Of a stretch of 64,000 bases of DNA, positions 1 through 64,000 are shown piece after piece. The DNA comes from Nitrospirota bacterium (GTDB taxonomy: Bacteria; JACPQY01). The position numbers were made by a program, and so were the translations under genes. A model generated the notes under the pieces. The model did not search any database. It was not told the DNA's origin and was given only the letters and a program-made list of their open reading frames with translations. Location of the stretch: positions 62,001-126,000 of the forward strand of contig JACPQY010000008.1 in the NCBI GenBank assembly GCA_016190245.1. Reading direction: 5' to 3'. Numbering within the stretch: position 1 is the first letter of the stretch; every line of letters begins with the position of its first letter.

Positions 1-2
1 TC

Positions 3-1214
3 GTTCGACCGGCCCGGGACGCCTGCGCGTTCGTCCAATACACCTCGGGGAGCACGGGAGCGCCCAAGGGCGTCGTCGTCACCCACGCCAGCCTCATGGC
101 CAACATGGACGCCACGGGACGGGCCTGCGGCGCCTCGCCCGCCGACAGCTTCCTGTCCTGGCTTCCGATCTACCACGACATGGGACTGATCGGGGCCGCG
201 TTGTGGACGACGTACTGGGGCATGCCCTTCCACCTCATGTCCCCCGCCGCGTTTCTCTCGAACCCCTCGGTGTGGCTGCGAACCATCTCGCGGCTCGGCA
301 TCACGCTCTCGATTGCGCCCAACTTCGCCTACCATCTGTGCGCCCGGCGGGTCCGTCCCGAGGAGATCGAAAACCTCGACCTCTCGCGCTGGCGGCTGGC
401 CTTCAACGGCTCGGAGCCGATCGATCCGGCCAGCCTCGATCTGTTCCAGAGGAGGTTCGAGCCGTACGGTTTCGCGCGCACGGCATTCTACCCCGTGTAC
501 GGAATGGCCGAGGCCACGCTTGCCATCTCGTTCCCGCGCCCGGGCGAGGCGGTTTACGTGGACCGCGTGAGCCGTCGCGCCCTGACGGAGCGGGGTCGGG
601 CTGAGCCAGCGGCCGCCGACGGGAACGATACGGTGGAATTCGTCTCCTGCGGCTCTCCCATCCCGGGGCACGCCGTGGTGATCCGGGACCCTGCCTCGGG
701 CAAAGCCTTGGGCGAAAGGGAAGTCGGGGAGCTCTGTTTCCAGGGTCCGTCCGTCACGCCGTACTACTTTCACCAGTCGGGCCAGGGGTCGCCCCGCTCC
801 GAACTCCGGACGGGGGATCTCGGCTACATCGCGGAGGGCCGTCTCTTCGTGGTGGATCGAATCAAGGACCTTATCCAGATCGCCGGCGTGAACTACTACC
901 CCAGCGATATCGAGAAACTCCTTCAGCAGATCCCTGGCGTCCGGACGGGGCGCGTGGTGGCCCTCGGGGCATCCAACGCCGAGACCGGCACGAGCGATCT
1001 CGTCATTGTGAGTGAGATCACCAAAGATGCCGACCTCGAGGCGCTCATCAAACAGATTCGAGAGAAACTCTACCGCGCGCTGGATCTCGTTCCGCGCGAT
1101 GTCGTCCTCGCGGCGGATCGGGCGATCCCCATCACGACGAGCGGCAAGGTCCAGCGGCGAAAATGCCTGGAGATGTACCTTCATGACAGCCTACCCAGTG
1201 CCCGCAACATCTGA
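3..1214 (+). CDS. Fatty acyl-AMP ligase (FAAL-like), 5' end outside window
   Basis: C-terminal ~400 residues of an ANL-superfamily adenylating enzyme; the reading frame is open to the window edge. The AMP-binding P-loop (YTSGSTGAPKGVV) is encoded near positions 39-80. It is followed by SWLPIYHDMGLIG and LMSPAAFLSNPSVWL, which are typical of fatty acyl-AMP ligases of the FadD32 class rather than acyl-CoA synthetases. The adenylate-binding YGMAEATL and hinge-region RTGDLGY motifs are present, and the C-terminal SGKVQRRKC supplies the usual catalytic lysine. Such enzymes activate fatty acids as acyl-adenylates for transfer to an acyl carrier protein, usually in lipid or polyketide assembly. The stop overlaps the start of the next hydrolase gene by 32 bp, suggesting translational coupling. 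Substrate and pathway cannot be told from this fragment. Confidence 0.85.
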   Translation, partial: VRPARDACAFVQYTSGSTGAPKGVVVTHASLMANMDATGRACGASPADSFLSWLPIYHDMGLIGAALWTTYWGMPFHLMSPAAFLSNPSVWLRTISRLGITLSIAPNFAYHLCARRVRPEEIENLDLSRWRLAFNGSEPIDPASLDLFQRRFEPYGFARTAFYPVYGMAEATLAISFPRPGEAVYVDRVSRRALTERGRAEPAAADGNDTVEFVSCGSPIPGHAVVIRDPASGKALGEREVGELCFQGPSVTPYYFHQSGQGSPRSELRTGDLGYIAEGRLFVVDRIKDLIQIAGVNYYPSDIEKLLQQIPGVRTGRVVALGASNAETGTSDLVIVSEITKDADLEALIKQIREKLYRALDLVPRDVVLAADRAIPITTSGKVQRRKCLEMYLHDSLPSARNI

Positions 1215-2100
1215 CCGACAGCCCGAGGGGGCGGACCACCTTCCCTTCGAGGTGCCGGAACGTCTGTATCCGTTCCGTCATCGCTTCCGCTCGATCCGCG
1301 GGATCCGGGTTCACTACGTGGACGAGGGAGAGGGACCGCCCATTCTCTTCCTTCACGGCAATCCGACGTGGTCGTTTGTCTACCGCGACATCATCAGGGG
1401 GCTCAGGGGGCGCGGCTTCCGCTGCGTCGCGCTCGACTATCCCGGTTTCGGGATGTCCGAGAAACCGCCCCACTATGGCTACACGCCCTTGGAGCAGGCG
1501 CGTGTGGTGGAGGGCCTCGTGCAGAACCTGGATCTGAAGAACATCACGCTTTTCGTGCACGACTGGGGCGGGCCGATCGGGCTGTGGGTGGCGGGGCGGC
1601 ATCCGGAGCGCATCCGGCGACTTGCCATCGGCAACACCTGGGCATGGCCGGTGCCGGGCCATCCCCGGGCGCGGCGATGGATCGCGTTCATCTCCGGTCC
1701 CGTGGGCCGGTTCCTCGTCACGCGTCTCAACTTCATGATCAATGTCCTCCTGCGCTCCGGCTCCGTGCGGCACCGCGAGAGGTTCTCCCCGGAGGTCATG
1801 GCGGCCTACCGGAGCCCGTTTTCGCGGCCGCAGGACCGCGCGCCCATGCACATCTTCCCCGCGCAGATCTTCGCGGCGGAGGCGTTCCTGACCGAGACGG
1901 AAGCGGGCCTGGCGAGCCTCGCCGAAAAACCGGTTCTCATCCTGTGGGGTGAGCGGGACGTGGCATTCAAGGAGGAGGAACTTGCGCGCTGGATGAAGAT
2001 CTTCCCTGCGGCCTCCCTTCAACGCTTCCCCCGCGCGGGACACTTCCTCCAGGAAGATGTGCCGGACGAAATCGTCGAGCGGATCGCGGCATGGGGCTGA
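1183..2100 (+). CDS. Alpha/beta hydrolase, haloalkane dehalogenase-like
   Basis: A 305-residue alpha/beta hydrolase. HGNPTWSF near the N terminus provides the oxyanion/halide-binding Asn. VHDWGGPIG carries an aspartate nucleophile followed by the halide-binding Trp, GERD is the likely acid, and AGHFLQED holds the catalytic His. The Asp nucleophile, rather than Ser, is what marks the haloalkane dehalogenase subgroup. OleB, the beta-lactone decarboxylase of olefin synthesis, belongs to the same superfamily, so dehalogenation is not assured. The ATG at 1183 was chosen because homology to the family begins shortly after it; upstream codons belong to the acyl-AMP ligase in another frame. It overlaps the sensor kinase gene downstream by 10 bp. 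Its pairing with an acyl-adenylating enzyme suggests lipid chemistry. Confidence 0.8.
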   Translation: MTAYPVPATSDRQPEGADHLPFEVPERLYPFRHRFRSIRGIRVHYVDEGEGPPILFLHGNPTWSFVYRDIIRGLRGRGFRCVALDYPGFGMSEKPPHYGYTPLEQARVVEGLVQNLDLKNITLFVHDWGGPIGLWVAGRHPERIRRLAIGNTWAWPVPGHPRARRWIAFISGPVGRFLVTRLNFMINVLLRSGSVRHRERFSPEVMAAYRSPFSRPQDRAPMHIFPAQIFAAEAFLTETEAGLASLAEKPVLILWGERDVAFKEEELARWMKIFPAASLQRFPRAGHFLQEDVPDEIVERIAAWG

Positions 2101-4829
2101 GCCGGAACGGAGGCGGAGAAGTGCCGGACGCGGGACGGACTCCAATCCCCTGGCAGCAGGCAACGGCGGCCCACCGGCTTGCCGAGGCGCTGGGCTTGCT
2201 CTGGCGTGGCGAGCCTTTGAGCCCGCGCCTGAAGGAAGAGCACCGCCGCCTCCTTCTCCAGCGCGCCGCCACGCTCTGCTATGTCGGCCCCCCCATCTAC
2301 CTTTTCACCATTCTCATCTACGACTACCTGTACCACCCGGCTGTTGTTTTCTCCGGAGGACTCCTGGCCAGCGTTCCTCCTTCTGCCGCCCTTCTCCTCC
2401 TTCGGCTGACCCTCCGCACCCGGTTCATGCAGCGTCACTACAACCTTCCTCTCTTCCTCATCCTCGGTGTCTTCTCGAACTACGCGGAGACGATGAACCT
2501 CCAGCTCACGGGCGGCGGCGAGGGCGGGTTCTTCTTCCCCTACTTCCTCATCTACTTCACCCTGGCGGTCTACTACCAGGGCTCCTTCCCATGGGTTCTG
2601 GCCGCCGCCGCGCTCCTCATGTTCGGCTACGCGGGATCGGAGTGGGCCCTCGGACGCGACTTCGCCTCCTCCCGTGTGACCTCGCACGTCATCTATCTGG
2701 CCGACGCCGCGGTGATCAGCCTGGTCGGCCAGCGGATTGTCTACACGTGGTTCCTGCGCGACAAAAAGAGCCAGATCGAACTCGAAGAGGCCAACGCGCG
2801 TCTCAAGGACCTTGACCAGGCCAAGTCCACCTTCTTTGCCAACGTCTCACACGAGTTCAAGACACCGATGACGCTCATCTTGGGCCCGCTCGAGATGGCC
2901 CACGGCGACGCCCCGCCCGACACCGAGTCGGTGCCGTTTCCTCGCCGGACGTTCCTCTCGATCCTTCAGAACTCCTACCGGCTTTCCGGACTGATCAGCG
3001 ACCTCCTGGACCTGACGCGCAGCGAGATGAAAAAGACACGCCTGCGCGCGGTGATCGTCTCGCGCCCGGCCGAGTATTTCCGGGGTGTCCTCACCTCGCT
3101 GGGTGCTCTGATGGAAGAGAAGGAGCTCTCCTATGAGTTGGAGGTACCGCCGCACCTCCTGTCCCACCGATTGGACGTGGAAAAAATCGACAAGGTCCTG
3201 GTCAATCTGGTGTCCAACGCCGCCAAGTTCACACCCAAAGGCGGCATGGTGCAGGCCCGTTTGTGGGACGAGCCGGCGCCCGTCGCCCCGGGGCCACCCA
3301 CACTCATGATCAGCGTGCGCGACACCGGCATCGGCATTCCCGCGGACAAGCTGCCGCACATTTTCGAGCGCTTCATGCAGGTGGATCCCTCCTCGACACG
3401 GGCCTATGGCGGCATGGGGATTGGGCTTTCGCTGGTGAAGGACTTTGTGGAGCTCCATGGGGGAACTGTGCAGGTGGAGAGCAGGGTTCGCTCCACGATC
3501 GCGGCGCGGTCCGCGCCATCGGCGGGCGCTTCCGGCATCGCGCCCGGCCCCGAATTCAACCCGGGCCCGTCCGTGGCGCACGGCACGGAAGTGACGGTCG
3601 CGCTCCCTCGGCGTTCCGAGGACTTGGTGACGGCCTCAACCGTCCGAGCCGCCCCCGGAGCCGAGGACAACAAGCTCCAGCGGCAGGTCTGGGCCTTGCG
3701 GCCCTCGGTGGTAGCGGGCATGCCCGCCGCCGCGGCCGGCCCCTCGGGTGCCCGTACGCTCCTCCTTGTGGACGACAGTCCCCAGATGCTCGCCATGCTC
3801 CAGGATGTTCTCCACGAATACCGGACGGTCGTTGCCGGCGACGGCGAAGAGGCCCTCCGCGTCGCGCGCGAGACACCGCCCGATTTGATCGTGAGCGACA
3901 TCATGATGCCGAAAGTGGACGGCTACACCCTCGTCCGCGAGCTTCGCGGCGACCCGGTGCTGAAGGGGATCCCGATCCTCCTCCTGACGGCAAAATCGGG
4001 TGAAGAGGATTTGTGTATGGGCTTCTCGTCGGGCGCGGACGACTACGTCATGAAGCCCTTCGGCCCCCGCGAACTGCGCGTGCGCGTCGGCAACCTCTTG
4101 CGCATCCAGGCCCAGAAGCGCGCCCTCGAGGAGGCAAATCAGAAACTCCGAGAGACACAGGGTGAGCTGGTGCTGGCGGAGAAGCTCTCGGCGGTGGGCA
4201 TTCTGGCGGGGGGAATGGCTCATGAGCTCAACAACCCCGTGGGCGCCGTCCGCAACTACGTCCAGGATCTTCTCGAAGACACGTCCCCGGAGGATCCGCG
4301 CTGGGAGCGCCTGAAAAAGATGGAAATGGCGACGGCGCGGTGCCGCCGCCTCGTCAGCGATCTCCTGACCTTTGCGCGGCAGAACCAGCAGCTTGAGCAG
4401 GCGGATGTCAACGAGGTGGTGGCGGCGACGCTGGCGGACGCCCGTCGGGAATCCGCCAAAGAAGGCGTGAGCCTCAGCGCCCACTTCGGGCGCGATCTGC
4501 CCAAGATCCGGATGGACCGGGCCCAGATCCGACAGGTCCTCATGAACCTGATCATGAACGCCCAGGACGCCATTCAGGGCAAAGGCGAGATCGCCGTCCG
4601 GACGCGGCACGAGGGCCCGCGCGTGCTCATCCAGGTTTCCGACACCGGCGCGGGCATCCCGCCCGACATCCGGAGCAAGGTCTTCGATCCCTTCTTCACC
4701 ACGAAAATCAACGGCCGCGGCCTCGGCCTCGCCATGAGCTATGACCTCGTGAAGCGGCATAACGGCGACATTTCGGTGGAAAGCCGGCCGGGACGAGGCA
4801 GCACGTTCTGCGTCTCGCTGCCGACATGA
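2091..4829 (+). CDS. Membrane hybrid sensor histidine kinase, HK-REC-HK
   Basis: A 912-residue sensor protein. Hydrophobic helices span roughly residues 55-225, giving a multi-pass membrane sensor without a large periplasmic loop. Next come a coiled coil and the first HisKA (phospho-acceptor His254 in SHEFKTPM) with an HATPase domain (DTGIGIP, GMGIGLSLV). A receiver domain follows with phospho-acceptor Asp603 (SDIMMPK) and a KPF motif. After a second coiled coil there is a second HisKA (His711 in MAHELNNP) and HATPase (DTGAGIPP, GRGLGLAM). Carrying two complete kinase cores around one receiver is unusual; the protein could receive phosphate from itself or pass it on. ATG at 2091 overlaps the upstream stop. 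The downstream gene starts inside its stop codon (ATGA), so the next response regulator is the probable partner. Confidence 0.9.
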   Translation: MGLSRNGGGEVPDAGRTPIPWQQATAAHRLAEALGLLWRGEPLSPRLKEEHRRLLLQRAATLCYVGPPIYLFTILIYDYLYHPAVVFSGGLLASVPPSAALLLLRLTLRTRFMQRHYNLPLFLILGVFSNYAETMNLQLTGGGEGGFFFPYFLIYFTLAVYYQGSFPWVLAAAALLMFGYAGSEWALGRDFASSRVTSHVIYLADAAVISLVGQRIVYTWFLRDKKSQIELEEANARLKDLDQAKSTFFANVSHEFKTPMTLILGPLEMAHGDAPPDTESVPFPRRTFLSILQNSYRLSGLISDLLDLTRSEMKKTRLRAVIVSRPAEYFRGVLTSLGALMEEKELSYELEVPPHLLSHRLDVEKIDKVLVNLVSNAAKFTPKGGMVQARLWDEPAPVAPGPPTLMISVRDTGIGIPADKLPHIFERFMQVDPSSTRAYGGMGIGLSLVKDFVELHGGTVQVESRVRSTIAARSAPSAGASGIAPGPEFNPGPSVAHGTEVTVALPRRSEDLVTASTVRAAPGAEDNKLQRQVWALRPSVVAGMPAAAAGPSGARTLLLVDDSPQMLAMLQDVLHEYRTVVAGDGEEALRVARETPPDLIVSDIMMPKVDGYTLVRELRGDPVLKGIPILLLTAKSGEEDLCMGFSSGADDYVMKPFGPRELRVRVGNLLRIQAQKRALEEANQKLRETQGELVLAEKLSAVGILAGGMAHELNNPVGAVRNYVQDLLEDTSPEDPRWERLKKMEMATARCRRLVSDLLTFARQNQQLEQADVNEVVAATLADARRESAKEGVSLSAHFGRDLPKIRMDRAQIRQVLMNLIMNAQDAIQGKGEIAVRTRHEGPRVLIQVSDTGAGIPPDIRSKVFDPFFTTKINGRGLGLAMSYDLVKRHNGDISVESRPGRGSTFCVSLPT

Positions 4830-7702
4830 AAAGCATGAAAAGCACACCACCCGTTCCCCGCTTGGAGCCCGAGGTGACCGGTCCGATCCGGGTGCTCCTG
4901 CTCGAGGACGACGAGGACTTCCGCGTGTCCCTCGCGCTGCGCCTGCGCAAGAAAAACCTTACCGTGGTCGAAACCGCCGTGGCACCCGAGGCGATCGAAC
5001 AGCTCGGTAAGGTGGAGTTCGACGTCGTCATCTCCGACATCCGCCTGGGGGAAATGGACGGGATCGCGTTCCTGCGCGCGGTGAGGCGCGTGGTCCCCCG
5101 GCTGCCGGTCATCTTCCTGACCGGCTACCCCAGCGTGGAAACGGCCAAGGATGCCGTGGAGCTTCGCGCCCAGGCCTATCTCCTCAAGCCCCTCGACGAT
5201 CTCGACGAGCTGGTGGAACCTCTCCACCGCGCCGTCCGCCAGTACCGCCTCCAGATCGAGAACGAGAGGCTCGTTCGGGAACTGAAGGAATCGGAGGAGC
5301 GGTACCGCCAACTCTTCGAGGGGGCGCGGGACATCATCTACCTGGCGGGCCCCGACGGGCGGCTCAAGCTCGTCAATCGGAGGGTGGAAGACGTGACCGG
5401 CTTCGCGGTGTCCGAGTTGGTGGGACAGCCGGTCGAAAGGCTCCTGACCGCGGCCGAAGGGCAAACCGAGCTCTCCCGACCCAATCCGGACGGCCTCGTG
5501 GAGGTGGTGCTGATGACTCGGAACGGAGCGCGATTCGACTGCGAGTTGAGCGTCACGGAGGTCCGGAACGGCTCGACACTCGTGGGCGTTCATGGCATCC
5601 TCCGCGACGTGACCGAGCGCCGGGCCCTGGAGGAGACCTGGAAGCGGTACGCCTTCATCGTGGACGCCTCGAGGGACATCATGGCGCTCGTGGACCGCGG
5701 ATTCCTCTGCGTGGCGGCCAACGAGGCCTACTGTCGCGCCCACGGCAAGCCCCGAGAGGAGATCGTCGGCCGTTCCCTGGTGGACGCCTGGAACCAGAAT
5801 GGCGTGGCCCACACCCTCCGGCGCCATTTGGACGCCTGTTTCGAAGGCCGCTCCTCGGAGTGCGAGATCGCGTACCGCTTCGAGGGGTTCGGCCTCCGGC
5901 AGCTCAGCGTGAACTGCTACCCTTACACGTCCGCCGCCGGGGTCACTCACGCCGCGGTCATGATGCACGACATCACGGAGCGGAAGCAGGCGGAGGGTGC
6001 CTTGCGCGAGAGCGAAGAGCGCTACGCCCTGGCCGTCCGGGGGGCGAACGACGGGCTGTGGGATTGGGATCTCAGAACCGAGGCCATGTATTTCTCTCCC
6101 CGCTGGAAGACGATGCTGGGGTATGCCGAAGAAGAAATCGGCAGCCGGCCGGACGAGTGGTTCAGGCGTGTGCACCCGACGGAGCTTGAACACGTCCGCG
6201 TGGCCCTCAGCACGCATCTGAAAGGCTACACCCCTCACTTCGAGAGCGAACACCGCATTCGCCACAAGGACGGCACCTACCGCTGGGTGCTCAGCCGGGG
6301 GCTCGCCGTTCGCGACGGCAAGGACAAGGCCTACCGTGTCTGTGGCTCGCAGACGGACATCACCCCCCGCAAGCAAGTGGAGCAGCAGCTCGTCCACGAC
6401 GCCTTCCACGACGCCCTCACCGGCATGCCCAACCGCGCGCTCTTCCTGGATCGCCTGAGCCAGTCGTGCAAGCGGCTCAAGCGGCGGCGGGATTACATGT
6501 TTGCCGTCGTCTTCCTCGATCTCGACAGATTCAAAGTCGTCAACGACAGCCTCGGTCACATGGTGGGGGACCAGCTCCTCGTGGCCGTCGCGCGGCGCCT
6601 CGAGCGCTGCCTCCGGCCCGGTGATACCGTCGCGCGCCTGGGCGGCGACGAATTCGGCATCCTCCTCGACGACATCGGAGACGTGAAGGACGCCACCCGC
6701 GTGGTGGAACGGATCCAAAACCAGCTCGCCCATCCGCTGCGCCTCAAAGAGCAGGAGGTCTTCACGAGCGCAAGCATCGGGATCGCGCTCAGTGCCGGAG
6801 GCTACGAGCGGCCCGAGGAACTCCTGCGCGACGCCGATACGGCCATGTACCGCGCCAAGGCCCTCGGCAAGGCGCGCCACGAGGTATTCGACAAGGGGAT
6901 GCACGAGCACGCCGTGGCCCAGCTCGAGTTGGAAACGGATCTGCGCCGCGCCCTGGAGCGCGAGGAACTCAGGCTCGAATACCAGCCCATCGTCGCCCTC
7001 CCCTCGGGCCGCCTCGTCGGGTTCGAGGCGCTGGCGAGGTGGAGACACCCGACGCGCGGGAGCATTCCACCGGCACATTTCATCCCCGTGGCGGAAGAGA
7101 CCGGCCTCATCGTGCCCATCGGCCGATGGGTCCTGCGCGAGGCCTGCCGCCGCATGCGCGAGTGGCAATCGGCCGCACAGGCGCGCGAGCGGCTCTCCAT
7201 CAGCGTCAACCTCTCCAGCAAGCAATTCCCGCGCACCAATCTTGGGGGGGAGATCAAGCGGATTCTGGAGGAAACAGGACTCGATCCGCGCTGCCTGAAA
7301 CTGGAGATTACCGAGAGCGTGATCATGGAAAACGAGGAATCGGCGACCCGGACGCTCCTGGAGTTGCGCGACATGGACATCGACCTGTGCATTGACGACT
7401 TCGGAACGGGCTATTCCTCTCTAAGCAACCTCCACCGGCTTCCTATCACCACGCTCAAGATCGATCGCTCCTTCGTGGGCCGAATGGGGCCGACAGGCGA
7501 GAACTCCGAGATCGTGCGCGCGATCGTCACGCTGGCCCACAACCTGGGCATGAAGGTCGTGGCGGAAGGGATCGAGACCCGGGAGCAGGCCTCGTTGCTG
7601 GCGCGCCTCGAGTGCGAATACGGCCAGGGCTACTTCGTCTCGAAGCCGCTCGAGCAGCAGGGAGTTGAGGCGCTGCTCGCGCTGGGTGGCTGGTCCGCCT
7701 AG
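4826..7702 (+). CDS. Response regulator with PAS domains, GGDEF and EAL domains
   Basis: A 958-residue c-di-GMP signalling protein. It has an N-terminal receiver (Asp71 in SDIRLGEMD, Lys121 in LLKPLD), then three PAS/PAC modules at about 155-270, 275-385 and 395-515. A diguanylate cyclase domain with intact GGDEF (606-610) is preceded by the inhibitory-site RxxD (RPGD) five residues upstream, and an EAL phosphodiesterase domain (EAL at 734-736) follows. Both catalytic signatures are intact, so the protein could make and degrade c-di-GMP. It overlaps the double-kinase gene by 4 bp and is almost certainly its phosphorylation target. The final codons and the TAG stop lie in a perfect 16-bp palindrome, one copy of a dispersed repeat. 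Confidence 0.92.
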   Translation: MKSMKSTPPVPRLEPEVTGPIRVLLLEDDEDFRVSLALRLRKKNLTVVETAVAPEAIEQLGKVEFDVVISDIRLGEMDGIAFLRAVRRVVPRLPVIFLTGYPSVETAKDAVELRAQAYLLKPLDDLDELVEPLHRAVRQYRLQIENERLVRELKESEERYRQLFEGARDIIYLAGPDGRLKLVNRRVEDVTGFAVSELVGQPVERLLTAAEGQTELSRPNPDGLVEVVLMTRNGARFDCELSVTEVRNGSTLVGVHGILRDVTERRALEETWKRYAFIVDASRDIMALVDRGFLCVAANEAYCRAHGKPREEIVGRSLVDAWNQNGVAHTLRRHLDACFEGRSSECEIAYRFEGFGLRQLSVNCYPYTSAAGVTHAAVMMHDITERKQAEGALRESEERYALAVRGANDGLWDWDLRTEAMYFSPRWKTMLGYAEEEIGSRPDEWFRRVHPTELEHVRVALSTHLKGYTPHFESEHRIRHKDGTYRWVLSRGLAVRDGKDKAYRVCGSQTDITPRKQVEQQLVHDAFHDALTGMPNRALFLDRLSQSCKRLKRRRDYMFAVVFLDLDRFKVVNDSLGHMVGDQLLVAVARRLERCLRPGDTVARLGGDEFGILLDDIGDVKDATRVVERIQNQLAHPLRLKEQEVFTSASIGIALSAGGYERPEELLRDADTAMYRAKALGKARHEVFDKGMHEHAVAQLELETDLRRALEREELRLEYQPIVALPSGRLVGFEALARWRHPTRGSIPPAHFIPVAEETGLIVPIGRWVLREACRRMREWQSAAQARERLSISVNLSSKQFPRTNLGGEIKRILEETGLDPRCLKLEITESVIMENEESATRTLLELRDMDIDLCIDDFGTGYSSLSNLHRLPITTLKIDRSFVGRMGPTGENSEIVRAIVTLAHNLGMKVVAEGIETREQASLLARLECEYGQGYFVSKPLEQQGVEALLALGGWSA

Positions 7703-7708
7703 GCGGAC
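7693..7708. repeat. Dispersed palindrome, copy 1 (over a stop codon)
   Basis: Perfect 16-bp palindrome GTCCGCCTAGGCGGAC. It supplies the last sense codons and the TAG stop of the GGDEF/EAL gene. It belongs to the GTCCGCC-NN-GGCGGAC family found six times in the window. It could fold as a short hairpin at the 3' end of the transcript, but no T-run follows. Confidence 0.8.
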
Positions 7709-7758
7709 TGGTCCTGAGCGATTCGGCGCGGTAGACTGCGCTCAAGAATGGTGACGCT

Positions 7759-8823
7759 GTGACCCGCGAAGGCCTCCTCATCTATGGGGCCTACGGCTAC
7801 ACGGGCGAGCTGGTGGCCCGGTGGGCGGTACGCAAGGGACTTCGTCCGCTCCTTGCCGGACGCGATGGCGCGAAGGTGCGACTGCTTGCCGAGACCCTCG
7901 GCCTGGAGAGCCTCGCGTTCCCTCTCGATGATGCCGCGGCGCTCTCGGACGCCGTGGCGAAGGTCCGCGTTGTTGTCCACTGCGCCGGCCCCTTCATCCA
8001 CACCTCGGAGCTTGTGGCGGGGGCCTGTCTCAAACAGGGCGCGCACTATCTCGACATCACCGGGGAGGTGGACGTGTTCGAGGCTCTGGCCGCGAGGGAT
8101 GCGGAGGCGCGCGAGGCCGGCGTGATGCTCATGCCGGGGGTTGGTTTCGACGTCGTGCCCTCGGATTGCCTCGCGGTTCATCTCCGCAACCGTCTCCCCT
8201 CTGCCACCCACTTGGCCCTCGCGTTCAGCGGCCTCGGCGCCGGGTTCTCGCGTGGCACGCTCACGACGATGGTGGAGCACATGCATCGCGGCGGTCTCGC
8301 GCGGCAGCGCGGCGCTCTCGTGCCCGTGCCGCCCGCGTGGAAAACGCGGCGGATCGACTTCGGATTGAGCTCGCCCCTGGAGGCTGTCACGCTGCCATGG
8401 GGGGATCTCTCCGCGGCCTTCGTCAGCACGGGGATCCCGAACATCGAGACCTACGCGGTGCTCCCCGGCCCCATGCGCCTCGCCCTGCAGGCGGGCCGCC
8501 TGGCGGGACCGTTGCTCAAGTCGAACACCCTGCGCGAGGTCCTCAAGATGGGCGTCCGCGCCGGCCAGGCCGGGCCGACCGAGGCCGAGCGGGCGCGCGG
8601 ATTCAGCGTCCTGTGGGGAGAGGCCTCCGACGAACACACGGGCCTGCGCGTGGTCTCCCGCCTGCGCACCCCGGAGGGCTACACGCTCACGGCGATGACG
8701 GCGGTCCTGATCGCGCAGAAGGTTGTGGCGGGCGAGGCCCCCGCGGGTTTCCAGACCCCCGCGAAAGCCTACGGTCCGGACCTGATCCTCGAATTCGAAG
8801 GCATCGAACGCACCGACGTGTAG
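7759..8823 (+). CDS. Saccharopine dehydrogenase-like / trans-acting enoyl reductase family oxidoreductase
   Basis: A 354-residue Rossmann-fold protein starting with GTG; the only nearby ATG (7748) runs into a stop after four codons. The N terminus LLIYGAYGYTGELVAR is the NAD(P)-binding loop typical of the saccharopine dehydrogenase-like family, and CAGPF and HYLDITGE follow in the expected order. Bacterial members include trans-acting enoyl reductases for lipid synthesis and many uncharacterised oxidoreductases, so the substrate is unknown. The gap to the signalling gene upstream is 56 bp. The next gene is convergent, so it is probably last in the plus-strand run. Confidence 0.8.
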   Translation: MTREGLLIYGAYGYTGELVARWAVRKGLRPLLAGRDGAKVRLLAETLGLESLAFPLDDAAALSDAVAKVRVVVHCAGPFIHTSELVAGACLKQGAHYLDITGEVDVFEALAARDAEAREAGVMLMPGVGFDVVPSDCLAVHLRNRLPSATHLALAFSGLGAGFSRGTLTTMVEHMHRGGLARQRGALVPVPPAWKTRRIDFGLSSPLEAVTLPWGDLSAAFVSTGIPNIETYAVLPGPMRLALQAGRLAGPLLKSNTLREVLKMGVRAGQAGPTEAERARGFSVLWGEASDEHTGLRVVSRLRTPEGYTLTAMTAVLIAQKVVAGEAPAGFQTPAKAYGPDLILEFEGIERTDV

Positions 8824-8917
8824 CCGTCAAGCGCCTGAACTCTCTCGCCCCACTCGGAAGTCTCGTCCAAGCGACCCGAAGAAGCTCCGCGGGGCCTCTG
8901 CGGTGACGGGCCGGATC

Positions 8918-9778
8918 CTACGAGATGGGCTTGCGCCCGGAAACCACTCGGACGGCCATCGGCAGCGCCAGATGACCGTTCCTGCGGAACTTCGAGACGG
9001 CTTGCTTGATCTCGGCCTCGGCCCCGGCCTTCTGCTCCGTGCTCAACTTCGCAAAGAGCGTCTGAAGGGGCGCCGCGATCTCCATCAGGGCCTCGAAGTA
9101 CTCATCGGCCGAGGCGTAGAATGACTCTCCCACAGTTTCGTCCTCCACGATCGTGTCGAGTCCGGCGGATTCCATGGTTCCGCGCAGATCGCCGGGTTTC
9201 GCGAGCCGGAAGATGCCGGGCTGGTCCGGATCGGGCGTTGGAAGGGAGAGCATCTTCTTCAAAACGCCCATGGGAGCGGATGTCATGGGGTTCTTCTCGG
9301 GGGCGGACCACACGGCCGCCGCGAGATAGCCGCCGGGTTTCAGAACACGGGCGATGTCGCGCACGGCCTTCTGAATGTCGGGGAGGAACATGAGACAGAA
9401 CCGGCTGGTGACGGCGTCGAAAGAAGCGTCGCCCAAGTCAATCGCACATGCGTCGGCTGCCATGAACTCCACGTTCGAGAGACCTTGTTCCTTCGCTTTC
9501 CTCCGGGCAACCGTCAGCATTGCCTCCGAAAGGTCGAGTCCGACGACAGACCCCTCGGGTGTCACGGCCTGGGCAGCGAGAAGCGCCGGGTAGCCCGTGC
9601 CCGATCCCAAGTCCAACACACGAAAGCCGGGCCGCAGTCGTGCTTCGGCGACGAGCCGATAGTTGATGAACGATAGGTTCCTGTCGAAGACAGCGTCCCA
9701 TTTCTCCCATCCCGGCGCCACGCGGGTCCACTCTTCCCTTTGCGTTGAAATCACATCTTGCGCAGTCATGTTCGCCAT
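8918..9778 (-). CDS. Class I SAM-dependent methyltransferase (UbiE/COQ5-like)
   Basis: A 286-residue methyltransferase. Motif I VLDLGSGTGYP binds S-adenosylmethionine. VVGLDLSEAML and the acidic DACAIDLGDASFDAV are motifs II-III, and RVLKPGGYLA is the post-motif strand. This arrangement is that of small-molecule methyltransferases such as UbiE/COQ5; the substrate cannot be inferred. The start at 9778 is preferred because GGGGAGGT lies five bases upstream; an in-frame ATG three codons later and one seven codons earlier are less well placed. The gene stands alone, convergent with the oxidoreductase gene on its 3' side. Confidence 0.85.
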   Translation of the reverse strand: MANMTAQDVISTQREEWTRVAPGWEKWDAVFDRNLSFINYRLVAEARLRPGFRVLDLGSGTGYPALLAAQAVTPEGSVVGLDLSEAMLTVARRKAKEQGLSNVEFMAADACAIDLGDASFDAVTSRFCLMFLPDIQKAVRDIARVLKPGGYLAAAVWSAPEKNPMTSAPMGVLKKMLSLPTPDPDQPGIFRLAKPGDLRGTMESAGLDTIVEDETVGESFYASADEYFEALMEIAAPLQTLFAKLSTEQKAGAEAEIKQAVSKFRRNGHLALPMAVRVVSGRKPIS

Positions 9779-9905
9779 GAATGACCTCCCCGGGGCCATT
9801 TGATGACCTCGTGAGGCTACATTACCGGCTCACCGCCCCGTGTCAAGTCAGGGCCTGCTCAGAGGCACTATCTGTGAGGACCCGTCAAAGTGGGGGCCGG
9901 CCCGG

Positions 9906-10667
9906 CTACCAGCGGGAGAGCGCAGCGGCCATGAGGTTGAGGGCCGCGGGCGTGCGCTCGGCGGCATCGAGGCCCACGTGCGCCATGGCGCCCCAGTGGC
10001 GCGTGAAGAAGCGTTGACCGCGCAGGAGCCCGTGGCCGTTCTTCCTCAACTCGGTCTCGGGCCCCGAACCGAGGAGGATCACCTGCCGCCCCCAGCCGCC
10101 GGAGACCTCCACGAAGTTTTCCGCATCCTCCATGACGTACCGCACCGCCAGGACTCCGAGGAATCCCAGTTCGCCGTGGCTCGGAACGAAAAAGACGCGC
10201 TCGCGCAGGTACCAGTTCCCAAGGTACTGCCCTGGCGAGAGCCCGATGAGGTGAACTGTGTCGTCGGCATAGCGCATGTTCCGATAGCTCATCGAAAATT
10301 CCCAACTTCGCGGGAGACCTTGGAAGATCTCCGCCAACGCATCGGTGGTTGGCATCACGTCGGGGTCGGCGACCGCTTGGAAGCGTAGATTCCCGTAGGC
10401 CCTCGGCCAGAGGTCCAAGTAGCCGTCCAGCGCCACCCCCTGGTCCCAGCGATCGAATCGAGTGAGGCGGAATCCCTCGAGGGCGAGGGAGCCCCGATCC
10501 CATCGGCGTTCGGCGGAAAGGGTGGCGGCATGCCAGTCATCGCGGTCCCTTTCGAACCGGGAGTACTCGTATCGGGCGGAGGCTTTCCAGGGAAATTCGT
10601 CGGCGTCCGCTTCAGGGATCGCGAAGTGGAGGGCCAGGAGTGCGAACCAGAGCTGAAGCCGGGTCAT
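9906..10667 (-). CDS. YaiO-family outer-membrane beta-barrel protein
   Basis: A 253-residue protein with an N-terminal signal peptide (cleavage likely after EADA near residue 22) and alternating hydrophobic/polar strands rich in Trp, Tyr and Arg. It ends in an aromatic residue (LSRW), as expected of an outer-membrane barrel. The RYEYSRFERDRDDWH opening and RYADDTVH segment resemble YaiO-family barrels, which are often linked to surface polysaccharide. No polysaccharide genes flank it here, so the role is open. Confidence 0.65.
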   Translation of the reverse strand: MTRLQLWFALLALHFAIPEADADEFPWKASARYEYSRFERDRDDWHAATLSAERRWDRGSLALEGFRLTRFDRWDQGVALDGYLDLWPRAYGNLRFQAVADPDVMPTTDALAEIFQGLPRSWEFSMSYRNMRYADDTVHLIGLSPGQYLGNWYLRERVFFVPSHGELGFLGVLAVRYVMEDAENFVEVSGGWGRQVILLGSGPETELRKNGHGLLRGQRFFTRHWGAMAHVGLDAAERTPAALNLMAAALSRW

Positions 10668-10790
10668 GCCTCGCGGGACGTGACGGCTTTCACCGGGGCC
10701 ATGGCATCAACCCTCTGGGGCACTGGTTCTCGACTCCGCTCCGCTTCGCTCGAACCACAGTCTTCGAGCGTGTCGAGAAGTTCATTCCGC

Positions 10791-11546
10791 TCAGGGCTTG
10801 CCGCCGTTGCCGGCGAGTTCGAGCACCTTCTTGAGATCGGTCCGCGCCTCCCACTGGCTCCTCGGGTTTCGCAGGAGATAGGCCGGATGGAACGCGGGCA
10901 CGAGCTTCGTGCCCTCGAAATCGAACGCCTTCCCCCGCAGCTTCGTGATGGGATCGGTTGTGCGCAGCAGCGTATGGGCCGCGTGCTTGCCCAGCGCGCA
11001 GACGACCTTCGGGCGGATCGCGCGGATCTGACGCAGCATAAACGGCGAGCACGTTTGTGCCTCGACCGGATCGGGGTCGCGGTTTTCCGGGGGGCGGCAC
11101 TTGAGCACGTTGCAGATGTAAACGTCGCTGCGGTTGAGCCCGAACGCCTTGAGCATGTTCGTGAGCAACTGGCCCGCGCGCCCCACGAAGGGCTCCCCCT
11201 TGGCATCTTCATCCGCGCCCGGGGCTTCTCCGACGAACACGATCCGAGCCTTGGGGTTACCCACGCCGAAGACGATGTTCCTGCGAGTCTGGTGGAGCCG
11301 GCAGCGCGTGCAGTCGCCGAGGTCGTCGCGGATCTTCTCAAGGGTATCGGCGGTGGCCTGCGGCGCGGGCGGGGCGGGCGCGGGGTCGCCTGGTGATGTG
11401 GCGAGGATGGTTGCGGCCTTGGCCGAGGCCGGGGGGGGGGCGCCGGGGATAGGGAAGAGGACGCCCGAACGGCCCAGATAGGCGAAGTAGTCGCGCAGGG
11501 CGCGGACCGACTCGGCCAGATCGGCCGCGTGCCCGCGCCTACTCAA
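10791..11546 (-). CDS. Uracil-DNA glycosylase, family 4 (Fe-S type)
   Basis: A 251-residue base-excision repair enzyme that removes uracil from DNA. Motif GEAPGADEDAKGEPFVGRAG is the family 4 catalytic/uracil-binding region, and HPAYLLR is the second active-site motif. The four cysteines at CTRC, CRPP and CSPF are positioned to ligate the 4Fe-4S cluster. A proline-rich N-terminal extension of about 75 residues is coded partly by a ten-base C tract (11431-11440), whose slippage would abolish the enzyme. The start overlaps the end of yicC by 8 bp, so the two are cotranscribed. Confidence 0.92.
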   Translation of the reverse strand: MSRRGHAADLAESVRALRDYFAYLGRSGVLFPIPGAPPPASAKAATILATSPGDPAPAPPAPQATADTLEKIRDDLGDCTRCRLHQTRRNIVFGVGNPKARIVFVGEAPGADEDAKGEPFVGRAGQLLTNMLKAFGLNRSDVYICNVLKCRPPENRDPDPVEAQTCSPFMLRQIRAIRPKVVCALGKHAAHTLLRTTDPITKLRGKAFDFEGTKLVPAFHPAYLLRNPRSQWEARTDLKKVLELAGNGGKP

Positions 11547-12414
11547 TGTTCTGGACCTGCTGGCGCATCTGCTCCGTCGTGCCCTTCAGGTCGAGCGCCA
11601 CGCGCGTCCACTCGGGCGTCTCGCACTTGGCCACGAGGGTGGAAATCTCTCGCTGCATTTCCTGGAGGAGGAAATCCAGCTTCCGGCCGGCGTCCGCCTC
11701 GCGCTTGAGCAGGTTCTCGAACTGCTCCATGTGGCTGCCCAGGCGCGTGATCTCCTCGGCGACGTCGCTCCGTTCGAGGATGAAGGCCAACTCCGATTGG
11801 AAGCGTTTCGTGTCGATCTCCTCCCCGGCGATGGCGTGGAGGCGGGCCTTGAGCTTGGCCGCGCGTTGGGACCGGTCCTGTTCGAGCCCGGCTTCGATCG
11901 CCCGGAGATCGGCGCGCATCTTTCGGAGGCGCGCCAGGAAGTCGCGCTCGAGCGTGTCTCCTTCGCGGCGGCGCATGGCCAGGAAGCCGCGCAGGGCCTT
12001 GTCGAACCCGCGCAGGAGCGCGGGCTTCAGCGATTCGGGGCCGGCGTGATTGGCGGAGACAGACCGGATCACGCCGGGAAGGGAGAGAATCTGGGCGAGA
12101 CCCACATCAGGCTTCAGCCCCAGCGCGCGGGCGGTCTGCCGGATCCGGTCGCGGTAGGTCCGGGCCAGCTTCGCGTCGATGTTGACGTTCGGCGCCGCCG
12201 GCAGCGTCACGAGACGAAGGATGACGTCCACGCGCCCCCGCCGGCAGTGCGGCTTGATGCGTTCGAGGATGTCCTGTTCCAAGTCCTCGAGGCCGTCGGG
12301 CAGACGCATCGAGACATCGAGGAAGCGGTGGTTGACGCCGCGGATGCTCCACTCGAAGCGGTACGATCCCTCCCGGCTCTGGTGCCGACCGAACCCCGTC
12401 ATGCTGACCGGCAT
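11539..12414 (-). CDS. yicC: YicC/YloC-family endoribonuclease
   Basis: A 291-residue protein with the YicC N-terminal signature (MTGFGR, WSIRGVNHRFLD) and the C-terminal region with EEITRLGSHMEQF and DFLLQEMQREISTL. YicC family members are RNases involved in RNA turnover and stationary-phase fitness. Length matches the family. It follows priA after 7 bp and overlaps the uracil-DNA glycosylase gene, forming a priA-yicC-udg minus-strand operon. Confidence 0.92.
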   Translation of the reverse strand: MPVSMTGFGRHQSREGSYRFEWSIRGVNHRFLDVSMRLPDGLEDLEQDILERIKPHCRRGRVDVILRLVTLPAAPNVNIDAKLARTYRDRIRQTARALGLKPDVGLAQILSLPGVIRSVSANHAGPESLKPALLRGFDKALRGFLAMRRREGDTLERDFLARLRKMRADLRAIEAGLEQDRSQRAAKLKARLHAIAGEEIDTKRFQSELAFILERSDVAEEITRLGSHMEQFENLLKREADAGRKLDFLLQEMQREISTLVAKCETPEWTRVALDLKGTTEQMRQQVQNIE

Positions 12415-12421
12415 GGCGCAC

Positions 12422-14479
12422 CTATAGCATGTTCACCGGATCGAGGTCCAGACGCACCTCGAAGCCGGTGCGGCGGGGGCCGCGCGCATCCAGCAACTCC
12501 TCGAGCAGGGCGTGGAGGTCCTTCGATCCTGAGGCCTTGAGGAGGATATGCCACCGATAGAAACGGCGGAGCCGGTACAGCGGCGCGGGCGCGGGGCCGA
12601 GGAGCTCGACGCCGTGGCGGCGGGCCAGTTCTCCTGCGCGCCGGGCCGTCTCAAGAGCCGCCTCGCTGCCGCGCGTTTCGTCGGCCGCCTGGATCCGCAG
12701 CAGCGCGAGCCGCGCATAGGGTGGGTAGCCGAACTGCCGTCGGAACCGGAGTTCCTGCGCGTAGAACCGGTCCTCGTCGTACGCGCTCGCGGCGCGGATG
12801 GCATGGTGCTCCGGCGACATCGTCTGCACGATGACCCGTCCTCGCTGCTCCCCGCGGCCCGCGCGCCCCGCGGCCTGGAGGATCTGCTGATAGGTCCGCT
12901 CGGCGGCCCGGAAGTCGGGCCAGCGCAGCCCAAGGTCCGCATCCACCACGCCCACGAGGGTGATCTGCGGATAGTGATGCCCTTTGGTGATCATCTGCGT
13001 GCCCACGGCGATCTGCAGGGCGCCGGTTTCGAGTCCGTGGAGGATCTCGAAGCGGCGGCCCTTGGCCTGGGCGGTGTCCGTATCCAGCCGCGCGATCCCC
13101 GAGGCCGGGAAGAGTCGGCGCAGGTCCTCCTCGAGCTTCTGAGTGCCCGCGCCGATCAGGGCCACGTTCGCGCCGTTGCACTTGGAGCAGACCTGCGGGG
13201 GATCCTGCCGGCGGTCGCAGTAGTGGCAGTGCAGGAGCCGGTCCACCTTGTGAAACGTCATGGCGACGTCGCAGTGCGGGCACTGGGTGCCCGTGCCGCA
13301 GTCCTCGCAACGCAACACGGGCGCGAAGCCGCGACGGTTGAGGAAGAGGACCACCTGCCCGCCGCGGCCCAGTGTGTCCTCCATCGCCACCCGGAGCTGG
13401 GGCGAGAGCCAGGCGAGCGCGCGGTCCGGGTTCCGGTGGACCCGCATGTCCACCACGCTCATCTCCGGCAGCGGCCGATCGCCCACGCGCCGCGCCAGGC
13501 GGATGTGTTCGTACTTGCCGCTCCGGGCATGGGCGTAGCTCTCGAGGCACGGCGTGGCCGAGCCGAGCACGACGGGGATCCCGCGCTCGCGGCCGATCAC
13601 GAGGGCGACGTCGCGCCCGTGGTAGGTCACGCCGTCGTCCTGCTTGTAGGCGCCGTCGTGCTCCTCGTCCACCACGATGAGTCCCGGACGCGCGAGGGGC
13701 GCGAAGAGGGCGGAACGCGGCCCCACGACGATGTCCGCCTGCCCGGAGCGGATGCGCTCCCATTCGTCCCACCGCTGGCGCGGCGTGAGGCGGCTGTGGA
13801 GGAGCGCCACGCGGCCCTCGAAGACCGAGAGGAAATGCCGAGCCACATGCGAGGTGAGGCCGATCTCCGGCACGAGGACGATCGATCCGCGCCCCTCGGC
13901 CGCCGCCACCCTGGCCAGCTCCACGTACACGGCGGTCTTTCCGCTGCCGGTGATCCCGTGCAGGAGAACCGGACGGAACGATGGGCCGCGGACGTAGGGG
14001 AGGATCCGGTCCAGCGCGGCCCTCTGCTCCAATGTCAGCTCGCGGGGAATGTCCACGGGCTGAAGGCGCAACTCGTCGGGAGTCTTGGAGGCGCGCGCCG
14101 AGCGCCGCCCCGAACCTTTCTTCCACCCGCCCCTGAGCGCGGACGGAAGGAAGAGGTCCAACGTTTCCCCGAGCGACCGCACGTAGTAGGCGGCCATCCA
14201 TTCGGCGATCTTCCACTCTCCTTCGCCGAGGAGGGGATCGGAATCGAGGATCTCGCGGACGTCCTTGGTCTCTCCCTCGAATGGACCGCTGTGGAGGCCG
14301 ACGAGGTAACCGATCACCGTGCCGGTACGGAAAGGGACGAGGACTCGGCGGCCGCGCAGCGTGCTTGTGTCCCCTCTCAACGCGGAGGGGAGCCTGTAGG
14401 TGAACGGGTGGCGAACCGCGATGGGGACCACGACATCCACGAGCCCGGACGGCGCCTCGGTTCCCTCCCTGGTGTCCAT
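12422..14479 (-). CDS. priA: Primosomal protein N' (replication restart helicase PriA)
   Basis: A 685-residue superfamily 2 helicase that reloads the replisome at stalled forks. An N-terminal DNA-binding domain (VPIAVRHPFTYRLP) precedes Walker A (GITGSGKTAVY) and the DEEHDGAYKQ Walker B. Between the helicase lobes is the zinc-binding region with eight cysteines in CxxC pairs (CEDC, CPHC, CHYC, CSKC). The ATG at 14479 is chosen because AAGGAG precedes it by three bases; the frame is open further upstream but shows no family similarity there. It is divergent from the secreted protein at 14616. Confidence 0.95.
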   Translation of the reverse strand: MDTREGTEAPSGLVDVVVPIAVRHPFTYRLPSALRGDTSTLRGRRVLVPFRTGTVIGYLVGLHSGPFEGETKDVREILDSDPLLGEGEWKIAEWMAAYYVRSLGETLDLFLPSALRGGWKKGSGRRSARASKTPDELRLQPVDIPRELTLEQRAALDRILPYVRGPSFRPVLLHGITGSGKTAVYVELARVAAAEGRGSIVLVPEIGLTSHVARHFLSVFEGRVALLHSRLTPRQRWDEWERIRSGQADIVVGPRSALFAPLARPGLIVVDEEHDGAYKQDDGVTYHGRDVALVIGRERGIPVVLGSATPCLESYAHARSGKYEHIRLARRVGDRPLPEMSVVDMRVHRNPDRALAWLSPQLRVAMEDTLGRGGQVVLFLNRRGFAPVLRCEDCGTGTQCPHCDVAMTFHKVDRLLHCHYCDRRQDPPQVCSKCNGANVALIGAGTQKLEEDLRRLFPASGIARLDTDTAQAKGRRFEILHGLETGALQIAVGTQMITKGHHYPQITLVGVVDADLGLRWPDFRAAERTYQQILQAAGRAGRGEQRGRVIVQTMSPEHHAIRAASAYDEDRFYAQELRFRRQFGYPPYARLALLRIQAADETRGSEAALETARRAGELARRHGVELLGPAPAPLYRLRRFYRWHILLKASGSKDLHALLEELLDARGPRRTGFEVRLDLDPVNML

Positions 14480-14615
14480 GCGCTCCTTATATCGTCGGAC
14501 GCCCTGTATGACAAAGCGGGCTGCGCGGCGTTCCCGAGATGCACCGGCCGGGCGGCCCGCAGGTCTCCTTGAAACGCTTGAGTGCCGGACGGGATCGGAG
14601 TAGGAGAAGAAGGCC

Positions 14616-15170
14616 ATGGCGGGTGCGAAGCTGTCGAAGCGTTTGAGAGCCCCGGTGATCTTGCGCCTCGTGTGCGGCCTTGCGGTCGCCGCCCTCTTCC
14701 CGGCCGGGGGCGCGTGGGCCCAAACGTGCGATTTCATCATGCTGGACATTGACCACAAGTCGCTGGTTCGTGCGGGTGAGGACCATCCCTTCAATGAACT
14801 CTACGAGGCAGGGGATCGCTCCCTCGCCCATCTCGTGATGGGTGTCCCCGAAGCGGGCGATTCGGCGGAGATGTCCCTCCGCTGGCGGAATACGCTGCGG
14901 GGCTACTCCTGGTGGATGGCGGCCGCCGGCGTGGCGACCCTCGGCGCGGCAGGTCTCACCCTCGCGATGCAGGACCGCGGGGGGGCCCAGGAGTTCGGGG
15001 CCGGGATCGGCCTGGGCATCTTCTTGGGGATTGACGGGTTCCTTGCCTACAAGGCCAGCCGCGCGAACATGTGGTCGTTTCACTACATGGTCGAGGCCGT
15101 CAACCGCTTCAACGCGCAGCGCTGCTGCCCGGACGCCAGCACGATCTACCCCGAGCACCCCGTCGAGTAG
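14616..15170 (+). CDS. Hypothetical secreted/membrane protein
   Basis: A 184-residue protein of unrecognised family. A signal peptide ends near AWAQ (residue 36). Two hydrophobic segments follow (about residues 100-115 and 125-145), the second rich in glycine (EFGAGIGLGIFLGIDG), and there is a C-terminal CC pair. The start is supported by an AGGAG stretch ten bases upstream. It is divergent from priA, and a short GC-rich hairpin (15171-15190) lies directly after its stop. No function can be assigned. Confidence 0.6.
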   Translation: MAGAKLSKRLRAPVILRLVCGLAVAALFPAGGAWAQTCDFIMLDIDHKSLVRAGEDHPFNELYEAGDRSLAHLVMGVPEAGDSAEMSLRWRNTLRGYSWWMAAAGVATLGAAGLTLAMQDRGGAQEFGAGIGLGIFLGIDGFLAYKASRANMWSFHYMVEAVNRFNAQRCCPDASTIYPEHPVE

Positions 15171-15190
15171 CCCGCTCCAGCACGAGCGGG
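15171..15190. terminator. Hairpin between hypothetical gene and tRNA
   Basis: CCCGCTC-CAGCAC-GAGCGGG, a 7-bp stem starting at the base after the stop codon. No T-run follows on either strand, so rho-independent termination is uncertain; it may separate converging transcripts. Confidence 0.35.
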
Positions 15191-15196
15191 ACTTGG

Positions 15197-15272
15197 TGGT
15201 GGAGCTGAGGGGATTCGAACCCCTGGCCTCGTCGTTGCGAACGACGCGCTCTCCCAACTGAGCTACAGCCCC
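15197..15272 (-). tRNA. tRNA-Ala (anticodon CGC)
   Basis: The minus strand folds as a complete 76-nt tRNA. Acceptor GGGGCTG pairs with CAGCTCC, leaving a G3:U70 wobble, the alanine identity element. The D-arm is TAGCTCAGTTGGGAGAGC, the anticodon loop TTCGCAA has anticodon CGC, and the T-arm is GGGGTTCGAATCCCC. The 3' CCA is encoded and immediately followed by another CCA triplet. It lies downstream of the SPFH gene on the same strand. Confidence 0.95.
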
Positions 15273-15281
15273 ACGGGTGGG

Positions 15282-15316
15282 TAAAGAGTAAAGGGTAAAG
15301 GGTGAAGTGTAAAGTG
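15282..15316. repeat. Five tandem 7-bp repeats
   Basis: Units TAAAGAG, TAAAGGG, TAAAGGG, TGAAGTG and TAAAGTG run head to tail between the tRNA and the end of the SPFH gene. This is an AT-rich patch in a GC-rich region; its function is unknown. Confidence 0.75.
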
Positions 15317-15336
15317 GGGCCGACAGCCGCCGAGCG

Positions 15337-16539
15337 TCACGGCTGCAGATCCTTGAGCTGCCTCATCAGGAAGACATCCAGGATGGGGTTGCCGGTTCCG
15401 CTCCCGTTGCCGCCGACGATGGTGGTGGGCACCTTGATGTCTTTGAGCGCGTTGGCCACGCCGATGAGCGTCTCCTTCTTCATTTGCAGCTTCAACTCCA
15501 GCGAGTTGTCCGCCCTCGCCAGCGCCGCGCGCCCCTCCGCTTCCTTGATGGCCGCAATCTTCTTCCCCTCCGCCTCCTCCACGCGCTGCCGCTTTTCGAG
15601 CTGGGCTTGCTCGAAACGGATCGCCGCGACCTCTCGTTCCTTCTCCGCCCCGATCCTCGCCACCTCCTTTTCCGTCTCCGCCCGGATTCTGGCCTCCAGC
15701 TTCTTGTGCTCCTCCTGCGCTTTGGCCTCCGCCAACAGCTTCTCCTCCTCGGCGCGAGCCGTGAGTGTTTCCTGCTTCAGCTTCTCCGCGGCCAGCGACG
15801 CATTGTTCCGCTGCTGTTCGAGGAGCCGGTGCTCGTCGAGCTTGGCCTGGGTCTGGCCATCGTACTCGATCGACTTGAGCGTGAACTCGCCGATGGTGAT
15901 GCCGAACTTGCTGTTCAGGCCGGGTAGCCGCCTGGGTGTTTCACCGTCGGAGGCGGGAAGCATGGCCACGTTCCCGTCCACGATCTTCCTCTCGAACGCA
16001 ACGGGACCGTTCTGGAGCGAGTCCAGAACGTCACGGATGAGCCGTCCCCTCTCCCGCACGCTGTCGCCGCTCTCGTAGGAAGAGGCCACGAGGTTCAGGA
16101 CACTGTTCACGTGCGCCCTAATCATCCTCTTCAGGACGGCCTCGCTGCGGGCCGTCTGGACGATGCGTTTCATGTTCTCGTCGTCGGCGGGGAGGGTGTA
16201 GCGCACGCTGCCGTTGATGGCGCCTTCGCCGTTGTCCTTGAAGATCACCGCGATGGCTTCTTCAACCTTCTTCTTGTCCTTCTTGCGCTCCACGTAGGTG
16301 TCCGTGAAACCGACCGTGTCCGAAACCTGAAACTCGGTGACCTTTCCGAACGGACCCTTCCAGTACAGGCCCGGGGTGGAGACGACCTCCAGGTTGCCGC
16401 TCGGCCACTTCTGAAGGACATGGTGGTAGCCGGCGGTGTTGTTGCCGAACAGCCAGAAGGCCGACAGGAGCGCCACCACCAGGGCGACCCCGAGCCTGAG
16501 CACGGGTTGTTTGCTGAGCGCGATTCGTTCCGAGTTCAT
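15337..16539 (-). CDS. SPFH/band 7 (flotillin/prohibitin-like) membrane protein
   Basis: A 400-residue protein with one N-terminal membrane helix (about 15-33), a band 7/SPFH domain to about residue 230, and a long charged coiled coil (about 235-345) rich in Ala, Glu and Lys. A Gly-rich tail ends in FLMRQLKDLQP. Such proteins form membrane-associated oligomeric rings and scaffold or protect membrane complexes. It begins 26 bp after the FGE-fold gene with a strong GAGGAGG six bases before ATG. It is therefore probably the fifth gene of the amt operon and may scaffold its membrane proteins; that link is inferred from position only. Confidence 0.85.
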   Translation of the reverse strand: MNSERIALSKQPVLRLGVALVVALLSAFWLFGNNTAGYHHVLQKWPSGNLEVVSTPGLYWKGPFGKVTEFQVSDTVGFTDTYVERKKDKKKVEEAIAVIFKDNGEGAINGSVRYTLPADDENMKRIVQTARSEAVLKRMIRAHVNSVLNLVASSYESGDSVRERGRLIRDVLDSLQNGPVAFERKIVDGNVAMLPASDGETPRRLPGLNSKFGITIGEFTLKSIEYDGQTQAKLDEHRLLEQQRNNASLAAEKLKQETLTARAEEEKLLAEAKAQEEHKKLEARIRAETEKEVARIGAEKEREVAAIRFEQAQLEKRQRVEEAEGKKIAAIKEAEGRAALARADNSLELKLQMKKETLIGVANALKDIKVPTTIVGGNGSGTGNPILDVFLMRQLKDLQP

Positions 16540-16565
16540 CTCAACCTCCTCTCACACTTCGATCT

Positions 16566-17447
16566 TCACGGCCCGGCGGATACGCAGCGAAATCCCAGAT
16601 CGTCCCGGGTCGCGTTCGGCGCGAGCCGTTGCCTGGCGGAAACGCGCAGCTCGTGATCCGCACTTTTCCAGGATCCCCCCCGGACGACCTTCAGATGACG
16701 GTTGATACGAACGTGAGGATTGTCCTCGTCCGCTTCCCGGTAGAGTTCGTAGCCGTCCGCCGTCCATTCCGAAACATTTCCCGCCATGTCATTGACGCCG
16801 AACCCGTTCATGGCGTAGCTGCCGATGCGTATGGCGCCCGGCGGGATATGCCCTTCCGCTCCCCCCCCCCGCACGAGGTGGGGCTGGAAGACCGGCCCCC
16901 AGGGATAGTCCATGGCGTCCGCCCCGCCACGGCCCGCATATTCCCATTGTGCCTCGGTGGGGAGCGCCCGACGGGCCCACTCCGCGTACGCCGCCGCCGC
17001 GTGCCAGCTCACGTACACGACCGGGTGGCTTCCCTTCCCGGCGGGGAACTCAAGGCCGTCCCAGTCCGCGAGATAGTCAAGGTCGGCCAGATCGGTTTCG
17101 ACGCTGCCCTTTCTCCAGGCCGGAGTCTCTTCCACGAAGCGGCGATACTGCTCGTACGTGACTTCGTAGCGCGCCATCTCGAACGGGCGGAGGGTGACGG
17201 CATGGACGGGCCTCTCGTCGAAGAAACCGCCGTCGCTCCCCATCAGAAAACGACCGCCGGGGATCTCGACCATCTCCGAGTCGTCCGATGCGGGTGTGGG
17301 GGCGAGCGGCGCGTGAAGGCGCTTGATCGCGACCACCGCCGCAATCAGCAGGAGGGCGCCCGCAGGTATGACCAGGCGCCTCTTCGCGAACAAGGCCGCG
17401 ATCTCCCGCAGCCCGGCTCGATCCGCCGCTTGGGCCATCGTCGTCAT
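16566..17447 (-). CDS. Membrane-anchored FGE/SUMF1-fold protein lacking catalytic cysteines
   Basis: A 293-residue protein with one N-terminal membrane anchor (about residues 28-47) and a formylglycine-generating-enzyme-type domain. Signatures are MVEIPGGRFLMGSDGG, PVHAVTLRPFEMARYEVTYEQY, LPTEAQWEYAGRGG, NVSEWTADGY, VVRGGSWKS and LGFRCV. Oxygen-dependent FGE needs a Cys pair shortly after the RGGSW motif. Here that stretch reads KSADHELRVSARQR with no cysteine, so sulfatase maturation is unlikely. Other FGE-fold proteins act as electron-transfer accessories, ligand binders or EgtB-like enzymes. It overlaps the octahaem cytochrome stop by 4 bp, implying a periplasmic accessory role for that complex. 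A ten-base tract (16861-16870) lies in its coding region. Confidence 0.85.
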   Translation of the reverse strand: MTTMAQAADRAGLREIAALFAKRRLVIPAGALLLIAAVVAIKRLHAPLAPTPASDDSEMVEIPGGRFLMGSDGGFFDERPVHAVTLRPFEMARYEVTYEQYRRFVEETPAWRKGSVETDLADLDYLADWDGLEFPAGKGSHPVVYVSWHAAAAYAEWARRALPTEAQWEYAGRGGADAMDYPWGPVFQPHLVRGGGAEGHIPPGAIRIGSYAMNGFGVNDMAGNVSEWTADGYELYREADEDNPHVRINRHLKVVRGGSWKSADHELRVSARQRLAPNATRDDLGFRCVSAGP

Positions 17448-18709
17448 TTCTCGGCAAACCTGGTCCTGTCCTTTTGTTCGCGCAGCTCGCGCATCATGTG
17501 TTCCAGCTCGAGGCGATGCTTGGCGAGCTCATAGAAGCCGTGCCACTGGGTGAAATCCGGCCCCATCATGGAAGCGCCCATTCGGGCCCGGCGCCCCTCG
17601 TGGTGCCAGAACTCGAAGAACTTGAACTCGATCTCCTCGTCGAACTTCTCCTCCGTCAAGTATCCCCCCTTGTACAACTGATCCATCGCCTCCTTGATCG
17701 GTTTGAAGTAGTCGTCGTTGTAAAGGCCGATGACGTTGTCGAATTGGACATAGTGGTTCTCCACCCAGTTTTTCGAGTGGCACGAGAGGCACACCTTCTT
17801 CATCCGCGTTCGCTTGCCTTCCCAGTCATCCGTCTTGATGGTGAGAGGATGTTCCAGTTCCCAGGAGAGGCGGTCACTTACGTTGTGGGTGGTCTCCAGT
17901 TCGCCGAGGCCCGACATGTGGCACGTGGCGCACGTGGGCGCCCGGTAGTGTTGGGTGTCCCACGCCTTCCCGGCGACCTCCATGTCCCAGGACCGGCCTT
18001 CCGACGCGTAAATGACCCCGTGCTTCGATTCCATGTAGATCTCGTACTGCGGATGGTCGGGGCCCATGTGGCAGGTGCCGCACGTTTCCGGTTTCCTCGC
18101 TTCGGCCACGGAGAACCGATGGCGGGTGTGACAAGCGGAGCACGACCCGCGGCTGCCGTCCGGGTTGATGCGGCCGATACCGCCGTTCGGCCACGTCTGG
18201 GGATCGAGCTTCCCGTTCTCGGCCTTGACGAGCGAACCGTGGCACTTCTCGCATCCCATGACGGCGGCGGCTTTGCCTTCCACTTTGTAGGCGAGGGCAT
18301 CGTCGCCGGCTCTGTCTCCCTCGAGGTTCAGGAGGAATGAAACCGCCTTGGCGTGGAGCGACTGATTGAACTCGGCCACCTGCCTCGGATGGCAGCGGGA
18401 ACAGTCCTTGGGACTGACCACGGCCGAGATGTAGGCCCCTTCGTGCGCCCTGGCGTCCGGGTCGGAAGGCGCCGCCTCGTGGCAGTCGATGCATGTGACC
18501 TCGGCCTTCGCATGAAGGCTTCTCTCCCAATCGTGGACGATGCCGGGGGACGAGCGCTCGTGGCAGACCTCGCATTTCTCCGACACGATCTTCTGGTGTG
18601 CGAACCGGTCGCGACTGTCCGCCGAGGCGGACCGCAAGGGAGTCGCCAGGGCCGCGAGGAGGGCGAGCAGAAGTTGCGACAAGACAATGAGTGCGGTTCG
18701 GGTCGGCAT
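17444..18709 (-). CDS. Octahaem c-type cytochrome, hydroxylamine oxidoreductase-like
   Basis: A 421-residue periplasmic protein. A signal peptide ends near SASA (about residue 30). Eight CxxCH motifs follow in order (CEVCH, CIDCH, CSRCH, CEKCH, CSACH, CGTCH, CATCH, CLSCH), with extra His residues as distal ligands. All eight are canonical, unlike NrfA or octahaem nitrite reductases, which carry a CxxCK haem. The C-terminal helical part (GLYNDDYFKP, MGPDFTQWHGFYE) matches the HAO family. Where a Tyr cross-links the catalytic haem in oxidising HAO, this protein seems to have Phe (GPDFTQW), so a reductive role (nitrite to hydroxylamine or ammonia) is plausible. The start at 18709 was chosen at the signal peptide; the frame is open upstream but overlaps the cytochrome gene before it. 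The tetrahaem quinol dehydrogenase upstream is its likely electron donor. Confidence 0.88.
   Translation of the reverse strand: MPTRTALIVLSQLLLALLAALATPLRSASADSRDRFAHQKIVSEKCEVCHERSSPGIVHDWERSLHAKAEVTCIDCHEAAPSDPDARAHEGAYISAVVSPKDCSRCHPRQVAEFNQSLHAKAVSFLLNLEGDRAGDDALAYKVEGKAAAVMGCEKCHGSLVKAENGKLDPQTWPNGGIGRINPDGSRGSCSACHTRHRFSVAEARKPETCGTCHMGPDHPQYEIYMESKHGVIYASEGRSWDMEVAGKAWDTQHYRAPTCATCHMSGLGELETTHNVSDRLSWELEHPLTIKTDDWEGKRTRMKKVCLSCHSKNWVENHYVQFDNVIGLYNDDYFKPIKEAMDQLYKGGYLTEEKFDEEIEFKFFEFWHHEGRRARMGASMMGPDFTQWHGFYELAKHRLELEHMMRELREQKDRTRFAEK
18617..18632. repeat. Dispersed palindrome, copy 2 (in signal-peptide coding region)
   Basis: GTCCGCC-GA-GGCGGAC, a perfect 7-2-7 inverted repeat within the first codons of the octahaem cytochrome gene. 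It could form an mRNA hairpin near the ribosome binding region. Confidence 0.75.
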
Positions 18710-18969
18710 CCAGCCTTCGCAGCCGGAGCTGCTCCCGCCTTCGCGACTCGTGCTACGCAGCGAGCCTACTCCGCCGACCCCTGCGCGTACCTTGGCCCAG
18801 GAGGGCCTGGTCCCGCGCGGTGTGGCCCTGTCCGCCGCGGCGGAGAAGGCAGGGCAATGTGACCGTGGCCCGCCTGCCGGGGCGGCGCGGGCAGGTAGGG
18901 GCGGCCTGGGCCGCCCGGTTGACAGGATAGGCACGCCTATTCCGTCACACCGCCCACGTACGAAGGCAC
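18710..18969. other. Palindrome-rich gap inside the amt-cytochrome operon
   Basis: About 260 bp separate two cytochrome genes of an otherwise overlapping operon. The gap holds ATAGGC-AC-GCCTAT (18927-18940), GGGCGGCC-TG-GGCCGCCC (18899-18916) and TCCGCCGCGGCGGA (18831-18844, palindrome copy 3). I see no gene. It looks like an extragenic repeat insertion or an mRNA-processing/stability region that could set different levels of the two cytochromes. Confidence 0.6.
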
Positions 18970-19500
18970 TCATGTCCGGTCCCCCTTGTCCACGTGGACG
19001 AGGTTCTCGTGGCAGTCCAGGCACGTGGAGTTCGCTCGACCGTTCAGGAACGCGCGGTGGGCGATCAGGCCGCCCTTGGGCAGCGCCGGAGGAAGGAGAT
19101 CCTTGTGGCATTCCCGACAGGAATCGGGGTGAATGTTCCGCACGGCCTGCCGCCTCCATTCCTCGCGATCCATTTCGGCGGGGTCCGACAGGACGTGCAC
19201 GACCGAGTCTTTCACGCCCTGCATGATCTTGGCTCTCCACCGGTCGACCGTGCCCGGCGGAAGATGGCAGTCGGCGCACTCCGCCACGACGCCGCGGTCG
19301 TTCACCGCATGGGATGACTCCCGGTACTGCCGGTAGGATTCGCCCATTTCGTGGCACGAGACGCAGAAACGCGTCGTGGACGAATAGTGGAAGGACCAGA
19401 GGGTGACCCCGTAGGAGCCGGCGACAAAAGCGGTCGTGGCCGCTGCGATCACGGCGACTTGTCGCTTGCCGGGCCACAATTTCGGCGAGATCGTCTTCAT
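18970..19500 (-). CDS. NapC/NrfH-type tetrahaem cytochrome c quinol dehydrogenase
   Basis: A 176-residue protein with one N-terminal membrane anchor (about residues 15-35) and four haem motifs: CVSCH followed by EM (the NrfH-type Met ligand), CADCH, CRECH and CLDCH. Proteins of this family oxidise membrane quinol and pass electrons to periplasmic reductases such as NrfA or HAO-type octahaem cytochromes (CycB/NrfH role). The ATG overlaps the ammonium channel stop by 4 bp, so translation is coupled. The octahaem gene follows after a 260-bp repeat-rich gap. Confidence 0.9.
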   Translation of the reverse strand: MKTISPKLWPGKRQVAVIAAATTAFVAGSYGVTLWSFHYSSTTRFCVSCHEMGESYRQYRESSHAVNDRGVVAECADCHLPPGTVDRWRAKIMQGVKDSVVHVLSDPAEMDREEWRRQAVRNIHPDSCRECHKDLLPPALPKGGLIAHRAFLNGRANSTCLDCHENLVHVDKGDRT

Positions 19501-20822
19501 TGATACTTGGTCGTTTGCAATGGGAATTCGGGGTAGGCGGAAGCGGAGTGCTCCGAGTAGTCCAACCCCGCGAGTTCGTTTTCCCTGTCGACTCTCAGCC
19601 CGATGGCCATCGCAATCAGCCTGAAGACAAAGTAGGAAAGGCCGAAAGCCCAGATGAAGGCGAGGGCGGAGCCGAGGAGTTGGATCAGGATGTTCTTGGG
19701 GCTGAAGAGCTCGCCCGTCTTGAAGAACCCGACGGCGATCGTCCCCCAGACGCCACAGACGCCGTGGACGGATACGGCGCCAACCGGATCATCCATGCGT
19801 CGCCTCTCGAGGAACAGCACCGAATGAACCACCACGATGCCGGCCGCGATGCCGATGACCACCGCCCACACGGGTTCCACGGTGGCGCAACCAGCCGTGA
19901 TGCCCACGAGCCCGCCGAGCGTGCCGTTCAGTGTCATCCCGACGTCGGGCTTTCCGAACTTGAACCAGGAGGTGACCATGCTGGACACGGCGGCGGCCGC
20001 GCCGGCCAGGGTGGTGTTGATGAGCACCTGCGCGATCTTCCCGTCCCCGGAGAGCGTGTTGCCCGCGTTGAATCCGTACCAGCCGAACCACAGGATCAGG
20101 GTTCCGAGCGCCGCGAGGGGGAGGTTGTGGCCGGGAAGCGGGGATGCCCTCCCGTCGTCTCTGAATTTCCCGATTCTCGGCCCGAGCACGAGCGCACCGG
20201 CGAGTCCGGCCCAGCCTCCAATGGCGTGAATCACGGTCGAGCCGGCGAAATCCACGAAACCCAGGTTGGAAAGCCATCCGTCCCCGTTGTAACTCCCGCC
20301 CCACACCCAACTGCCGAAGACCGGGTAGATGAACGTGGACATGGCGACCGTGAAAAGGAGCGAACCGACAAAGCGCGTCCGCTCCGCCATCGCGCCTGAA
20401 ACGATCGCGGCAACGGAGGACACAAACACAAGCTGGTACATCCAGAACGCGAACAGCCAGGGGTCCTGGTTCTGGGCGTAGTCGTGCAGAAAGAAACCGT
20501 CCGTGCCGAAGAGCCCGTTCGTCGTTCCGAACATCAGGCCGAACCCGAATGCCCAGAAGGCGATGGCACTCACGGCGAAGTCCATGATGTTTTTCATGAT
20601 CGCGTTGACGGCGCTTTTCGCCCGCGTGAATCCGATCTCGACCAGGCTGAAGCCCGCCTTCATGAAGAAGACCAGCACGGTGGCCACGCAGATCCACACG
20701 ATGTCGAGGTTGGCCTGGACGTCTTCCGATGTGGTGGGGTTGGCCGCGCGGGCGGCATGGGCTGCATCCGCCGCGAGGAGCCATGCGGCAAGAATCCACC
20801 CGAAGACGGCGGGACGACTCAT
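19497..20822 (-). CDS. amt: Ammonium channel/transporter (Amt/MEP/Rh family)
   Basis: A 441-residue integral membrane protein. It has a signal-like first helix ending at AHA, then eleven transmembrane helices of the Amt fold. The pore histidine pair is present (STVIHAIGG and AVSVHGVCG), as are AGFSLVEIGF, DFAGSTVIH and GFNAG. The C-terminal tail has the typical ENELAGLDYSEHSASAY segment that communicates with GlnK. No glnK gene is adjacent. ATG 20822 was chosen because Amt similarity begins there and an upstream sigma54 promoter gives a transcript start near 21116, ruling out the longer open frame to 21188. It is the first gene of a probable five-gene operon with the cytochromes. Confidence 0.93.
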   Translation of the reverse strand: MSRPAVFGWILAAWLLAADAAHAARAANPTTSEDVQANLDIVWICVATVLVFFMKAGFSLVEIGFTRAKSAVNAIMKNIMDFAVSAIAFWAFGFGLMFGTTNGLFGTDGFFLHDYAQNQDPWLFAFWMYQLVFVSSVAAIVSGAMAERTRFVGSLLFTVAMSTFIYPVFGSWVWGGSYNGDGWLSNLGFVDFAGSTVIHAIGGWAGLAGALVLGPRIGKFRDDGRASPLPGHNLPLAALGTLILWFGWYGFNAGNTLSGDGKIAQVLINTTLAGAAAAVSSMVTSWFKFGKPDVGMTLNGTLGGLVGITAGCATVEPVWAVVIGIAAGIVVVHSVLFLERRRMDDPVGAVSVHGVCGVWGTIAVGFFKTGELFSPKNILIQLLGSALAFIWAFGLSYFVFRLIAMAIGLRVDRENELAGLDYSEHSASAYPEFPLQTTKYQ

Positions 20823-20867
20823 CGCCCCGAGTCGCCCAAGCACGATGCCCTTGGGGTTCTTGATTCC

Positions 20868-20889
20868 GTCCCCGCCGGTCGGCGGGGAC
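20868..20889 (-). promoter_or_regulatory. Leader hairpin 46 bp before amt
   Basis: GTCCCCGCC-GGTC-GGCGGGGAC is a perfect 9-bp stem with a 4-base loop in the predicted long 5' leader of the amt operon. No U-run follows, so an attenuator is not proven; it may control stability or translation. Confidence 0.5.
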
Positions 20890-20974
20890 TTCGCTCGAAC
20901 AATACCGCGCTGTGTGCAGGCCACGCCGCTCCGCCGCACTCGGAGTGTGCAGGCTTCGGGCACTCGAAGACGTG

Positions 20975-21054
20975 TCCTGGCCTGCTTTCCTTTCGTGGCA
21001 CGTGGACCTTGCTCTCGAAGCCGCAAGGTCCACGGGCTTCTTGCCCAGGTGTCG
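20975..21054. repeat. Dispersed ~80-bp repeat, copy A
   Basis: Nearly identical to 63098-63177. It contains an internal hairpin GTGGACCTTG / CAAGGTCCAC (10-bp stem). It lies in the leader between the sigma54 promoter and amt. A reverse-oriented, internally deleted relative is at 39845-39910. The family resembles non-autonomous extragenic elements. Confidence 0.75.
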
Positions 21055-21125
21055 AGAAGCTCATTGTCCTGGGTGTTCGATGGGTTGGGCATCGTGCAAT
21101 CCGAATCATCATCGACAATGGTGCG

Positions 21126-21143
21126 TTGCAAGGCCCGTGCCAG
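21126..21143 (-). promoter_or_regulatory. Sigma54 (-24/-12) promoter for the amt operon
   Basis: Minus strand reads CTGGCACGGGCCTTGCAA, an exact match to the consensus TGGCACG-N4-TTGC with GG and GC separated by ten bases (GG at 21141/21140, GC at 21129/21128). The predicted transcript start is near 21116, giving a ~294-nt leader before amt. The upstream neighbour encodes a sigma54 activator. Confidence 0.85.
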
Positions 21144-21181
21144 CCGTTTTGACCACGTGGGAGCGCCCCCGCGCAACAATC

Positions 21182-21198
21182 CTGTCACGGGGTGACAG
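21182..21198. promoter_or_regulatory. Candidate activator-binding palindrome (UAS)
   Basis: CTGTCAC-GGG-GTGACAG, a perfect 7-3-7 inverted repeat centred about 74 bp upstream of the predicted start. It contains TGT-N9-ACA, one base short of the classical NifA site TGT-N10-ACA. It is a likely operator for the adjacent NifA-like activator; binding is inferred. Confidence 0.55.
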
Positions 21199-21241
21199 AC
21201 ATGAGGCGGCCTGACGCAGACCGACCTCGCGCGGAGGAGAG

Positions 21242-22924
21242 CTATGCGACCGAAACGTCGCGCACGGCTACGTGGTACCGTCGGATCCGATAGCGGAGCT
21301 GGCGCGGAGACATGCCGAGTTTCCTGGCCGCGGCCGCCTGGTTCCCCTTCGTTTCGCGTAGCGCCTCCGCGATGACCCGGCGCTCGTAGGACTGGATGGG
21401 TGGGAGGGCCGCGCCCTCACCACCCTGCTCGGCGGCCGTTTCGCCTGGGGGAACCGAGGCAGGGTTTGAAAGCGGGGCCGCACTCGGCCCCGGCATCAGC
21501 CGCCCGTCCGTGGGACGGTCTGGTGGGCCGAGTACGTACGCCCTGCAAGGCTCCGCGCAAAGCGTACGGCCTTCCTGCGTCGGCAGGAGGAGTCGCTCGG
21601 CCTCGATCGAGCCCCCCGGCAGGAGCACGGCGAGTCGCTCGGCCAGGTTTTCGAGTTCGCGGATGTTGCCCGGCCAGGCGTGCGCCTCGAGCTTGCGAAG
21701 GGCCGCCGGTGTCCACCTGAGATTCTTGCCGTACTCCTTCGCGAAATGGCGCAGGAAGTGCTCCGCAAGCAGCGGGATGTCCTCCCGGCGGTCGCGCAGC
21801 GGCGGGAGGACGATGGGGACCACGTTGAGCCGATAGTAGAGGTCCTCGCGGAACTCACTCCGCGCGACCATCTGCTCGAGATTCCGGTTCGTGGCCGCGA
21901 TGATGCGGACGTCCACACGCACCCCGTTTGTTCCGCCGACCCGCTCGAAGGCGCGCTCTTGGAGGAACCGGAGAAGCTTGACCTGCGTGGCCGGTGGGAT
22001 TTCGGCGATCTCGTCGAGGAAGAGCGTGCCCCCGTTCGCCTCTTCGAGAAAACCCCGCTTGCGCTCGTGGGCGCCGGTGAAGGCGCCCTTCTCGTGCCCG
22101 AACAGGCCGGTCTCCAGGAGCGTCTCGGGAATGGCGGCGCAGACGACTTTCACGAAGGGCCGGGTGGAGCGATGGCCGTCCGCATGGAGGGCGCGCGCGA
22201 CCAACTCCTTCCCGGTTCCGCTCTCGCCCCGGATGAGGACCGTCGCCCGGCTGTTCCGAGCCCGCTCGATGGCCTCGAAGACGGGGGCCATGCTGGGGCT
22301 GTCGCCCAGCATGTCTTCGGCACTGCGGCGGCGAGTCCGTCCTCGCCCGGACACGCGGGGGGGGGGCGAGACCCCGTTGGCGACGGAAGGGAGTTCGCCC
22401 GCGTTCAACCACGCATGACCGAGAAACCGGGCAAGCGTTCGCAAAACCCGCATTTCGTCCCGCAGCGGGCCGTGACGCTCGACCATTCGATCCACGCCGA
22501 GCGCACCGACCACTTCACTCCCCGCCCGAATCGGCACGCTGAGGATGGCCATCCTCGTGCCGGGGTCCCATCCGCTCGCACGCGCGACCCGGCACAAGTC
22601 CGGCTCTTGCGAGAGATCGGGCACTACAAACGGACACCCCGTCTTCACAACCGTCTCCATGATCTGCCGGCCGACGGGACAGGCCGGGTCGCCGCCCGCC
22701 CCCAGAGGACTCAGCCCGCAGGAGCAACGGACTCGAACGATTTCATCCGTGTCCGATTTCGACGCGTAGCAGGCCCGGCTGAAACCGAGAAAATCCACGA
22801 GGACGCCGAGAAAAAGATTGAGTCGTCGGTCGAACGGCTCAGGCCCGAGAAGGATTCCAGCCGCCTCGTGGAGGGTGGAAACCTCCCGGGCTCTTCGATC
22901 CAACTCCCGACGTAGCTCAAGCAC
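21242..22924 (-). CDS. NifA-like sigma54-dependent transcriptional activator (GAF-AAA+-Fis HTH)
   Basis: About 560 residues from the preferred GTG at 22924. An N-terminal GAF sensory domain resembles NifA (GCPFVVPDLSQ, ILSVPIRAGSEVVGALGVDR). The AAA+ domain has Walker A GESGTGKE, the sigma54-contact GAFTGA, Walker B GTLFLDEI and PGNIRELEN. A linker with LCAEPC (a CxxxC pair) precedes a Fis-type helix-turn-helix (GNQAAAARKLGMSPRQLRYR). The frame is open to an ATG at 23206, but a sigma54 promoter at 22941-22956 predicts transcription from about 22930, and GAF similarity starts just after 22924. The start is therefore uncertain (GTG 22924 or TTG 22903). A ten-base tract (22357-22366) lies in the GAF-AAA linker. 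It probably activates the amt-cytochrome operon downstream. Confidence 0.88.
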   Translation of the reverse strand: MLELRRELDRRAREVSTLHEAAGILLGPEPFDRRLNLFLGVLVDFLGFSRACYASKSDTDEIVRVRCSCGLSPLGAGGDPACPVGRQIMETVVKTGCPFVVPDLSQEPDLCRVARASGWDPGTRMAILSVPIRAGSEVVGALGVDRMVERHGPLRDEMRVLRTLARFLGHAWLNAGELPSVANGVSPPPRVSGRGRTRRRSAEDMLGDSPSMAPVFEAIERARNSRATVLIRGESGTGKELVARALHADGHRSTRPFVKVVCAAIPETLLETGLFGHEKGAFTGAHERKRGFLEEANGGTLFLDEIAEIPPATQVKLLRFLQERAFERVGGTNGVRVDVRIIAATNRNLEQMVARSEFREDLYYRLNVVPIVLPPLRDRREDIPLLAEHFLRHFAKEYGKNLRWTPAALRKLEAHAWPGNIRELENLAERLAVLLPGGSIEAERLLLPTQEGRTLCAEPCRAYVLGPPDRPTDGRLMPGPSAAPLSNPASVPPGETAAEQGGEGAALPPIQSYERRVIAEALRETKGNQAAAARKLGMSPRQLRYRIRRYHVAVRDVSVA

Positions 22925-22940
22925 TCCGAAAACACTACAC

Positions 22941-22956
22941 CGCAACTGCCGTGCCA
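22941..22956 (-). promoter_or_regulatory. Sigma54 (-24/-12) promoter for the NifA-like gene
   Basis: Minus strand TGGCACGGCAGTTGCG matches TGGCACG-N4-TTGC with exact GG-N10-GC spacing. The predicted start is near 22930, only a few bases before the GTG at 22924, so the mRNA would be nearly leaderless or use TTG 22903. A perfect NtrC-type box lies about 124 bp upstream. Confidence 0.7.
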
Positions 22957-23045
22957 CACGCGCGAGAGGCTTCGGGTGTAACTCCAGGTGATGTTTTGGG
23001 ATTGGCAACGGCCGCTCGAGACAAAGGGCCTGGCCCGCGGACAGA

Positions 23046-23062
23046 TGCACCCGCTTGGTGCA
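23046..23062. promoter_or_regulatory. NtrC-type binding box
   Basis: TGCACC-CGCTT-GGTGCA is a perfect inverted repeat equal to the enteric NtrC consensus TGCACC-N5-GGTGCA. It is centred ~124 bp upstream of the sigma54 start of the NifA-like gene and ~267 bp upstream of the divergent cyclodeaminase-family start. It implies nitrogen-limitation control; an NtrC gene itself is not in the window. Confidence 0.65.
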
Positions 23063-23095
23063 TGGCGCACAAACCTGCGGCAAGCGATTCGCCTC

Positions 23096-23105
23096 GGGGG
23101 GGGGG
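23096..23105. repeat. Ten-base G tract in divergent promoter region
   Basis: Homopolymer G10 between the NtrC-type box and the start of the cyclodeaminase-family gene, one of ten such exactly ten-base tracts. The rest of the ~390-bp divergent region holds no gene that I can support. Confidence 0.7.
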
Positions 23106-23176
23106 TGAACGCGCAGGCCGATAAACGCCCCAGTTCTCCGAACTGCTGCTTCCTTGGATTGCTTCTCCGCCGGCTG

Positions 23177-23192
23177 GTCCGCCACGGCGGAC
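23177..23192. repeat. Dispersed palindrome, copy 4
   Basis: GTCCGCC-AC-GGCGGAC in the divergent region between the NifA-like and cyclodeaminase-family genes. Confidence 0.75.
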
Positions 23193-23320
23193 TGGCGGAT
23201 CGCCATGTGACGCCCCTCTCCTGTCGTCGCGAGCCCCGACTGGGCGCGGCGATCTCGCGTCAGGGCATTCCGGGCATCCGTCTTCGAGAACTTCCGGAAT
23301 CCGGGCTACAATCGGATGAG

Positions 23321-24310
23321 ATGGAGATCAAGGTCAGGGTGCTTGGGAGCCGGGATCTTCGCCAAGTGGCACGGATGCGAGAGGTGATGGAAGCGGTGGA
23401 GGGTGCCTTCCGGGCGTTAGCGAAGGGCGAGGCGCAGATGCCGTCCAAGTTGTACGTGAGCCTCCCCGAGCACGAGGGCGATTTCCGAGCGATGCCCGCC
23501 CACCTGCGCCATCTAAACGCCGCCGGGTTGAAATGGGTGACGTCCTACGCGCGCAACACGAGCGTCCCGGCGGTGATGGGCGTGTACATCCTGAGCCGTG
23601 CCGACGACGGCCGTCCGCTCGCGATCATGGATGGGACGTATCTCACCGGTCTGCGCACCGGCGCCGCTGCGGGCGTTGCGAGTCGCGCGCTCGCTCGGCC
23701 GGAGTCGGCCGTGTTCAGCTTTGTCGGTTGCGGTCACCAGGCGCGCACGGCCTGGGAGGCCCTGCGAGGGGTGTTTCGTCCCGCCGAGGTCCGGCTGTTC
23801 GACCTGAATCCTCAGAAGGCCGAGGAGATGGTGGGCATTCTCAAGGACGCCGGACTCACGATCAAGATGTGCCGCTCGGTGACCGAGTGCGCGAAGGGTG
23901 CGGACGTGCTCACCACCACCACGCCGTCCCGGAGGCCGGTCGTGGCCGAGGTCGACATCTTGCCGGGCACACACATCAACGCGATGGGAGCCGATGCGAA
24001 AGGCAAGCAGGAGCTCGATGCGGCCATTCTGAAGCGGGCTGTCGTTGTGATTGACGACTGGGACCAGGCACTCCACAGCGGCGAAGTGAACGTCCCGCTT
24101 TCGGAAAGGCGTCTCACGCGCGACGACATCCGGGCCTCGCTCGGGGAGATTCTAATCGGGCACCGCCCCGGCCGCCGCGATCCCAGCGACGTGACGGTTT
24201 TCGACTCGACCGGCCTGGCCGTCCAGGACCTCGCCGTGGCCCACCTCCTCTACACGCTCTGCGTGGAAGCCGGCCTGGGTGCCCAGGTGGAGCTCTACTC
24301 GGAGCCGTAG
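23321..24310 (+). CDS. Ornithine cyclodeaminase / mu-crystallin family enzyme
   Basis: A 329-residue NAD(P)-dependent enzyme. The substrate half has MPSKLYVSLPEHEGDFRAMP, LKWVTSY and GLRTGAAAGVASR. The Rossmann half begins FSFVGCGHQARTAWEAL, and INAMGADAKGKQELD carries the catalytic Asp region. The family includes ornithine cyclodeaminase, alanine dehydrogenase and imine reductases, several of which release or fix ammonia; the exact substrate is unresolved. ATG 23321 starts the conserved region, though the frame is open upstream. It is divergent from the nitrogen-type regulator and shares its upstream region with an NtrC-type box, so a nitrogen role is plausible. Confidence 0.85.
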   Translation: MEIKVRVLGSRDLRQVARMREVMEAVEGAFRALAKGEAQMPSKLYVSLPEHEGDFRAMPAHLRHLNAAGLKWVTSYARNTSVPAVMGVYILSRADDGRPLAIMDGTYLTGLRTGAAAGVASRALARPESAVFSFVGCGHQARTAWEALRGVFRPAEVRLFDLNPQKAEEMVGILKDAGLTIKMCRSVTECAKGADVLTTTTPSRRPVVAEVDILPGTHINAMGADAKGKQELDAAILKRAVVVIDDWDQALHSGEVNVPLSERRLTRDDIRASLGEILIGHRPGRRDPSDVTVFDSTGLAVQDLAVAHLLYTLCVEAGLGAQVELYSEP

Positions 24311-24369
24311 GCCACCGCTCGGGCGTTTTCAGCCATCAGCGACCGCCCCTCTCCCGCGCGACCGAAGCC

Positions 24370-26346
24370 CTACGGCTCGGTCAGGCGATTGGTGGCGAGG
24401 AGGTAGTTCGAGAGCCGGTAGATGGTCCAGAGGCGGTCCCGCATGGGCGCGATTGCTTCTTCGGCGTCGGTGACCGGTTCTTCCGAGAACCCGCCCGTGA
24501 AGGTGGTGCGATACTCATCCGTGCCGAACGTGTAGGTGAGTTTTCGGTCGGCCTCCACGAGTGCGATCGGGGCCTCGCCAAAGGGTGTGCTGAAATAGGC
24601 GAAGCGGTCAGAGGCTGAGGTCAGCAGGGAACGTCCCCACCACGGTGTGTCGGTCTCGAGCCCGAGCAGATCGGCGAGGGTCGGCGCGATGTCGATCTGG
24701 CCGCCGAGCGTGTCGTCCGGCGTCGCTTGCAGGGATTCGTCGCCGGCATAGAGCAGGAAGGGGATGCGCATGTTCTCTTCACCCAGTCCGGCGAGGACGC
24801 CGGCACCCTCGGCATCGAAGGACATCCCGTGATCGGCAAAGATCGCAAAAAGCGTATGTCGGAAGAACGGGCGCTCCCGTACACGTTCGAAGAACCGCCG
24901 GAGGGTGTCGTCTGTGTAGCGCACGGTGGAGCGGTAGCGTTCTTCGATGGATTCGGCGTCCACGCGGAAAGGCGCCGGGGCCTCGTAGGGGGAGTGGTTC
25001 GAAAGCGTGAGCGTAATCCCCACGAACGGCTCGTTGAGGCCGTCGAGCACGCCCGCAAACGCCCCGAGCGTGGCCTCGTCGTGCACGCCCCAGGAGAATC
25101 TCGGCGCGCTGCGGGGGAAGGACTCGTAGCCGCTGAACCGGCGGATTCCCTGCCGGGAGAAGAAGGCGTACATGTTGTCATAGCTGATGTCGCCCCCGTA
25201 CACGAAGGCCGTGTCGTATCCTCGCGCGATGAGGAGTTCAGGCAGGCACGTGAGCCGCGTGTGAGGCGCAATCTTGAGGAGGCGCTCGCCATGGAAGTCG
25301 GGTGTGGAACAGAAAGAGGAGACGAGGCCGCGGATCGTCTGGACGCTGCTGGCATAAAAGCGGCTGAAGAGAACGCCCCTCTGCGCGAGTTGATCGAGGA
25401 AGGGAGTGGGGCTGGGTCCGGACCGATCCCAGAGCGCGCCGATTTCCCTCGCCCGAACGCCCTCCAGGATGAGGAAGACCAGATTGTAGGTCTTATAGCG
25501 ACCGCGGATCCTGCTCGCGACGCCGGCCGGCGTGTGAAGGATCCCCTCCCCGGCAACCTGCACCGACTCCACGCCGAGCCAGCTAAGAACCTTGTCGCGG
25601 TCACCGGGCTCGGGTGTGGGATAGTTCCTGAGGTCTCGCGTCTGGTGAGCCACTCGGACGAAACGGATCAGGAGGTTGTCCGACAGATGGATGAACGCCT
25701 TGGGTGTGCGGACGATATCGGCGACGTGAAGGGCGTGGGCGACGGCGAGGTAGGCTACGATCGCCGCGCCCGCCCCTGCGAATGCGCGAGCTAAGCGCCG
25801 CTCGCCGATCCGTGCCGCGAGGCGCGACTGGAGCGGCGCGGCCAGGGGCGCCAGGCCGATCGTCACGAGCCACAGGCCGAGCAGCGTCCACTCGGTGGGA
25901 TGGAAATGCGCCTCCTTCCAGAGCATGTCCCCGATCTGACCGAGCTCGCCCGCGTACCAGAGGAACCTCTGGTCCAGGTGAAGGCGGAAGCCCCTGTACA
26001 CGGGGAGATCAACGACGTACAGGAGGGCGGTCGCGAGGGGGATCGCGAGGACCGTGAAGGCGAGAGCGCCTGCGAACCGGCGGGCGAGGCCGTGGGACTG
26101 AAACCGCCCGGCGGCGAAGCGAAGCGCCGCCAGGAACCCGAAGGCGGCAAGAAGGAGCGAGCCTTCGATGCGGACGTGTCTCAGGAGGGAGAGCGCCGTC
26201 TCCCGGGCCGTGAGCCCCTGTTCGACGAAGAGCGCGAGGCGGGCCAGCGAACTGAGGATGAGGCACGAGCCGAGGATGGCGGCATCCGCCCGGAGCCGCC
26301 CCGCCGTGTGAGTTAAGGTGTAACCTGACACGCTTTTCGGCATCAT
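24370..26346 (-). CDS. LTA synthase-like membrane phosphotransferase (alkaline phosphatase superfamily)
   Basis: About 658 residues. The N-terminal half has five or so transmembrane helices (to about residue 210), followed by an extracytoplasmic sulfatase-fold domain. The first metal/nucleophile region reads LVFLILEGVR ... FYASSVQTIRGL, with a Thr nucleophile, and AIFADHGMSFD gives later metal ligands. This is the architecture of lipoteichoic-acid synthase/OPG synthase relatives, which transfer phosphoglycerol or similar groups on the outer face of the membrane. A Thr nucleophile needs no formylglycine maturation. Several ATGs occur at the start; 26346 is used, and the divergent gene begins within a few bases. 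The product modified is unknown, perhaps a surface glycan. Confidence 0.8.
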   Translation of the reverse strand: MMPKSVSGYTLTHTAGRLRADAAILGSCLILSSLARLALFVEQGLTARETALSLLRHVRIEGSLLLAAFGFLAALRFAAGRFQSHGLARRFAGALAFTVLAIPLATALLYVVDLPVYRGFRLHLDQRFLWYAGELGQIGDMLWKEAHFHPTEWTLLGLWLVTIGLAPLAAPLQSRLAARIGERRLARAFAGAGAAIVAYLAVAHALHVADIVRTPKAFIHLSDNLLIRFVRVAHQTRDLRNYPTPEPGDRDKVLSWLGVESVQVAGEGILHTPAGVASRIRGRYKTYNLVFLILEGVRAREIGALWDRSGPSPTPFLDQLAQRGVLFSRFYASSVQTIRGLVSSFCSTPDFHGERLLKIAPHTRLTCLPELLIARGYDTAFVYGGDISYDNMYAFFSRQGIRRFSGYESFPRSAPRFSWGVHDEATLGAFAGVLDGLNEPFVGITLTLSNHSPYEAPAPFRVDAESIEERYRSTVRYTDDTLRRFFERVRERPFFRHTLFAIFADHGMSFDAEGAGVLAGLGEENMRIPFLLYAGDESLQATPDDTLGGQIDIAPTLADLLGLETDTPWWGRSLLTSASDRFAYFSTPFGEAPIALVEADRKLTYTFGTDEYRTTFTGGFSEEPVTDAEEAIAPMRDRLWTIYRLSNYLLATNRLTEP

Positions 26347-26365
26347 GTCTCGGCAGGATTCTGCC

Positions 26366-28486
26366 ATGGCTGTTTCGGAACGCACGCGGTTTGTCCGCTG
26401 GGCCCTGTTCGTGGGCCTACTGGCCTTTGCCGCCCAGTTCGCTTTCTCGCTCGCGTTCCTGACGAGTCAGGCGATCATGGGAGTCCAGGACCCCCGACTG
26501 GGGGAGTTGTTCAGGAAGTACTTCCTCGTGTCCGCCGGGCTGATGCAACTGCGGATCCTGGCGGCCTATTCCGCCGTGGGTCTCGCGCTCTCCGCGGTGG
26601 CCGTGCTGCCCTTCTCTGTCTTTCGCCCGGGGTCGCGATGGCCCTTGCCGGTGCGATGGCTCGGTTTCTCTCTGGTTCTCATGTGCCTCCATTTCGGGTT
26701 CGTCTGCGCCGACATCCAGTCTCACCCCCAGAACTACGCCGAGTTTCTCTACGATCGGGGGGGGGGATGGCGAAGCCTGCAAGTCCTGCTCACGGACGGC
26801 GGCGTCGGGATATGGGCGCGACGCTGCTCATGGGTTTTGACAGGGGCCTGCGTCCTGCCGGCGGCGGCCGCGGCCCTTTTCCGATGGCCTCGGCGGACGC
26901 TCGTTTTGGGAGGGGTCGTGCTCGTGCTCGCGTGGAGCGTGCAGCTATCCCCTGTGATCTCCGGTAACACGGGGCCCAATGTGATCGTGATCGCCGTTGA
27001 TTCCTTCCGGTCCGATCGGCTCTTTTCCCCCATCACGCCGCGAATCAGCCGCCTCGCCGAGACCGGCGTGACCTTCCTTCGCGCCTATCCCGATGTCGCC
27101 CGCACCTTCCCCTCCATGGTGACCATCCACACGGGTCGCTACGCCCTTCGACACGGCATCCGGCACATGTTCCCTACGATCGAGCAGCGGGCGGCCATCG
27201 GCCAGACCCTGCCCCGCTTCCTCCGCGATCGTGGATACGAGACGGCGGTGGTGGCCGACTACGCGGGGGACATCTTCCCCCGCGTGGACTTGGGGTTCAG
27301 CCGAGTGGACTGTCCGGACTTCACTGCCGGCACCCTCATGGAGCAACGAGCGCTCGAAACCCATCCATTCCTTCTCCCGTATGTGAGCAACCGGTGGGGG
27401 ATGCGGATCTTCCCGGCCCTTCGGGAATTCACCAGCCTCAGCGAACCGGCCGAGCTGGCCGCTCGCGGCAAGGAGATGATCGGGACACTCTCGCGCGCCC
27501 CGCGCTTCTTCCTGACGATCTTCTTCTCGTCAGCCCATTTCCCCTACGCTGCCCCACACCCGTACTACGGACGGTTCACCGATCCCTCCTATCGCGGCCC
27601 GTACAAGTATCACAAGGCCAACCGGATAGACCTCGCGGAGGAAACACTCACGCCCGAGGATCGAGCCCAGGTACGCGGACTCTACCACGGGGCGCTCTAC
27701 GCCGCCGATGAAGCCGCGGGCGATCTCATCCGCATGATTCAGGAGTCCCCGCTCCGATCCAATACCTCGATCGTGGTGACGGCGGATCACGGAGAGAACT
27801 TGTACGAACCGGCCCGGTTTTGCACTCGACCCGTCGCGCCGAGCCGGGAGGGTGAGGTCGCCTCGGTCGAGTGCGAACACGGCTGGATGGGACACGGCGA
27901 TGAACTCTGGAACGAAGAGGGTCTGCGCGTGCCGATGGTCTTCATCGGTCCCGGTCTCAACCCGCGGCGAGTCGAGGATGTGCCGATCTCGTTGGCGAGC
28001 CTTGCTCCCACGCTGGTGGAATGGCTTGGATTCCGACTGGAAGACTACGGGCTCACGGATGGCGAGAGCCTCTCCGCGGCGCTGCGAGGCGGCCCTCCGC
28101 CGGAGACGCCGATCTACCTGGAAACGGGAGCGTGGTTCGTCCCGAGGGGACCGGCAAGGTTTCATCGGGAGCGGATTCCCTACGCGAGTCTCCTCGACTT
28201 CACGGAATTGGACGTGGATCACAACTTCGAGGTCGTGGCGCGTCCCGAATACGAACCGATCATCAACGGGAGCAAGCATCGCGCGGTCATGGAAGGGGAT
28301 CGCCGACTCGTCTACATCCCGCTCCGGGATCGTCCGCGCTATGAACTTCTGCGCATTCGGGGCTACGAAACCGCGCCGATGGAGGACGAGAAGGAACTCG
28401 CTCGTCTGAAGCGGGAACTGGAGCGGATGATCACGGAGATCGGGACGGAAACGCTATCCAGCGGCTATTTCGTTGGGCCACACTGA
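26366..28486 (+). CDS. Membrane sulfatase-fold hydrolase/transferase
   Basis: About 706 residues with N-terminal transmembrane helices (several before residue 190) and an alkaline-phosphatase-superfamily domain. VIVIAVDSFRSDR is the first metal site and ADHGENLYE the second. The nucleophile region TFPSMVTIHTGRY aligns with the sulfatase CxPSR...TGRY motif but has Thr in place of Cys, so it is probably not a formylglycine sulfatase. ATG 26366 is preferred over 26345 because AGGA sits nine bases upstream and the first helix starts soon after. A ten-base G tract (26757-26766) is in the coding region. It overlaps the next gene by one base (TGATG). Confidence 0.75.
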   Translation: MAVSERTRFVRWALFVGLLAFAAQFAFSLAFLTSQAIMGVQDPRLGELFRKYFLVSAGLMQLRILAAYSAVGLALSAVAVLPFSVFRPGSRWPLPVRWLGFSLVLMCLHFGFVCADIQSHPQNYAEFLYDRGGGWRSLQVLLTDGGVGIWARRCSWVLTGACVLPAAAAALFRWPRRTLVLGGVVLVLAWSVQLSPVISGNTGPNVIVIAVDSFRSDRLFSPITPRISRLAETGVTFLRAYPDVARTFPSMVTIHTGRYALRHGIRHMFPTIEQRAAIGQTLPRFLRDRGYETAVVADYAGDIFPRVDLGFSRVDCPDFTAGTLMEQRALETHPFLLPYVSNRWGMRIFPALREFTSLSEPAELAARGKEMIGTLSRAPRFFLTIFFSSAHFPYAAPHPYYGRFTDPSYRGPYKYHKANRIDLAEETLTPEDRAQVRGLYHGALYAADEAAGDLIRMIQESPLRSNTSIVVTADHGENLYEPARFCTRPVAPSREGEVASVECEHGWMGHGDELWNEEGLRVPMVFIGPGLNPRRVEDVPISLASLAPTLVEWLGFRLEDYGLTDGESLSAALRGGPPPETPIYLETGAWFVPRGPARFHRERIPYASLLDFTELDVDHNFEVVARPEYEPIINGSKHRAVMEGDRRLVYIPLRDRPRYELLRIRGYETAPMEDEKELARLKRELERMITEIGTETLSSGYFVGPH

Positions 28487-30885
28487 TGGTTCGCAAGACG
28501 ATCCGGCTGCTTCTCCTGTTCCTCGCGCTCGTCGCGCTGAGGAAAATCCTTTTCGAGCCGCCTCACTGGGCGCCGGACGTCCTGGGCGCCCTGCCGAGGG
28601 GCGAGGTGCTGAACCGCGGAAGCCATGAAGTGGTGGAGCGGTTGGCGGAGAAGAGGCCCGACCTCACGAACTACGACGAGGTGAGCGACCCCCGCATCCA
28701 ATCGGTCTTCAGGGAGGGAACCGCTTTCCAAAAGTCGGGCCCGCGCGCCGGTCAGACTTGGGCCGCGGTAGGGCGCCTTGGGTTCGCCCTCGAATCCATG
28801 CCGGTGGTGATCGTGCCCGCGGGAGGCACGGTCGAGTACCGTGTCACACTCCCGGAAGGCGCGGATTTCGAGACGCATGTGGCCGGGTGGTTTTCTCGGG
28901 AGGGCACACCCCGCCCCCTTCGTTTCACGGTGGACGTGGTCTCGGAACACCAGGTGACGCGCGTGGTGGACCGGACGGCTCCTCCCGCGCAGCCGCCAGG
29001 GACGACCCTTCTCCACCGAGCGGCGGCCACGCTTGAAAGGTGGACTCTTCGCGGTGCGCGCCCAAAGCGGTGGCTGCTCAAACAAGTGGAGGCGGACCTG
29101 TCCGAGTGGAGTGGCCGTTCAGTCGCGCTGCGCCTTCGTGTGGAGGACGAGGCGGGCGCGCCGTCCGCAGGGGTCGGCCTTTGGGGCGCGCCGACAATCC
29201 TGGGGGCGCCTGAAGGGGCGAAACCTAACCTGCTCTTCCTCGTGATCGACGGGCTCAGCCCGTATTTCACTGACTGCCTGGAGGATCGGGCGTGGACCGA
29301 TACGCCGGTCATCGCCGACCTTTGCCGGAAAGGGGAGGTGGTGCGCCGAATGTACACCGCCGCGAACGGAACTCGGGCGAGCATTGCAGCGTTGGCGCAC
29401 TCGTCCCGCGCCTCGGACTTGCTCCTGCCGATCTACGACCGCGAGATCCCCGAGCGGGTGCGTCTCCTGCGCGCGTGGGGTCCGCCGTCACTCTTCGAGC
29501 GACTGGCCGGGCGCGGCTATCGCACCGCGGGCATTCACGACAACATCTTTGCGATCGAAACCCACGAGGCTGGGTACGATCTCGGGATCGAGGAATCCTA
29601 CGTTGTGCACGGCACGATGCAGGACACACCGAACATCGTCCGCCTCGCCTCGAACTGGCTCCAGAATCACCGCGGGGTCCACTTCGCCCTCTACGTGCAC
29701 GTGGACGTCACGCACGATCTGTTCAAGGTGCCGCCCCTTCGCGACATGGCGGCGACACTTGTCCATGCGCCCGCCGCCGTCCCGAAGGCGTTTCGCTACG
29801 CCTCGGGCGCTCACTACGCAGACCGTGTGACGGGCTGGTTCCGGGATCTCCTGCGCACGGAGGGGCTCGATGGTCGAACCGTCTTCATTGTTTTGTCCGA
29901 TCACGGCAACGTGTTCAGCCGGGACAAGCCACGCGCGTACTACTCCAAGCGCAACGGGAGGTGGCAGTGGAGCCGTCCCTACGGCCGGCACGGGGGAACC
30001 GCCTACGAGGATGACCTGAGGGTCTTGTGGGTGGCGAACGGTCCTGGCGTTCGGCCAGGCGTCAAGGAATTCGGGTGGCTGCCCGATGAGGCGGCGAGAT
30101 GGGCGGAGGCTGTATTCGAAGGTGTTGAAGACGCTTCCAAGGACTCTATCGGCGCCTGCCGCCCCGTGGACATGCAAATGGGCGAGGCCTGGGTCTGCCC
30201 GGATGGACTGAAGTACCTCCGATTCCTGAAGGGTGTACGCGTCCGTGGGGATGGTCCCGAGCGGCCTGCGGAGGACGAGGTGTGGCGCGTTGGAAGCGGC
30301 TATGAAGAGCACGTGCTTTCCGGCCCCGAACTGGCCGAAGCACGAAGGCACGGACCTCCACCGGAGAATCCCCCCCCCCGAGGATGGGTGCTCAGGATCC
30401 CGCCCGATTCTTCAATCCAAGGAGAGGCCACCACGCAAGGTCGAGCCCAGCGGTTCGAGGGGGATGCTGCGAGGCGGGCGCCCCCCGCCGTCGCCTCGGA
30501 CGAGGGCCTCGGATGCCGCTTCCGTGAGGTCGGAGCTGATCGGGTTTCGTTTGAAGGGCGGACGCAGGGGGACTGGTGCGAATTCTACTTCGAACTGCCA
30601 GGCCCAGCCCTCCGGTTGGACCTGAGGGATGGTGGGCGGAGCGTCGCGGCTGTTTCTCTCGGCCCACTCGGTATCAAGGCAACCGGGCCGGGTTTCCAGC
30701 TTGACGTGTCCAAGGCACCCCTACTGCGAGCGGACGCCGGCATGCCTTCTGTGTTCCTGTCGGAGTACCCCATGCTCTACACCACCTCGCGTCGGGCTTG
30801 GGCCTATTCGGATCTCCCCACCGCCCTGAGCCGCCAGACCCCCGAAGTGGTCCAGATCATGAAGGACTGGGGCTACCTCAAGTAG
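28486..30885 (+). CDS. Sulfatase-fold membrane-anchored protein
   Basis: 799 residues. A single N-terminal membrane anchor (about 5-20) is followed by a beta-rich region of ~230 residues and then an alkaline-phosphatase-superfamily domain. LLFLVIDGLSPYF is the first metal motif, AANGTRASIAAL has the Thr nucleophile position, and FIVLSDHGNVF gives the distal metal ligands. The last ~180 residues form a further beta-rich domain not recognised. The start overlaps the previous stop by one base. A ten-base C tract (30370-30379) lies near the C-terminal boundary. It probably acts on extracytoplasmic glycan or lipid together with its two neighbours. Confidence 0.7.
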   Translation: MVRKTIRLLLLFLALVALRKILFEPPHWAPDVLGALPRGEVLNRGSHEVVERLAEKRPDLTNYDEVSDPRIQSVFREGTAFQKSGPRAGQTWAAVGRLGFALESMPVVIVPAGGTVEYRVTLPEGADFETHVAGWFSREGTPRPLRFTVDVVSEHQVTRVVDRTAPPAQPPGTTLLHRAAATLERWTLRGARPKRWLLKQVEADLSEWSGRSVALRLRVEDEAGAPSAGVGLWGAPTILGAPEGAKPNLLFLVIDGLSPYFTDCLEDRAWTDTPVIADLCRKGEVVRRMYTAANGTRASIAALAHSSRASDLLLPIYDREIPERVRLLRAWGPPSLFERLAGRGYRTAGIHDNIFAIETHEAGYDLGIEESYVVHGTMQDTPNIVRLASNWLQNHRGVHFALYVHVDVTHDLFKVPPLRDMAATLVHAPAAVPKAFRYASGAHYADRVTGWFRDLLRTEGLDGRTVFIVLSDHGNVFSRDKPRAYYSKRNGRWQWSRPYGRHGGTAYEDDLRVLWVANGPGVRPGVKEFGWLPDEAARWAEAVFEGVEDASKDSIGACRPVDMQMGEAWVCPDGLKYLRFLKGVRVRGDGPERPAEDEVWRVGSGYEEHVLSGPELAEARRHGPPPENPPPRGWVLRIPPDSSIQGEATTQGRAQRFEGDAARRAPPAVASDEGLGCRFREVGADRVSFEGRTQGDWCEFYFELPGPALRLDLRDGGRSVAAVSLGPLGIKATGPGFQLDVSKAPLLRADAGMPSVFLSEYPMLYTTSRRAWAYSDLPTALSRQTPEVVQIMKDWGYLK

Positions 30886-30903
30886 CATGCCCACAGTGTC
30901 AGC

Positions 30904-32043
30904 ATGAAGATCGCCGTCAACCTGAAAACAGTGGCTCGTGAAACGATGGGGATCGGCGTCTACGCCATGGAGTTGGCGCGACGGTTTCCCGCGCACGCCC
31001 CCTCCCACCAGTTCACCTATCTCGTCCGATCGGACGATGTTTTCGAGCCCGCCGACCGGGATCATCGCGTCCGGTACCTGGCTGTTCCCCCGTCTCTCCG
31101 GAGCAAGCAAGGGCTCATTCTATGGGAGCACCTGGGGATGCCACACCGTTTTGATCGGGACGGCGCCGATGTGGTGTTTCTCCCGGAGACGGTGGTGCCT
31201 CTCCGCCGTTTCGATGCGCCTGCCGTCGTCACCGTACACGATCTGGCCTATGCCGAAGCCGGAGAGACGATGACCGTGGCCAAGAGGCTCTACAAAGGGT
31301 GGTCGGCCCGCCACGCGGCCGGCCGGGCGGCCCATTTTGTTGCGGACTCGGACTACACCGCCGAAAGCATGAACCGGATACTGGGTGTGCCTCGATCGAA
31401 AACGACAACGGTGCCGCTGGGCGTGGACGGCGAGATCTTCCGACCGATACCCGATCCGGATCGCCGGCAGCCCCTCTGGAGCCGACTGGGGATCGGCACG
31501 GCGCCCTATCTACTGTACGCGGGAAACATCAATCCCAAGAAGAACATCGGCATGCTGATCGAGGCGTATCGCGAGGTCAGGCGCCAATGGGGGAACGATC
31601 TTCGGCTCGTATTTTCGGGCAAGATCGGATGGAAACTGAACGAGTTGTCGGCCTGGATAGCGGGCGAATGGCGGGACGGCATCCGGCACGTCGGATTCCT
31701 CTCGCGCGAGGATCTGGTGATGCTCTACTCCGAGGCCGCCATGCTGGTGTATCCGAGCAGCCACGAAGGATTCGGTCTTCCCCTTGCCGAGGCGATGGCC
31801 TGCGGGTGTCCGGTGGTCTCCACTCGGCGCACTTCAATCCCGGAGGTGGTGGGCGATGCCGGAATCCTGGTCGAGGATATTTCCCCGGCCACGCTCGGCG
31901 ACGCCATTCTTCGGCTTCTCCGAGAGCCGGGACTTCGAACCGATCTCGTCGGACGCGGATTGGAACGCGCCCGCCTCTTTTCCTGGGACCGCGCGGCACG
32001 GTTGACCTTGGAGGTGATCGAAACCATCGGCCGGCAGCGTTAG
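30904..32043 (+). CDS. Glycosyltransferase family 4 protein
   Basis: A 379-residue GT-B retaining glycosyltransferase. VNLKTVARETMGIGVYAMEL is the N-terminal loop. LLYAGNINPKKNIGMLIEA opens the nucleotide-sugar domain, and the EX7E motif is EGFGLPLAE. It follows the sulfatase-fold gene by 18 bp and is the last gene before the AT-richer restriction island. It probably adds a sugar to a surface polysaccharide or glycolipid; donor and acceptor are unknown. Confidence 0.88.
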   Translation: MKIAVNLKTVARETMGIGVYAMELARRFPAHAPSHQFTYLVRSDDVFEPADRDHRVRYLAVPPSLRSKQGLILWEHLGMPHRFDRDGADVVFLPETVVPLRRFDAPAVVTVHDLAYAEAGETMTVAKRLYKGWSARHAAGRAAHFVADSDYTAESMNRILGVPRSKTTTVPLGVDGEIFRPIPDPDRRQPLWSRLGIGTAPYLLYAGNINPKKNIGMLIEAYREVRRQWGNDLRLVFSGKIGWKLNELSAWIAGEWRDGIRHVGFLSREDLVMLYSEAAMLVYPSSHEGFGLPLAEAMACGCPVVSTRRTSIPEVVGDAGILVEDISPATLGDAILRLLREPGLRTDLVGRGLERARLFSWDRAARLTLEVIETIGRQR

Positions 32044-32096
32044 GCTCTTCATCCGTGTTTGGCAGAAGAATCATCGAAGGGTAATATCCTGCCAAC

Positions 32097-32582
32097 GTGT
32101 CTTCCGAGTCGCTTGAAGCCTGGCAGATCAACACTGAACGGATGGCCGAGCAGATCCGGGAAGCTCGCGCCCCCTGCCGCACGGAGGAAGACCTCAAGAT
32201 GAGGGTCGATCCGATCCTTCGGTCCGCATTTGAAAAGATCGGCCTCGACGTCGAGAGCGTGAGATACGAACACGCCACCGGTTACCACGGCCGCATTGAC
32301 GCATTGTACGGCTTTATGATCATCGAGTACGAAGCCCCGGGGAAGCTGAAGACTCGTCAAGGTTACAACGAGAGCATCGGCCAACTTCAGGCATACCTTG
32401 ACGAGACGGCCTCCACGTTGGGGCAGGATCGGAAGGCAATCTTTTCGATCTTGGTGGGCGTCGAACGGAATCGAATGCTCGAATCCGTCGTCTTGCGCTG
32501 CGGCCTTATAGTATGGCAGGATCGCCGCATGGCTGAGCATCATGAGGAAGGCGGTTTGGACCGGAGCGTTGGGAGCCGATAA
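32097..32582 (+). CDS. Nuclease-like N-terminal fragment of a restriction-modification protein
   Basis: 161 residues from a GTG. The segment YEHATGYHGRIDALYGFMII followed by EYEAPGKL resembles the PD-(D/E)xK-like N-terminal module of large type IIG/ISP restriction-modification proteins (D, then ExE in place of the usual ExK). Such modules are normally fused to a helicase or methylase; here the protein ends soon after LIVWQDRR with a hydrophilic tail, so it may be a truncated remnant. It overlaps the next gene (TAATG). Base composition is visibly more AT-rich than the preceding glycosyltransferase, suggesting horizontal acquisition. Confidence 0.55.
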   Translation: MSSESLEAWQINTERMAEQIREARAPCRTEEDLKMRVDPILRSAFEKIGLDVESVRYEHATGYHGRIDALYGFMIIEYEAPGKLKTRQGYNESIGQLQAYLDETASTLGQDRKAIFSILVGVERNRMLESVVLRCGLIVWQDRRMAEHHEEGGLDRSVGSR

Positions 32583-33286
32583 TGCCGCCTCTTCGGCCCA
32601 TGCCGCCTATTTCACTGCCTGTCGCCAAGCTGGCGCCTATTGGAACACATTGGAATGCTGGCGCGCTGACCCTTCCAAAATCATGGGGTGAGAGGGTGGG
32701 CGATCTGTGCGATCGGGTGGTAGGGGAGTGTCTTGCCAAGATGCTTGGCGACATCCCCGTGATGAAACCGGTCAAGTCGACAGCACTACTTCCTCCCGCG
32801 CCGGACTGCGTTGAAGTTGGACCCGCCCGCGTCATCGGTGGGATTCGGCCGCAGAACTTTGATGTGGCGTATCGTCCGGATGGTGTGCGATTCGCTTTTG
32901 ACAGCAAGACGCTCAATACGAGGAAAAGCCTGTCGAAAAACTACCAGAACATGATAAACGATCTGGGTACCGAAGCAGCTACGGTGCATACGCGCTTTCC
33001 TTCCGCTATTGTCGCCTTTGTCGTGGCAGTGCCTGAACCTTGTCTTTCGACTCACCGCAAGAACTTGACCACGGCATTGACCCGGCTCGCCGGTCGCAGG
33101 AGCAGTAGCGGGGATGTTCACAAGGCTGAGGCGATTTCACTCTTGGTTTGGAATCCGCACGATGGGTCCGCTGACAAGGATTGGCCGCCAAGAAGCTCTC
33201 CGCTGAGAATCGAGGAATTCTCCGCTCAGATTGAGCTGTGCTACATGGACCGTTTTGCCGGGTTGCCCCCTCACAACGTTGGTTGA
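32582..33286 (+). CDS. Putative type II restriction endonuclease
   Basis: A 234-residue protein with a candidate PD-(D/E)xK core: NFDVAYRPDGVRFAFDSK (Asp, then D-x-K) followed by a helix with KNYQNMINDLGTEAATVH. It lies immediately before, and overlaps, an N6-adenine methyltransferase gene, the classical context of a type II endonuclease. No specific family or recognition site is identified. The gene starts inside the previous stop codon and is probably translationally coupled. Confidence 0.6.
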   Translation: MPPLRPMPPISLPVAKLAPIGTHWNAGALTLPKSWGERVGDLCDRVVGECLAKMLGDIPVMKPVKSTALLPPAPDCVEVGPARVIGGIRPQNFDVAYRPDGVRFAFDSKTLNTRKSLSKNYQNMINDLGTEAATVHTRFPSAIVAFVVAVPEPCLSTHRKNLTTALTRLAGRRSSSGDVHKAEAISLLVWNPHDGSADKDWPPRSSPLRIEEFSAQIELCYMDRFAGLPPHNVG

Positions 33287-35081
33287 GCGGGACCACCATC
33301 CAGTAAAGAACGGCGCCAAGGTGCTGGCGTCCAGGAAGTTCAGCACGCCAAGGTACTCACGCAAGAAGTCCGTGGAGTACGCCCAGGGTGCTGGACCGGT
33401 GATCCCCCTTGCGATTGCGGAGGAGCAGCAGATCTCTCTCATTGAGGGCATAGGCAAAGCCCGGCAGGGTGGGGCTGTCCCATCAAAGATTCCGGGTCGC
33501 TATCATCGGAATGGTACAGAAGAAAAGATTCGCGGGGCGGTCTACACTCCGCCTCGCGTGGCGGCCTCACTGACTCGCTGGGCGGTTCGTTCACGCGTGG
33601 ACAAGGTCTTGGATCCATCCTGTGGAGAAGGAGTCTTCCTCTCGGCGGCGCGGACTCGACTAGCCGACTTGGGAGCACGCAAGCCGGAATGCTTGGGGGT
33701 GGACATTGATTCAGAGGCGGCGGCTCAGTCCGGAGCCATTTGTGCCGACTTTTTCCGTTGGATTGGGATCGCCTCGAAATTCGATGCTATCATCGGCAAT
33801 CCGCCATTTGTGCGTTCGCATCTTTTCCCGGAGGATAGCCGGGCGTTGGCTTTCGATGAGATGGCGAAAATGGGCCTGCGCGGGTCGCGCCTCATGAGTA
33901 CATGGGCGCCTTTTCTTGCTCTATGCTGCAAGACCCTTGGTGAACAGGGAAGGTTGGCCATGGTTATCCCTGAGGAGTTGCTTGCCGTCGGTTATGCTGA
34001 AGGATTGCGGAAGTATCTGCTCAACCGATTCCGGCGGGTGATTGTTTGTTTCCCTGCTGAAGGAATCTTTCCGGAAGTCCAGCAGGCCGTCATCCTGCTA
34101 TTGTGTGATAACGATTCCAGCGGCAAGAGCGGATTACTGACGATGGAGTATTCTTCGCTGGAGGAAGGAGATTTCGAGGCTGTGAATCCTGCGGCGCCAT
34201 GGGAATGGAATGGGAAATGGACACATCTTTTCTTGTCCCCATGGGACAGACGCCGTGTTGTCGAATGGTGGCTGCAGTCGGATTGGCAGCCATTCTACTC
34301 TTATGGCCGGGTCGAGGTCGGTATCGTGACGGGTGACAACAGCTTCTTCATCCTCAACCGAGAGGAAGCTCGGCGATTTGACGGGAAGCATCTGGTTCCG
34401 ATTGTGACCAGCGCCAAAGATCTTCGCGGGATCAAGTTCGGCGCTGATGATTTCAAGAGAGTGCTCAGAGAAAGTCGTCCTGCCTTCCTGATCAATCTGG
34501 CAGAATCCAAGGGGAGATTGTCCGCATCAGAGCGTTCGTACTTGGAATTGGGAGAACGGGAGCAGATCCCTGAACGCTACAAATGCCGGGTCCGGGAGCC
34601 TTGGTACGCCGTGCCGAGCGTTTGGGCACCTGACGGCCTACTCCTGCGGCAGGCGGGGGAAATGCCGCGATTGGTGCACCTTACGAAGAAATGCACCGCA
34701 ACGGACACTATACACAGAGTAACCTGGCGCTCACCTAAGTTGGGCCGACGTCATTCGGTAAGCTTCATGAACACCTGGACGCTCATGGCTGGGGAGTTGA
34801 TGGGACGGAGCTACGGCGGCGGCGTATTGGAGTTGATGCCAAGCGAGGCCAATCGGCTGCCCATGCCGGGACCGAGCCAAGCCCTCGACGAGGCGTTCGA
34901 TGCGGTGGACGAGAGAGTGCGATCTCGCAACTTCCACGATGCAGTGTCCATCGTTGACGACTTGGTTATGCCGTGTTGGATGTCGAAGGAAGATAGAAGC
35001 GCCGCCGGAGGGATACTTAGCAAACTCATTTCTCGTCGGAAGGTACGCAGCGCGGCACAGGTGGATGTTGTTGGCCATTGA
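33231..35081 (+). CDS. N6-adenine DNA methyltransferase
   Basis: Up to 616 residues. AdoMet-binding motif I is LDPSCGEGVFL and the catalytic motif IV is NPPF (FDAIIGNPPFVRS), in the gamma-class order of TaqI-like enzymes. A large C-terminal part probably includes the target-recognition domain. The start is uncertain: TTG 33231 overlaps the endonuclease by 56 bp, with TTG 33279 and GTG 33321 as alternatives, and no ATG precedes the conserved region. It protects host DNA from the upstream nuclease. A TTG-started small gene overlaps its stop codon. Confidence 0.85.
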   Translation: MSCATWTVLPGCPLTTLVERDHHPVKNGAKVLASRKFSTPRYSRKKSVEYAQGAGPVIPLAIAEEQQISLIEGIGKARQGGAVPSKIPGRYHRNGTEEKIRGAVYTPPRVAASLTRWAVRSRVDKVLDPSCGEGVFLSAARTRLADLGARKPECLGVDIDSEAAAQSGAICADFFRWIGIASKFDAIIGNPPFVRSHLFPEDSRALAFDEMAKMGLRGSRLMSTWAPFLALCCKTLGEQGRLAMVIPEELLAVGYAEGLRKYLLNRFRRVIVCFPAEGIFPEVQQAVILLLCDNDSSGKSGLLTMEYSSLEEGDFEAVNPAAPWEWNGKWTHLFLSPWDRRRVVEWWLQSDWQPFYSYGRVEVGIVTGDNSFFILNREEARRFDGKHLVPIVTSAKDLRGIKFGADDFKRVLRESRPAFLINLAESKGRLSASERSYLELGEREQIPERYKCRVREPWYAVPSVWAPDGLLLRQAGEMPRLVHLTKKCTATDTIHRVTWRSPKLGRRHSVSFMNTWTLMAGELMGRSYGGGVLELMPSEANRLPMPGPSQALDEAFDAVDERVRSRNFHDAVSIVDDLVMPCWMSKEDRSAAGGILSKLISRRKVRSAAQVDVVGH

Positions 35082-35305
35082 GCGATGATCGAGCATACGA
35101 GGTTTGGCATCCGGGGACCTTGATGATCCGTTCACATAGGTTCCCCCTCCGCCACCCGAAGTTCGATCCCCGACACCGCTCCCACATTCGCCTTTGCGAA
35201 CTTTCGGAAAAAGCGCACGAGAAGGTGAAACGCGGGACGACCATTGATGACATTGACGGGGAAATAGACGAAAATGTGAGGAAGCTGTGGAATATCGGGT
35301 CTTGA
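35078..35305 (+). CDS. Small hypothetical protein in the restriction island
   Basis: 75 residues from a TTG overlapping the methyltransferase stop. It is rich in Arg/His at the N terminus and acidic at the C terminus (TTIDDIDGEIDENVRKLW). The family is not recognised. Its overlap with genes on both sides suggests that it is real and coexpressed; it could be a small regulator or antitoxin-like partner, but nothing in the sequence proves this. Confidence 0.45.
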   Translation: MSDDRAYEVWHPGTLMIRSHRFPLRHPKFDPRHRSHIRLCELSEKAHEKVKRGTTIDDIDGEIDENVRKLWNIGS

Positions 35306-36174
35306 ATCCCAAGGATGGCGACTACCCGCGGCGTCTGAGAGAGCGCCTGGGCAGGGAAGCCCCCACGCTGTACGCCCTCGGACCCCTCGAACACCTGTCG
35401 AGATGGACACTCGCCTTTCTGACAGCCGACCAGGAGCCTGGATTCGTAATCCGCGCTGCATGGGATATGTTCTTCCCGGTCTTGGAATACGAAATGAACG
35501 CCATCGGCCCATGGCAGTCCGTCAATGAGGGGGTCTTTCTGAGATCCGCCCTCGAAAAGCCGTGGATTTCGATGACGCTTTTCACAGCGAAGGGATTGGA
35601 GCGCGAAACGTACACAAGCTTTCTCGATGCCCGCCATCCGGGGCGCTTTCACGATTTCCTCCAGCGGCCGGAGTACGAGCGTCGTGCTGCCGCGGGGGAA
35701 CTCCTTTTGCTGTCGATTTCTCCTCCACGGCACGGCCGTCAGTCGCGCGCGGTCATCCTCGAACGTAACTGGATTGCGTGCCATCTGGCCGATGTCGTTT
35801 TCATCGGCGGGGCGGAAAAGATCACCAAGGTGTGGGATGCCGAACGGCGGAAATACAACGAGAAACCCCAAAAGACGTTCGCACTGGCCCGACGCCTTGT
35901 GAAAACGGGCGTGCCTATTTTCACCGTGGATCACGAGGACAACAAGGAACTCCTCGCCCTGGGCGTTCCGGGGTACAATCCGAAGACGATCCGCCCGCTT
36001 CTTGAATCCCTTGGCGCCCGGAAAGGTCGTGCGCCGGAATTGCCGGTCTTGACGACCAACGACGAAGAAGTCCCGTCCAATGAATCTGCGTCCGCCTCCG
36101 TTCCAGCCAAGTCCCGCCCGGCGGAGCAACTCAAACTGCTCCATCTGTCCCCCAACCCCCGAAAGCCCGGTTGA
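35287..36174 (+). CDS. DprA/Smf-like Rossmann-fold protein
   Basis: A 295-residue protein from a GTG. The opening YRVLNPKDGDYPRRLRERLG then APTLYALG is the characteristic start of DprA (DNA-processing protein A) proteins. After that it diverges: the classical IVGSR and GG-G loops are not evident, while LADVVFIGGAEKITKVWDAE and later FTVDHEDNKELLALGV suggest a SLOG-type nucleotide-binding fold. DprA loads RecA on single-stranded DNA in transformation, but DprA-like SLOG proteins also occur in defence islands. Embedding in an overlapping restriction-modification operon favours the defence role here. Confidence 0.6.
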   Translation: MEYRVLNPKDGDYPRRLRERLGREAPTLYALGPLEHLSRWTLAFLTADQEPGFVIRAAWDMFFPVLEYEMNAIGPWQSVNEGVFLRSALEKPWISMTLFTAKGLERETYTSFLDARHPGRFHDFLQRPEYERRAAAGELLLLSISPPRHGRQSRAVILERNWIACHLADVVFIGGAEKITKVWDAERRKYNEKPQKTFALARRLVKTGVPIFTVDHEDNKELLALGVPGYNPKTIRPLLESLGARKGRAPELPVLTTNDEEVPSNESASASVPAKSRPAEQLKLLHLSPNPRKPG

Positions 36175-36929
36175 GTGTGAAAACGGTGGATGCCAACTCT
36201 CGTCAGGAACGGGCTGAAATCGAGGTTTTTGGTCAGTTCGTGCAGGCGGCAATGTTGCGTGTGGAACAGGGATCGATTCAGAAACGGAACCCGCCGGAAC
36301 CGGACATCCTCTGCCACGTGGAGGGGGAGGGACCCGTAGCATTCGAACTTGTTGAACTCATCGACCGGGATTTTGCGCGCAAAATAAATACCGCCATTGA
36401 TCTGAAAGGGCGATTGGAGGAATTATTCAATCAATTGCCGCAGAACGAACGTGACGAGATTTCTCACAGGTTCGGAAATGCGGTAGTTGAGGTCGTTCCG
36501 AGAAATGGGGCATCCTCCCGTCGGGTGGAGTCTGATCTGCCGAATGTGCTGCGCGCCTTGCAGACGGCTCCCTTCGGATTGGAGGACATGGTTTCAGCGA
36601 CTGCATTGGGCCTTGAAGCGACTGAGATCAATCATCTGCTTGTTGCCCGTGGGGAATTGAATGGTCCGTGTTTCGACTTGGACACCACCCTTACTTGCAG
36701 CGACCCGACGGTCGAGAGAATTGCCGCGAAATTCAAGAAGAATTACAAGACTACCGCCCCGATCGAACTCTTGGCGTACTCGGAACTGCAACCCCCAGCC
36801 CCTGGGAACACTTGGAAGCCTTCACTTCTCGAGTATTGCCAGTCCAACTTGGGCCAGAGTCCCTTCCGTCGCATCTGGATTTTCTGCATAAGGTCAAGGG
36901 AAATACTGTTAACATTTCCGGAGACATAG
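36171..36929 (+). CDS. Hypothetical protein, possible PD-(D/E)xK-like domain
   Basis: 252 residues from a TTG overlapping the DprA-like stop (GTG 36177 is an alternative). An N-terminal stretch with PPEPDILCHVEGEGPVAFEL then VELID has the spacing of an Asp...ExE nuclease core, but the evidence is weak. The family is not recognised. It is the last gene of the six-gene overlapping island and is among the most AT-rich genes in the window. About 210 bp of low-coding sequence follow before the convergent flippase gene. Confidence 0.5.
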   Translation: MSVKTVDANSRQERAEIEVFGQFVQAAMLRVEQGSIQKRNPPEPDILCHVEGEGPVAFELVELIDRDFARKINTAIDLKGRLEELFNQLPQNERDEISHRFGNAVVEVVPRNGASSRRVESDLPNVLRALQTAPFGLEDMVSATALGLEATEINHLLVARGELNGPCFDLDTTLTCSDPTVERIAAKFKKNYKTTAPIELLAYSELQPPAPGNTWKPSLLEYCQSNLGQSPFRRIWIFCIRSREILLTFPET

Positions 36930-37140
36930 GGATTTGGTGAGGATCGTCCAGCGATCCTTCGCTCTACACATTTTCTTTCCCCTGACTGGCTCAGCTTTCC
37001 AATGCGTGGGTTCTCTTGCGAACCGGCTCCGAGAGCTTGATCGTACCCAAGCCGGGCAGCGATGGTTGCCTTACGAGTGGCAGCCCAGCCCTGCTGTTGA
37101 CTGGCTACCCTCAACTCCTACGGCCTGAATCATCAACTTG

Positions 37141-38646
37141 TCAGCCGCGGCCGAGGGTTTTGACGCTGCGGAGGAAATCGCGCGTCCAGGCCTTCGTGAG
37201 GAACGCGAGGGCGACAAACAACAGAAGCGAAGCCAGCGTGCCGGTGATGTTCAGAGAGATTTCCTTCTGACCGAGCGAGAACCAGAGCCCCGCAACCAGG
37301 GGGGCCCCCGCCAGCAGGATCTTCCCGATGCCGGCCGGCTCCAGGAGCCGGAGCGCGGAGACCTCGATCGCGCGCGCCACGAGGACCAGAGTCAAGACCG
37401 CCATCACTCCATAGGAGATCAGGCCTGCCGCTGCGGAACCAGTCAACCCCCACAGCGGGATGAGGGCGATGTTGAGCGCCACGTTCACGAGCGAACCCAC
37501 ACCTATCGGAATTGAAGCGCCGAAGGGCCGGTTCGTCGCCAGCAGGATGTTCCCCGTGAGTTGCGCCACGCTGTGCAGGAGACATCCTGCGAGCAGAATT
37601 CGCAGGGCCGGCGTCGCCTGGCGGAAATCCTCGCCGAACCATCCCATGATCATGTCGGCCGCCCCGATCCCGGCGAGCATGATGGGCCAGCCGAGGAGGA
37701 CGAGATAGCGGTGGGTGGTGCGATACGTCTTGAGCATCTGCTCGTTCTCCCCGCGGTGCCACAATCCAGAAAGAGAGGAGAAAAGCATCTGCGCGGGGAG
37801 GCGCGTGATCATGTCGAACACCTTGAAGACCGAGTAGGCGCTGGCGTAGTAGCCGAGCTGTTCGACGGTGAGGAAGAGAGGGATGATGAGGCGGTCCGCG
37901 TACTCGATCACGATTTCCGAGAGCTGCTGTGGCAGGGCGCGGGCGTTGTAGCCGATCACGGCGCGCGAGGAAGGACCCGGCCCGGGCGGCTCCGCCGTCC
38001 GCCGCCGGTATTCCCTGAGAACGAAAAGTCCACCGGCGAGGAACGCGCAGAGCGGAAAGAAGACCTTGTAGAGGGAAGCCGACTGGGCCGAGCGCCCGAA
38101 CAGAGAGGGAAGGAGAAGCACGAATCCCAATGTGAGATATTGCGCCACCGTCTCGGCGCGGAAAAAGAACTTCATCCGCTGAGTCGCGCGGAACCGGCAT
38201 TGCGCGAACTGCCAACTGTGTTCCAGGAAGGCGGCGGCGAAGACGAGAGGGATCAGCGCCGTCCACAGGCCCCCCTGGCCATAGGCCCGGTCGAGAACAA
38301 CTGCCGAGATCGGGATCACGACGGCCGCGGAGAGAGTCATCATCCAGATCGAGGTTCGATAGGTCTTCCAGAAGAGCGACCAGCCACGGGAGCTGTCCGG
38401 AGAGTGCGCGGTGAGTGCGTGCGCGAGGCCGGCCCCCCCGGTCAGCCGGGAGACGTAGGCGAGGAGGCCTGAGAAGAAGAGGAGGAGCGCCACCTGCCCC
38501 ACGACCTCGGCGCCGAAGAGCCGGGCCAGCGCGATGTTGATTCCAACGACGGCGGGGAAGGGCACGATGCGCGCCAGCGTGTTGTAAACGACGGCGGAGA
38601 CGAGCTGCCGGGACACAGCGGTGGGCGGCTGCACGTTCGAACTCAA
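37141..38646 (-). CDS. Polysaccharide flippase (Wzx/MATE-like)
   Basis: About 501 residues with some twelve to fourteen transmembrane helices and the MVF/Wzx pattern. A TTG at 38646 overlaps the stop of the glycosyltransferase gene (TTGA). The open frame continues upstream but that part overlaps the transferase and is not hydrophobic. Such proteins flip lipid-linked oligosaccharides across the inner membrane. It is paired with the overlapping GT4 gene upstream. Confidence 0.85.
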   Translation of the reverse strand: MSSNVQPPTAVSRQLVSAVVYNTLARIVPFPAVVGINIALARLFGAEVVGQVALLLFFSGLLAYVSRLTGGAGLAHALTAHSPDSSRGWSLFWKTYRTSIWMMTLSAAVVIPISAVVLDRAYGQGGLWTALIPLVFAAAFLEHSWQFAQCRFRATQRMKFFFRAETVAQYLTLGFVLLLPSLFGRSAQSASLYKVFFPLCAFLAGGLFVLREYRRRTAEPPGPGPSSRAVIGYNARALPQQLSEIVIEYADRLIIPLFLTVEQLGYYASAYSVFKVFDMITRLPAQMLFSSLSGLWHRGENEQMLKTYRTTHRYLVLLGWPIMLAGIGAADMIMGWFGEDFRQATPALRILLAGCLLHSVAQLTGNILLATNRPFGASIPIGVGSLVNVALNIALIPLWGLTGSAAAGLISYGVMAVLTLVLVARAIEVSALRLLEPAGIGKILLAGAPLVAGLWFSLGQKEISLNITGTLASLLLFVALAFLTKAWTRDFLRSVKTLGRG

Positions 38647-39770
38647 CGAATCTCCTCGTAGACGGCCAGTGTTTCGCGTGCGAACCGGTCGAGGGGGAAC
38701 CGGCTGAGCGCGCGCTGTCGGCCGGCTCGGCCCCATCGGCGCGCCTCGTCCCGGTTCGACAGGATCCGGATGATCGCCGAAGCAAGGTGCTCGGGATGGT
38801 CGTGGGGCACGACGATGCCGCTCTTCTCGTGTTCGACCACTTCAGGAAGACCGCCCGTATCGGAGACGACGACCGGAACTCCCTCCACCATCGCCTCGGC
38901 CACGGAGAGGCCGAACCCTTCGATGAATGCTCCGGAGGGGAGGCTGAATTGGACGAGGACGTCCGCGATGGCGTGGAACGAGCGCGCATCGACGGCATCG
39001 CCGCAGAAGCGGACCGCATCGTCCACCCCTTTCGCCCGGGCTTCCCACCTGAGCTCCTCCAGCGCATCCCCGGACCCCACCATCACGTACACCGCATCGG
39101 GCACGCGGCGCAGAACGTCCGGAAGGGCGTGGAGGACCTCCGCCTGTCCTTTCCTCGGGTGCAGATGCGCGATGGTGAGGATGATCTTCTTCCCGAAGAG
39201 ATCGAAGCGGGATCGGAGGTCGGACAGGTCTTCCGGGGGATGGTAATGGGGCGACGTATCAACGCCGTTGTAGATAACCGCCAGTTTGTCTTGAGGAAGG
39301 CCCCGATCTTCTGCCAGCGAGCGCGTGAACCGACTCACGCAGATGATCCGGTTGGTCGCCAAGTAGGACGGCCGGAAGATCCGATCTCGCAGGTGACGAC
39401 GACCCGCCACACACAGGTTCCGCCGGATCTCCGTCCCGTGAACGGTCATGATCTTCGGGATCCCCCCGCACTCCACCCGGCCGAGGGCCAGATGAGCCAT
39501 CGAGCTTGTGGCGTGCACGACATCGGGCCGGACTCGGTCTACCGCTTCTTCAAGCGCCCCGCACCCTCTGAGATAGCGCCGGAGGTTCGAGCCCGTCGCG
39601 TCGAAGCGGTACAGGTGCAAGCCCGGCAGTCCGGGATCCGATGGCGAGCCCGGGCATACCCCATGTACCTCGTGTCCCTGGCGGGCAAACTCGGCACCGA
39701 GGCTTGTCGTATACGTCGCGATGCCTCCAAGCTTTGGCGGGAAATCGTAGGAGAAGAGAAGGATTTTCAT
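38643..39770 (-). CDS. Glycosyltransferase family 4 protein
   Basis: A 375-residue GT-B enzyme. FSYDFPPKLGGIATYTTSL is the N-terminal glycine loop. MTVHGTEIRR, VIYNGVD and LHPRKGQAEVLHAL follow, and the EX7E motif is EGFGLSVAE. It probably acts in surface polysaccharide assembly with the flippase that overlaps its stop. A repeat-rich extragenic region (39790-39960) precedes it. Confidence 0.9.
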   Translation of the reverse strand: MKILLFSYDFPPKLGGIATYTTSLGAEFARQGHEVHGVCPGSPSDPGLPGLHLYRFDATGSNLRRYLRGCGALEEAVDRVRPDVVHATSSMAHLALGRVECGGIPKIMTVHGTEIRRNLCVAGRRHLRDRIFRPSYLATNRIICVSRFTRSLAEDRGLPQDKLAVIYNGVDTSPHYHPPEDLSDLRSRFDLFGKKIILTIAHLHPRKGQAEVLHALPDVLRRVPDAVYVMVGSGDALEELRWEARAKGVDDAVRFCGDAVDARSFHAIADVLVQFSLPSGAFIEGFGLSVAEAMVEGVPVVVSDTGGLPEVVEHEKSGIVVPHDHPEHLASAIIRILSNRDEARRWGRAGRQRALSRFPLDRFARETLAVYEEIR

Positions 39771-39789
39771 CGAAGGCGTTCACCCCCAC

Positions 39790-39960
39790 CCTGGTTCTCG
39801 GAACTCCTCACCCTGGCCCTCTCCTCGTTGAGGAGAGGGGAACTCCCTCTCCCTAACACGTGGACAAGGAGTCCAGGTGCCACGAAAGGAAAGCAGTCCG
39901 CCGCGGCGGAGACGGCCTGCGAATAGCGTGGCAGGGAGAGGGGTGGGGTGAGGGTTGGCG
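39790..39960. repeat. Extragenic repeat region with inverted ends; dispersed repeat copy C
   Basis: A CTCACCCTGGCCCTCTCC stretch near 39808 is mirrored by GAGAGGGGTGGGGTGAGGG at about 39939, forming rough inverted ends. Between them are a CCTCTCCTC/GAGGAGAGG hairpin, a reverse-oriented shortened relative of the 80-bp repeat (39845-39895), and TCCGCCGCGGCGGA (39897-39910, palindrome copy 5). No gene is seen. It resembles a non-autonomous, MITE-like extragenic element. Confidence 0.6.
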
Positions 39961-39981
39961 CGGATGGGGGGGGCTGAGCGG

Positions 39982-41451
39982 CTAGCATTCGGGCCTCAGC
40001 AGTTTCTTTCGCCACAGCCATCCGGCGTAGGCGGCCACGAACAGGGTGGAGAGGCCGAGCACCTCGGCCGGGCCGGTGCCGGGGAGAAGCGCGGCGGCTC
40101 CCCAGGTGCCTGCCCCGAGCGCGAGGCCGGCGGCGAGAACCCGCGCCTGTCGCCGACTGAACCCGTGCACGCCGATTCGCCGCCAGGTCATCCAGGCCTG
40201 GGGCACTTTGGATAGAGCGTTCCCCCCCCCCGCAAGGGCCCCCGCCGCCCAAGTCCCCGCCACTGGGATGCACAACGGGCCGAGCGCCGCCACCATGGCG
40301 ATGGGAATGCTATTGAACAGCGTGTAGGCGAAGGGGCGTCCGGTCGCGGCGAGGACCTCACCCGTCGGACCCGCCGCGAGATTCAGGAAGCTGCCGGCGG
40401 ACAGGAGGACCAGCGCGGTGTAGCCTACTTTTCCGTCCATCCCGAACAGCTCGATCAACCACGCGCCGAAAATGACATAGAGGACAAGTGCCGGCAGCGC
40501 CCCAGCGGTGCCCCAGAGCGTGGAGAGACGGGTCGAACGGCGCAGGCGATCCAAGTCGCCCGACGAGGATGCTTCGGCCATCAGCGGCGTGACGATGGGC
40601 GTGAAAGCGGCGCGGATCTTGGCCAGCAAGTAGGCCAACTCCGTCGCGAGATTGTAGGCGGCCACCTGCGCAACAGGGAGATAACGGCCCACCAGGAAAA
40701 TGTCAACACGCCTCGCCAGGAGCGCGGAGACATTTACCCCCCCGAGGGCCACGGCGAAGCGGAGGGTTTCCCCGTCGAGGCAGCCCCCCCCCCGGAGGGA
40801 AAGCGTGCGGAGGCTGAAGTGTCGCGCGAAAAACGCGAGGCCGACCAGGAGAACGACGGCCTCGGCCGCGAGGTGCGCGGCGTAAGGACCGGCCGAGGCC
40901 CAGGGGGCCGAGCCGGCGAGCCCCAGTACGGCCAGTGAGACGATCAGCATGACGACCGGTTCGAGAAACTCAATCCCGATCACGAAGTAGGCCATGATCT
41001 TCAGCCCGCGCGTGGCGGCGTAGAGCATCCGGGCCGTCACGGCCGGCGGCAGGATCACCGCCATCCAGCGCAGCCCCGCGGCGACCTCCGGCTTGCGGAA
41101 AAACGAATCCGCGATGAAGGGCGCGGAAACGAACAGCGCCGCGCCCAGCACGAGGCTCGCGATCAGCGGAAGACCGAGGGCCGTCCTCAGGCAGGCCCTT
41201 TCCTGCTCCGGATCCCTTCCGCGGTACCGCGGGATGAAGTTCCACAGGGCATTGTCGAATCCCGCAAGGCATACGAAAAGAAGGAAATCGAAAACGGCGA
41301 AGCTGAGGGTGTAGTGGGCATACACCGTCGTGCCGTAGAGAGAGGCCACCACCCAGAGGAATCCCACGCGCGTGCACCGGAGGAGGATGCCGAAGAGATT
41401 GGTGGCCGACCCCTGCGCCAGGATGCGGGCGTCGGCCGCGGGGGGGCTCAC
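39982..41451 (-). CDS. Polysaccharide flippase (Wzx-like)
   Basis: A 489-residue multi-pass membrane protein with about twelve to fourteen helices, opening with a short N-terminal region (ILAQGSATNLFGILLRC) typical of oligosaccharide flippases. A GTG start overlaps the GT4 stop (GTGA). Two ten-base C tracts (40222-40231 and 40784-40793) lie inside the coding region, so slippage at either would shift the frame. It is paired with its own glycosyltransferase, a second GT4-flippase unit. Confidence 0.85.
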   Translation of the reverse strand: MSPPAADARILAQGSATNLFGILLRCTRVGFLWVVASLYGTTVYAHYTLSFAVFDFLLFVCLAGFDNALWNFIPRYRGRDPEQERACLRTALGLPLIASLVLGAALFVSAPFIADSFFRKPEVAAGLRWMAVILPPAVTARMLYAATRGLKIMAYFVIGIEFLEPVVMLIVSLAVLGLAGSAPWASAGPYAAHLAAEAVVLLVGLAFFARHFSLRTLSLRGGGCLDGETLRFAVALGGVNVSALLARRVDIFLVGRYLPVAQVAAYNLATELAYLLAKIRAAFTPIVTPLMAEASSSGDLDRLRRSTRLSTLWGTAGALPALVLYVIFGAWLIELFGMDGKVGYTALVLLSAGSFLNLAAGPTGEVLAATGRPFAYTLFNSIPIAMVAALGPLCIPVAGTWAAGALAGGGNALSKVPQAWMTWRRIGVHGFSRRQARVLAAGLALGAGTWGAAALLPGTGPAEVLGLSTLFVAAYAGWLWRKKLLRPEC

Positions 41452-42617
41452 GCGGCCGGGGCGGATTCGAGTACGTCGAGAACGACCCGCTCCACCTGAC
41501 GCGCGATGGTGGGCGCCGCGAAGCGCCGTCGCACCGTTTCCCGCCCCGCCCGGGCGAGGCGTTGGCGCAGGGTGGGGTCATCGAGCAGTGCGCACACGGC
41601 CTCGGCGATCTTCTCGGGGTTCGCCGGGGGGACGAGGAGCCCGTTCTCACCGTCGGTCACGATTTCCGGGATTCCTCCCACGCGCGTGGCCACCACCGGC
41701 ACCCCCGCGGCCATGGCCTCGATCAGCACCCGCCCGAAGGGCTCCTGTTCCGAGGGCACGACCGCCACGGCGGTTCTACTGAGGTAGGGCCCGATGTCCG
41801 GTACCGCGCCGATGAACCTCACGGCAGGTCCGAGACTGAGTTCGGCTGCGCGATGCTGAAGGCGGCGGCGGTAATCGCCGGGGTCTCCCACCGGTGCGTC
41901 GCCCACGATGAACACCCGTGCCTCGGGGTGACGGCGCAGGATGTGCGGCGCCGCCTCCACCAGATGGAGCGCGCCCTTGCGCGGGATCAGGTTGCCGAAG
42001 TATGCGACCGCGGGTGCCTCCTTGGAGAACCCGTGTGAGATTCGCAGTCCACCTCCTCGCCGGCCAGTCCGTTCCGCGGGCAGGTCCACGCCGTTGTAAA
42101 TCACGAGGGTTTTGCCGGGAACGACCCGCGAGTAGGGTTCGGCGGATGCCTCGGAGTTGCACACGACGCAGCGGACCCACGGGGACCGGGCGAGGCCGGG
42201 ATAGAAGGCCGCACCCAGGGGCGAGTCGTGAATATTGCGGCAGTGGAAGACGACGGGACGGCCTGCGATCGCGCCGGCGACCCAGCCGATCGGTTTCGTG
42301 AGCATGTTGTTGCAGTAGATGAGATCGATGCCCTCGGCGCGGGCGAGCCGGGCGGCCCCGATGGCGGCGCGGCCCAGCCCCGCGAGGCGCGCGGGTGCAG
42401 CGGAGTCCGCCGGGAGCCGTTCAGGCATGCCCGGCAGAATCACGTAACGAATCCCGAGTTTCTCGAAGGAGTCGGCGAAGATGCCGGGGGTCGGAACGCC
42501 GACGACGGCTTCGAAGCGCCACCCGTCCAAGTGTTCCAGCAGCCGCAGGAGACTCCAGCCTGCCCCTCCCCCGCGAACGCAGGTGGAGAGGAAGAGGATG
42601 CGATGACGCCTGGCCAT
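41448..42617 (-). CDS. Glycosyltransferase family 4 protein
   Basis: A 389-residue GT-B glycosyltransferase. LFLSTCVRGGGAGWSLLRLL is the N-terminal Gly-rich loop, then VIYNGVDLP, YFGNLIPRKGALHLVEA and an EX7E-type EPFGRVLIE. It is the first gene of the polysaccharide pair with the overlapping flippase gene. Donor and acceptor are unknown. Confidence 0.88.
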   Translation of the reverse strand: MARRHRILFLSTCVRGGGAGWSLLRLLEHLDGWRFEAVVGVPTPGIFADSFEKLGIRYVILPGMPERLPADSAAPARLAGLGRAAIGAARLARAEGIDLIYCNNMLTKPIGWVAGAIAGRPVVFHCRNIHDSPLGAAFYPGLARSPWVRCVVCNSEASAEPYSRVVPGKTLVIYNGVDLPAERTGRRGGGLRISHGFSKEAPAVAYFGNLIPRKGALHLVEAAPHILRRHPEARVFIVGDAPVGDPGDYRRRLQHRAAELSLGPAVRFIGAVPDIGPYLSRTAVAVVPSEQEPFGRVLIEAMAAGVPVVATRVGGIPEIVTDGENGLLVPPANPEKIAEAVCALLDDPTLRQRLARAGRETVRRRFAAPTIARQVERVVLDVLESAPAA

Positions 42618-42676
42618 CAGCTCGTCCCTTCAGCCTCGGAGCGTACCGCTGACCGCTGAATGCCGATATATGACGG

Positions 42677-43198
42677 CTATTTCTTCAGGTTCGCGATGCG
42701 GTGCAGCTCGTCGTAGGTGTAGCTGGTCAGCTCCCGATCCGTGAGCCGGAACTGCTTGACGAGGCTCTCGACGCGGCGCCGCGAGTCGTGCACGGAGTTG
42801 TCGGCGTCCACCTTTGCTTCGATCTTGACGAACTTGCCCACGCCGCGCACGTCGTCCAGGTACACGTGGAGGCCGTCCACCGTGTAGCGCGTGCGCCGCT
42901 TCTGGACCTCCACCCCCTGGCCGAAGTTGGCCTGGAGGAACCGGCCCATCCTGCCCTTCTCCTTCAGCTTGAGTTGCTCGCAAACGCACAGCTTGGGCCC
43001 CTTCACCCCGTCTTTGAAATAGTACAGGAGAACCGACGTGCCGCTGTCCTCCGTCTTCAGCTTGTACTTTCCGCGCTTGACCTTGAAGTAGGTGTCCGAC
43101 TCTTCCCACTCGCCGGCGCGGCGGGCACCCATGTCGCGCAGGGTCGTCTGAAGAGGCGTGAAATCGTCGATGCGCGCCTTGACTTCGATCGTTCGCAC
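42677..43198 (-). CDS. CYTH-domain (CyaB-like) protein
   Basis: A 173-residue single-domain protein with a CYTH-type triphosphate tunnel fold: N-terminal TIEVKARI (ExK part of the signature; the first Glu is replaced), alternating basic strands (YKLKTEDSG) and acidic DDVRGVGKFVKIEAKVD. Relatives include class IV adenylate cyclases, thiamine triphosphatases and inorganic triphosphatases, which cannot be separated here. It lies between the glycosyltransferase and the VWA gene. Confidence 0.8.
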   Translation of the reverse strand: MRTIEVKARIDDFTPLQTTLRDMGARRAGEWEESDTYFKVKRGKYKLKTEDSGTSVLLYYFKDGVKGPKLCVCEQLKLKEKGRMGRFLQANFGQGVEVQKRRTRYTVDGLHVYLDDVRGVGKFVKIEAKVDADNSVHDSRRRVESLVKQFRLTDRELTSYTYDELHRIANLKK

Positions 43199-43256
43199 GG
43201 TTTTCCCCTACCGGGCCGTTATGTACCAGACATGGACGCCATAAAGCAAGCGACCT

Positions 43257-44657
43257 CTACAGCGCCTGCACGACTTGCTCCATCACCTTCTGGAGGTGGC
43301 GGGGGGTGGAGCACTCGGCGGCGATCTGGCAGTAGTGGCCGTAAAGGTGCATGAGGCTGTCCCCGGTGCCCCAGATGAGCGGGTTCTCCGGGTTCAGCCA
43401 GACCAGGATGCGCGAGCGTCGGCGGATCTCGTGCAGCACCCAGTCCTGCGCGGGCCCGTAGTTATTGCGCCCGTCGCCGAGGAGGAGCACGGCCGTGGAG
43501 GGTCGGATGTGCTGCATGTAGTCACGATGAAACGTGGCGAGGGCGTGACCGTAATCCGTGTACATGTGGGGATTGATGACCTTGCCTCCGAGCGCGAGGT
43601 TCACAGCGTCGTTCAGATCGTGCGTCTTGAAAAGGTCCGTGCTCTCGCCCAGCTCTCCCGCGAAGAGGAAGCTGTGGACGCGCCTGAAGGCCCTCTGGAG
43701 TTGGTGCACGAACATGAGCATGAAACGCGCCGCGTGGCGGACCGAGCTCGAGACATCGCAGATCACCACCAACTCCGGCTGATTGTAGCGCTTGCTCCGC
43801 ATGAAGAGCTGGATTGGGATGAGGTCGTGGGGGGCGTTGACCCGCATGATCCGCCGCAGGTCGGGCACGCCCGTCCGGGCGCGGTATTTCTTCCGGGATA
43901 GGACATCCGCGAAGTACTGGCCGAGCTGTCGCAGGATCTCGCGCACCTCGCGCGTCTCCGCCTCGGAGATATTGAAGAACGGCCGGTCCCACAGATAATG
44001 CTCGCCCGTCTTTCGTTCGGCGCGGGCAGTGGGCTCCGTCTTGAACGCCCCTTCAAGCTTCTGGGCCATCTCGAGGAGCAGTCGCCGCAGTTCGTCTTGC
44101 ACCGCTTGGATGGCTTGGGGCGAGAGGCCGGCCTCGCGCATCGCGTCCTCGATCCGCCGCAGGTCGTCGAAAAGATAGCCTTTCACCTTCATGGGCCGCC
44201 GGAAGACGCGGAACAGCGCGCTGTCGGCCATCTCGGTTTGCGTGGATTGAAGATCCTCGAGCAGTTCGCGCAACTCCTCCAGCTTGCGGGGGTCGGTCGA
44301 AAGGAGGTAGCGGCCCATGGGCGAGAGCTGGGTGAGCAGCTTCTGGAGCAGGCGTTTCACCTTTTCCCGATCCTCGGCCGCGAGATCGAGCTGATCGAGG
44401 AAGCCGTCAAGCCCGGGGATGTTCTCGTGCAGTCCGGACGGTTTCCCGTATAGGAAGAACAGATTGTAGAGCTTGCGGAAGGCCGGGAGATCGGCCTCGC
44501 GTTTGACGAGCGTCGTCTCGAGGGCGGCGCCGACGGCGACCGGGCTGAGGAGGTCCACCTGCGTGAGCGCCCGCATGGCGTCCATCAGTTCGGAGGCCGA
44601 GACCTGCACCCCCTCCTCCCGGAGCTTCTGGATGAAATCGAGCAACCGGTCGATCAC
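43257..44657 (-). CDS. VWA-domain protein (CoxE-like)
   Basis: A 466-residue protein with a C-terminal von Willebrand A domain. The MIDAS motif is DVSSS (VVICDVSSSVRH), with downstream TD and GDGRNNYG metal-site elements. The N-terminal half is helical and charged. It lies downstream of a MoxR ATPase gene on the same strand, and MoxR-VWA pairs act as chaperones inserting metal cofactors or remodelling complexes. The target is not evident; no cox (CO dehydrogenase) genes are near. Confidence 0.88.
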   Translation of the reverse strand: MIDRLLDFIQKLREEGVQVSASELMDAMRALTQVDLLSPVAVGAALETTLVKREADLPAFRKLYNLFFLYGKPSGLHENIPGLDGFLDQLDLAAEDREKVKRLLQKLLTQLSPMGRYLLSTDPRKLEELRELLEDLQSTQTEMADSALFRVFRRPMKVKGYLFDDLRRIEDAMREAGLSPQAIQAVQDELRRLLLEMAQKLEGAFKTEPTARAERKTGEHYLWDRPFFNISEAETREVREILRQLGQYFADVLSRKKYRARTGVPDLRRIMRVNAPHDLIPIQLFMRSKRYNQPELVVICDVSSSVRHAARFMLMFVHQLQRAFRRVHSFLFAGELGESTDLFKTHDLNDAVNLALGGKVINPHMYTDYGHALATFHRDYMQHIRPSTAVLLLGDGRNNYGPAQDWVLHEIRRRSRILVWLNPENPLIWGTGDSLMHLYGHYCQIAAECSTPRHLQKVMEQVVQAL

Positions 44658-44766
44658 TTGGCGCTCATTCTACTCTGCGGGGAAACCACGTGTCATGGAC
44701 GCACTTGAGTGGGGGTCTTGCGGAGGTAGGGAACCTGTGCCATGGTTCGCCCAGAGGGGATTCCAG

Positions 44767-44979
44767 ATGATGTGGGATACGGTGAAGGTGCGCGCCGACG
44801 GTTTTCGCGAGGCGGCGCGGCGCGTGGCGGCCGTTCTGGGCCGGCCGGTGGAGCCGGGCGACTTGGCGGTGAGATCGAGCGGATGCCGCGAGTGCGGGTG
44901 CCACACCTTTGCCTACGACGACCTGCCCAAACCGAAGCCGCTGCCGGAGATCCCGGTCGAGTTGCTGAGGATGGACTGA
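44767..44979 (+). CDS. Possible small Cys-rich protein (opposite strand of MoxR-VWA gap)
   Basis: 70 residues with a GAGGGG-like ribosome site before ATG 44767. The sequence ends GCRECGCHTFAYDDLPKPKP with a CxxCxCH cluster that could bind metal or haem. It fills the 330-bp gap between the MoxR and VWA genes on the other strand. No signal peptide is visible, and the family is not recognised. It could be a chance frame, but composition and ribosome site favour a gene. Confidence 0.45.
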   Translation: MMWDTVKVRADGFREAARRVAAVLGRPVEPGDLAVRSSGCRECGCHTFAYDDLPKPKPLPEIPVELLRMD

Positions 44980-44986
44980 GCTTCTT

Positions 44987-45949
44987 TCAGTTGAGCGTGG
45001 TTCGCCCGACCTGACTCCCGGGCGCCGGTGCCGCGGGGCCCGTCTCGGTGAGGAGTTCCTCGACCCTCATGTGCACCTTGCGAATGTCCTGCTCGTACTT
45101 GAGGAGCACATTGAGCGTGTCGCGCACCATCGCCGGCTCCAGGTCGCGGGCGCTCATCAGCACGAACACCTTGGCCCAATCGAGTGTCTCGCTCACACCC
45201 GGCATCTTCTTCAGATCCATCCGGCGGATCCGCTGCACCGTCTCCACCAGGCGCCCCGCGAGATGGTCGGGGAGCTCCGGCACCCGCGTTCGCACGATGT
45301 TGAGCTCCCGTTCCTTCTCGGGGTACTGGATGAAGAGGTGAAGGCAGCGGCGGCGGAGCGCGTCGGAGAGGTCGCGCTGGCGGTTGTTCGTGAGGACGAC
45401 GAGCGGGATGTGCACGGCCTTCACGGTTCCGATCTCGGGAAGGCTCACCTGCATGTCGCTCAGGATCTCGAGGAGGAAGGCCTCGAACTCCGCCTCGGCC
45501 CGGTCGATCTCGTCGATGAGGAGGACGGTCTTCTTCGGGCTGAGGATGGCCTTGAGCAGGGGGCGGGGTTGGAGGAAGTCCCTCGAAAAAAACAGCTCGT
45601 CCTCGCGGGTGAGAAGCTTCACGGCCTCTTTGAGTGTGGGGGCCTGGTTCAGATGATCGCGCAGGCGGTCGCGAAGGATCTGGGTGTAGAGGAGCTGCTT
45701 GGAGTACTCCCACTCGTAGAGCGCCTTGGACTCGTCGAGCCCTTCGTAGCATTGGAGGCGGACCATCTCGCACCCGAGTACGCCCGCCAGGCACTTGGCG
45801 AGCTCGGTCTTCCCCACCCCCGAGGGGCCTTCGACGAGGAGCGGTTTCTCCATGCGCACGGCCAGGTAGACCGAGGTGGCGATTTTCGAGTCCGCGACGT
45901 AGCCCGCTTGGAGGAGGCGCCGCGAAACGTCGTCTACGCTGTCAAACAT
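44987..45949 (-). CDS. MoxR-family AAA+ ATPase
   Basis: A 320-residue AAA+ protein with Walker A GPSGVGKT, Walker B VLLIDEIDRAE, sensor 1 VVLTNN and RRRCLHLF. MoxR ATPases work with VWA proteins to mature enzymes; the downstream VWA gene fits. The ATG at 45949 lies 28 bp from the divergent SurA-like start, so a shared promoter region is very short. Confidence 0.92.
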   Translation of the reverse strand: MFDSVDDVSRRLLQAGYVADSKIATSVYLAVRMEKPLLVEGPSGVGKTELAKCLAGVLGCEMVRLQCYEGLDESKALYEWEYSKQLLYTQILRDRLRDHLNQAPTLKEAVKLLTREDELFFSRDFLQPRPLLKAILSPKKTVLLIDEIDRAEAEFEAFLLEILSDMQVSLPEIGTVKAVHIPLVVLTNNRQRDLSDALRRRCLHLFIQYPEKERELNIVRTRVPELPDHLAGRLVETVQRIRRMDLKKMPGVSETLDWAKVFVLMSARDLEPAMVRDTLNVLLKYEQDIRKVHMRVEELLTETGPAAPAPGSQVGRTTLN

Positions 45950-45977
45950 GGGGGCCTTCCTTTATCATTACCGGCCG

Positions 45978-46676
45978 ATGGCCGTGCGTCACTTGCTACG
46001 CGGCCTGCTCGTGGTCTTGGGATTGGCTTCGCCGGCACTGGCCGAGAAACCGGCTGGTGGACCGGCCGCCGACCCAGCCCAGACGGGGCGCATCGTGGAC
46101 GGAATCGTCGCGAAAGTCAACGGCGAGCCCGTTTTTCTTCGGGACCTGCGTGTGGAGTACTGGTTGAGGGAAGACTCGGCGGACCGTGCGGCCGAGGGCC
46201 AGGCATTGCTGGACGCGGTAGTAGACCGTCGGATTCTTGTGCATGAGGCCCGCCGCCTCAAGTACGGCCCGGCGGATCCGGATGCCGGCGAGGCTGAGGC
46301 GGAACGGCTTCGGCGACGTTTGGCCACCCGATCGCCCAAGGCCGGCGCCGCCATCGAGCCGTCTGAAGTCCTTGCCTGGGTTCGTGCGGAGATGGCCATC
46401 CGCGAACTCATCGATTGGCGGGTGGAAGCGCTCATTTCCGCGTCCGAATTCGAGATCGAGGAGTACCATGCCGCCCACCGGACCGAGATCGGGGAGAAGC
46501 TGACCGCGGAGGCGAGGGAGAAGGTCCGTCGGAATGTGCGCGCGCTCAAGTTCGATCGCCAGTACCGCGAGTGGTTCAACGGCCTTAAGCGGCGGAGCCG
46601 CGTCGAGAAGTACCTTCAGGAAGCGCCATGGGATCGCTTCGATTTCCGCTCCTTTGTATGGGCCACCGCGCCGTGA
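45978..46676 (+). CDS. SurA N-terminal-like periplasmic protein
   Basis: 232 residues from ATG 45978, chosen because a signal peptide follows directly (cleavage near ALA, residue 18). IVDGIVAKVNGEPVFLRDL is the typical start of SurA/PpiD chaperone domains, and the rest is helical and charged. No peptidyl-prolyl isomerase domain is present, so it is likely a chaperone-only relative. A thioredoxin gene follows after 59 bp. Confidence 0.75.
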   Translation: MAVRHLLRGLLVVLGLASPALAEKPAGGPAADPAQTGRIVDGIVAKVNGEPVFLRDLRVEYWLREDSADRAAEGQALLDAVVDRRILVHEARRLKYGPADPDAGEAEAERLRRRLATRSPKAGAAIEPSEVLAWVRAEMAIRELIDWRVEALISASEFEIEEYHAAHRTEIGEKLTAEAREKVRRNVRALKFDRQYREWFNGLKRRSRVEKYLQEAPWDRFDFRSFVWATAP

Positions 46677-46735
46677 CGGCGACGCGAGAAAGTTGACTTT
46701 CGTGGAGTTTCGAGGGATAAGAACCGCCGTCGCGC

Positions 46736-47050
46736 ATGCAAAACGTATCCGACGGCGAATTCGAGCAGGAGGTACTCCAATCCAGCCTTCCCGTGCTCGT
46801 GGACTTCTGGGCCGAGTGGTGCGGCCCGTGCAAAGCAGTGGCCCCGGTGGTGCAAGAGGTGGCCACCGAGTACTCGGGCAAGCTCAAAGTGGTCAAGGTG
46901 AACGTGGACGACAACCCCGGCACGCCGTCGAAATACCAGGTGATGGGCATCCCGACGCTGATGCTCTTCAAGGGCGGCAAGCCGGTCAATCAGATCGTGG
47001 GAGCCGTCCCGAAATCGCGTATCGTCCAGCTCCTGCAGGGCAACCTGTAG
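46736..47050 (+). CDS. trxA: Thioredoxin
   Basis: A 104-residue thioredoxin with active site WCGPC (Cys29/Cys32), the cis-Pro loop GIPTLMLF and no signal peptide, so it is cytoplasmic. Length and motifs match TrxA. The stop overlaps the open frame of the next lipoprotein gene, whose exact start is unclear. Confidence 0.95.
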
Positions 47051-47088
47051 ACCGCACGCGAAACCGATCGGCCGTCTGGTGCGGGGCG

Positions 47089-48042
47089 ATGCTCCTCTGC
47101 ACTCTGTCCGCCTGCGGGGACGGCGAGCCGCCGGTCACCGAGTGCCGAAACGAGATCCGCCTGGACGTGGCCCAGGTCGTCTGCCCGCATCTGCGTGTCG
47201 TCTACGACTTCGAGGAGGCCCGCACGAGTTTCTACGATGGTGACGATCGCCCCGTCATCCAGAATGCGACCCCCACCTACCGGATCGGTGACGACGAGTT
47301 GGACGTATCGGACATGGACCCTAACGAACAGCGCGTGCCCAACGAACGGAGGCACGGTTCGAGCGTACGACTGCCCGAAGCCGTGAACACGGCCTGCGGC
47401 AGGAGCGCGTCCCTCGAAATCCGCACCGGCGGCACGTCCGGAACCGCGAAGGGAGAGTTCGTCCAGTTGTTCACCGCCTACACGGGGCACCCGGCCGTCA
47501 TCGTCACCACCCAGTTCACGAACCCTTCCGAGGAGACACTCCTCTACACCCGCGTGAGCTTCCTCAAGACGGACGGGCTCAAGCATCCGTGGTCCGGCAC
47601 GCGCAGCGCCGTTTTCGTCGGATCGGATGCTCGAGCGGTGGGTGTGGAGCGGTCTCCGGACGCCGGCCTTCCCCAGACGATGCAGGCCACAGGTGGGGGA
47701 AGATCGTTTTTCGTGGGCGAGTTCGCCGCCTCGATCGAGCCGCCTTTTCCCGGGGAGCAGACCGTGCGGCCGGGCACCACGTTCACCTGGGGAGATTTCG
47801 ATCCCAACCGGATCGTGAAGAGCGGCGGACGCGTCGGTCAGGTGGATTGGTCCCTCGCACAGGAGTTCGGCGACGCCGGCGTTCTTCTGGTAACCCGAGC
47901 CGAGGGGGAGAAGCAGGTCAAGCGCCACTACCTCCGCGCGGTCCACTACCTCGACTTCATCTCGACCGATCCTCAGGTCCCCCGCGACCAGTTCGCCGCG
48001 GCCCACGCTTCGTACCCCGCCGACTTCTGCCCAGGGTTGTAG
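47089..48042 (+). CDS. Putative lipoprotein
   Basis: About 317 residues with a lipobox LSAC near the N terminus (MLLCTLSACGDGE). From ATG 47089 the signal is only eight residues before the Cys, which is short, and the frame is open upstream through the thioredoxin gene without a good start. The true start may therefore be non-standard. The body is beta-rich with paired cysteines. Family not recognised. It lies 38 bp after trxA on the same strand. Confidence 0.55.
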   Translation: MLLCTLSACGDGEPPVTECRNEIRLDVAQVVCPHLRVVYDFEEARTSFYDGDDRPVIQNATPTYRIGDDELDVSDMDPNEQRVPNERRHGSSVRLPEAVNTACGRSASLEIRTGGTSGTAKGEFVQLFTAYTGHPAVIVTTQFTNPSEETLLYTRVSFLKTDGLKHPWSGTRSAVFVGSDARAVGVERSPDAGLPQTMQATGGGRSFFVGEFAASIEPPFPGEQTVRPGTTFTWGDFDPNRIVKSGGRVGQVDWSLAQEFGDAGVLLVTRAEGEKQVKRHYLRAVHYLDFISTDPQVPRDQFAAAHASYPADFCPGL

Positions 48043-48170
48043 TCGACCCGTCGGCCAAAATCGGGTCGGAGTCTACCGGCCCCATTGGGTGGGGTGGACA
48101 GTCCCCATTTGGTTCCTGCATGCATGAATTTCAGAGTGATTGCAGCACAGATCGCACCCGGCGCAATCTT

Positions 48171-48183
48171 GGCACGCCCTTGC
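48171..48183 (+). promoter_or_regulatory. Sigma54-like motif with 9-base spacing
   Basis: TTGGCACGCCCTTGCTA upstream of the large lipoprotein gene resembles -24/-12 elements, but GG and GC are separated by nine, not ten, bases. It may be a decayed or inactive promoter. Confidence 0.25.
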
Positions 48184-48301
48184 TATTCCAATCGGCATGA
48201 GACGTACGACGCCCAGCATCCCCACCCGGATCGCACGAGCCGTCCTACGCAGTCAAACCCGCGAGTGGCGGGGAAGTTCAGCAATCGAAAGGAGTGCCAA
48301 C

Positions 48302-50815
48302 ATGGCATTTAGAACCCGATGGTTGGCCAGCGTAGGGCTGGCTGCGGTCATCGCGGCGTGCGGGCAGGCCGCCGAGCTGTCGAGCCAGCTCGAGGCCGCC
48401 TCGCAAAACGCCGCATCGGCAGGTGCGGCGGTGTCGAGCGTCACGGAGGCGACCACAACCGTCAATTCGACGGTGGAAACGGTCGAGACCGTGACCGAGC
48501 TCAGCAGCACCGTCCAAGAAATCAGCGAGACAAGCACCTCGCTCCAATCCGTCTCCACTTCGGGGACGTCCACCAGCGACTCGTCGCTCCTGGGAGGCAT
48601 CCGGGGCGCCGCACCGCGGCCGGCAACCACGACGGAACCGGCCCGGAAGACCGAGCCGCCGAAGTACGAGCTGTGTGCGCAAACGGGAACAACCCTCCCG
48701 TGCTACTGCGTGATGCACTCACCGGACAAGTTCCCGCTCGATACCGACTCGAAGTGCGTGGAGAAGCCGCCGGCCGCGGAGGGATCCACGGCGGAGGCGA
48801 CCCCGGTCACTGCGACGGTCAACGTGAGCAAGGTGGATGACGGCATATACCACGTCGTCTTCACCGCAACCGTGCCCGCCAAGACGCGGGTTCCCGAGGA
48901 TGTCAAGAAGGCCTGTACCGCTTCAGGCGACAAGCTCACGTGCAAGCGCGAGCTCACGCTCGTGAAGCGCTGCAAGCCGGATGCGCCGGACCAGTGCTTC
49001 TACGTCCCCGCCCCCGAGGCGGAAAAGGGCACGGTGGTCTTCCTGGACCGCCGGTTCGATCTCACCGCCGAGGTCAGCGAGCCGCCCGATTTCAACGACC
49101 GCGCGGCCGTTGAGGCGTGGCTCGAGACGATCGCCAAGACCTTCGAGGACGCGAAAAACGAGGGCGAACTGCGCGCGCTCGTGAAACGCTTCCTCGTGGA
49201 AGCCCCGGGCTGGGTCACCGAGATCAAGCCCGTCAAGTGCGACATGGATGCCAAGGCCCGAGAGAACAAAGAGTGTCCTCGGATGGAGATCGACTATCAG
49301 GAAGGGCCCCATGGCGGGATCCCGATGCACCCCGTCAAGGTCCGCGGCCTGCGCGTCTTCTCCCACGAGGTGCCGCCCCCGGTTCTGCCGGGTGACAAGC
49401 CCCTCGTGGAACTCCCCCGGCCCAGAGGCTATGCGGCCGAGTTCCGCAAGAGCCACGTCGAGGGCAAGATGCCCACGCCCAGCGGTGAAGGCAAGGGCGT
49501 GAAGACGGTCGTCTTCTCGATGAACCTCGAGAAGCTGCCGGCCAACACAGCCGACATGGCCTGCACGCCGGCGGATCTCGATAGCATCCCGCTCAGTGGA
49601 GCGCCGGAAGGGTTCACCATCGTCGTGCGACGGGTCGAACTCGAAAAGCACGGGGGATACGGCTTCGGTGGCGGCAAGGTCTGCCGCTCGTCCTCGAAAC
49701 AGGCGGTGCAGGAAGGCGTGGCTCCCACGCCTCCGACCAACTACTCGAGCGAGAGGCACGATATCACCCGCCAGCTCCCCGAGCCTCAGGCCGAGAAGCG
49801 GCCGCCCCTCTATCCGGTTCAGGAGAAGGTGGACGAGCAGCACTACATCATCGTCCAGCCGCTCGAAAAGATCCTCCAGGTCGAGAAGGAATTGAAGGAC
49901 CTCAAGGATCAGAAGGACAAGACGGACCGGAAGGGCAAGGACGGTATGAAGGACGGCATGGGCCAGGGTAAGGATATGGCCGTCGAGACCGTCGAGGCCC
50001 TCAAGACCTGCCCGGGCACGGGTGAAGGCATCCGGCACGTGGTGGTGTCGCTCTCCGATGGGACCACCAAGGAGCGCACGCACCGCTGGGTGAAGGAAGA
50101 GGGCGAGTGCCATCCGCGGCCGCTCGACGAGAACGGCAACCCCATCGAGGTGGCCGAAACCGCGGAAGGAACCCTCGAAACCAAGGTCAAGGACAAGGCC
50201 GGCCGCGAGCTGCCCGTCAAGGTGGAGAACGCCACCGAGACGAACAAGACGGTCACGATTGACGCCGCCGGTTTCGTGAAGGGGTCCATCTCCTTCCACG
50301 AAGCCGATGAGGACGGCATCGTCGCCGAGGGAACCCTCAGCGTCACCGTGCCCGGCGCGGGCAGCGTCGAGGTCACGATGGAACTGAGCGCCGCGGGCTG
50401 GCAGCACGTCCGCGGGAAAGCGGAGACGAAGGACGGGAAGACCGTCGCCTTCTGGCAGGATCGCACGGCCGCAGGCGCGGACATCCAGTTCCGTCTGATT
50501 GCCTCCAAGTCGGCCTCGGTCACTGTGGCCGAGGAAGCCGAGGCGCAGACGGGCACCGTCGAAGCCTCCGGCGAGATGAGCCTGACCACGGCGTCGGACA
50601 GCTCGAACGCCTGCGAGGTCGTCGGCTCCGGCACGATGACCATCAACAGCGGCGACGAGAAGGGCACGACGCTCAGCCTCACGATATACGAAGACAAGAC
50701 CACCAAGGTCACGTCTGACGGGACAGTGGCGAACGAGCCGCTGGAAGGGTGCGCGGCGGGCAAAACCCCGTCAACCACCACCGCCAGCACGGCGACCGGG
50801 ACGGCGGGGTCCTAA
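48302..50815 (+). CDS. Large lipoprotein of unknown function
   Basis: 837 residues from ATG 48302, supported by AGGAG seven bases upstream. The signal peptide ends in lipobox VIAAC. A Ser/Thr/Val-rich low-complexity region follows (SSVTEATTTVNSTVETVETV), then Cys-containing domains, a Lys/Asp-rich segment (about 535-570) and a beta-rich C-terminal third resembling tandem immunoglobulin-like strands. The family is not recognised. A strong rho-independent terminator directly follows. Confidence 0.6.
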   Translation: MAFRTRWLASVGLAAVIAACGQAAELSSQLEAASQNAASAGAAVSSVTEATTTVNSTVETVETVTELSSTVQEISETSTSLQSVSTSGTSTSDSSLLGGIRGAAPRPATTTEPARKTEPPKYELCAQTGTTLPCYCVMHSPDKFPLDTDSKCVEKPPAAEGSTAEATPVTATVNVSKVDDGIYHVVFTATVPAKTRVPEDVKKACTASGDKLTCKRELTLVKRCKPDAPDQCFYVPAPEAEKGTVVFLDRRFDLTAEVSEPPDFNDRAAVEAWLETIAKTFEDAKNEGELRALVKRFLVEAPGWVTEIKPVKCDMDAKARENKECPRMEIDYQEGPHGGIPMHPVKVRGLRVFSHEVPPPVLPGDKPLVELPRPRGYAAEFRKSHVEGKMPTPSGEGKGVKTVVFSMNLEKLPANTADMACTPADLDSIPLSGAPEGFTIVVRRVELEKHGGYGFGGGKVCRSSSKQAVQEGVAPTPPTNYSSERHDITRQLPEPQAEKRPPLYPVQEKVDEQHYIIVQPLEKILQVEKELKDLKDQKDKTDRKGKDGMKDGMGQGKDMAVETVEALKTCPGTGEGIRHVVVSLSDGTTKERTHRWVKEEGECHPRPLDENGNPIEVAETAEGTLETKVKDKAGRELPVKVENATETNKTVTIDAAGFVKGSISFHEADEDGIVAEGTLSVTVPGAGSVEVTMELSAAGWQHVRGKAETKDGKTVAFWQDRTAAGADIQFRLIASKSASVTVAEEAEAQTGTVEASGEMSLTTASDSSNACEVVGSGTMTINSGDEKGTTLSLTIYEDKTTKVTSDGTVANEPLEGCAAGKTPSTTTASTATGTAGS

Positions 50816-50853
50816 CTCAAGGGGGGTAGGCCCCGGCCAGTTTCCGTAGGCCG

Positions 50854-50893
50854 GCCCCCCATCTGCCGAAAGGCGGATGGGGGGCTTTTCTTT
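50854..50893 (+). terminator. Rho-independent terminator
   Basis: GCCCCCCATCTGCC-GAAA-GGCGGATGGGGGGC, a 14-bp stem with one G:T pair and a GAAA loop, followed by TTTTCTTTG. Ends the large lipoprotein transcript. Confidence 0.85.
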
Positions 50894-51063
50894 GTCGTGA
50901 TTGGCCTTTTGCGCGTCCTCCGTGAACCTGGAGACGCACCTGTGAAGAGTGCGCCTGCCTGATGGGGGGTGCCTCGTAGGGTAGCCGCGGCCTTCATGCC
51001 CGCGCTGCCAAACGGCTTGACATGGGGCGGCCCATGTGATGAACTAGATCGCTAGGGGAGCGA

Positions 51064-52623
51064 ATGCGTCTGCTAGGAGGGAAAAAGGGGTTCTCAGCAG
51101 TTCTGGCGGGAGCCCTGCTTTTTGCTGTGGGGTGCTCGGGCGATGGCCCGGCGCCTGACCGCACGCTTCACCTCAGAACCTACCGAGCACAGGTTCCCGC
51201 CTCGCTCACCCGCCTGAGCCTCAACGCCATCACCTTCGGGGGTGTCCAATCCTTCGATGCCTCAGGCAAGGCCGAAATCCTCCTCCCGGATGGCCGCACA
51301 CAGGTGGGCATCGTCGTGGATTCGAGGACCGACCGGATGGTCCTCCTCTCCTACAGCTTCCCGGAGTGGCTCGATCGTGTCTCTCTGGAGCGCTTCATCA
51401 GCCGCGACGGTCGGGTGAAGGTCGATGCCGAGAGCACCGCCCTCGCGCTTTCGATGATCAACCCCCTGTTCTTCGGCACTACCGTCACCCAGAAAGCCGA
51501 CGTGGCGGAGAAGGCGATCACCCTCCCGGAGTTCGAACAGCTCGTTTCGGCTATCGAAGAGTCCTGGGAAGACGAGCCCACGCTCGCACTCGATTACGCT
51601 CGGCATCCTGAGGTTTTCCTCCTCGCCCACGATGTGGCGGTCGGCGCGGCCCGCACCTTGGTGGCGGACTCGGTCGCCGGCGCCCCACGGCGGCTCTCGG
51701 TGGATCAGGATGCGGCTTGGATCGAGCAGGTGAAGGGTCTCCAGACGGTATTCAAGAATCCGAAAATGATTTACTACGGCGGCGGGGTCTACACCTCCCA
51801 GGCGGACGATCAGCACCCCACGGCCACGGTACTGATCCTCGACAAGGAAAAGGTCATCGACTTCAGCATCTGGCCGCCCAGTTTCCAGATCGTTCCGGCA
51901 CAGGAGACCCCGTACTCGCTGCCGGGCTCGGGCTACTGGCGCATCGGGATCTTCAAGGGCTTCGACCTCAACATGCCACTCCAGCAGATGTGGGACACTC
52001 CGCCGGCGCAACTCGCCTTCATCGCGAACACGTGGCAGACGGTGATTATGATCATCAGCCTCGCCGGGGACACGGGGCTCGTGCCCGGCGCCGGACAGGC
52101 GGGGAGCTTCCTGCGGAACGCGATGAGTTTCGACGACATCTATCCTATCTACCAGGCGTTCCAGACCGGCGACCAGGTGACGATCATCAATGCCTTTGTG
52201 GCCTTCTTCTCGGCGCATTGGATGGACATCGCCTCTTTCATTTTCAGTTCCGTCCAGTCGAACGGTGGCGACACCCAGGCCACGTCGAGCCTTCTGAGCA
52301 AGGTCGGTCAACTCGCCGGGATCGCGACGAGCCTCTTCAATGTGGTGAATGTGGAAGTCCCCTTCTTCTACGACTTGATCACGGCCCACCCGAAGGCGGA
52401 ATACTCCCTCCAGGACGGCGCCGTAACGGGAAGCCGCGTTCAGAAGAGCGGGTGCGTGCAGGCGACATACGGGCACGTGGAGAACGCCGACATGACCGAG
52501 GCACTCGTCTCGCTCGCGATGGCGTTGGCGCCCTTGCTCATCGTGATCTACATGCGCCGCCGCGAGCGCCGGGCCGCGATCCTCCGCCGTCTCTTCGCCT
52601 CAGAGTACCGGCACCCCCGATAG
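51064..52623 (+). CDS. Putative lipoprotein with C-terminal membrane helix
   Basis: 519 residues, with AGGGGAGCGA before ATG. The lipobox AVGC lies near residue 24. A C-terminal hydrophobic helix (EALVSLAMALAPLLIVIY) followed by a basic tail (RRRERR) would anchor it. The middle is mixed alpha/beta with an LVPGAGQAG stretch. The family is not recognised. It sits between a terminator and a small lipoprotein gene. Confidence 0.6.
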   Translation: MRLLGGKKGFSAVLAGALLFAVGCSGDGPAPDRTLHLRTYRAQVPASLTRLSLNAITFGGVQSFDASGKAEILLPDGRTQVGIVVDSRTDRMVLLSYSFPEWLDRVSLERFISRDGRVKVDAESTALALSMINPLFFGTTVTQKADVAEKAITLPEFEQLVSAIEESWEDEPTLALDYARHPEVFLLAHDVAVGAARTLVADSVAGAPRRLSVDQDAAWIEQVKGLQTVFKNPKMIYYGGGVYTSQADDQHPTATVLILDKEKVIDFSIWPPSFQIVPAQETPYSLPGSGYWRIGIFKGFDLNMPLQQMWDTPPAQLAFIANTWQTVIMIISLAGDTGLVPGAGQAGSFLRNAMSFDDIYPIYQAFQTGDQVTIINAFVAFFSAHWMDIASFIFSSVQSNGGDTQATSSLLSKVGQLAGIATSLFNVVNVEVPFFYDLITAHPKAEYSLQDGAVTGSRVQKSGCVQATYGHVENADMTEALVSLAMALAPLLIVIYMRRRERRAAILRRLFASEYRHPR

Positions 52624-52681
52624 CCCGGCCGCGCCGATCCGCCCGCGGGGAAATCACCGCGGGGCCGTGTATACTCGGCGG

Positions 52682-53053
52682 ATGCGGAGCATGACAACCG
52701 TTCGGTGGCCCTTGGCGATCCTCCTAAGCCTGATTCTCTCGTGCGACGGCGAGGACCGCTGCTCGGGGAAGGCCGGGGGCGTGCCGGCCCTTGAGATCCA
52801 CAACCTCACGAACTGCGATCTGGAGGTGCGTGTGGACAGCGGCCCCTCGACGTTCGCACCGGCCGGCATTACCACCTGCAAGACTGACTTCGAGCCCAGA
52901 CCGTTCACGGGGAACCACCGCGTCGAGGCCGTTCCGGTCGCCGACACTCTGCCCTGCGAGATCGTGACCGTGGACTTCGGAAATGCCACGGCCGAGGAAA
53001 CGGGCCCGGCGGTGGACTACTCGCCGGTGGGATGCTCCTGCGAGTCCAAGTAG
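52682..53053 (+). CDS. Small putative lipoprotein
   Basis: About 123 residues with a lipobox LILSC near residue 20. Several cysteines follow (CSGK, NCDLE, TCKTD, LPCEI, GCSCES), suggesting disulfides in the periplasm. ATG 52682 is preferred to GTG 52667. No family is recognised. It is convergent with the LPP20-type gene; ~185 bp between them hold no clear feature. Confidence 0.5.
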   Translation: MRSMTTVRWPLAILLSLILSCDGEDRCSGKAGGVPALEIHNLTNCDLEVRVDSGPSTFAPAGITTCKTDFEPRPFTGNHRVEAVPVADTLPCEIVTVDFGNATAEETGPAVDYSPVGCSCESK

Positions 53054-53238
53054 GGCCCCGCCGGCCCGTATTCCCGCAGGCCCCCAGTGATTGAACTCGA
53101 TCCCGCCACTCTCTGCGGTCGCTCCGCACCCGTCGGTGTCCTCACCATCCCTCCCCCGGGCTGACCGACCGGCGTAGGATGGTGGCCCGGCGGTCTCTTC
53201 CGGGCAACCAGGGCTGAGTCAGGACCCGACCTCGGGGC

Positions 53239-54288
53239 TCACTTCGGTTCGAGTTTGGCCCCGAGGAGGGAGCGCAGGAGCTCGTCGCGCAACTGCTCCT
53301 GCACCATCCGGCGCATGTTCACAATGGCCTTCTGGCGTGCGAGATCGGGCGTGGTGGAGCCCTCGTCGCCCACCTTGCTCACCGTGGCGATCGCCTCCCC
53401 TCCCGCGCTTTCCACACACTGCAACGCGAGGCTCCACTTCGCGAACTTGAGGCTCGATCCGCGGTCGTAGGGTTCGAGGGCAACGTCGCCGCGGACCAGC
53501 AAATCCTCTTTTTCCCCTTCCGCCGCACCCGTGAAGCCGAGGCCCGAGAGGGCCTGGGTGATGGCCTTCACAACGTCCTCCAGCCCTTCTCCCTTCACTT
53601 CGACGCGGAACTTGATGTCGGCAAGCGCCTTCTCCGCGCGGATCCTGGCCTCTCCGCCGTGCAGGCTGATGCCTGAGCCGGTGGGGCTCACCACCGCGAG
53701 CTGCCGCGCATAGCCGTCGGCCTTCTCGTACCGCTCCCATGCGCCGTAGAGTGAGCGGGCCTTCTGGATTTTGGCGGCGTCCGCTCCGGCGCCCTTCATC
53801 AACTCCTCCGCCTCGAGTTCAAGCGTGGTCACCTTCTTTCTGAGGTCCATGGCCGTCTTCTCGCGGTCGAGCACGGCCAGGGCGTATCGCATGGACTTCT
53901 CCTCGAACGTCTCCGCGATCGCGACGCCTTCGAGGGTTTCATCAATCTTCACCCGCGTGGCGGTGCTGGCCTCGAACGTCTGCGAGGCCTGGGTCTTCTT
54001 GCCGGTGGTCTGCTGGCGGTAGGTCTCCTTCTCGGATTGCTCCTGTTCCACGCGGGCGCGAAGGATCTTGGCGATCTCCGCGCGGGCCTTGTCCTGCGCG
54101 GTGCCGAGATCGGGCGCATTCCCCACACCGATGAAGTACTTCTCGGGCGGATACTTCTTAGAGGTGCCGCTTTCCACCCAGTCGGGCGTTCCCCGCGCGA
54201 GAACCGGCGAAGCCCCGGCGAGCCCGACCGTCAACGCGGCAATCGCGAAAAGCGCGGCGCGACGCACCACGTGTGTCCTTTCCATCAT
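53239..54288 (-). CDS. LPP20-family secreted protein
   Basis: 349 residues with a signal peptide ending near VLAR. The segment GTPDWVES ... YPPEKYFIGVGNAPDLGTAQ is the LPP20 domain signature, followed by a helical region and a beta-rich C-terminal domain. The ATG overlaps the COG3014-type gene stop (ATGA), and AGGAGG precedes it. Genes of this type commonly sit with COG3014 and LpoB genes; the shared role is thought to concern the cell envelope. Confidence 0.75.
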   Translation of the reverse strand: MMERTHVVRRAALFAIAALTVGLAGASPVLARGTPDWVESGTSKKYPPEKYFIGVGNAPDLGTAQDKARAEIAKILRARVEQEQSEKETYRQQTTGKKTQASQTFEASTATRVKIDETLEGVAIAETFEEKSMRYALAVLDREKTAMDLRKKVTTLELEAEELMKGAGADAAKIQKARSLYGAWERYEKADGYARQLAVVSPTGSGISLHGGEARIRAEKALADIKFRVEVKGEGLEDVVKAITQALSGLGFTGAAEGEKEDLLVRGDVALEPYDRGSSLKFAKWSLALQCVESAGGEAIATVSKVGDEGSTTPDLARQKAIVNMRRMVQEQLRDELLRSLLGAKLEPK

Positions 54289-55901
54289 CGCCCTCCTTTT
54301 CCCTGCATCGTGACCACCCTCACGAAGGTTCGCTTCCCCGCCGTGACCTTGACCCCGCTGATCGTGCGCGCTTCGACGGCGCGGCCGTTCGCGTCCAGGA
54401 GCCGCACGGTGACCGTGTGCTCGCCGGGGGCCACGGGGAGTCTCGCGATGCGGATCTGGGCCGGCAGCGTCCGCCAGCTCCGCTTGTCGGCCTCTTCGGT
54501 GGCCGACCCCGTGGCCGCGACGGCGGATTTCACGGCCCACGCCATGAGCCCACCTCCGCCCGCCTTCTCCACCAGCTTCCCGCTCCCCTGGGCGAGAGCG
54601 AACTTGACCGTGGCCCGCGCGACGGCTTTGCCCAACACGCGCCCGATCCGGTCCTTGAGGCTCTGGACACCGATCGCTTCGATGTCTTCGACCAGCTCGC
54701 TCCTCACGCCCGGTCCTGTGGCCTCCCCTACCACGATTTCCGAGCCTTTGATCGGGAACGGGCGCCGCTTGAAGTCGGGGATGGCCACCGTGATGGTATT
54801 CCCGCTCGTGGCCACGGCGCCGACGGCCCGCATGGCCCGGCTCGTACCCTGCTCCTCCGACGACGTGGAGGCATAGGCCGCATACAGTCCGCCGCTGCAA
54901 TTCCCGGCGGCGGCGACGCCCCCCGCCACCGCCCCGACGAACGCCAGGGTCTTCATGGCGGTCTTGATCTGTTTCAGGTCCTCCCCCTTCGCCTCCTGTT
55001 CCTGCACCTGGAGCACGGCGGCGCCGCACCCGGCCCCGAACTGGGTGACGAAATCCACCTTCTCCGGCGCGAGACCCGTGTAGTGGAAGACCACAATCTC
55101 CGAGGAGGGTTTCCCGCGCTGGGCCGCGGGGGCATCGGGCGCGTATTTCTTCCGGATCTCCTCGGCCTCCTCCGAGAATCCCAGACCGGCGGCGGTACGC
55201 AGCACGTCGTTCACCAACGCCGTGGGAACGGGAGTCTTGTAGTTCTTCAGGTACTCTTCGGAGTACGCTTCCAAGGCCTGCCGGTACGAGATGAAGGCGT
55301 CGTTCAGTTCTTCGGTGGAACCCTGGTTGTCCTGGATCAGGCCGGCGAGGTAGCGGGCAAACGCGTCGGTCTGGTAGGCGATCTTCTTGCCTCCTGCGCG
55401 CTCGGCAACGACCTTCAGCTTGAGGTCCACCTTCCGGGCTTCCACGAGGGCTCCCTCGAGATCGCCCATGAAGAGGTAGTTGAGGGCCCCGATGACGTGG
55501 ACAATGACCATTTCGAAGTCTTCGCTGGCGTACTCCTTCACGTTATCGTTGACCAGGAACGACGCCGCCTGGGCGGAAACGCTCTTCGTATAGAAATCCT
55601 CGATGGCCTTCTCGGCGGCCGCCAGCGCCTCGTTGGATTTCTGGTAGTCCCCCGCGAGGTGCGCGGTGAGCGCGAGGTCGAAGTAGTAGAGGAGGCGGTT
55701 CCGACTCGCGTACTCCTTCTCCGCGTTTTTCTGTACGTGCTCCATCGCGGCGGCCGCCTGGTTCGTGGATATGTAGCGGTCGAGGTCTTTGTAGTAGGAC
55801 TGGCTGACCCCGCACGCCGCCAGGGCGCATGCCGAGAGCGCGGCCAGACCCACGCGGCTCCATCGGACGGACAATTTCCCTGAAACGCTAAGCCTGCCCA
55901 T
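54285..55901 (-). CDS. COG3014-type lipoprotein with helical repeats
   Basis: 538 residues. A lipobox ALAAC follows a hydrophobic signal. The first 230 residues are helical repeats (TPR-like, rich in Ala and Glu, with NRLLYYFDLALTAHLAGDYQ), followed by a Gly-rich middle and a beta-rich C terminus. GGAGGAGGAG precedes ATG 55901; the frame is open 13 codons upstream without support. It forms a trio with the LpoB and LPP20 genes. Confidence 0.75.
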   Translation of the reverse strand: MGRLSVSGKLSVRWSRVGLAALSACALAACGVSQSYYKDLDRYISTNQAAAAMEHVQKNAEKEYASRNRLLYYFDLALTAHLAGDYQKSNEALAAAEKAIEDFYTKSVSAQAASFLVNDNVKEYASEDFEMVIVHVIGALNYLFMGDLEGALVEARKVDLKLKVVAERAGGKKIAYQTDAFARYLAGLIQDNQGSTEELNDAFISYRQALEAYSEEYLKNYKTPVPTALVNDVLRTAAGLGFSEEAEEIRKKYAPDAPAAQRGKPSSEIVVFHYTGLAPEKVDFVTQFGAGCGAAVLQVQEQEAKGEDLKQIKTAMKTLAFVGAVAGGVAAAGNCSGGLYAAYASTSSEEQGTSRAMRAVGAVATSGNTITVAIPDFKRRPFPIKGSEIVVGEATGPGVRSELVEDIEAIGVQSLKDRIGRVLGKAVARATVKFALAQGSGKLVEKAGGGGLMAWAVKSAVAATGSATEEADKRSWRTLPAQIRIARLPVAPGEHTVTVRLLDANGRAVEARTISGVKVTAGKRTFVRVVTMQGKGGR

Positions 55902-55979
55902 GCGGCTCCTCCTCCGGGCAGGCCACGCCCGCCCCGCCACAGAAACCTTCGTCGCCTCTCCGCTCCGGAGGGCGTCGTA

Positions 55980-56585
55980 TTACAGCTTGTGGCCTTTGCG
56001 TTCGACCACCTTCTTGATCTTTTTCTGGCCGATCCAGACCTTCTCGTTGGATTCGATGTCCACCAGCTCGAGCTCCACTTGGTAGTACTTGAGCTGCGTG
56101 CCGCCGGCCTGGTCCATGATCGTGTTGATACCGCCCTGGAGCATGTAGTCGGCGGCTTTCTCCTTGCCCATGGATTTCTGGGTCTCCAGGCTCGCGTGGG
56201 TCTGCTGTTCCATGCGTTCCTCGCGGATCTCCTGGCGCTCCTCGCGGGAGGCCTGGAAACGAACCTTTCCGGAGTTGAGAAGCTCCTTCTCGAGGTCCTT
56301 CACGAAGGTCTGCGTGTTGATGTGCTCGGAGCTGCGGTTCTTCACCGTGCCCACGATCACGCGCGGCTTGGCGCTCTTCGCCGAAACGAAGTCTTCCAGC
56401 CAGGGCCGGTTGAGGCTGTCGCGCACCATTTCCTCGGCCACGAGGCGGGAATCGGTGTCGTTCCAGTCCCCGGAGAGGTCGATCGTTTCGGACGCCTCGG
56501 TACGCTGCACTTTGGGTCCCGAGGCGCACGAAAGCCCCAGCAGGCCCGCAGCAAACAGAAGACAAGAAAGATAACGGAAAGTCAT
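55980..56585 (-). CDS. lpoB: LpoB-type penicillin-binding protein activator lipoprotein
   Basis: 201 residues, lipobox GLSC with acidic/Ser-rich linker after it. The body (LSGDWNDTDSRLVAEEM, PRVIVGTVKNRSSEHINTQT, ADYMLQGGINTIMDQAGG) is the LpoB/COG3417 domain. In enteric bacteria LpoB in the outer membrane activates PBP1b peptidoglycan synthesis. ATG 56585 is preceded by AGGAGGGAG; eight codons of open frame lie upstream. First gene of the envelope trio. Confidence 0.85.
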   Translation of the reverse strand: MTFRYLSCLLFAAGLLGLSCASGPKVQRTEASETIDLSGDWNDTDSRLVAEEMVRDSLNRPWLEDFVSAKSAKPRVIVGTVKNRSSEHINTQTFVKDLEKELLNSGKVRFQASREERQEIREERMEQQTHASLETQKSMGKEKAADYMLQGGINTIMDQAGGTQLKYYQVELELVDIESNEKVWIGQKKIKKVVERKGHKL

Positions 56586-56621
56586 GGCTCCCTCCTTCCA
56601 CAGGATCATCAGGTTGAAAGG

Positions 56622-56639
56622 GCGAAGCTCCCGCTTCGC
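56622..56639. terminator. Hairpin between LpoB and activase genes
   Basis: GCGAAGC-TCCC-GCTTCGC, 7-bp stem, just past the activase stop on the minus strand. No clear U-run, so rho-independent function is uncertain. Confidence 0.4.
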
Positions 56640-56681
56640 ACGCCCTTCGTTTACCCGGTTTACGCGCCGCCGTGGGACTTG

Positions 56682-59600
56682 TCAAGGAAGTTCGGCCGTC
56701 CGGGTCGCGGCGGCGGGCCTCTCGACGGAGAGCTCGCGCCGCGCGCGGAAACGGCGGTGGACCTCGAAGGCGAACCGATCCAGGGTGACGGGGTCCACGG
56801 GATCGCCGTTCAAGGCGAGCGTGAGGGAGGCGAGCCCCTCGCGTTCGGCCACGTGGAAGAATTGGGCCTCGGCGATCTTGTTCGGCATGCACTCGTGTGG
56901 CCCGACGCTCACGACTCCATCAATCAGCCCCTCGCGCCATTCGTGGATGGGGCCACCCAGGGTGAGGACGGCCTCGCCGTGCAGCTCCGGGCGGATGTAG
57001 TCCGACGCCGCGGCAAGGGAATCGCGGACGGACGTCCGCCTGCGCCAGCCCATCGCCCGCGCCATGACGTTGTACATCGCGTTCTGGATCCGGGACTGAA
57101 CGAAGCTGAGGAGGTGATCGCGGAAGCCGCGCTTGTCCCCGCTCACGCCGGTGAGGTAGTCGGAATATTCGAGCCACTCGGTGAACGGGGCGAAGCGGAT
57201 GCGGAGGCCGCGCTCCTCGAGGCGATCGACGACGAAGTCGTTCGCGAAGGGATCGCAGCGGACGTAGATCTCGCCGACAAGGAGGACGGTCGGAAGGTTG
57301 GCGGGTCGGCGGACGGCTGTGTACTCCTGCGCCGCCGCACGGAGGAGTTCGGCGCAACCGAAGAGGAGGCCGTTCGCCACCTGAAGGAGCGCAGGCCCCG
57401 CCATCAGATCGCCCGAGCACTCCCTCTCCAAGCGCCGGAACAACTCCCTTTCATATCGGTCGTGAATTTCCCGCGCCGCGCCCCGTCTTGACTCGGTGGG
57501 GCGGACCTCGTAGAGCGCCTCCAAGAGCAGGTCCGCGGCCATGAAGCCCGTGAACGCCACGACGGAGAACCCGGAAGGCACGCCGTCGAAATACCCGCTG
57601 TCGGCCGGTGACCACACGCGCACGCGGTCCTTCCAGCCCAGCCGCTCCAGAGTGATTTTGTGGAGCCAGTGGTACATCCCGAAGCGGCAAGGCCCTGTGG
57701 CGGTAGGCATGAAGAAAGAAAAGACCGTGTCCGACTCACCCTCTCGTTCGAGCCGCTTCAGCAGGCTGCCCAGGGTGATGCACATGGGGATGCACTCCTT
57801 CCCGGATGTGTGCCGCCGACCGGCGCGGAGGGCTTCGTGGTCGGGCAGGGGCAGGCTTTCCGCCGGCACGCCGATGCCGCGCAGACAGGACGCCAGAACA
57901 TCCGCGGACGGCCCCATGCGGGGGATCAGAACCCGCTCTCCGCGGCGGCGGATATCCGAGAGCCCTTCCTTGTCCTCCTCGATGCGTTTGAGGGAATTGG
58001 GAAGCCCCGACGACCTCCCGCCCTTCAAGTCCTCGCGGACGCAGTGCAGAAAGGCCTCCACGCGGGTCTTGGTGCCGGCGTCGCCGGAGTGACCGTCCGT
58101 CTCGATGACCGAAAAGGGCTTTCCGCCCATCGCGTAGGCGTAGAAGTGGAGGTTGAAACTGTCCGGCCCGCAGGCGTAGTTGCTGCAAAAGAGGCTGTAG
58201 ACGCGCGGTGTCCGCCGGATCTCATGCGCGGCCCGTAGGATCCGCTGGCCATAGCCCCAGAACATGTCTTTGAAGACCGGTGTCTCGCCGCCGACCGGGA
58301 AGCAATCCACGGGGATCGCGATGGCGCCCTGCTCCCGCAGGATAGCCGGCACGTTCGAGTTGAGCACCTTGTTGTAGATCGTGTACGTGCGACCGAGGAC
58401 GACAACGGGCACGATGTCCCGCTCCTCGCAGAAAGCGAGCGCACGCCGCCCGATGTCGAGGCAACTTCCCTCGAACTCTTCTTGGGCGATCATTGCGGCG
58501 TGGCAGGCTTCCCGCCAATCGGCGTCGGGCACACCCAGATCCCGCGTGAGCCGTTCCAGGCTGCCGAGAAACGCCTTCGACCGGAGATTCCCCCGTCCGA
58601 CGTCAATCACGGTCGAGACGATCCTCGGGGGCATTCGATCGCCGAGGTTGAGGCGCAGCACGTCCGGGCTGGCCTGAACGATCGGACAGATGCCTGCGCG
58701 CGGTTCGTCCCCCACTCTCTCGATGCTCCGGAGCATCGGGAGAAAGAGGATGTCGGGCTTCTCCTCTGCCATGGCACCGACGAGGCCGTGATAGAGATGC
58801 ATCGGCGCACAGAAAGGCAGGTTGGCCTCCTCGATGCCCCGCTTGAGGGTGCGTTGGTCAGCTCCCGAATGGATGGAGAGGTTGAAACCCAGGCGTCGGA
58901 GAAACGTCGCGAAGAACGGGAAGAAGCTTTTGAGGAGGAACTCGTCCGTAAGGGCGACACGGGGGCCTCCGCGCTCAGGAGGCGCAGGCCGTGCCGGCCG
59001 CGGCCCGGAGGGCCGACCCGGTCCGGGCGACACGGATGCCCCGGCGGCGATGCTCTTGACCAGGTCCTCGCGTTCGCGAAAGGGATCGGGCGCGAGGTCG
59101 GGCAGCTTGCGGGTCCGTGTCCCCTTGTCGTGCATCGAGCATCCCCCCCCCCACGTGAACCGCTTGCGCCGGCTCTCGACCACCGCCGTGATCCGGTCGA
59201 TCCGGCACCGGTTCCCCGGCTCCCCGCAGCCGTGGGACGACTTGCAGACGAAGGTGTCCTTCTTCTCCATCTGCGCAGCAAGGAAGCGGGCGGGGTCAAG
59301 CGCTGGGCGGGAGGCGACGTCCATCTCCTTGAGGGCGAGGAGGGCGATCCCCAAGGCCCCCACCGTGCCGGGATTCGGCGGGACGATCACCTCGCTCCCC
59401 GTCTGGCGCGCCACGGCGGCCGCCAGCGCGTCGGCCGAAAAGGGCATCCCCTGGCAGAAGATGACGCGGCCGACGGAGCGCGGCCCTTTCACGCGGTTGA
59501 GGTAGTTCTGAATGATCGAGTCGTAGATTCCCGCGATGACCGAGCGGCTGCTTTCGCCCGCCGCCGTGGCCTCGTCGATGACCTCGGCCATGAAAACCGA

Positions 59601-61058
59601 GCAGTGTTGACCGAGAGACACGCCGTCACACGCCTGGAGGGCCTCCTCCCCCAAGTGCACAACGTCTCGGATGCCGTCGAACTTGCGGCCCTGCTCCTCG
59701 ATGAAGGAGCCGGTCCCCGCGGAACACGCCTCGTTCATCGCCGCGTCCACCACACGGCCCGACGCGAGGCGGATGTATTTCGCGTCCTGCCCGCCGATCT
59801 CGAAAATCGTGTCCACGCGCGGGTCAAAGTGGAGCGCGCCCTCCGCGTGCGCGGCGATCTCGTTCAGGACGTAGACCGCGTCCGCCCCGTAGCACGTGGT
59901 GAGGAGCGACCCGACAATCTCGCGCCCGCTTCCGGTCACCCCGGCGGCCCGCGGCGAGAGCCCCTCGGCGCCGCCTTCCGCAAAGCGGCGCATGAGGAGT
60001 CGGGCCGCGCCGACCGGATCTCCGTTCGTGCCCGTGTAGGCCTCCCACGCCACCTCGCGTGTGCGCGCGTCCACAGCCACCGCTTTCGAGCCCGTCGAGC
60101 CGATGTCTAAGCCGAGGACGACCGGCCGAGGATCGGCTGCCGCGTCGCACGAGCCGTTTGCGCCCGACGTCTGCGGCAGGCGTTTCACTCGCCCAAGGTA
60201 CTCCGTGAGCGCGGGCACTCGCTCGAGGCGTGCCTCGGCGGAAGGAGCCGCCAGCCTCTCGATCGGCGGGAGCTGAATGCGCTGCTCCGAGGCAAGTACG
60301 GCGCACCCCAAGGCTTCAAAGAACAGCACATCGTCGTCGAACCCCTCCAGCAGCCGCATCCCGCGGGCGGCGAGGAACCGGCGAAAGCTGTCACGGACGC
60401 GCGGCGACCGGGAAACACCGCCCAGAAGGATGACGTCGGGCGGGCTCAACGCGGGCTTGATGAGCACCTGGACGTTCTCGCACACGGCATCGAAGAGACC
60501 GGCGAGAATCCGGGCACGGTTTTCTCCCTTGTTTGCCAGGTGCGTCATGTCCGTCTTGAGAATCACGGGGCACCGGCCGGAGAGTGGCGCGGGGTCCTGC
60601 ACGTCCGCGCACAGGTTCCCGGCCTCCTCGATGGTCAGGCCGAACCTCCCGACGAGCTGGCAGAGGAAATTGCCGGTCCCTTGCGAACATCGCGAATTCT
60701 CGCGGAACACATCCGTTCCCGAGGCCCGCAACTCCAGGACGCTGAACCCATGGCTCCCGATGGAGACGAGCGTGGCCGGCGCTTCCGGACGGAGGTGGCG
60801 GCATCCCGCGGCCTGCGCCTGCTGGGTTGGGACGCGGGGGAGGGCGATCTGGCGGCTCAGGCGCCCGGTGACGGCCACACCGTCCAGCCCCTCCCATTCC
60901 CACTGCCTGAGGATGTCCCCGAGGAGGGGCCAGGGCTTCTTGTGATGCTCAACGAGATGCCGTCGGGACCACACGAGGCGGTCCCCGGACCGGACAAGCT
61001 CCGCGAGCTTGACCGCCTCAGCCCCGATGTCGATCCCTAGATACCTTCTTGCTCTCAC
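56682..61058 (-). CDS. Acyl-CoA dehydratase activase-type fusion protein (BadF/HgdC ASKHA x2 plus HgdB-like)
   Basis: 1458 residues from a GTG. Two ASKHA ATPase domains (LGIDIGAEAVKLAEL near residue 6; LGLDIGSTGSKAVAV near 315) each carry the Cys-x-x-GTG signature (CSQGTGNF, CSAGTGSF) that ligates a bridging 4Fe-4S cluster. A Cys-rich segment (CKSSHGCGEPGNRC) leads into a DUF2229-like region and a large C-terminal part resembling (R)-2-hydroxyacyl-CoA dehydratase subunits. Such proteins use ATP to drive low-potential electron transfer to radical dehydratases or benzoyl-CoA-type reductases. No dehydratase genes are adjacent, and the partner is unknown. A ten-base C tract (59143-59152) is in the Cys-rich region; another lies just upstream of the start. 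Confidence 0.88.
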   Translation of the reverse strand: MRARRYLGIDIGAEAVKLAELVRSGDRLVWSRRHLVEHHKKPWPLLGDILRQWEWEGLDGVAVTGRLSRQIALPRVPTQQAQAAGCRHLRPEAPATLVSIGSHGFSVLELRASGTDVFRENSRCSQGTGNFLCQLVGRFGLTIEEAGNLCADVQDPAPLSGRCPVILKTDMTHLANKGENRARILAGLFDAVCENVQVLIKPALSPPDVILLGGVSRSPRVRDSFRRFLAARGMRLLEGFDDDVLFFEALGCAVLASEQRIQLPPIERLAAPSAEARLERVPALTEYLGRVKRLPQTSGANGSCDAAADPRPVVLGLDIGSTGSKAVAVDARTREVAWEAYTGTNGDPVGAARLLMRRFAEGGAEGLSPRAAGVTGSGREIVGSLLTTCYGADAVYVLNEIAAHAEGALHFDPRVDTIFEIGGQDAKYIRLASGRVVDAAMNEACSAGTGSFIEEQGRKFDGIRDVVHLGEEALQACDGVSLGQHCSVFMAEVIDEATAAGESSRSVIAGIYDSIIQNYLNRVKGPRSVGRVIFCQGMPFSADALAAAVARQTGSEVIVPPNPGTVGALGIALLALKEMDVASRPALDPARFLAAQMEKKDTFVCKSSHGCGEPGNRCRIDRITAVVESRRKRFTWGGGCSMHDKGTRTRKLPDLAPDPFREREDLVKSIAAGASVSPGPGRPSGPRPARPAPPERGGPRVALTDEFLLKSFFPFFATFLRRLGFNLSIHSGADQRTLKRGIEEANLPFCAPMHLYHGLVGAMAEEKPDILFLPMLRSIERVGDEPRAGICPIVQASPDVLRLNLGDRMPPRIVSTVIDVGRGNLRSKAFLGSLERLTRDLGVPDADWREACHAAMIAQEEFEGSCLDIGRRALAFCEERDIVPVVVLGRTYTIYNKVLNSNVPAILREQGAIAIPVDCFPVGGETPVFKDMFWGYGQRILRAAHEIRRTPRVYSLFCSNYACGPDSFNLHFYAYAMGGKPFSVIETDGHSGDAGTKTRVEAFLHCVREDLKGGRSSGLPNSLKRIEEDKEGLSDIRRRGERVLIPRMGPSADVLASCLRGIGVPAESLPLPDHEALRAGRRHTSGKECIPMCITLGSLLKRLEREGESDTVFSFFMPTATGPCRFGMYHWLHKITLERLGWKDRVRVWSPADSGYFDGVPSGFSVVAFTGFMAADLLLEALYEVRPTESRRGAAREIHDRYERELFRRLERECSGDLMAGPALLQVANGLLFGCAELLRAAAQEYTAVRRPANLPTVLLVGEIYVRCDPFANDFVVDRLEERGLRIRFAPFTEWLEYSDYLTGVSGDKRGFRDHLLSFVQSRIQNAMYNVMARAMGWRRRTSVRDSLAAASDYIRPELHGEAVLTLGGPIHEWREGLIDGVVSVGPHECMPNKIAEAQFFHVAEREGLASLTLALNGDPVDPVTLDRFAFEVHRRFRARRELSVERPAAATRTAELP

Positions 61059-61081
61059 GATCGAGCCACTCCTACACGAAT

Positions 61082-61091
61082 CCCCCCCCCC
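61082..61091. repeat. Ten-base C tract upstream of the activase gene
   Basis: C10 (plus strand) 24-33 bases before the activase GTG, upstream of the TAGGAG ribosome site. Length changes could alter promoter or leader spacing. Confidence 0.7.
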
Positions 61092-61232
61092 TTGTACAGC
61101 GCGAAAAGGGGAGATTCGCCTTTCCCTGAAACCGGCGGAGTGAAAGAGCGTCAGCGGGAAAGGGAGAATGTCACCTTGTCTCCCCGACGCGGCCGAGAAG
61201 GTGATCTGTCCCCGAAGATCCCTGGGAGGGAC

Positions 61233-61691
61233 TCAGAGCAGGCCGAGCGATCTGAGCGTTTCGGCGAGCTTCGGTTCCTTCTTCGCGAACTCCTGCAAGG
61301 CCAGCTTGATCCGCTCGGTCTCCCGCACCGCCGGCGCCAGGGCCGTGCGCCGGTCCCACAGCACGAAACCGATCAGCCCCATCATGCCCACAAACAGGAC
61401 GCCGAAACCCCACATCATCGTTTGGCGCAATTCGTTGATCTGCTGCTGCAACCCATCCATCCGCCGGTTCAAGCTGTTCTCCAGCCCGTCGATCCGCTTG
61501 TCCAGCCCATCGATCCGCTTGTCCAACCCTCTTACGGCCTCTTCCAGCCTGGCGATCTTTTCACCTTGCTCCGCGAACTTCTGCAGGATTTCCCGATCGG
61601 TGAGCGTGATCGTCCTCTCGGCGGCGTAGACCGGCCCGGAAAGGACGGTCGCGGCAAGCGCGGCACAGAACCACAGACCTTTCGGACTCAT
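61233..61691 (-). CDS. Hypothetical secreted protein with heptad coiled coil and membrane helix
   Basis: 152 residues. A signal peptide ends near VYAA. A regular heptad coiled coil follows (LDKRIDGLDKRIDGLENSL), then a membrane helix (about residues 92-110) and a helical basic tail. The family is not recognised; the arrangement resembles small scaffolding or tethering proteins. It is divergent from the secreted protein at 61846. Confidence 0.6.
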   Translation of the reverse strand: MSPKGLWFCAALAATVLSGPVYAAERTITLTDREILQKFAEQGEKIARLEEAVRGLDKRIDGLDKRIDGLENSLNRRMDGLQQQINELRQTMMWGFGVLFVGMMGLIGFVLWDRRTALAPAVRETERIKLALQEFAKKEPKLAETLRSLGLL

Positions 61692-61845
61692 GGAAACATT
61701 GTGGACGCCCGACAGGGGCTTGTCAAAACCTCCCGCCAGACGGCGATTGCGTAGCCGTCATCCGTCCTTTCTCTGCTTGACCACCGCCGCCTGGAGGTGG
61801 TAGGAGTGGATCGAGTGGCGGGCTGAGATTCCCAAGGGGGTAGGT

Positions 61846-62961
61846 GTGCGCATCCGCCCGCCGGCAAGAGGGGTTCTGCTTTTCCTGGTCGGTGTGTACG
61901 CCTGTTCCTCGCTCGTGGGGGACGTTCGGGCGGCAGATGAGCCGAAGATTGACGAGGCCGAGCGCGGCCGATACATCGGCATCTTGACTGCGGCCTTCCT
62001 GCGGGAGGGGAAGTCTCTTCAAGATGTTGCCCTGCTGCGATCCGAACAAGAGGGCCCATACGATCTGGTGGTCACGCTGGATCGGTCCGATTTCGGGGCC
62101 GACTCAGGTGAAACCTTCGACCCCATCCAGGTCGCTCACGCCTTCGGCGCCGTCTACGGAACATTGCTCTCGGAAGCATCCCCGTTCCGACCCGAGGACA
62201 TCCGCATGGTTGACCTGCGTCTTTCGGACAGCCCCTACCAATTCACCGGCTCGGTGTCTCGATATGGTGACGCTTTTCGGCGGTTCTTCCAGGGCGGGAT
62301 CGGATTGGACGGCTTCGCGCACGACATGTTCTCGGCGGTTGAGTGTTGGGAGGGCGGTCGCAGGGAGGAAACGCTCTGGGAGGCGCTCACTGCACGTGGG
62401 GGTCCCGATGCGACCACTGAACCACCGGATCTCCCTGGGGGTCTGGAACCGGCGGAATTTATCTACGTGTCCAGGCTCCAGCCGATCATGGATTCGTATC
62501 TTCGGAGCTTTCGGGCGTTCAGTGAACTGTCGGAGGCGCTCCAATCCCTGCCCGTGCTTTTCTTCTCCCCCGCGTGTCGGATGCGATACGCCGAAGCCCT
62601 TGCGACGTGGAAGAAGAATCGGATGGAGATCGAGCCCATCCAGGCGCCCCCAAGCCTCGCGAAGGCCCACGGCGACCTCCTGGGCCCGGCACGCCGGCTC
62701 GATCGCGCGGCGGATCTGATTGGCCAGGGCTTCAAGAATCTCGACCGAGATTCTTTCGCGAAGGCGGTCGAGGAGATCCGCTTGGCCGGCCGATCTCTGG
62801 AGCGTTCGATGGAAACCATCCAGCGCCGGCTTTCTCCGCACCCTCCGGGGGAAGGCGGCATGCGGCCCGAAGCCGACCCCGAACCCCGCGCGACGCCTGC
62901 CGACCCGCCGACCGAAGTCCCGCAACGAGATCCCGATCCTCGAAAGGAGATACAGCCGTGA
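61846..62961 (+). CDS. Hypothetical secreted protein
   Basis: 371 residues from a GTG preceded by AAGGGGG. The signal peptide is followed by an acidic mixed alpha/beta body and a Pro/Arg-rich C-terminal tail (from about residue 330). A lipobox-like VYAC lies near residue 20. The family is not recognised. About 270 bp of repeat-containing sequence follow. Confidence 0.5.
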   Translation: MRIRPPARGVLLFLVGVYACSSLVGDVRAADEPKIDEAERGRYIGILTAAFLREGKSLQDVALLRSEQEGPYDLVVTLDRSDFGADSGETFDPIQVAHAFGAVYGTLLSEASPFRPEDIRMVDLRLSDSPYQFTGSVSRYGDAFRRFFQGGIGLDGFAHDMFSAVECWEGGRREETLWEALTARGGPDATTEPPDLPGGLEPAEFIYVSRLQPIMDSYLRSFRAFSELSEALQSLPVLFFSPACRMRYAEALATWKKNRMEIEPIQAPPSLAKAHGDLLGPARRLDRAADLIGQGFKNLDRDSFAKAVEEIRLAGRSLERSMETIQRRLSPHPPGEGGMRPEADPEPRATPADPPTEVPQRDPDPRKEIQP

Positions 62962-63097
62962 ACCCCGCACCAGACTCGCACATGGCATCAGACTCCGTGT
63001 TTCGCTCGGACGGACGAGACCCCTCCCCGCCCCAAGCCGCAGGGCTCCTTGCCACGGAGGGCATGGGGCCATGCAATGCCACGCCATTCGCAGGCCT

Positions 63098-63177
63098 TCC
63101 TGGCCTGCCTTCCTTTCGTGGCACGTGGGCCTTGCTCTCGAAGCCGCAAGGTCCACGGACTCCTTGTCCAGGTGTCG
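63098..63177. repeat. Dispersed ~80-bp repeat, copy B
   Basis: Same core as 20975-21054 with few differences, including the GTGGGCCTTG / CAAGGTCCAC hairpin (one G:T pair). TCCGCCGCGGCGGA (palindrome copy 6) follows at 63183-63196. The region between the genes at 61846 and 63231 (62962-63230) holds this element and no gene that I can support. Confidence 0.75.
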
Positions 63178-63230
63178 CCGCGTCCGCCGCGGCGGAGACG
63201 GCGCGGCATGGAACATGGCCTCGGTGCGGG

Positions 63231-63797
63231 GTGAACACGAATCGAACACCGACCGCCCGGCCCCGCCCTCATGCCATTTTCATCACCCTGCTGGCGTCCG
63301 CAGGCGCCTTCCTCTTGGCTCAAGGATGCGGGGGGGGCGGAGGTGGCCATGGGTCGGGCGATCGCGGCGATGGAGGCAAGATCGAGGGAACCTATCGGAG
63401 CAAAGGAGTGCGAGTTGTTCTGGAGATCACGGACTATCCTTCTCCCTCTCAGGGCACGCAGAAGCTCGACAACACGGACCCCGAAGGTGGGTGCGAGCGC
63501 TACGTTCCACCCCAATTGTACACTGCGTTCAGTCTCTACGCCTTCGACCCGGCCATTAGTTTGGAGGCTGACGGAGCGGGGCAGTACTCGGGTCCTGGCA
63601 CGTACTATAGCCTGGAGGACAGGTCGATCATCGAAGGCCCCTTGGAAGGCTGGGGGTGCCAGATGACGATTGAGGAGGGTGAAAGATCGGGCAGCTTTCT
63701 TTGCACGTGCACTCGCGTTCAGGTGGCGGGCTGTGACTCCGCGCGGTCAAAGATTACCGGACGATTCGAATGTCTGGGTGAGTTCGAGCCATTGTGA
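63231..63797 (+). CDS. Putative lipoprotein
   Basis: About 188 residues from a GTG. Lipobox LAQGC near residue 33 is followed by a Gly-rich linker (partly an eight-base G run at 63330-63337) and a beta-rich domain with several cysteines (GGCERY, GWGCQM, FLCTCTR, GCDSA). The start is uncertain; no strong ribosome site is seen. Family not recognised. Confidence 0.5.
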   Translation: MNTNRTPTARPRPHAIFITLLASAGAFLLAQGCGGGGGGHGSGDRGDGGKIEGTYRSKGVRVVLEITDYPSPSQGTQKLDNTDPEGGCERYVPPQLYTAFSLYAFDPAISLEADGAGQYSGPGTYYSLEDRSIIEGPLEGWGCQMTIEEGERSGSFLCTCTRVQVAGCDSARSKITGRFECLGEFEPL

Positions 63798-63826
63798 AGC
63801 CGACCTGGTAGGGGGGGGAGGGTTCC

Positions 63827-64000
63827 ATGTTGTGGCTACAGCGCATGCTTGTCCCGATCATCACCCTTGCGGGTGCCTTCATCCTTCCACCCCGGGCGGC
63901 GGCGTCCGATGTCGCCTCGCGGGTCACCGGTGCTCTCCAAGCCTGCTTCCTGCCCAAGCCTGACGAGATAAAGAGCATGTTGAAGTTCTACAAGAACCTC
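63827..64000 (+). CDS. Secreted protein, 3' end outside window
   Basis: 58 codons, open to the window edge. GGGAGGG lies just before ATG. A signal peptide (LVPIITLAGAFILPPRAAAS) is followed by DVASRVTGALQACFLPKPDE. Too short to assign a family. Confidence 0.55.
   Translation, partial: MLWLQRMLVPIITLAGAFILPPRAAASDVASRVTGALQACFLPKPDEIKSMLKFYKNL

Follow-up and report, generated by a model that had tools for sequence, protein, structure and literature searches.

Why would a bacterium place the gene of an ammonium channel at the head of an operon that also encodes two multihaem cytochromes, an FGE-fold protein and an SPFH protein? The question is raised by positions 15337-20822 of the 64,000-nucleotide stretch of a Nitrospirota contig analyzed here (the window). 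We propose that this locus is a nitrogen-regulated operon that would reduce periplasmic nitrite, and probably also hydroxylamine, to ammonium and couple the reduction to ammonium uptake, a reading to which we assign a probability of roughly two in three. All five minus-strand open reading frames that the initial annotation had listed are present, and each matches the Pfam family under which it had been named:

19497..20822, minus strand: amt, ammonium channel of the Amt type, 441 aa, at the head of the operon (Ammonium_transp, 1.4e-115; TIGR00836)
18970..19500, minus strand: NrfH/NapC-type tetrahaem membrane cytochrome, 176 aa (Cytochrom_NNT, PF03264, 2.9e-31)
18710..18969, minus strand: gap between nrfH and the octahaem gene that contains a repeat dispersed through the genome (26 matches there, counting this copy)
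17444..18709, minus strand: HAO-like octahaem cytochrome c, 421 aa, with a signal-like N-terminal segment (Multi-haem_cyto, 3.6e-34; eight CxxCH motifs)
16566..17447, minus strand: FGE/SUMF1-fold protein, 293 aa, with an N-terminal hydrophobic segment (FGE-sulfatase, PF03781, 5.1e-55)
15337..16539, minus strand: SPFH/Band 7 protein, 400 aa, last gene of the operon (Band_7, PF01145, 5.3e-13)

The earlier description of these genes as overlapping or nearly contiguous applies to most of the cluster, with 4-bp overlaps between amt and nrfH and between the octahaem and FGE genes, but not to nrfH and the octahaem gene, which are separated by 260 bp. A large share of this gap matches the dispersed repeat. 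Because the gap is missing in relatives, where the same junction measures −49 to +10 bp, it is probably a later insertion.

A gene order that recurs in distant genomes

In a genome scan, relatives of the octahaem protein (65 to 76% identical) were found in metagenome-assembled genomes (MAGs) of Planctomycetota, Kiritimatiellia and Nitrospinota. Mapping of open reading frames and BLAST matches recovered the full order amt-nrfH-octahaem-FGE-SPFH at six loci (L031, L033, L034, L035, L036 and L037) and, with amt cut by a contig end, at L038. A search of the phylum of genome G102 added a complete but more divergent cluster (L086, in genome G108), and the cut contigs L032 and L048 are consistent with the five-gene order. 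In total, the cluster is carried by nine genomes including that of the window (one with the contig-end-cut amt), and the eight others span at least three phyla. Besides the lineage of the window, which is little sampled, the nine represent Planctomycetota, Kiritimatiellia and Nitrospinota. The finding of these genes unlinked in relatives had been set beforehand as evidence against the proposal; they are linked there, and in the same order. The five-gene arrangement is not due to chance, as its order recurs in distant genomes.

The gene trees are congruent, with the window grouping with L031, L033 and L034 in every one of them, and the pairwise distance matrices correlate between genes (r = 0.93-0.97). 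Because trees and distances agree, we conclude that the cluster has been passed on as one unit, by inheritance or transfer. Its distribution appears patchy: no octahaem match was found in G001, the only available genome of the window's family, which fits such a pattern, gene absences in MAGs (the genomes compared here) being soft calls. The FGE and SPFH genes are not always needed, because a related octahaem gene in genome G088 (L091/L039) has neither of them downstream and is followed instead by Amt, P-II and glutamine synthetase genes.

Other arrangements were also seen. Between the octahaem gene of L091 and the Amt/P-II/GlnA genes lies a gene for a 268-aa protein with no family match (L091:6829-7635). 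A Planctomycetota MAG has a second octahaem gene, 46 to 48% identical, directly downstream of the cluster (L031:8281-9624), and at L094 of genome G043 an octahaem gene (7329-8794) stands in a differing arrangement, beside genes for a small NIR_SIR/4Fe-4S protein and a CBS-domain protein.

The cytochromes and their membrane partners

The central protein of the cluster belongs to the HAO-like octahaem cytochromes c, with eight CxxCH motifs and a PF13447 score of 118.7 bits (cut-off, 21.9). Its nearest solved chain, and best structural relative by sequence, is the octahaem cytochrome of Ignicoccus hospitalis (4qo5), which is archaeal and longer (521 residues versus 421); HAO, HOX and HDH come next. 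AlphaFold models were poor for both this protein (mean pLDDT, 44.9) and the FGE-fold protein (41.2).

In an alignment with anammox paralogues, His390 of the octahaem protein, placed by the conserved WHG motif, faces the Tyr of the oxidative enzymes. Counting along the alignment confirmed that this site is Tyr467 of NeHAO, which agrees with the earlier suggestion that the Tyr cross-link of HAO is absent; the C-terminal alignment with oxidative HAOs is weak in this region, and one or two columns are uncertain. His390 is invariant (9/9 aligned cluster members), and the divergent L086 protein also has the WHG motif. Position 387, which varies between Phe and Tyr, had been considered as the cross-link site and was rejected, since the alignment puts His390 there. 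A 2025 phylogenetic reconstruction of HAO-like enzymes associates His at the cross-link site with reductive enzymes and Tyr with oxidative ones (PMC12758564); because it has His at that site, the octahaem protein is assigned to the reductive type. In a 62-sequence tree, the cluster octahaem proteins form a clade of ten (support, 100/99), or of eleven (98/96) once the G088 protein is included. The genes of the sister octahaem clades adjoin Rieske and cytochrome b genes, and no such partner was found in the five-gene cluster.

The NrfH-like protein is a probable quinol dehydrogenase of the NrfH/NapC type. It has an N-terminal anchor and four haems, and its residues M52, K91 and D98, which are invariant across the cluster, align to M49, K82 and D89 of Desulfovibrio NrfH (2j7a), positions that we take to be the haem-1 Met and the quinol-site Lys and Asp. 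Its score with the NrfH equivalog TIGR03153 is 78 bits, below the curated cut-off of 134.2. In the Nitrospinota NrfH-like proteins (L032, L035-L038 and L086), the haem-1 motif is CX3CH, not CX2CH. The Amt protein scores 413.9 bits with TIGR00836 (cut-off, 343.3) and is 70 to 73% identical in relatives; its motifs with the pore Asp and His residues D191, H199 and H353 are invariant.

The last two proteins are the least expected members of the operon. The FGE-fold protein clearly belongs to its fold family (PF03781, 187.3 bits), and alignments with FGE structures and within the family show the copper-binding Cys pair replaced in 10/10 members. The protein had been called cysteine-less: the catalytic pair is indeed gone, but one Cys is left, in a C-terminal FRC motif. 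Given the loss of the catalytic pair, a role as a formylglycine-generating enzyme is very unlikely. The SPFH protein (Band_7, 49.8 bits; cut-off, 23.6) combines its Band_7 domain with one N-terminal hydrophobic segment and a long stretch rich in charge, and is 54 to 61% identical in most relatives. From their constant linkage to the cytochrome genes, we suggest that the two are most likely structural or assembly partners of the cytochromes.

Predicted nitrogen control and the genomic neighborhood

The following features lie upstream of amt:

20823..21126, minus strand: long 5′ leader of amt, strongly folded (fold z, −3.6; 0/200 shuffles equally stable)
21127..21142, minus strand: predicted sigma-54 promoter TGGCACGGGCCTTGCA, a perfect consensus about 305 bp upstream of amt
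21182..21198, no strand assigned: perfect palindrome CTGTCAC-N3-GTGACAG, a putative enhancer site, some 40 bp upstream of the −24 element
21242..23206, minus strand: NifA-like sigma-54 activator with GAF-AAA-HTH domains (PF00158, 4.4e-70; GAF_2, 2.5e-9)

The 11/11 score of the sigma-54 site was reached by no shuffled upstream region. Exact matches to the pattern occur twice in the window's genome, one before amt and the other some 60 bp ahead of a P-II gene that is followed by glnA, so that both precede nitrogen genes; a reversed control pattern occurs once genome-wide, and the count alone is therefore not significant. Among relatives, L031 has a perfect site 118 bp upstream of amt, L034 a 10/11 site and L033 a 9/11 site before the operon, and L036 only a 9/11 site; none was seen in L035 or in the short flank of L037. 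The initial annotation had placed the operon under nitrogen control, and the perfect site, its only exact counterpart before the P-II gene and glnA, and the sites in relatives speak for it; with the surrounding nitrogen genes, they make such control a well-supported prediction. The adjacent NifA-like activator is its likely regulator, with the palindrome standing between the activator gene and the promoter; its score with the nifA model (461 bits) is below the cut-off of 528.85. The leader includes a strong predicted hairpin, GTGGACCTTGC/GCAAGGTCCAC, with its arms within 20998-21037, and has no match in Rfam, which in this region placed only a tRNA above its gathering score.

Nitrogen genes also flank the cluster elsewhere. 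Genes for a porin, P-II and Amt lie downstream of it in the Nitrospinota locus L036, and glnA and an ANTAR response regulator gene lie upstream in the Nitrospinota locus L086. In Kiritimatiellia (L034 and genome G100), genes for a NapA-like molybdoenzyme and for NapG- and NapH-like proteins precede the cluster, and at L033 an Hcp gene is also found between such genes and the cluster.

Classical nitrite assimilation is cytoplasmic and uses sirohaem enzymes. The window's genome encodes one protein of the NirA/Sir family, which scores below every curated cut-off, and a cytoplasmic route to ammonium may therefore exist too. For this reason, we rejected the idea that the cluster is the exclusive route of nitrite assimilation. 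Canonical NarG and NapA were not found in the window's genome, which we count against our reading; the profiles for NapA and NarG lack the specificity to identify its nitrate reductase. Several catalytic subunits of the type II DMSO-reductase family are encoded side by side at another locus of this genome (L109, C47:10000-29999).

Proposed function, alternatives and known analogues

We propose that the NrfH-like protein would relay electrons from the quinol pool to the octahaem cytochrome, a putative reductive HAO-type enzyme of the periplasm that would convert nitrite, and probably hydroxylamine, to ammonium. Ammonium made beside the membrane would enter through the co-encoded Amt channel and be fixed by glutamine synthetase. 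The operon would be turned on from the sigma-54 promoter when nitrogen runs short, probably by the neighboring NifA-like activator, and the FGE-fold and SPFH proteins, each with one N-terminal membrane anchor, would hold or organize the cytochromes at the membrane. We infer the reaction of the octahaem protein from its family and context, and one observation counts against an ammonium product: in anammox bacteria, a characterized octahaem reductase from the same broad family produces NO, not ammonium (cited in PMC12758564). In a bolder version of the proposal, an SPFH membrane ring and the FGE-fold protein would bound a periplasmic site where the NrfH-octahaem pair releases ammonium at the mouth of Amt, a channelled nitrite-assimilation complex without precedent; we consider this version unlikely.

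The octahaem enzyme could instead stop at hydroxylamine, which Amt would import and cytoplasmic Hcp would convert to ammonium, as in a strict form of the reverse-HURM pathway proposed in Nautilia with HaoA, CycB, AmtB and Hcp (PMC3701875, PMC2628731). Hcp adjoins the cluster at L033 and has strong full-length matches in five genomes (G088, G098, G099, G100 and G101). However, no Hcp match was obtained in the window's genome, which is 84.8% complete, or in G001, G102 and G103, the matches in G104-G106 are weak or partial, and transport of hydroxylamine by Amt is unproven; we regard this pathway as rather unlikely here. Electron input of the Nap and NrfH types is typical of respiration, and the cluster could serve respiratory or detoxifying reduction of nitrite or NO, in anaerobic respiration or under nitrosative stress, with Amt recovering by-product ammonium. 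Such a role would agree with the Nap genes near the cluster in Kiritimatiellia and with a GAF-type activator that could sense NO, but amt is the first gene of the operon, and the sigma-54 site and the associated P-II and GlnA genes agree with nitrogen assimilation, which makes such a role quite improbable.

Oxidation of hydroxylamine or hydrazine, with electrons passing through the NrfH-like protein to quinone, reverses the direction of electron flow. The HAO family includes oxidative enzymes, the top curated model of the octahaem protein is hydrazine dehydrogenase (far below its cut-off), and CycB of the NrfH family is a quinone reductase (PMC2628731). With His in place of the cross-linking Tyr, we judge this oxidative HURM to be highly improbable.

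Ammonium-forming reduction coupled to uptake has close analogues. In Nitrospira, an HAO-type octahaem cytochrome (OCC/ONR) with a Rieske/cytochrome b partner adjoins amtB, glnA and P-II genes and is proposed to reduce nitrite to ammonium for assimilation with quinol as the electron source (PMC6311188, PMC5767232), and in N. japonica its transcripts are lower with added ammonium (PMC7522533). Like the present cluster, this module places an HAO-type octahaem protein beside an ammonium channel and nitrogen-assimilation genes, but its partner is Rieske/cytochrome b, whereas that of the cluster is NrfH. The reverse-HURM of Nautilia profundicola shares a Tyr-less HAO, an NrfH/NapC-type CycB, AmtB and Nap, proposed to cooperate (PMC3701875), but its genes are scattered, its intermediate is hydroxylamine and Hcp is required, while the cluster is one operon. 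The available text on either system makes no mention of the FGE-fold and SPFH proteins found here. As in NrfAH, an NrfH-type quinol dehydrogenase would feed a multihaem nitrite reductase, but the catalytic partner is the octahaem HAO-like protein instead of pentahaem NrfA, which was not found in the window's genome and was clear in G101 alone among the 12 genomes searched. The best reading is that the cluster is a variant of the Nitrospira module and of reverse-HURM, with NrfH and two extra membrane-anchored partners.

The initial annotation knew of no described system of this kind. For the exact five-gene set, this seems right as far as the open-access literature goes: no paper was found on SPFH together with octaheme or HAO (weak evidence of novelty), octaheme with formylglycine returned one unrelated review, and nirV with formylglycine returned nothing. 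It was too broad a statement in that the Nitrospira module and Nautilia reverse-HURM, which it left unnamed, are close functional analogues.

If our reading is true, periplasmic nitrite assimilation would exist in a self-contained form across several uncultured phyla, with an octahaem reductase and ammonium capture tied together in one transcription unit. FGE-fold proteins without catalytic cysteines and SPFH proteins, both widespread and often enigmatic, gain concrete, testable partners. Metagenomic HAO-like genes of this type would then be read as evidence of ammonium capture, not of nitrification.
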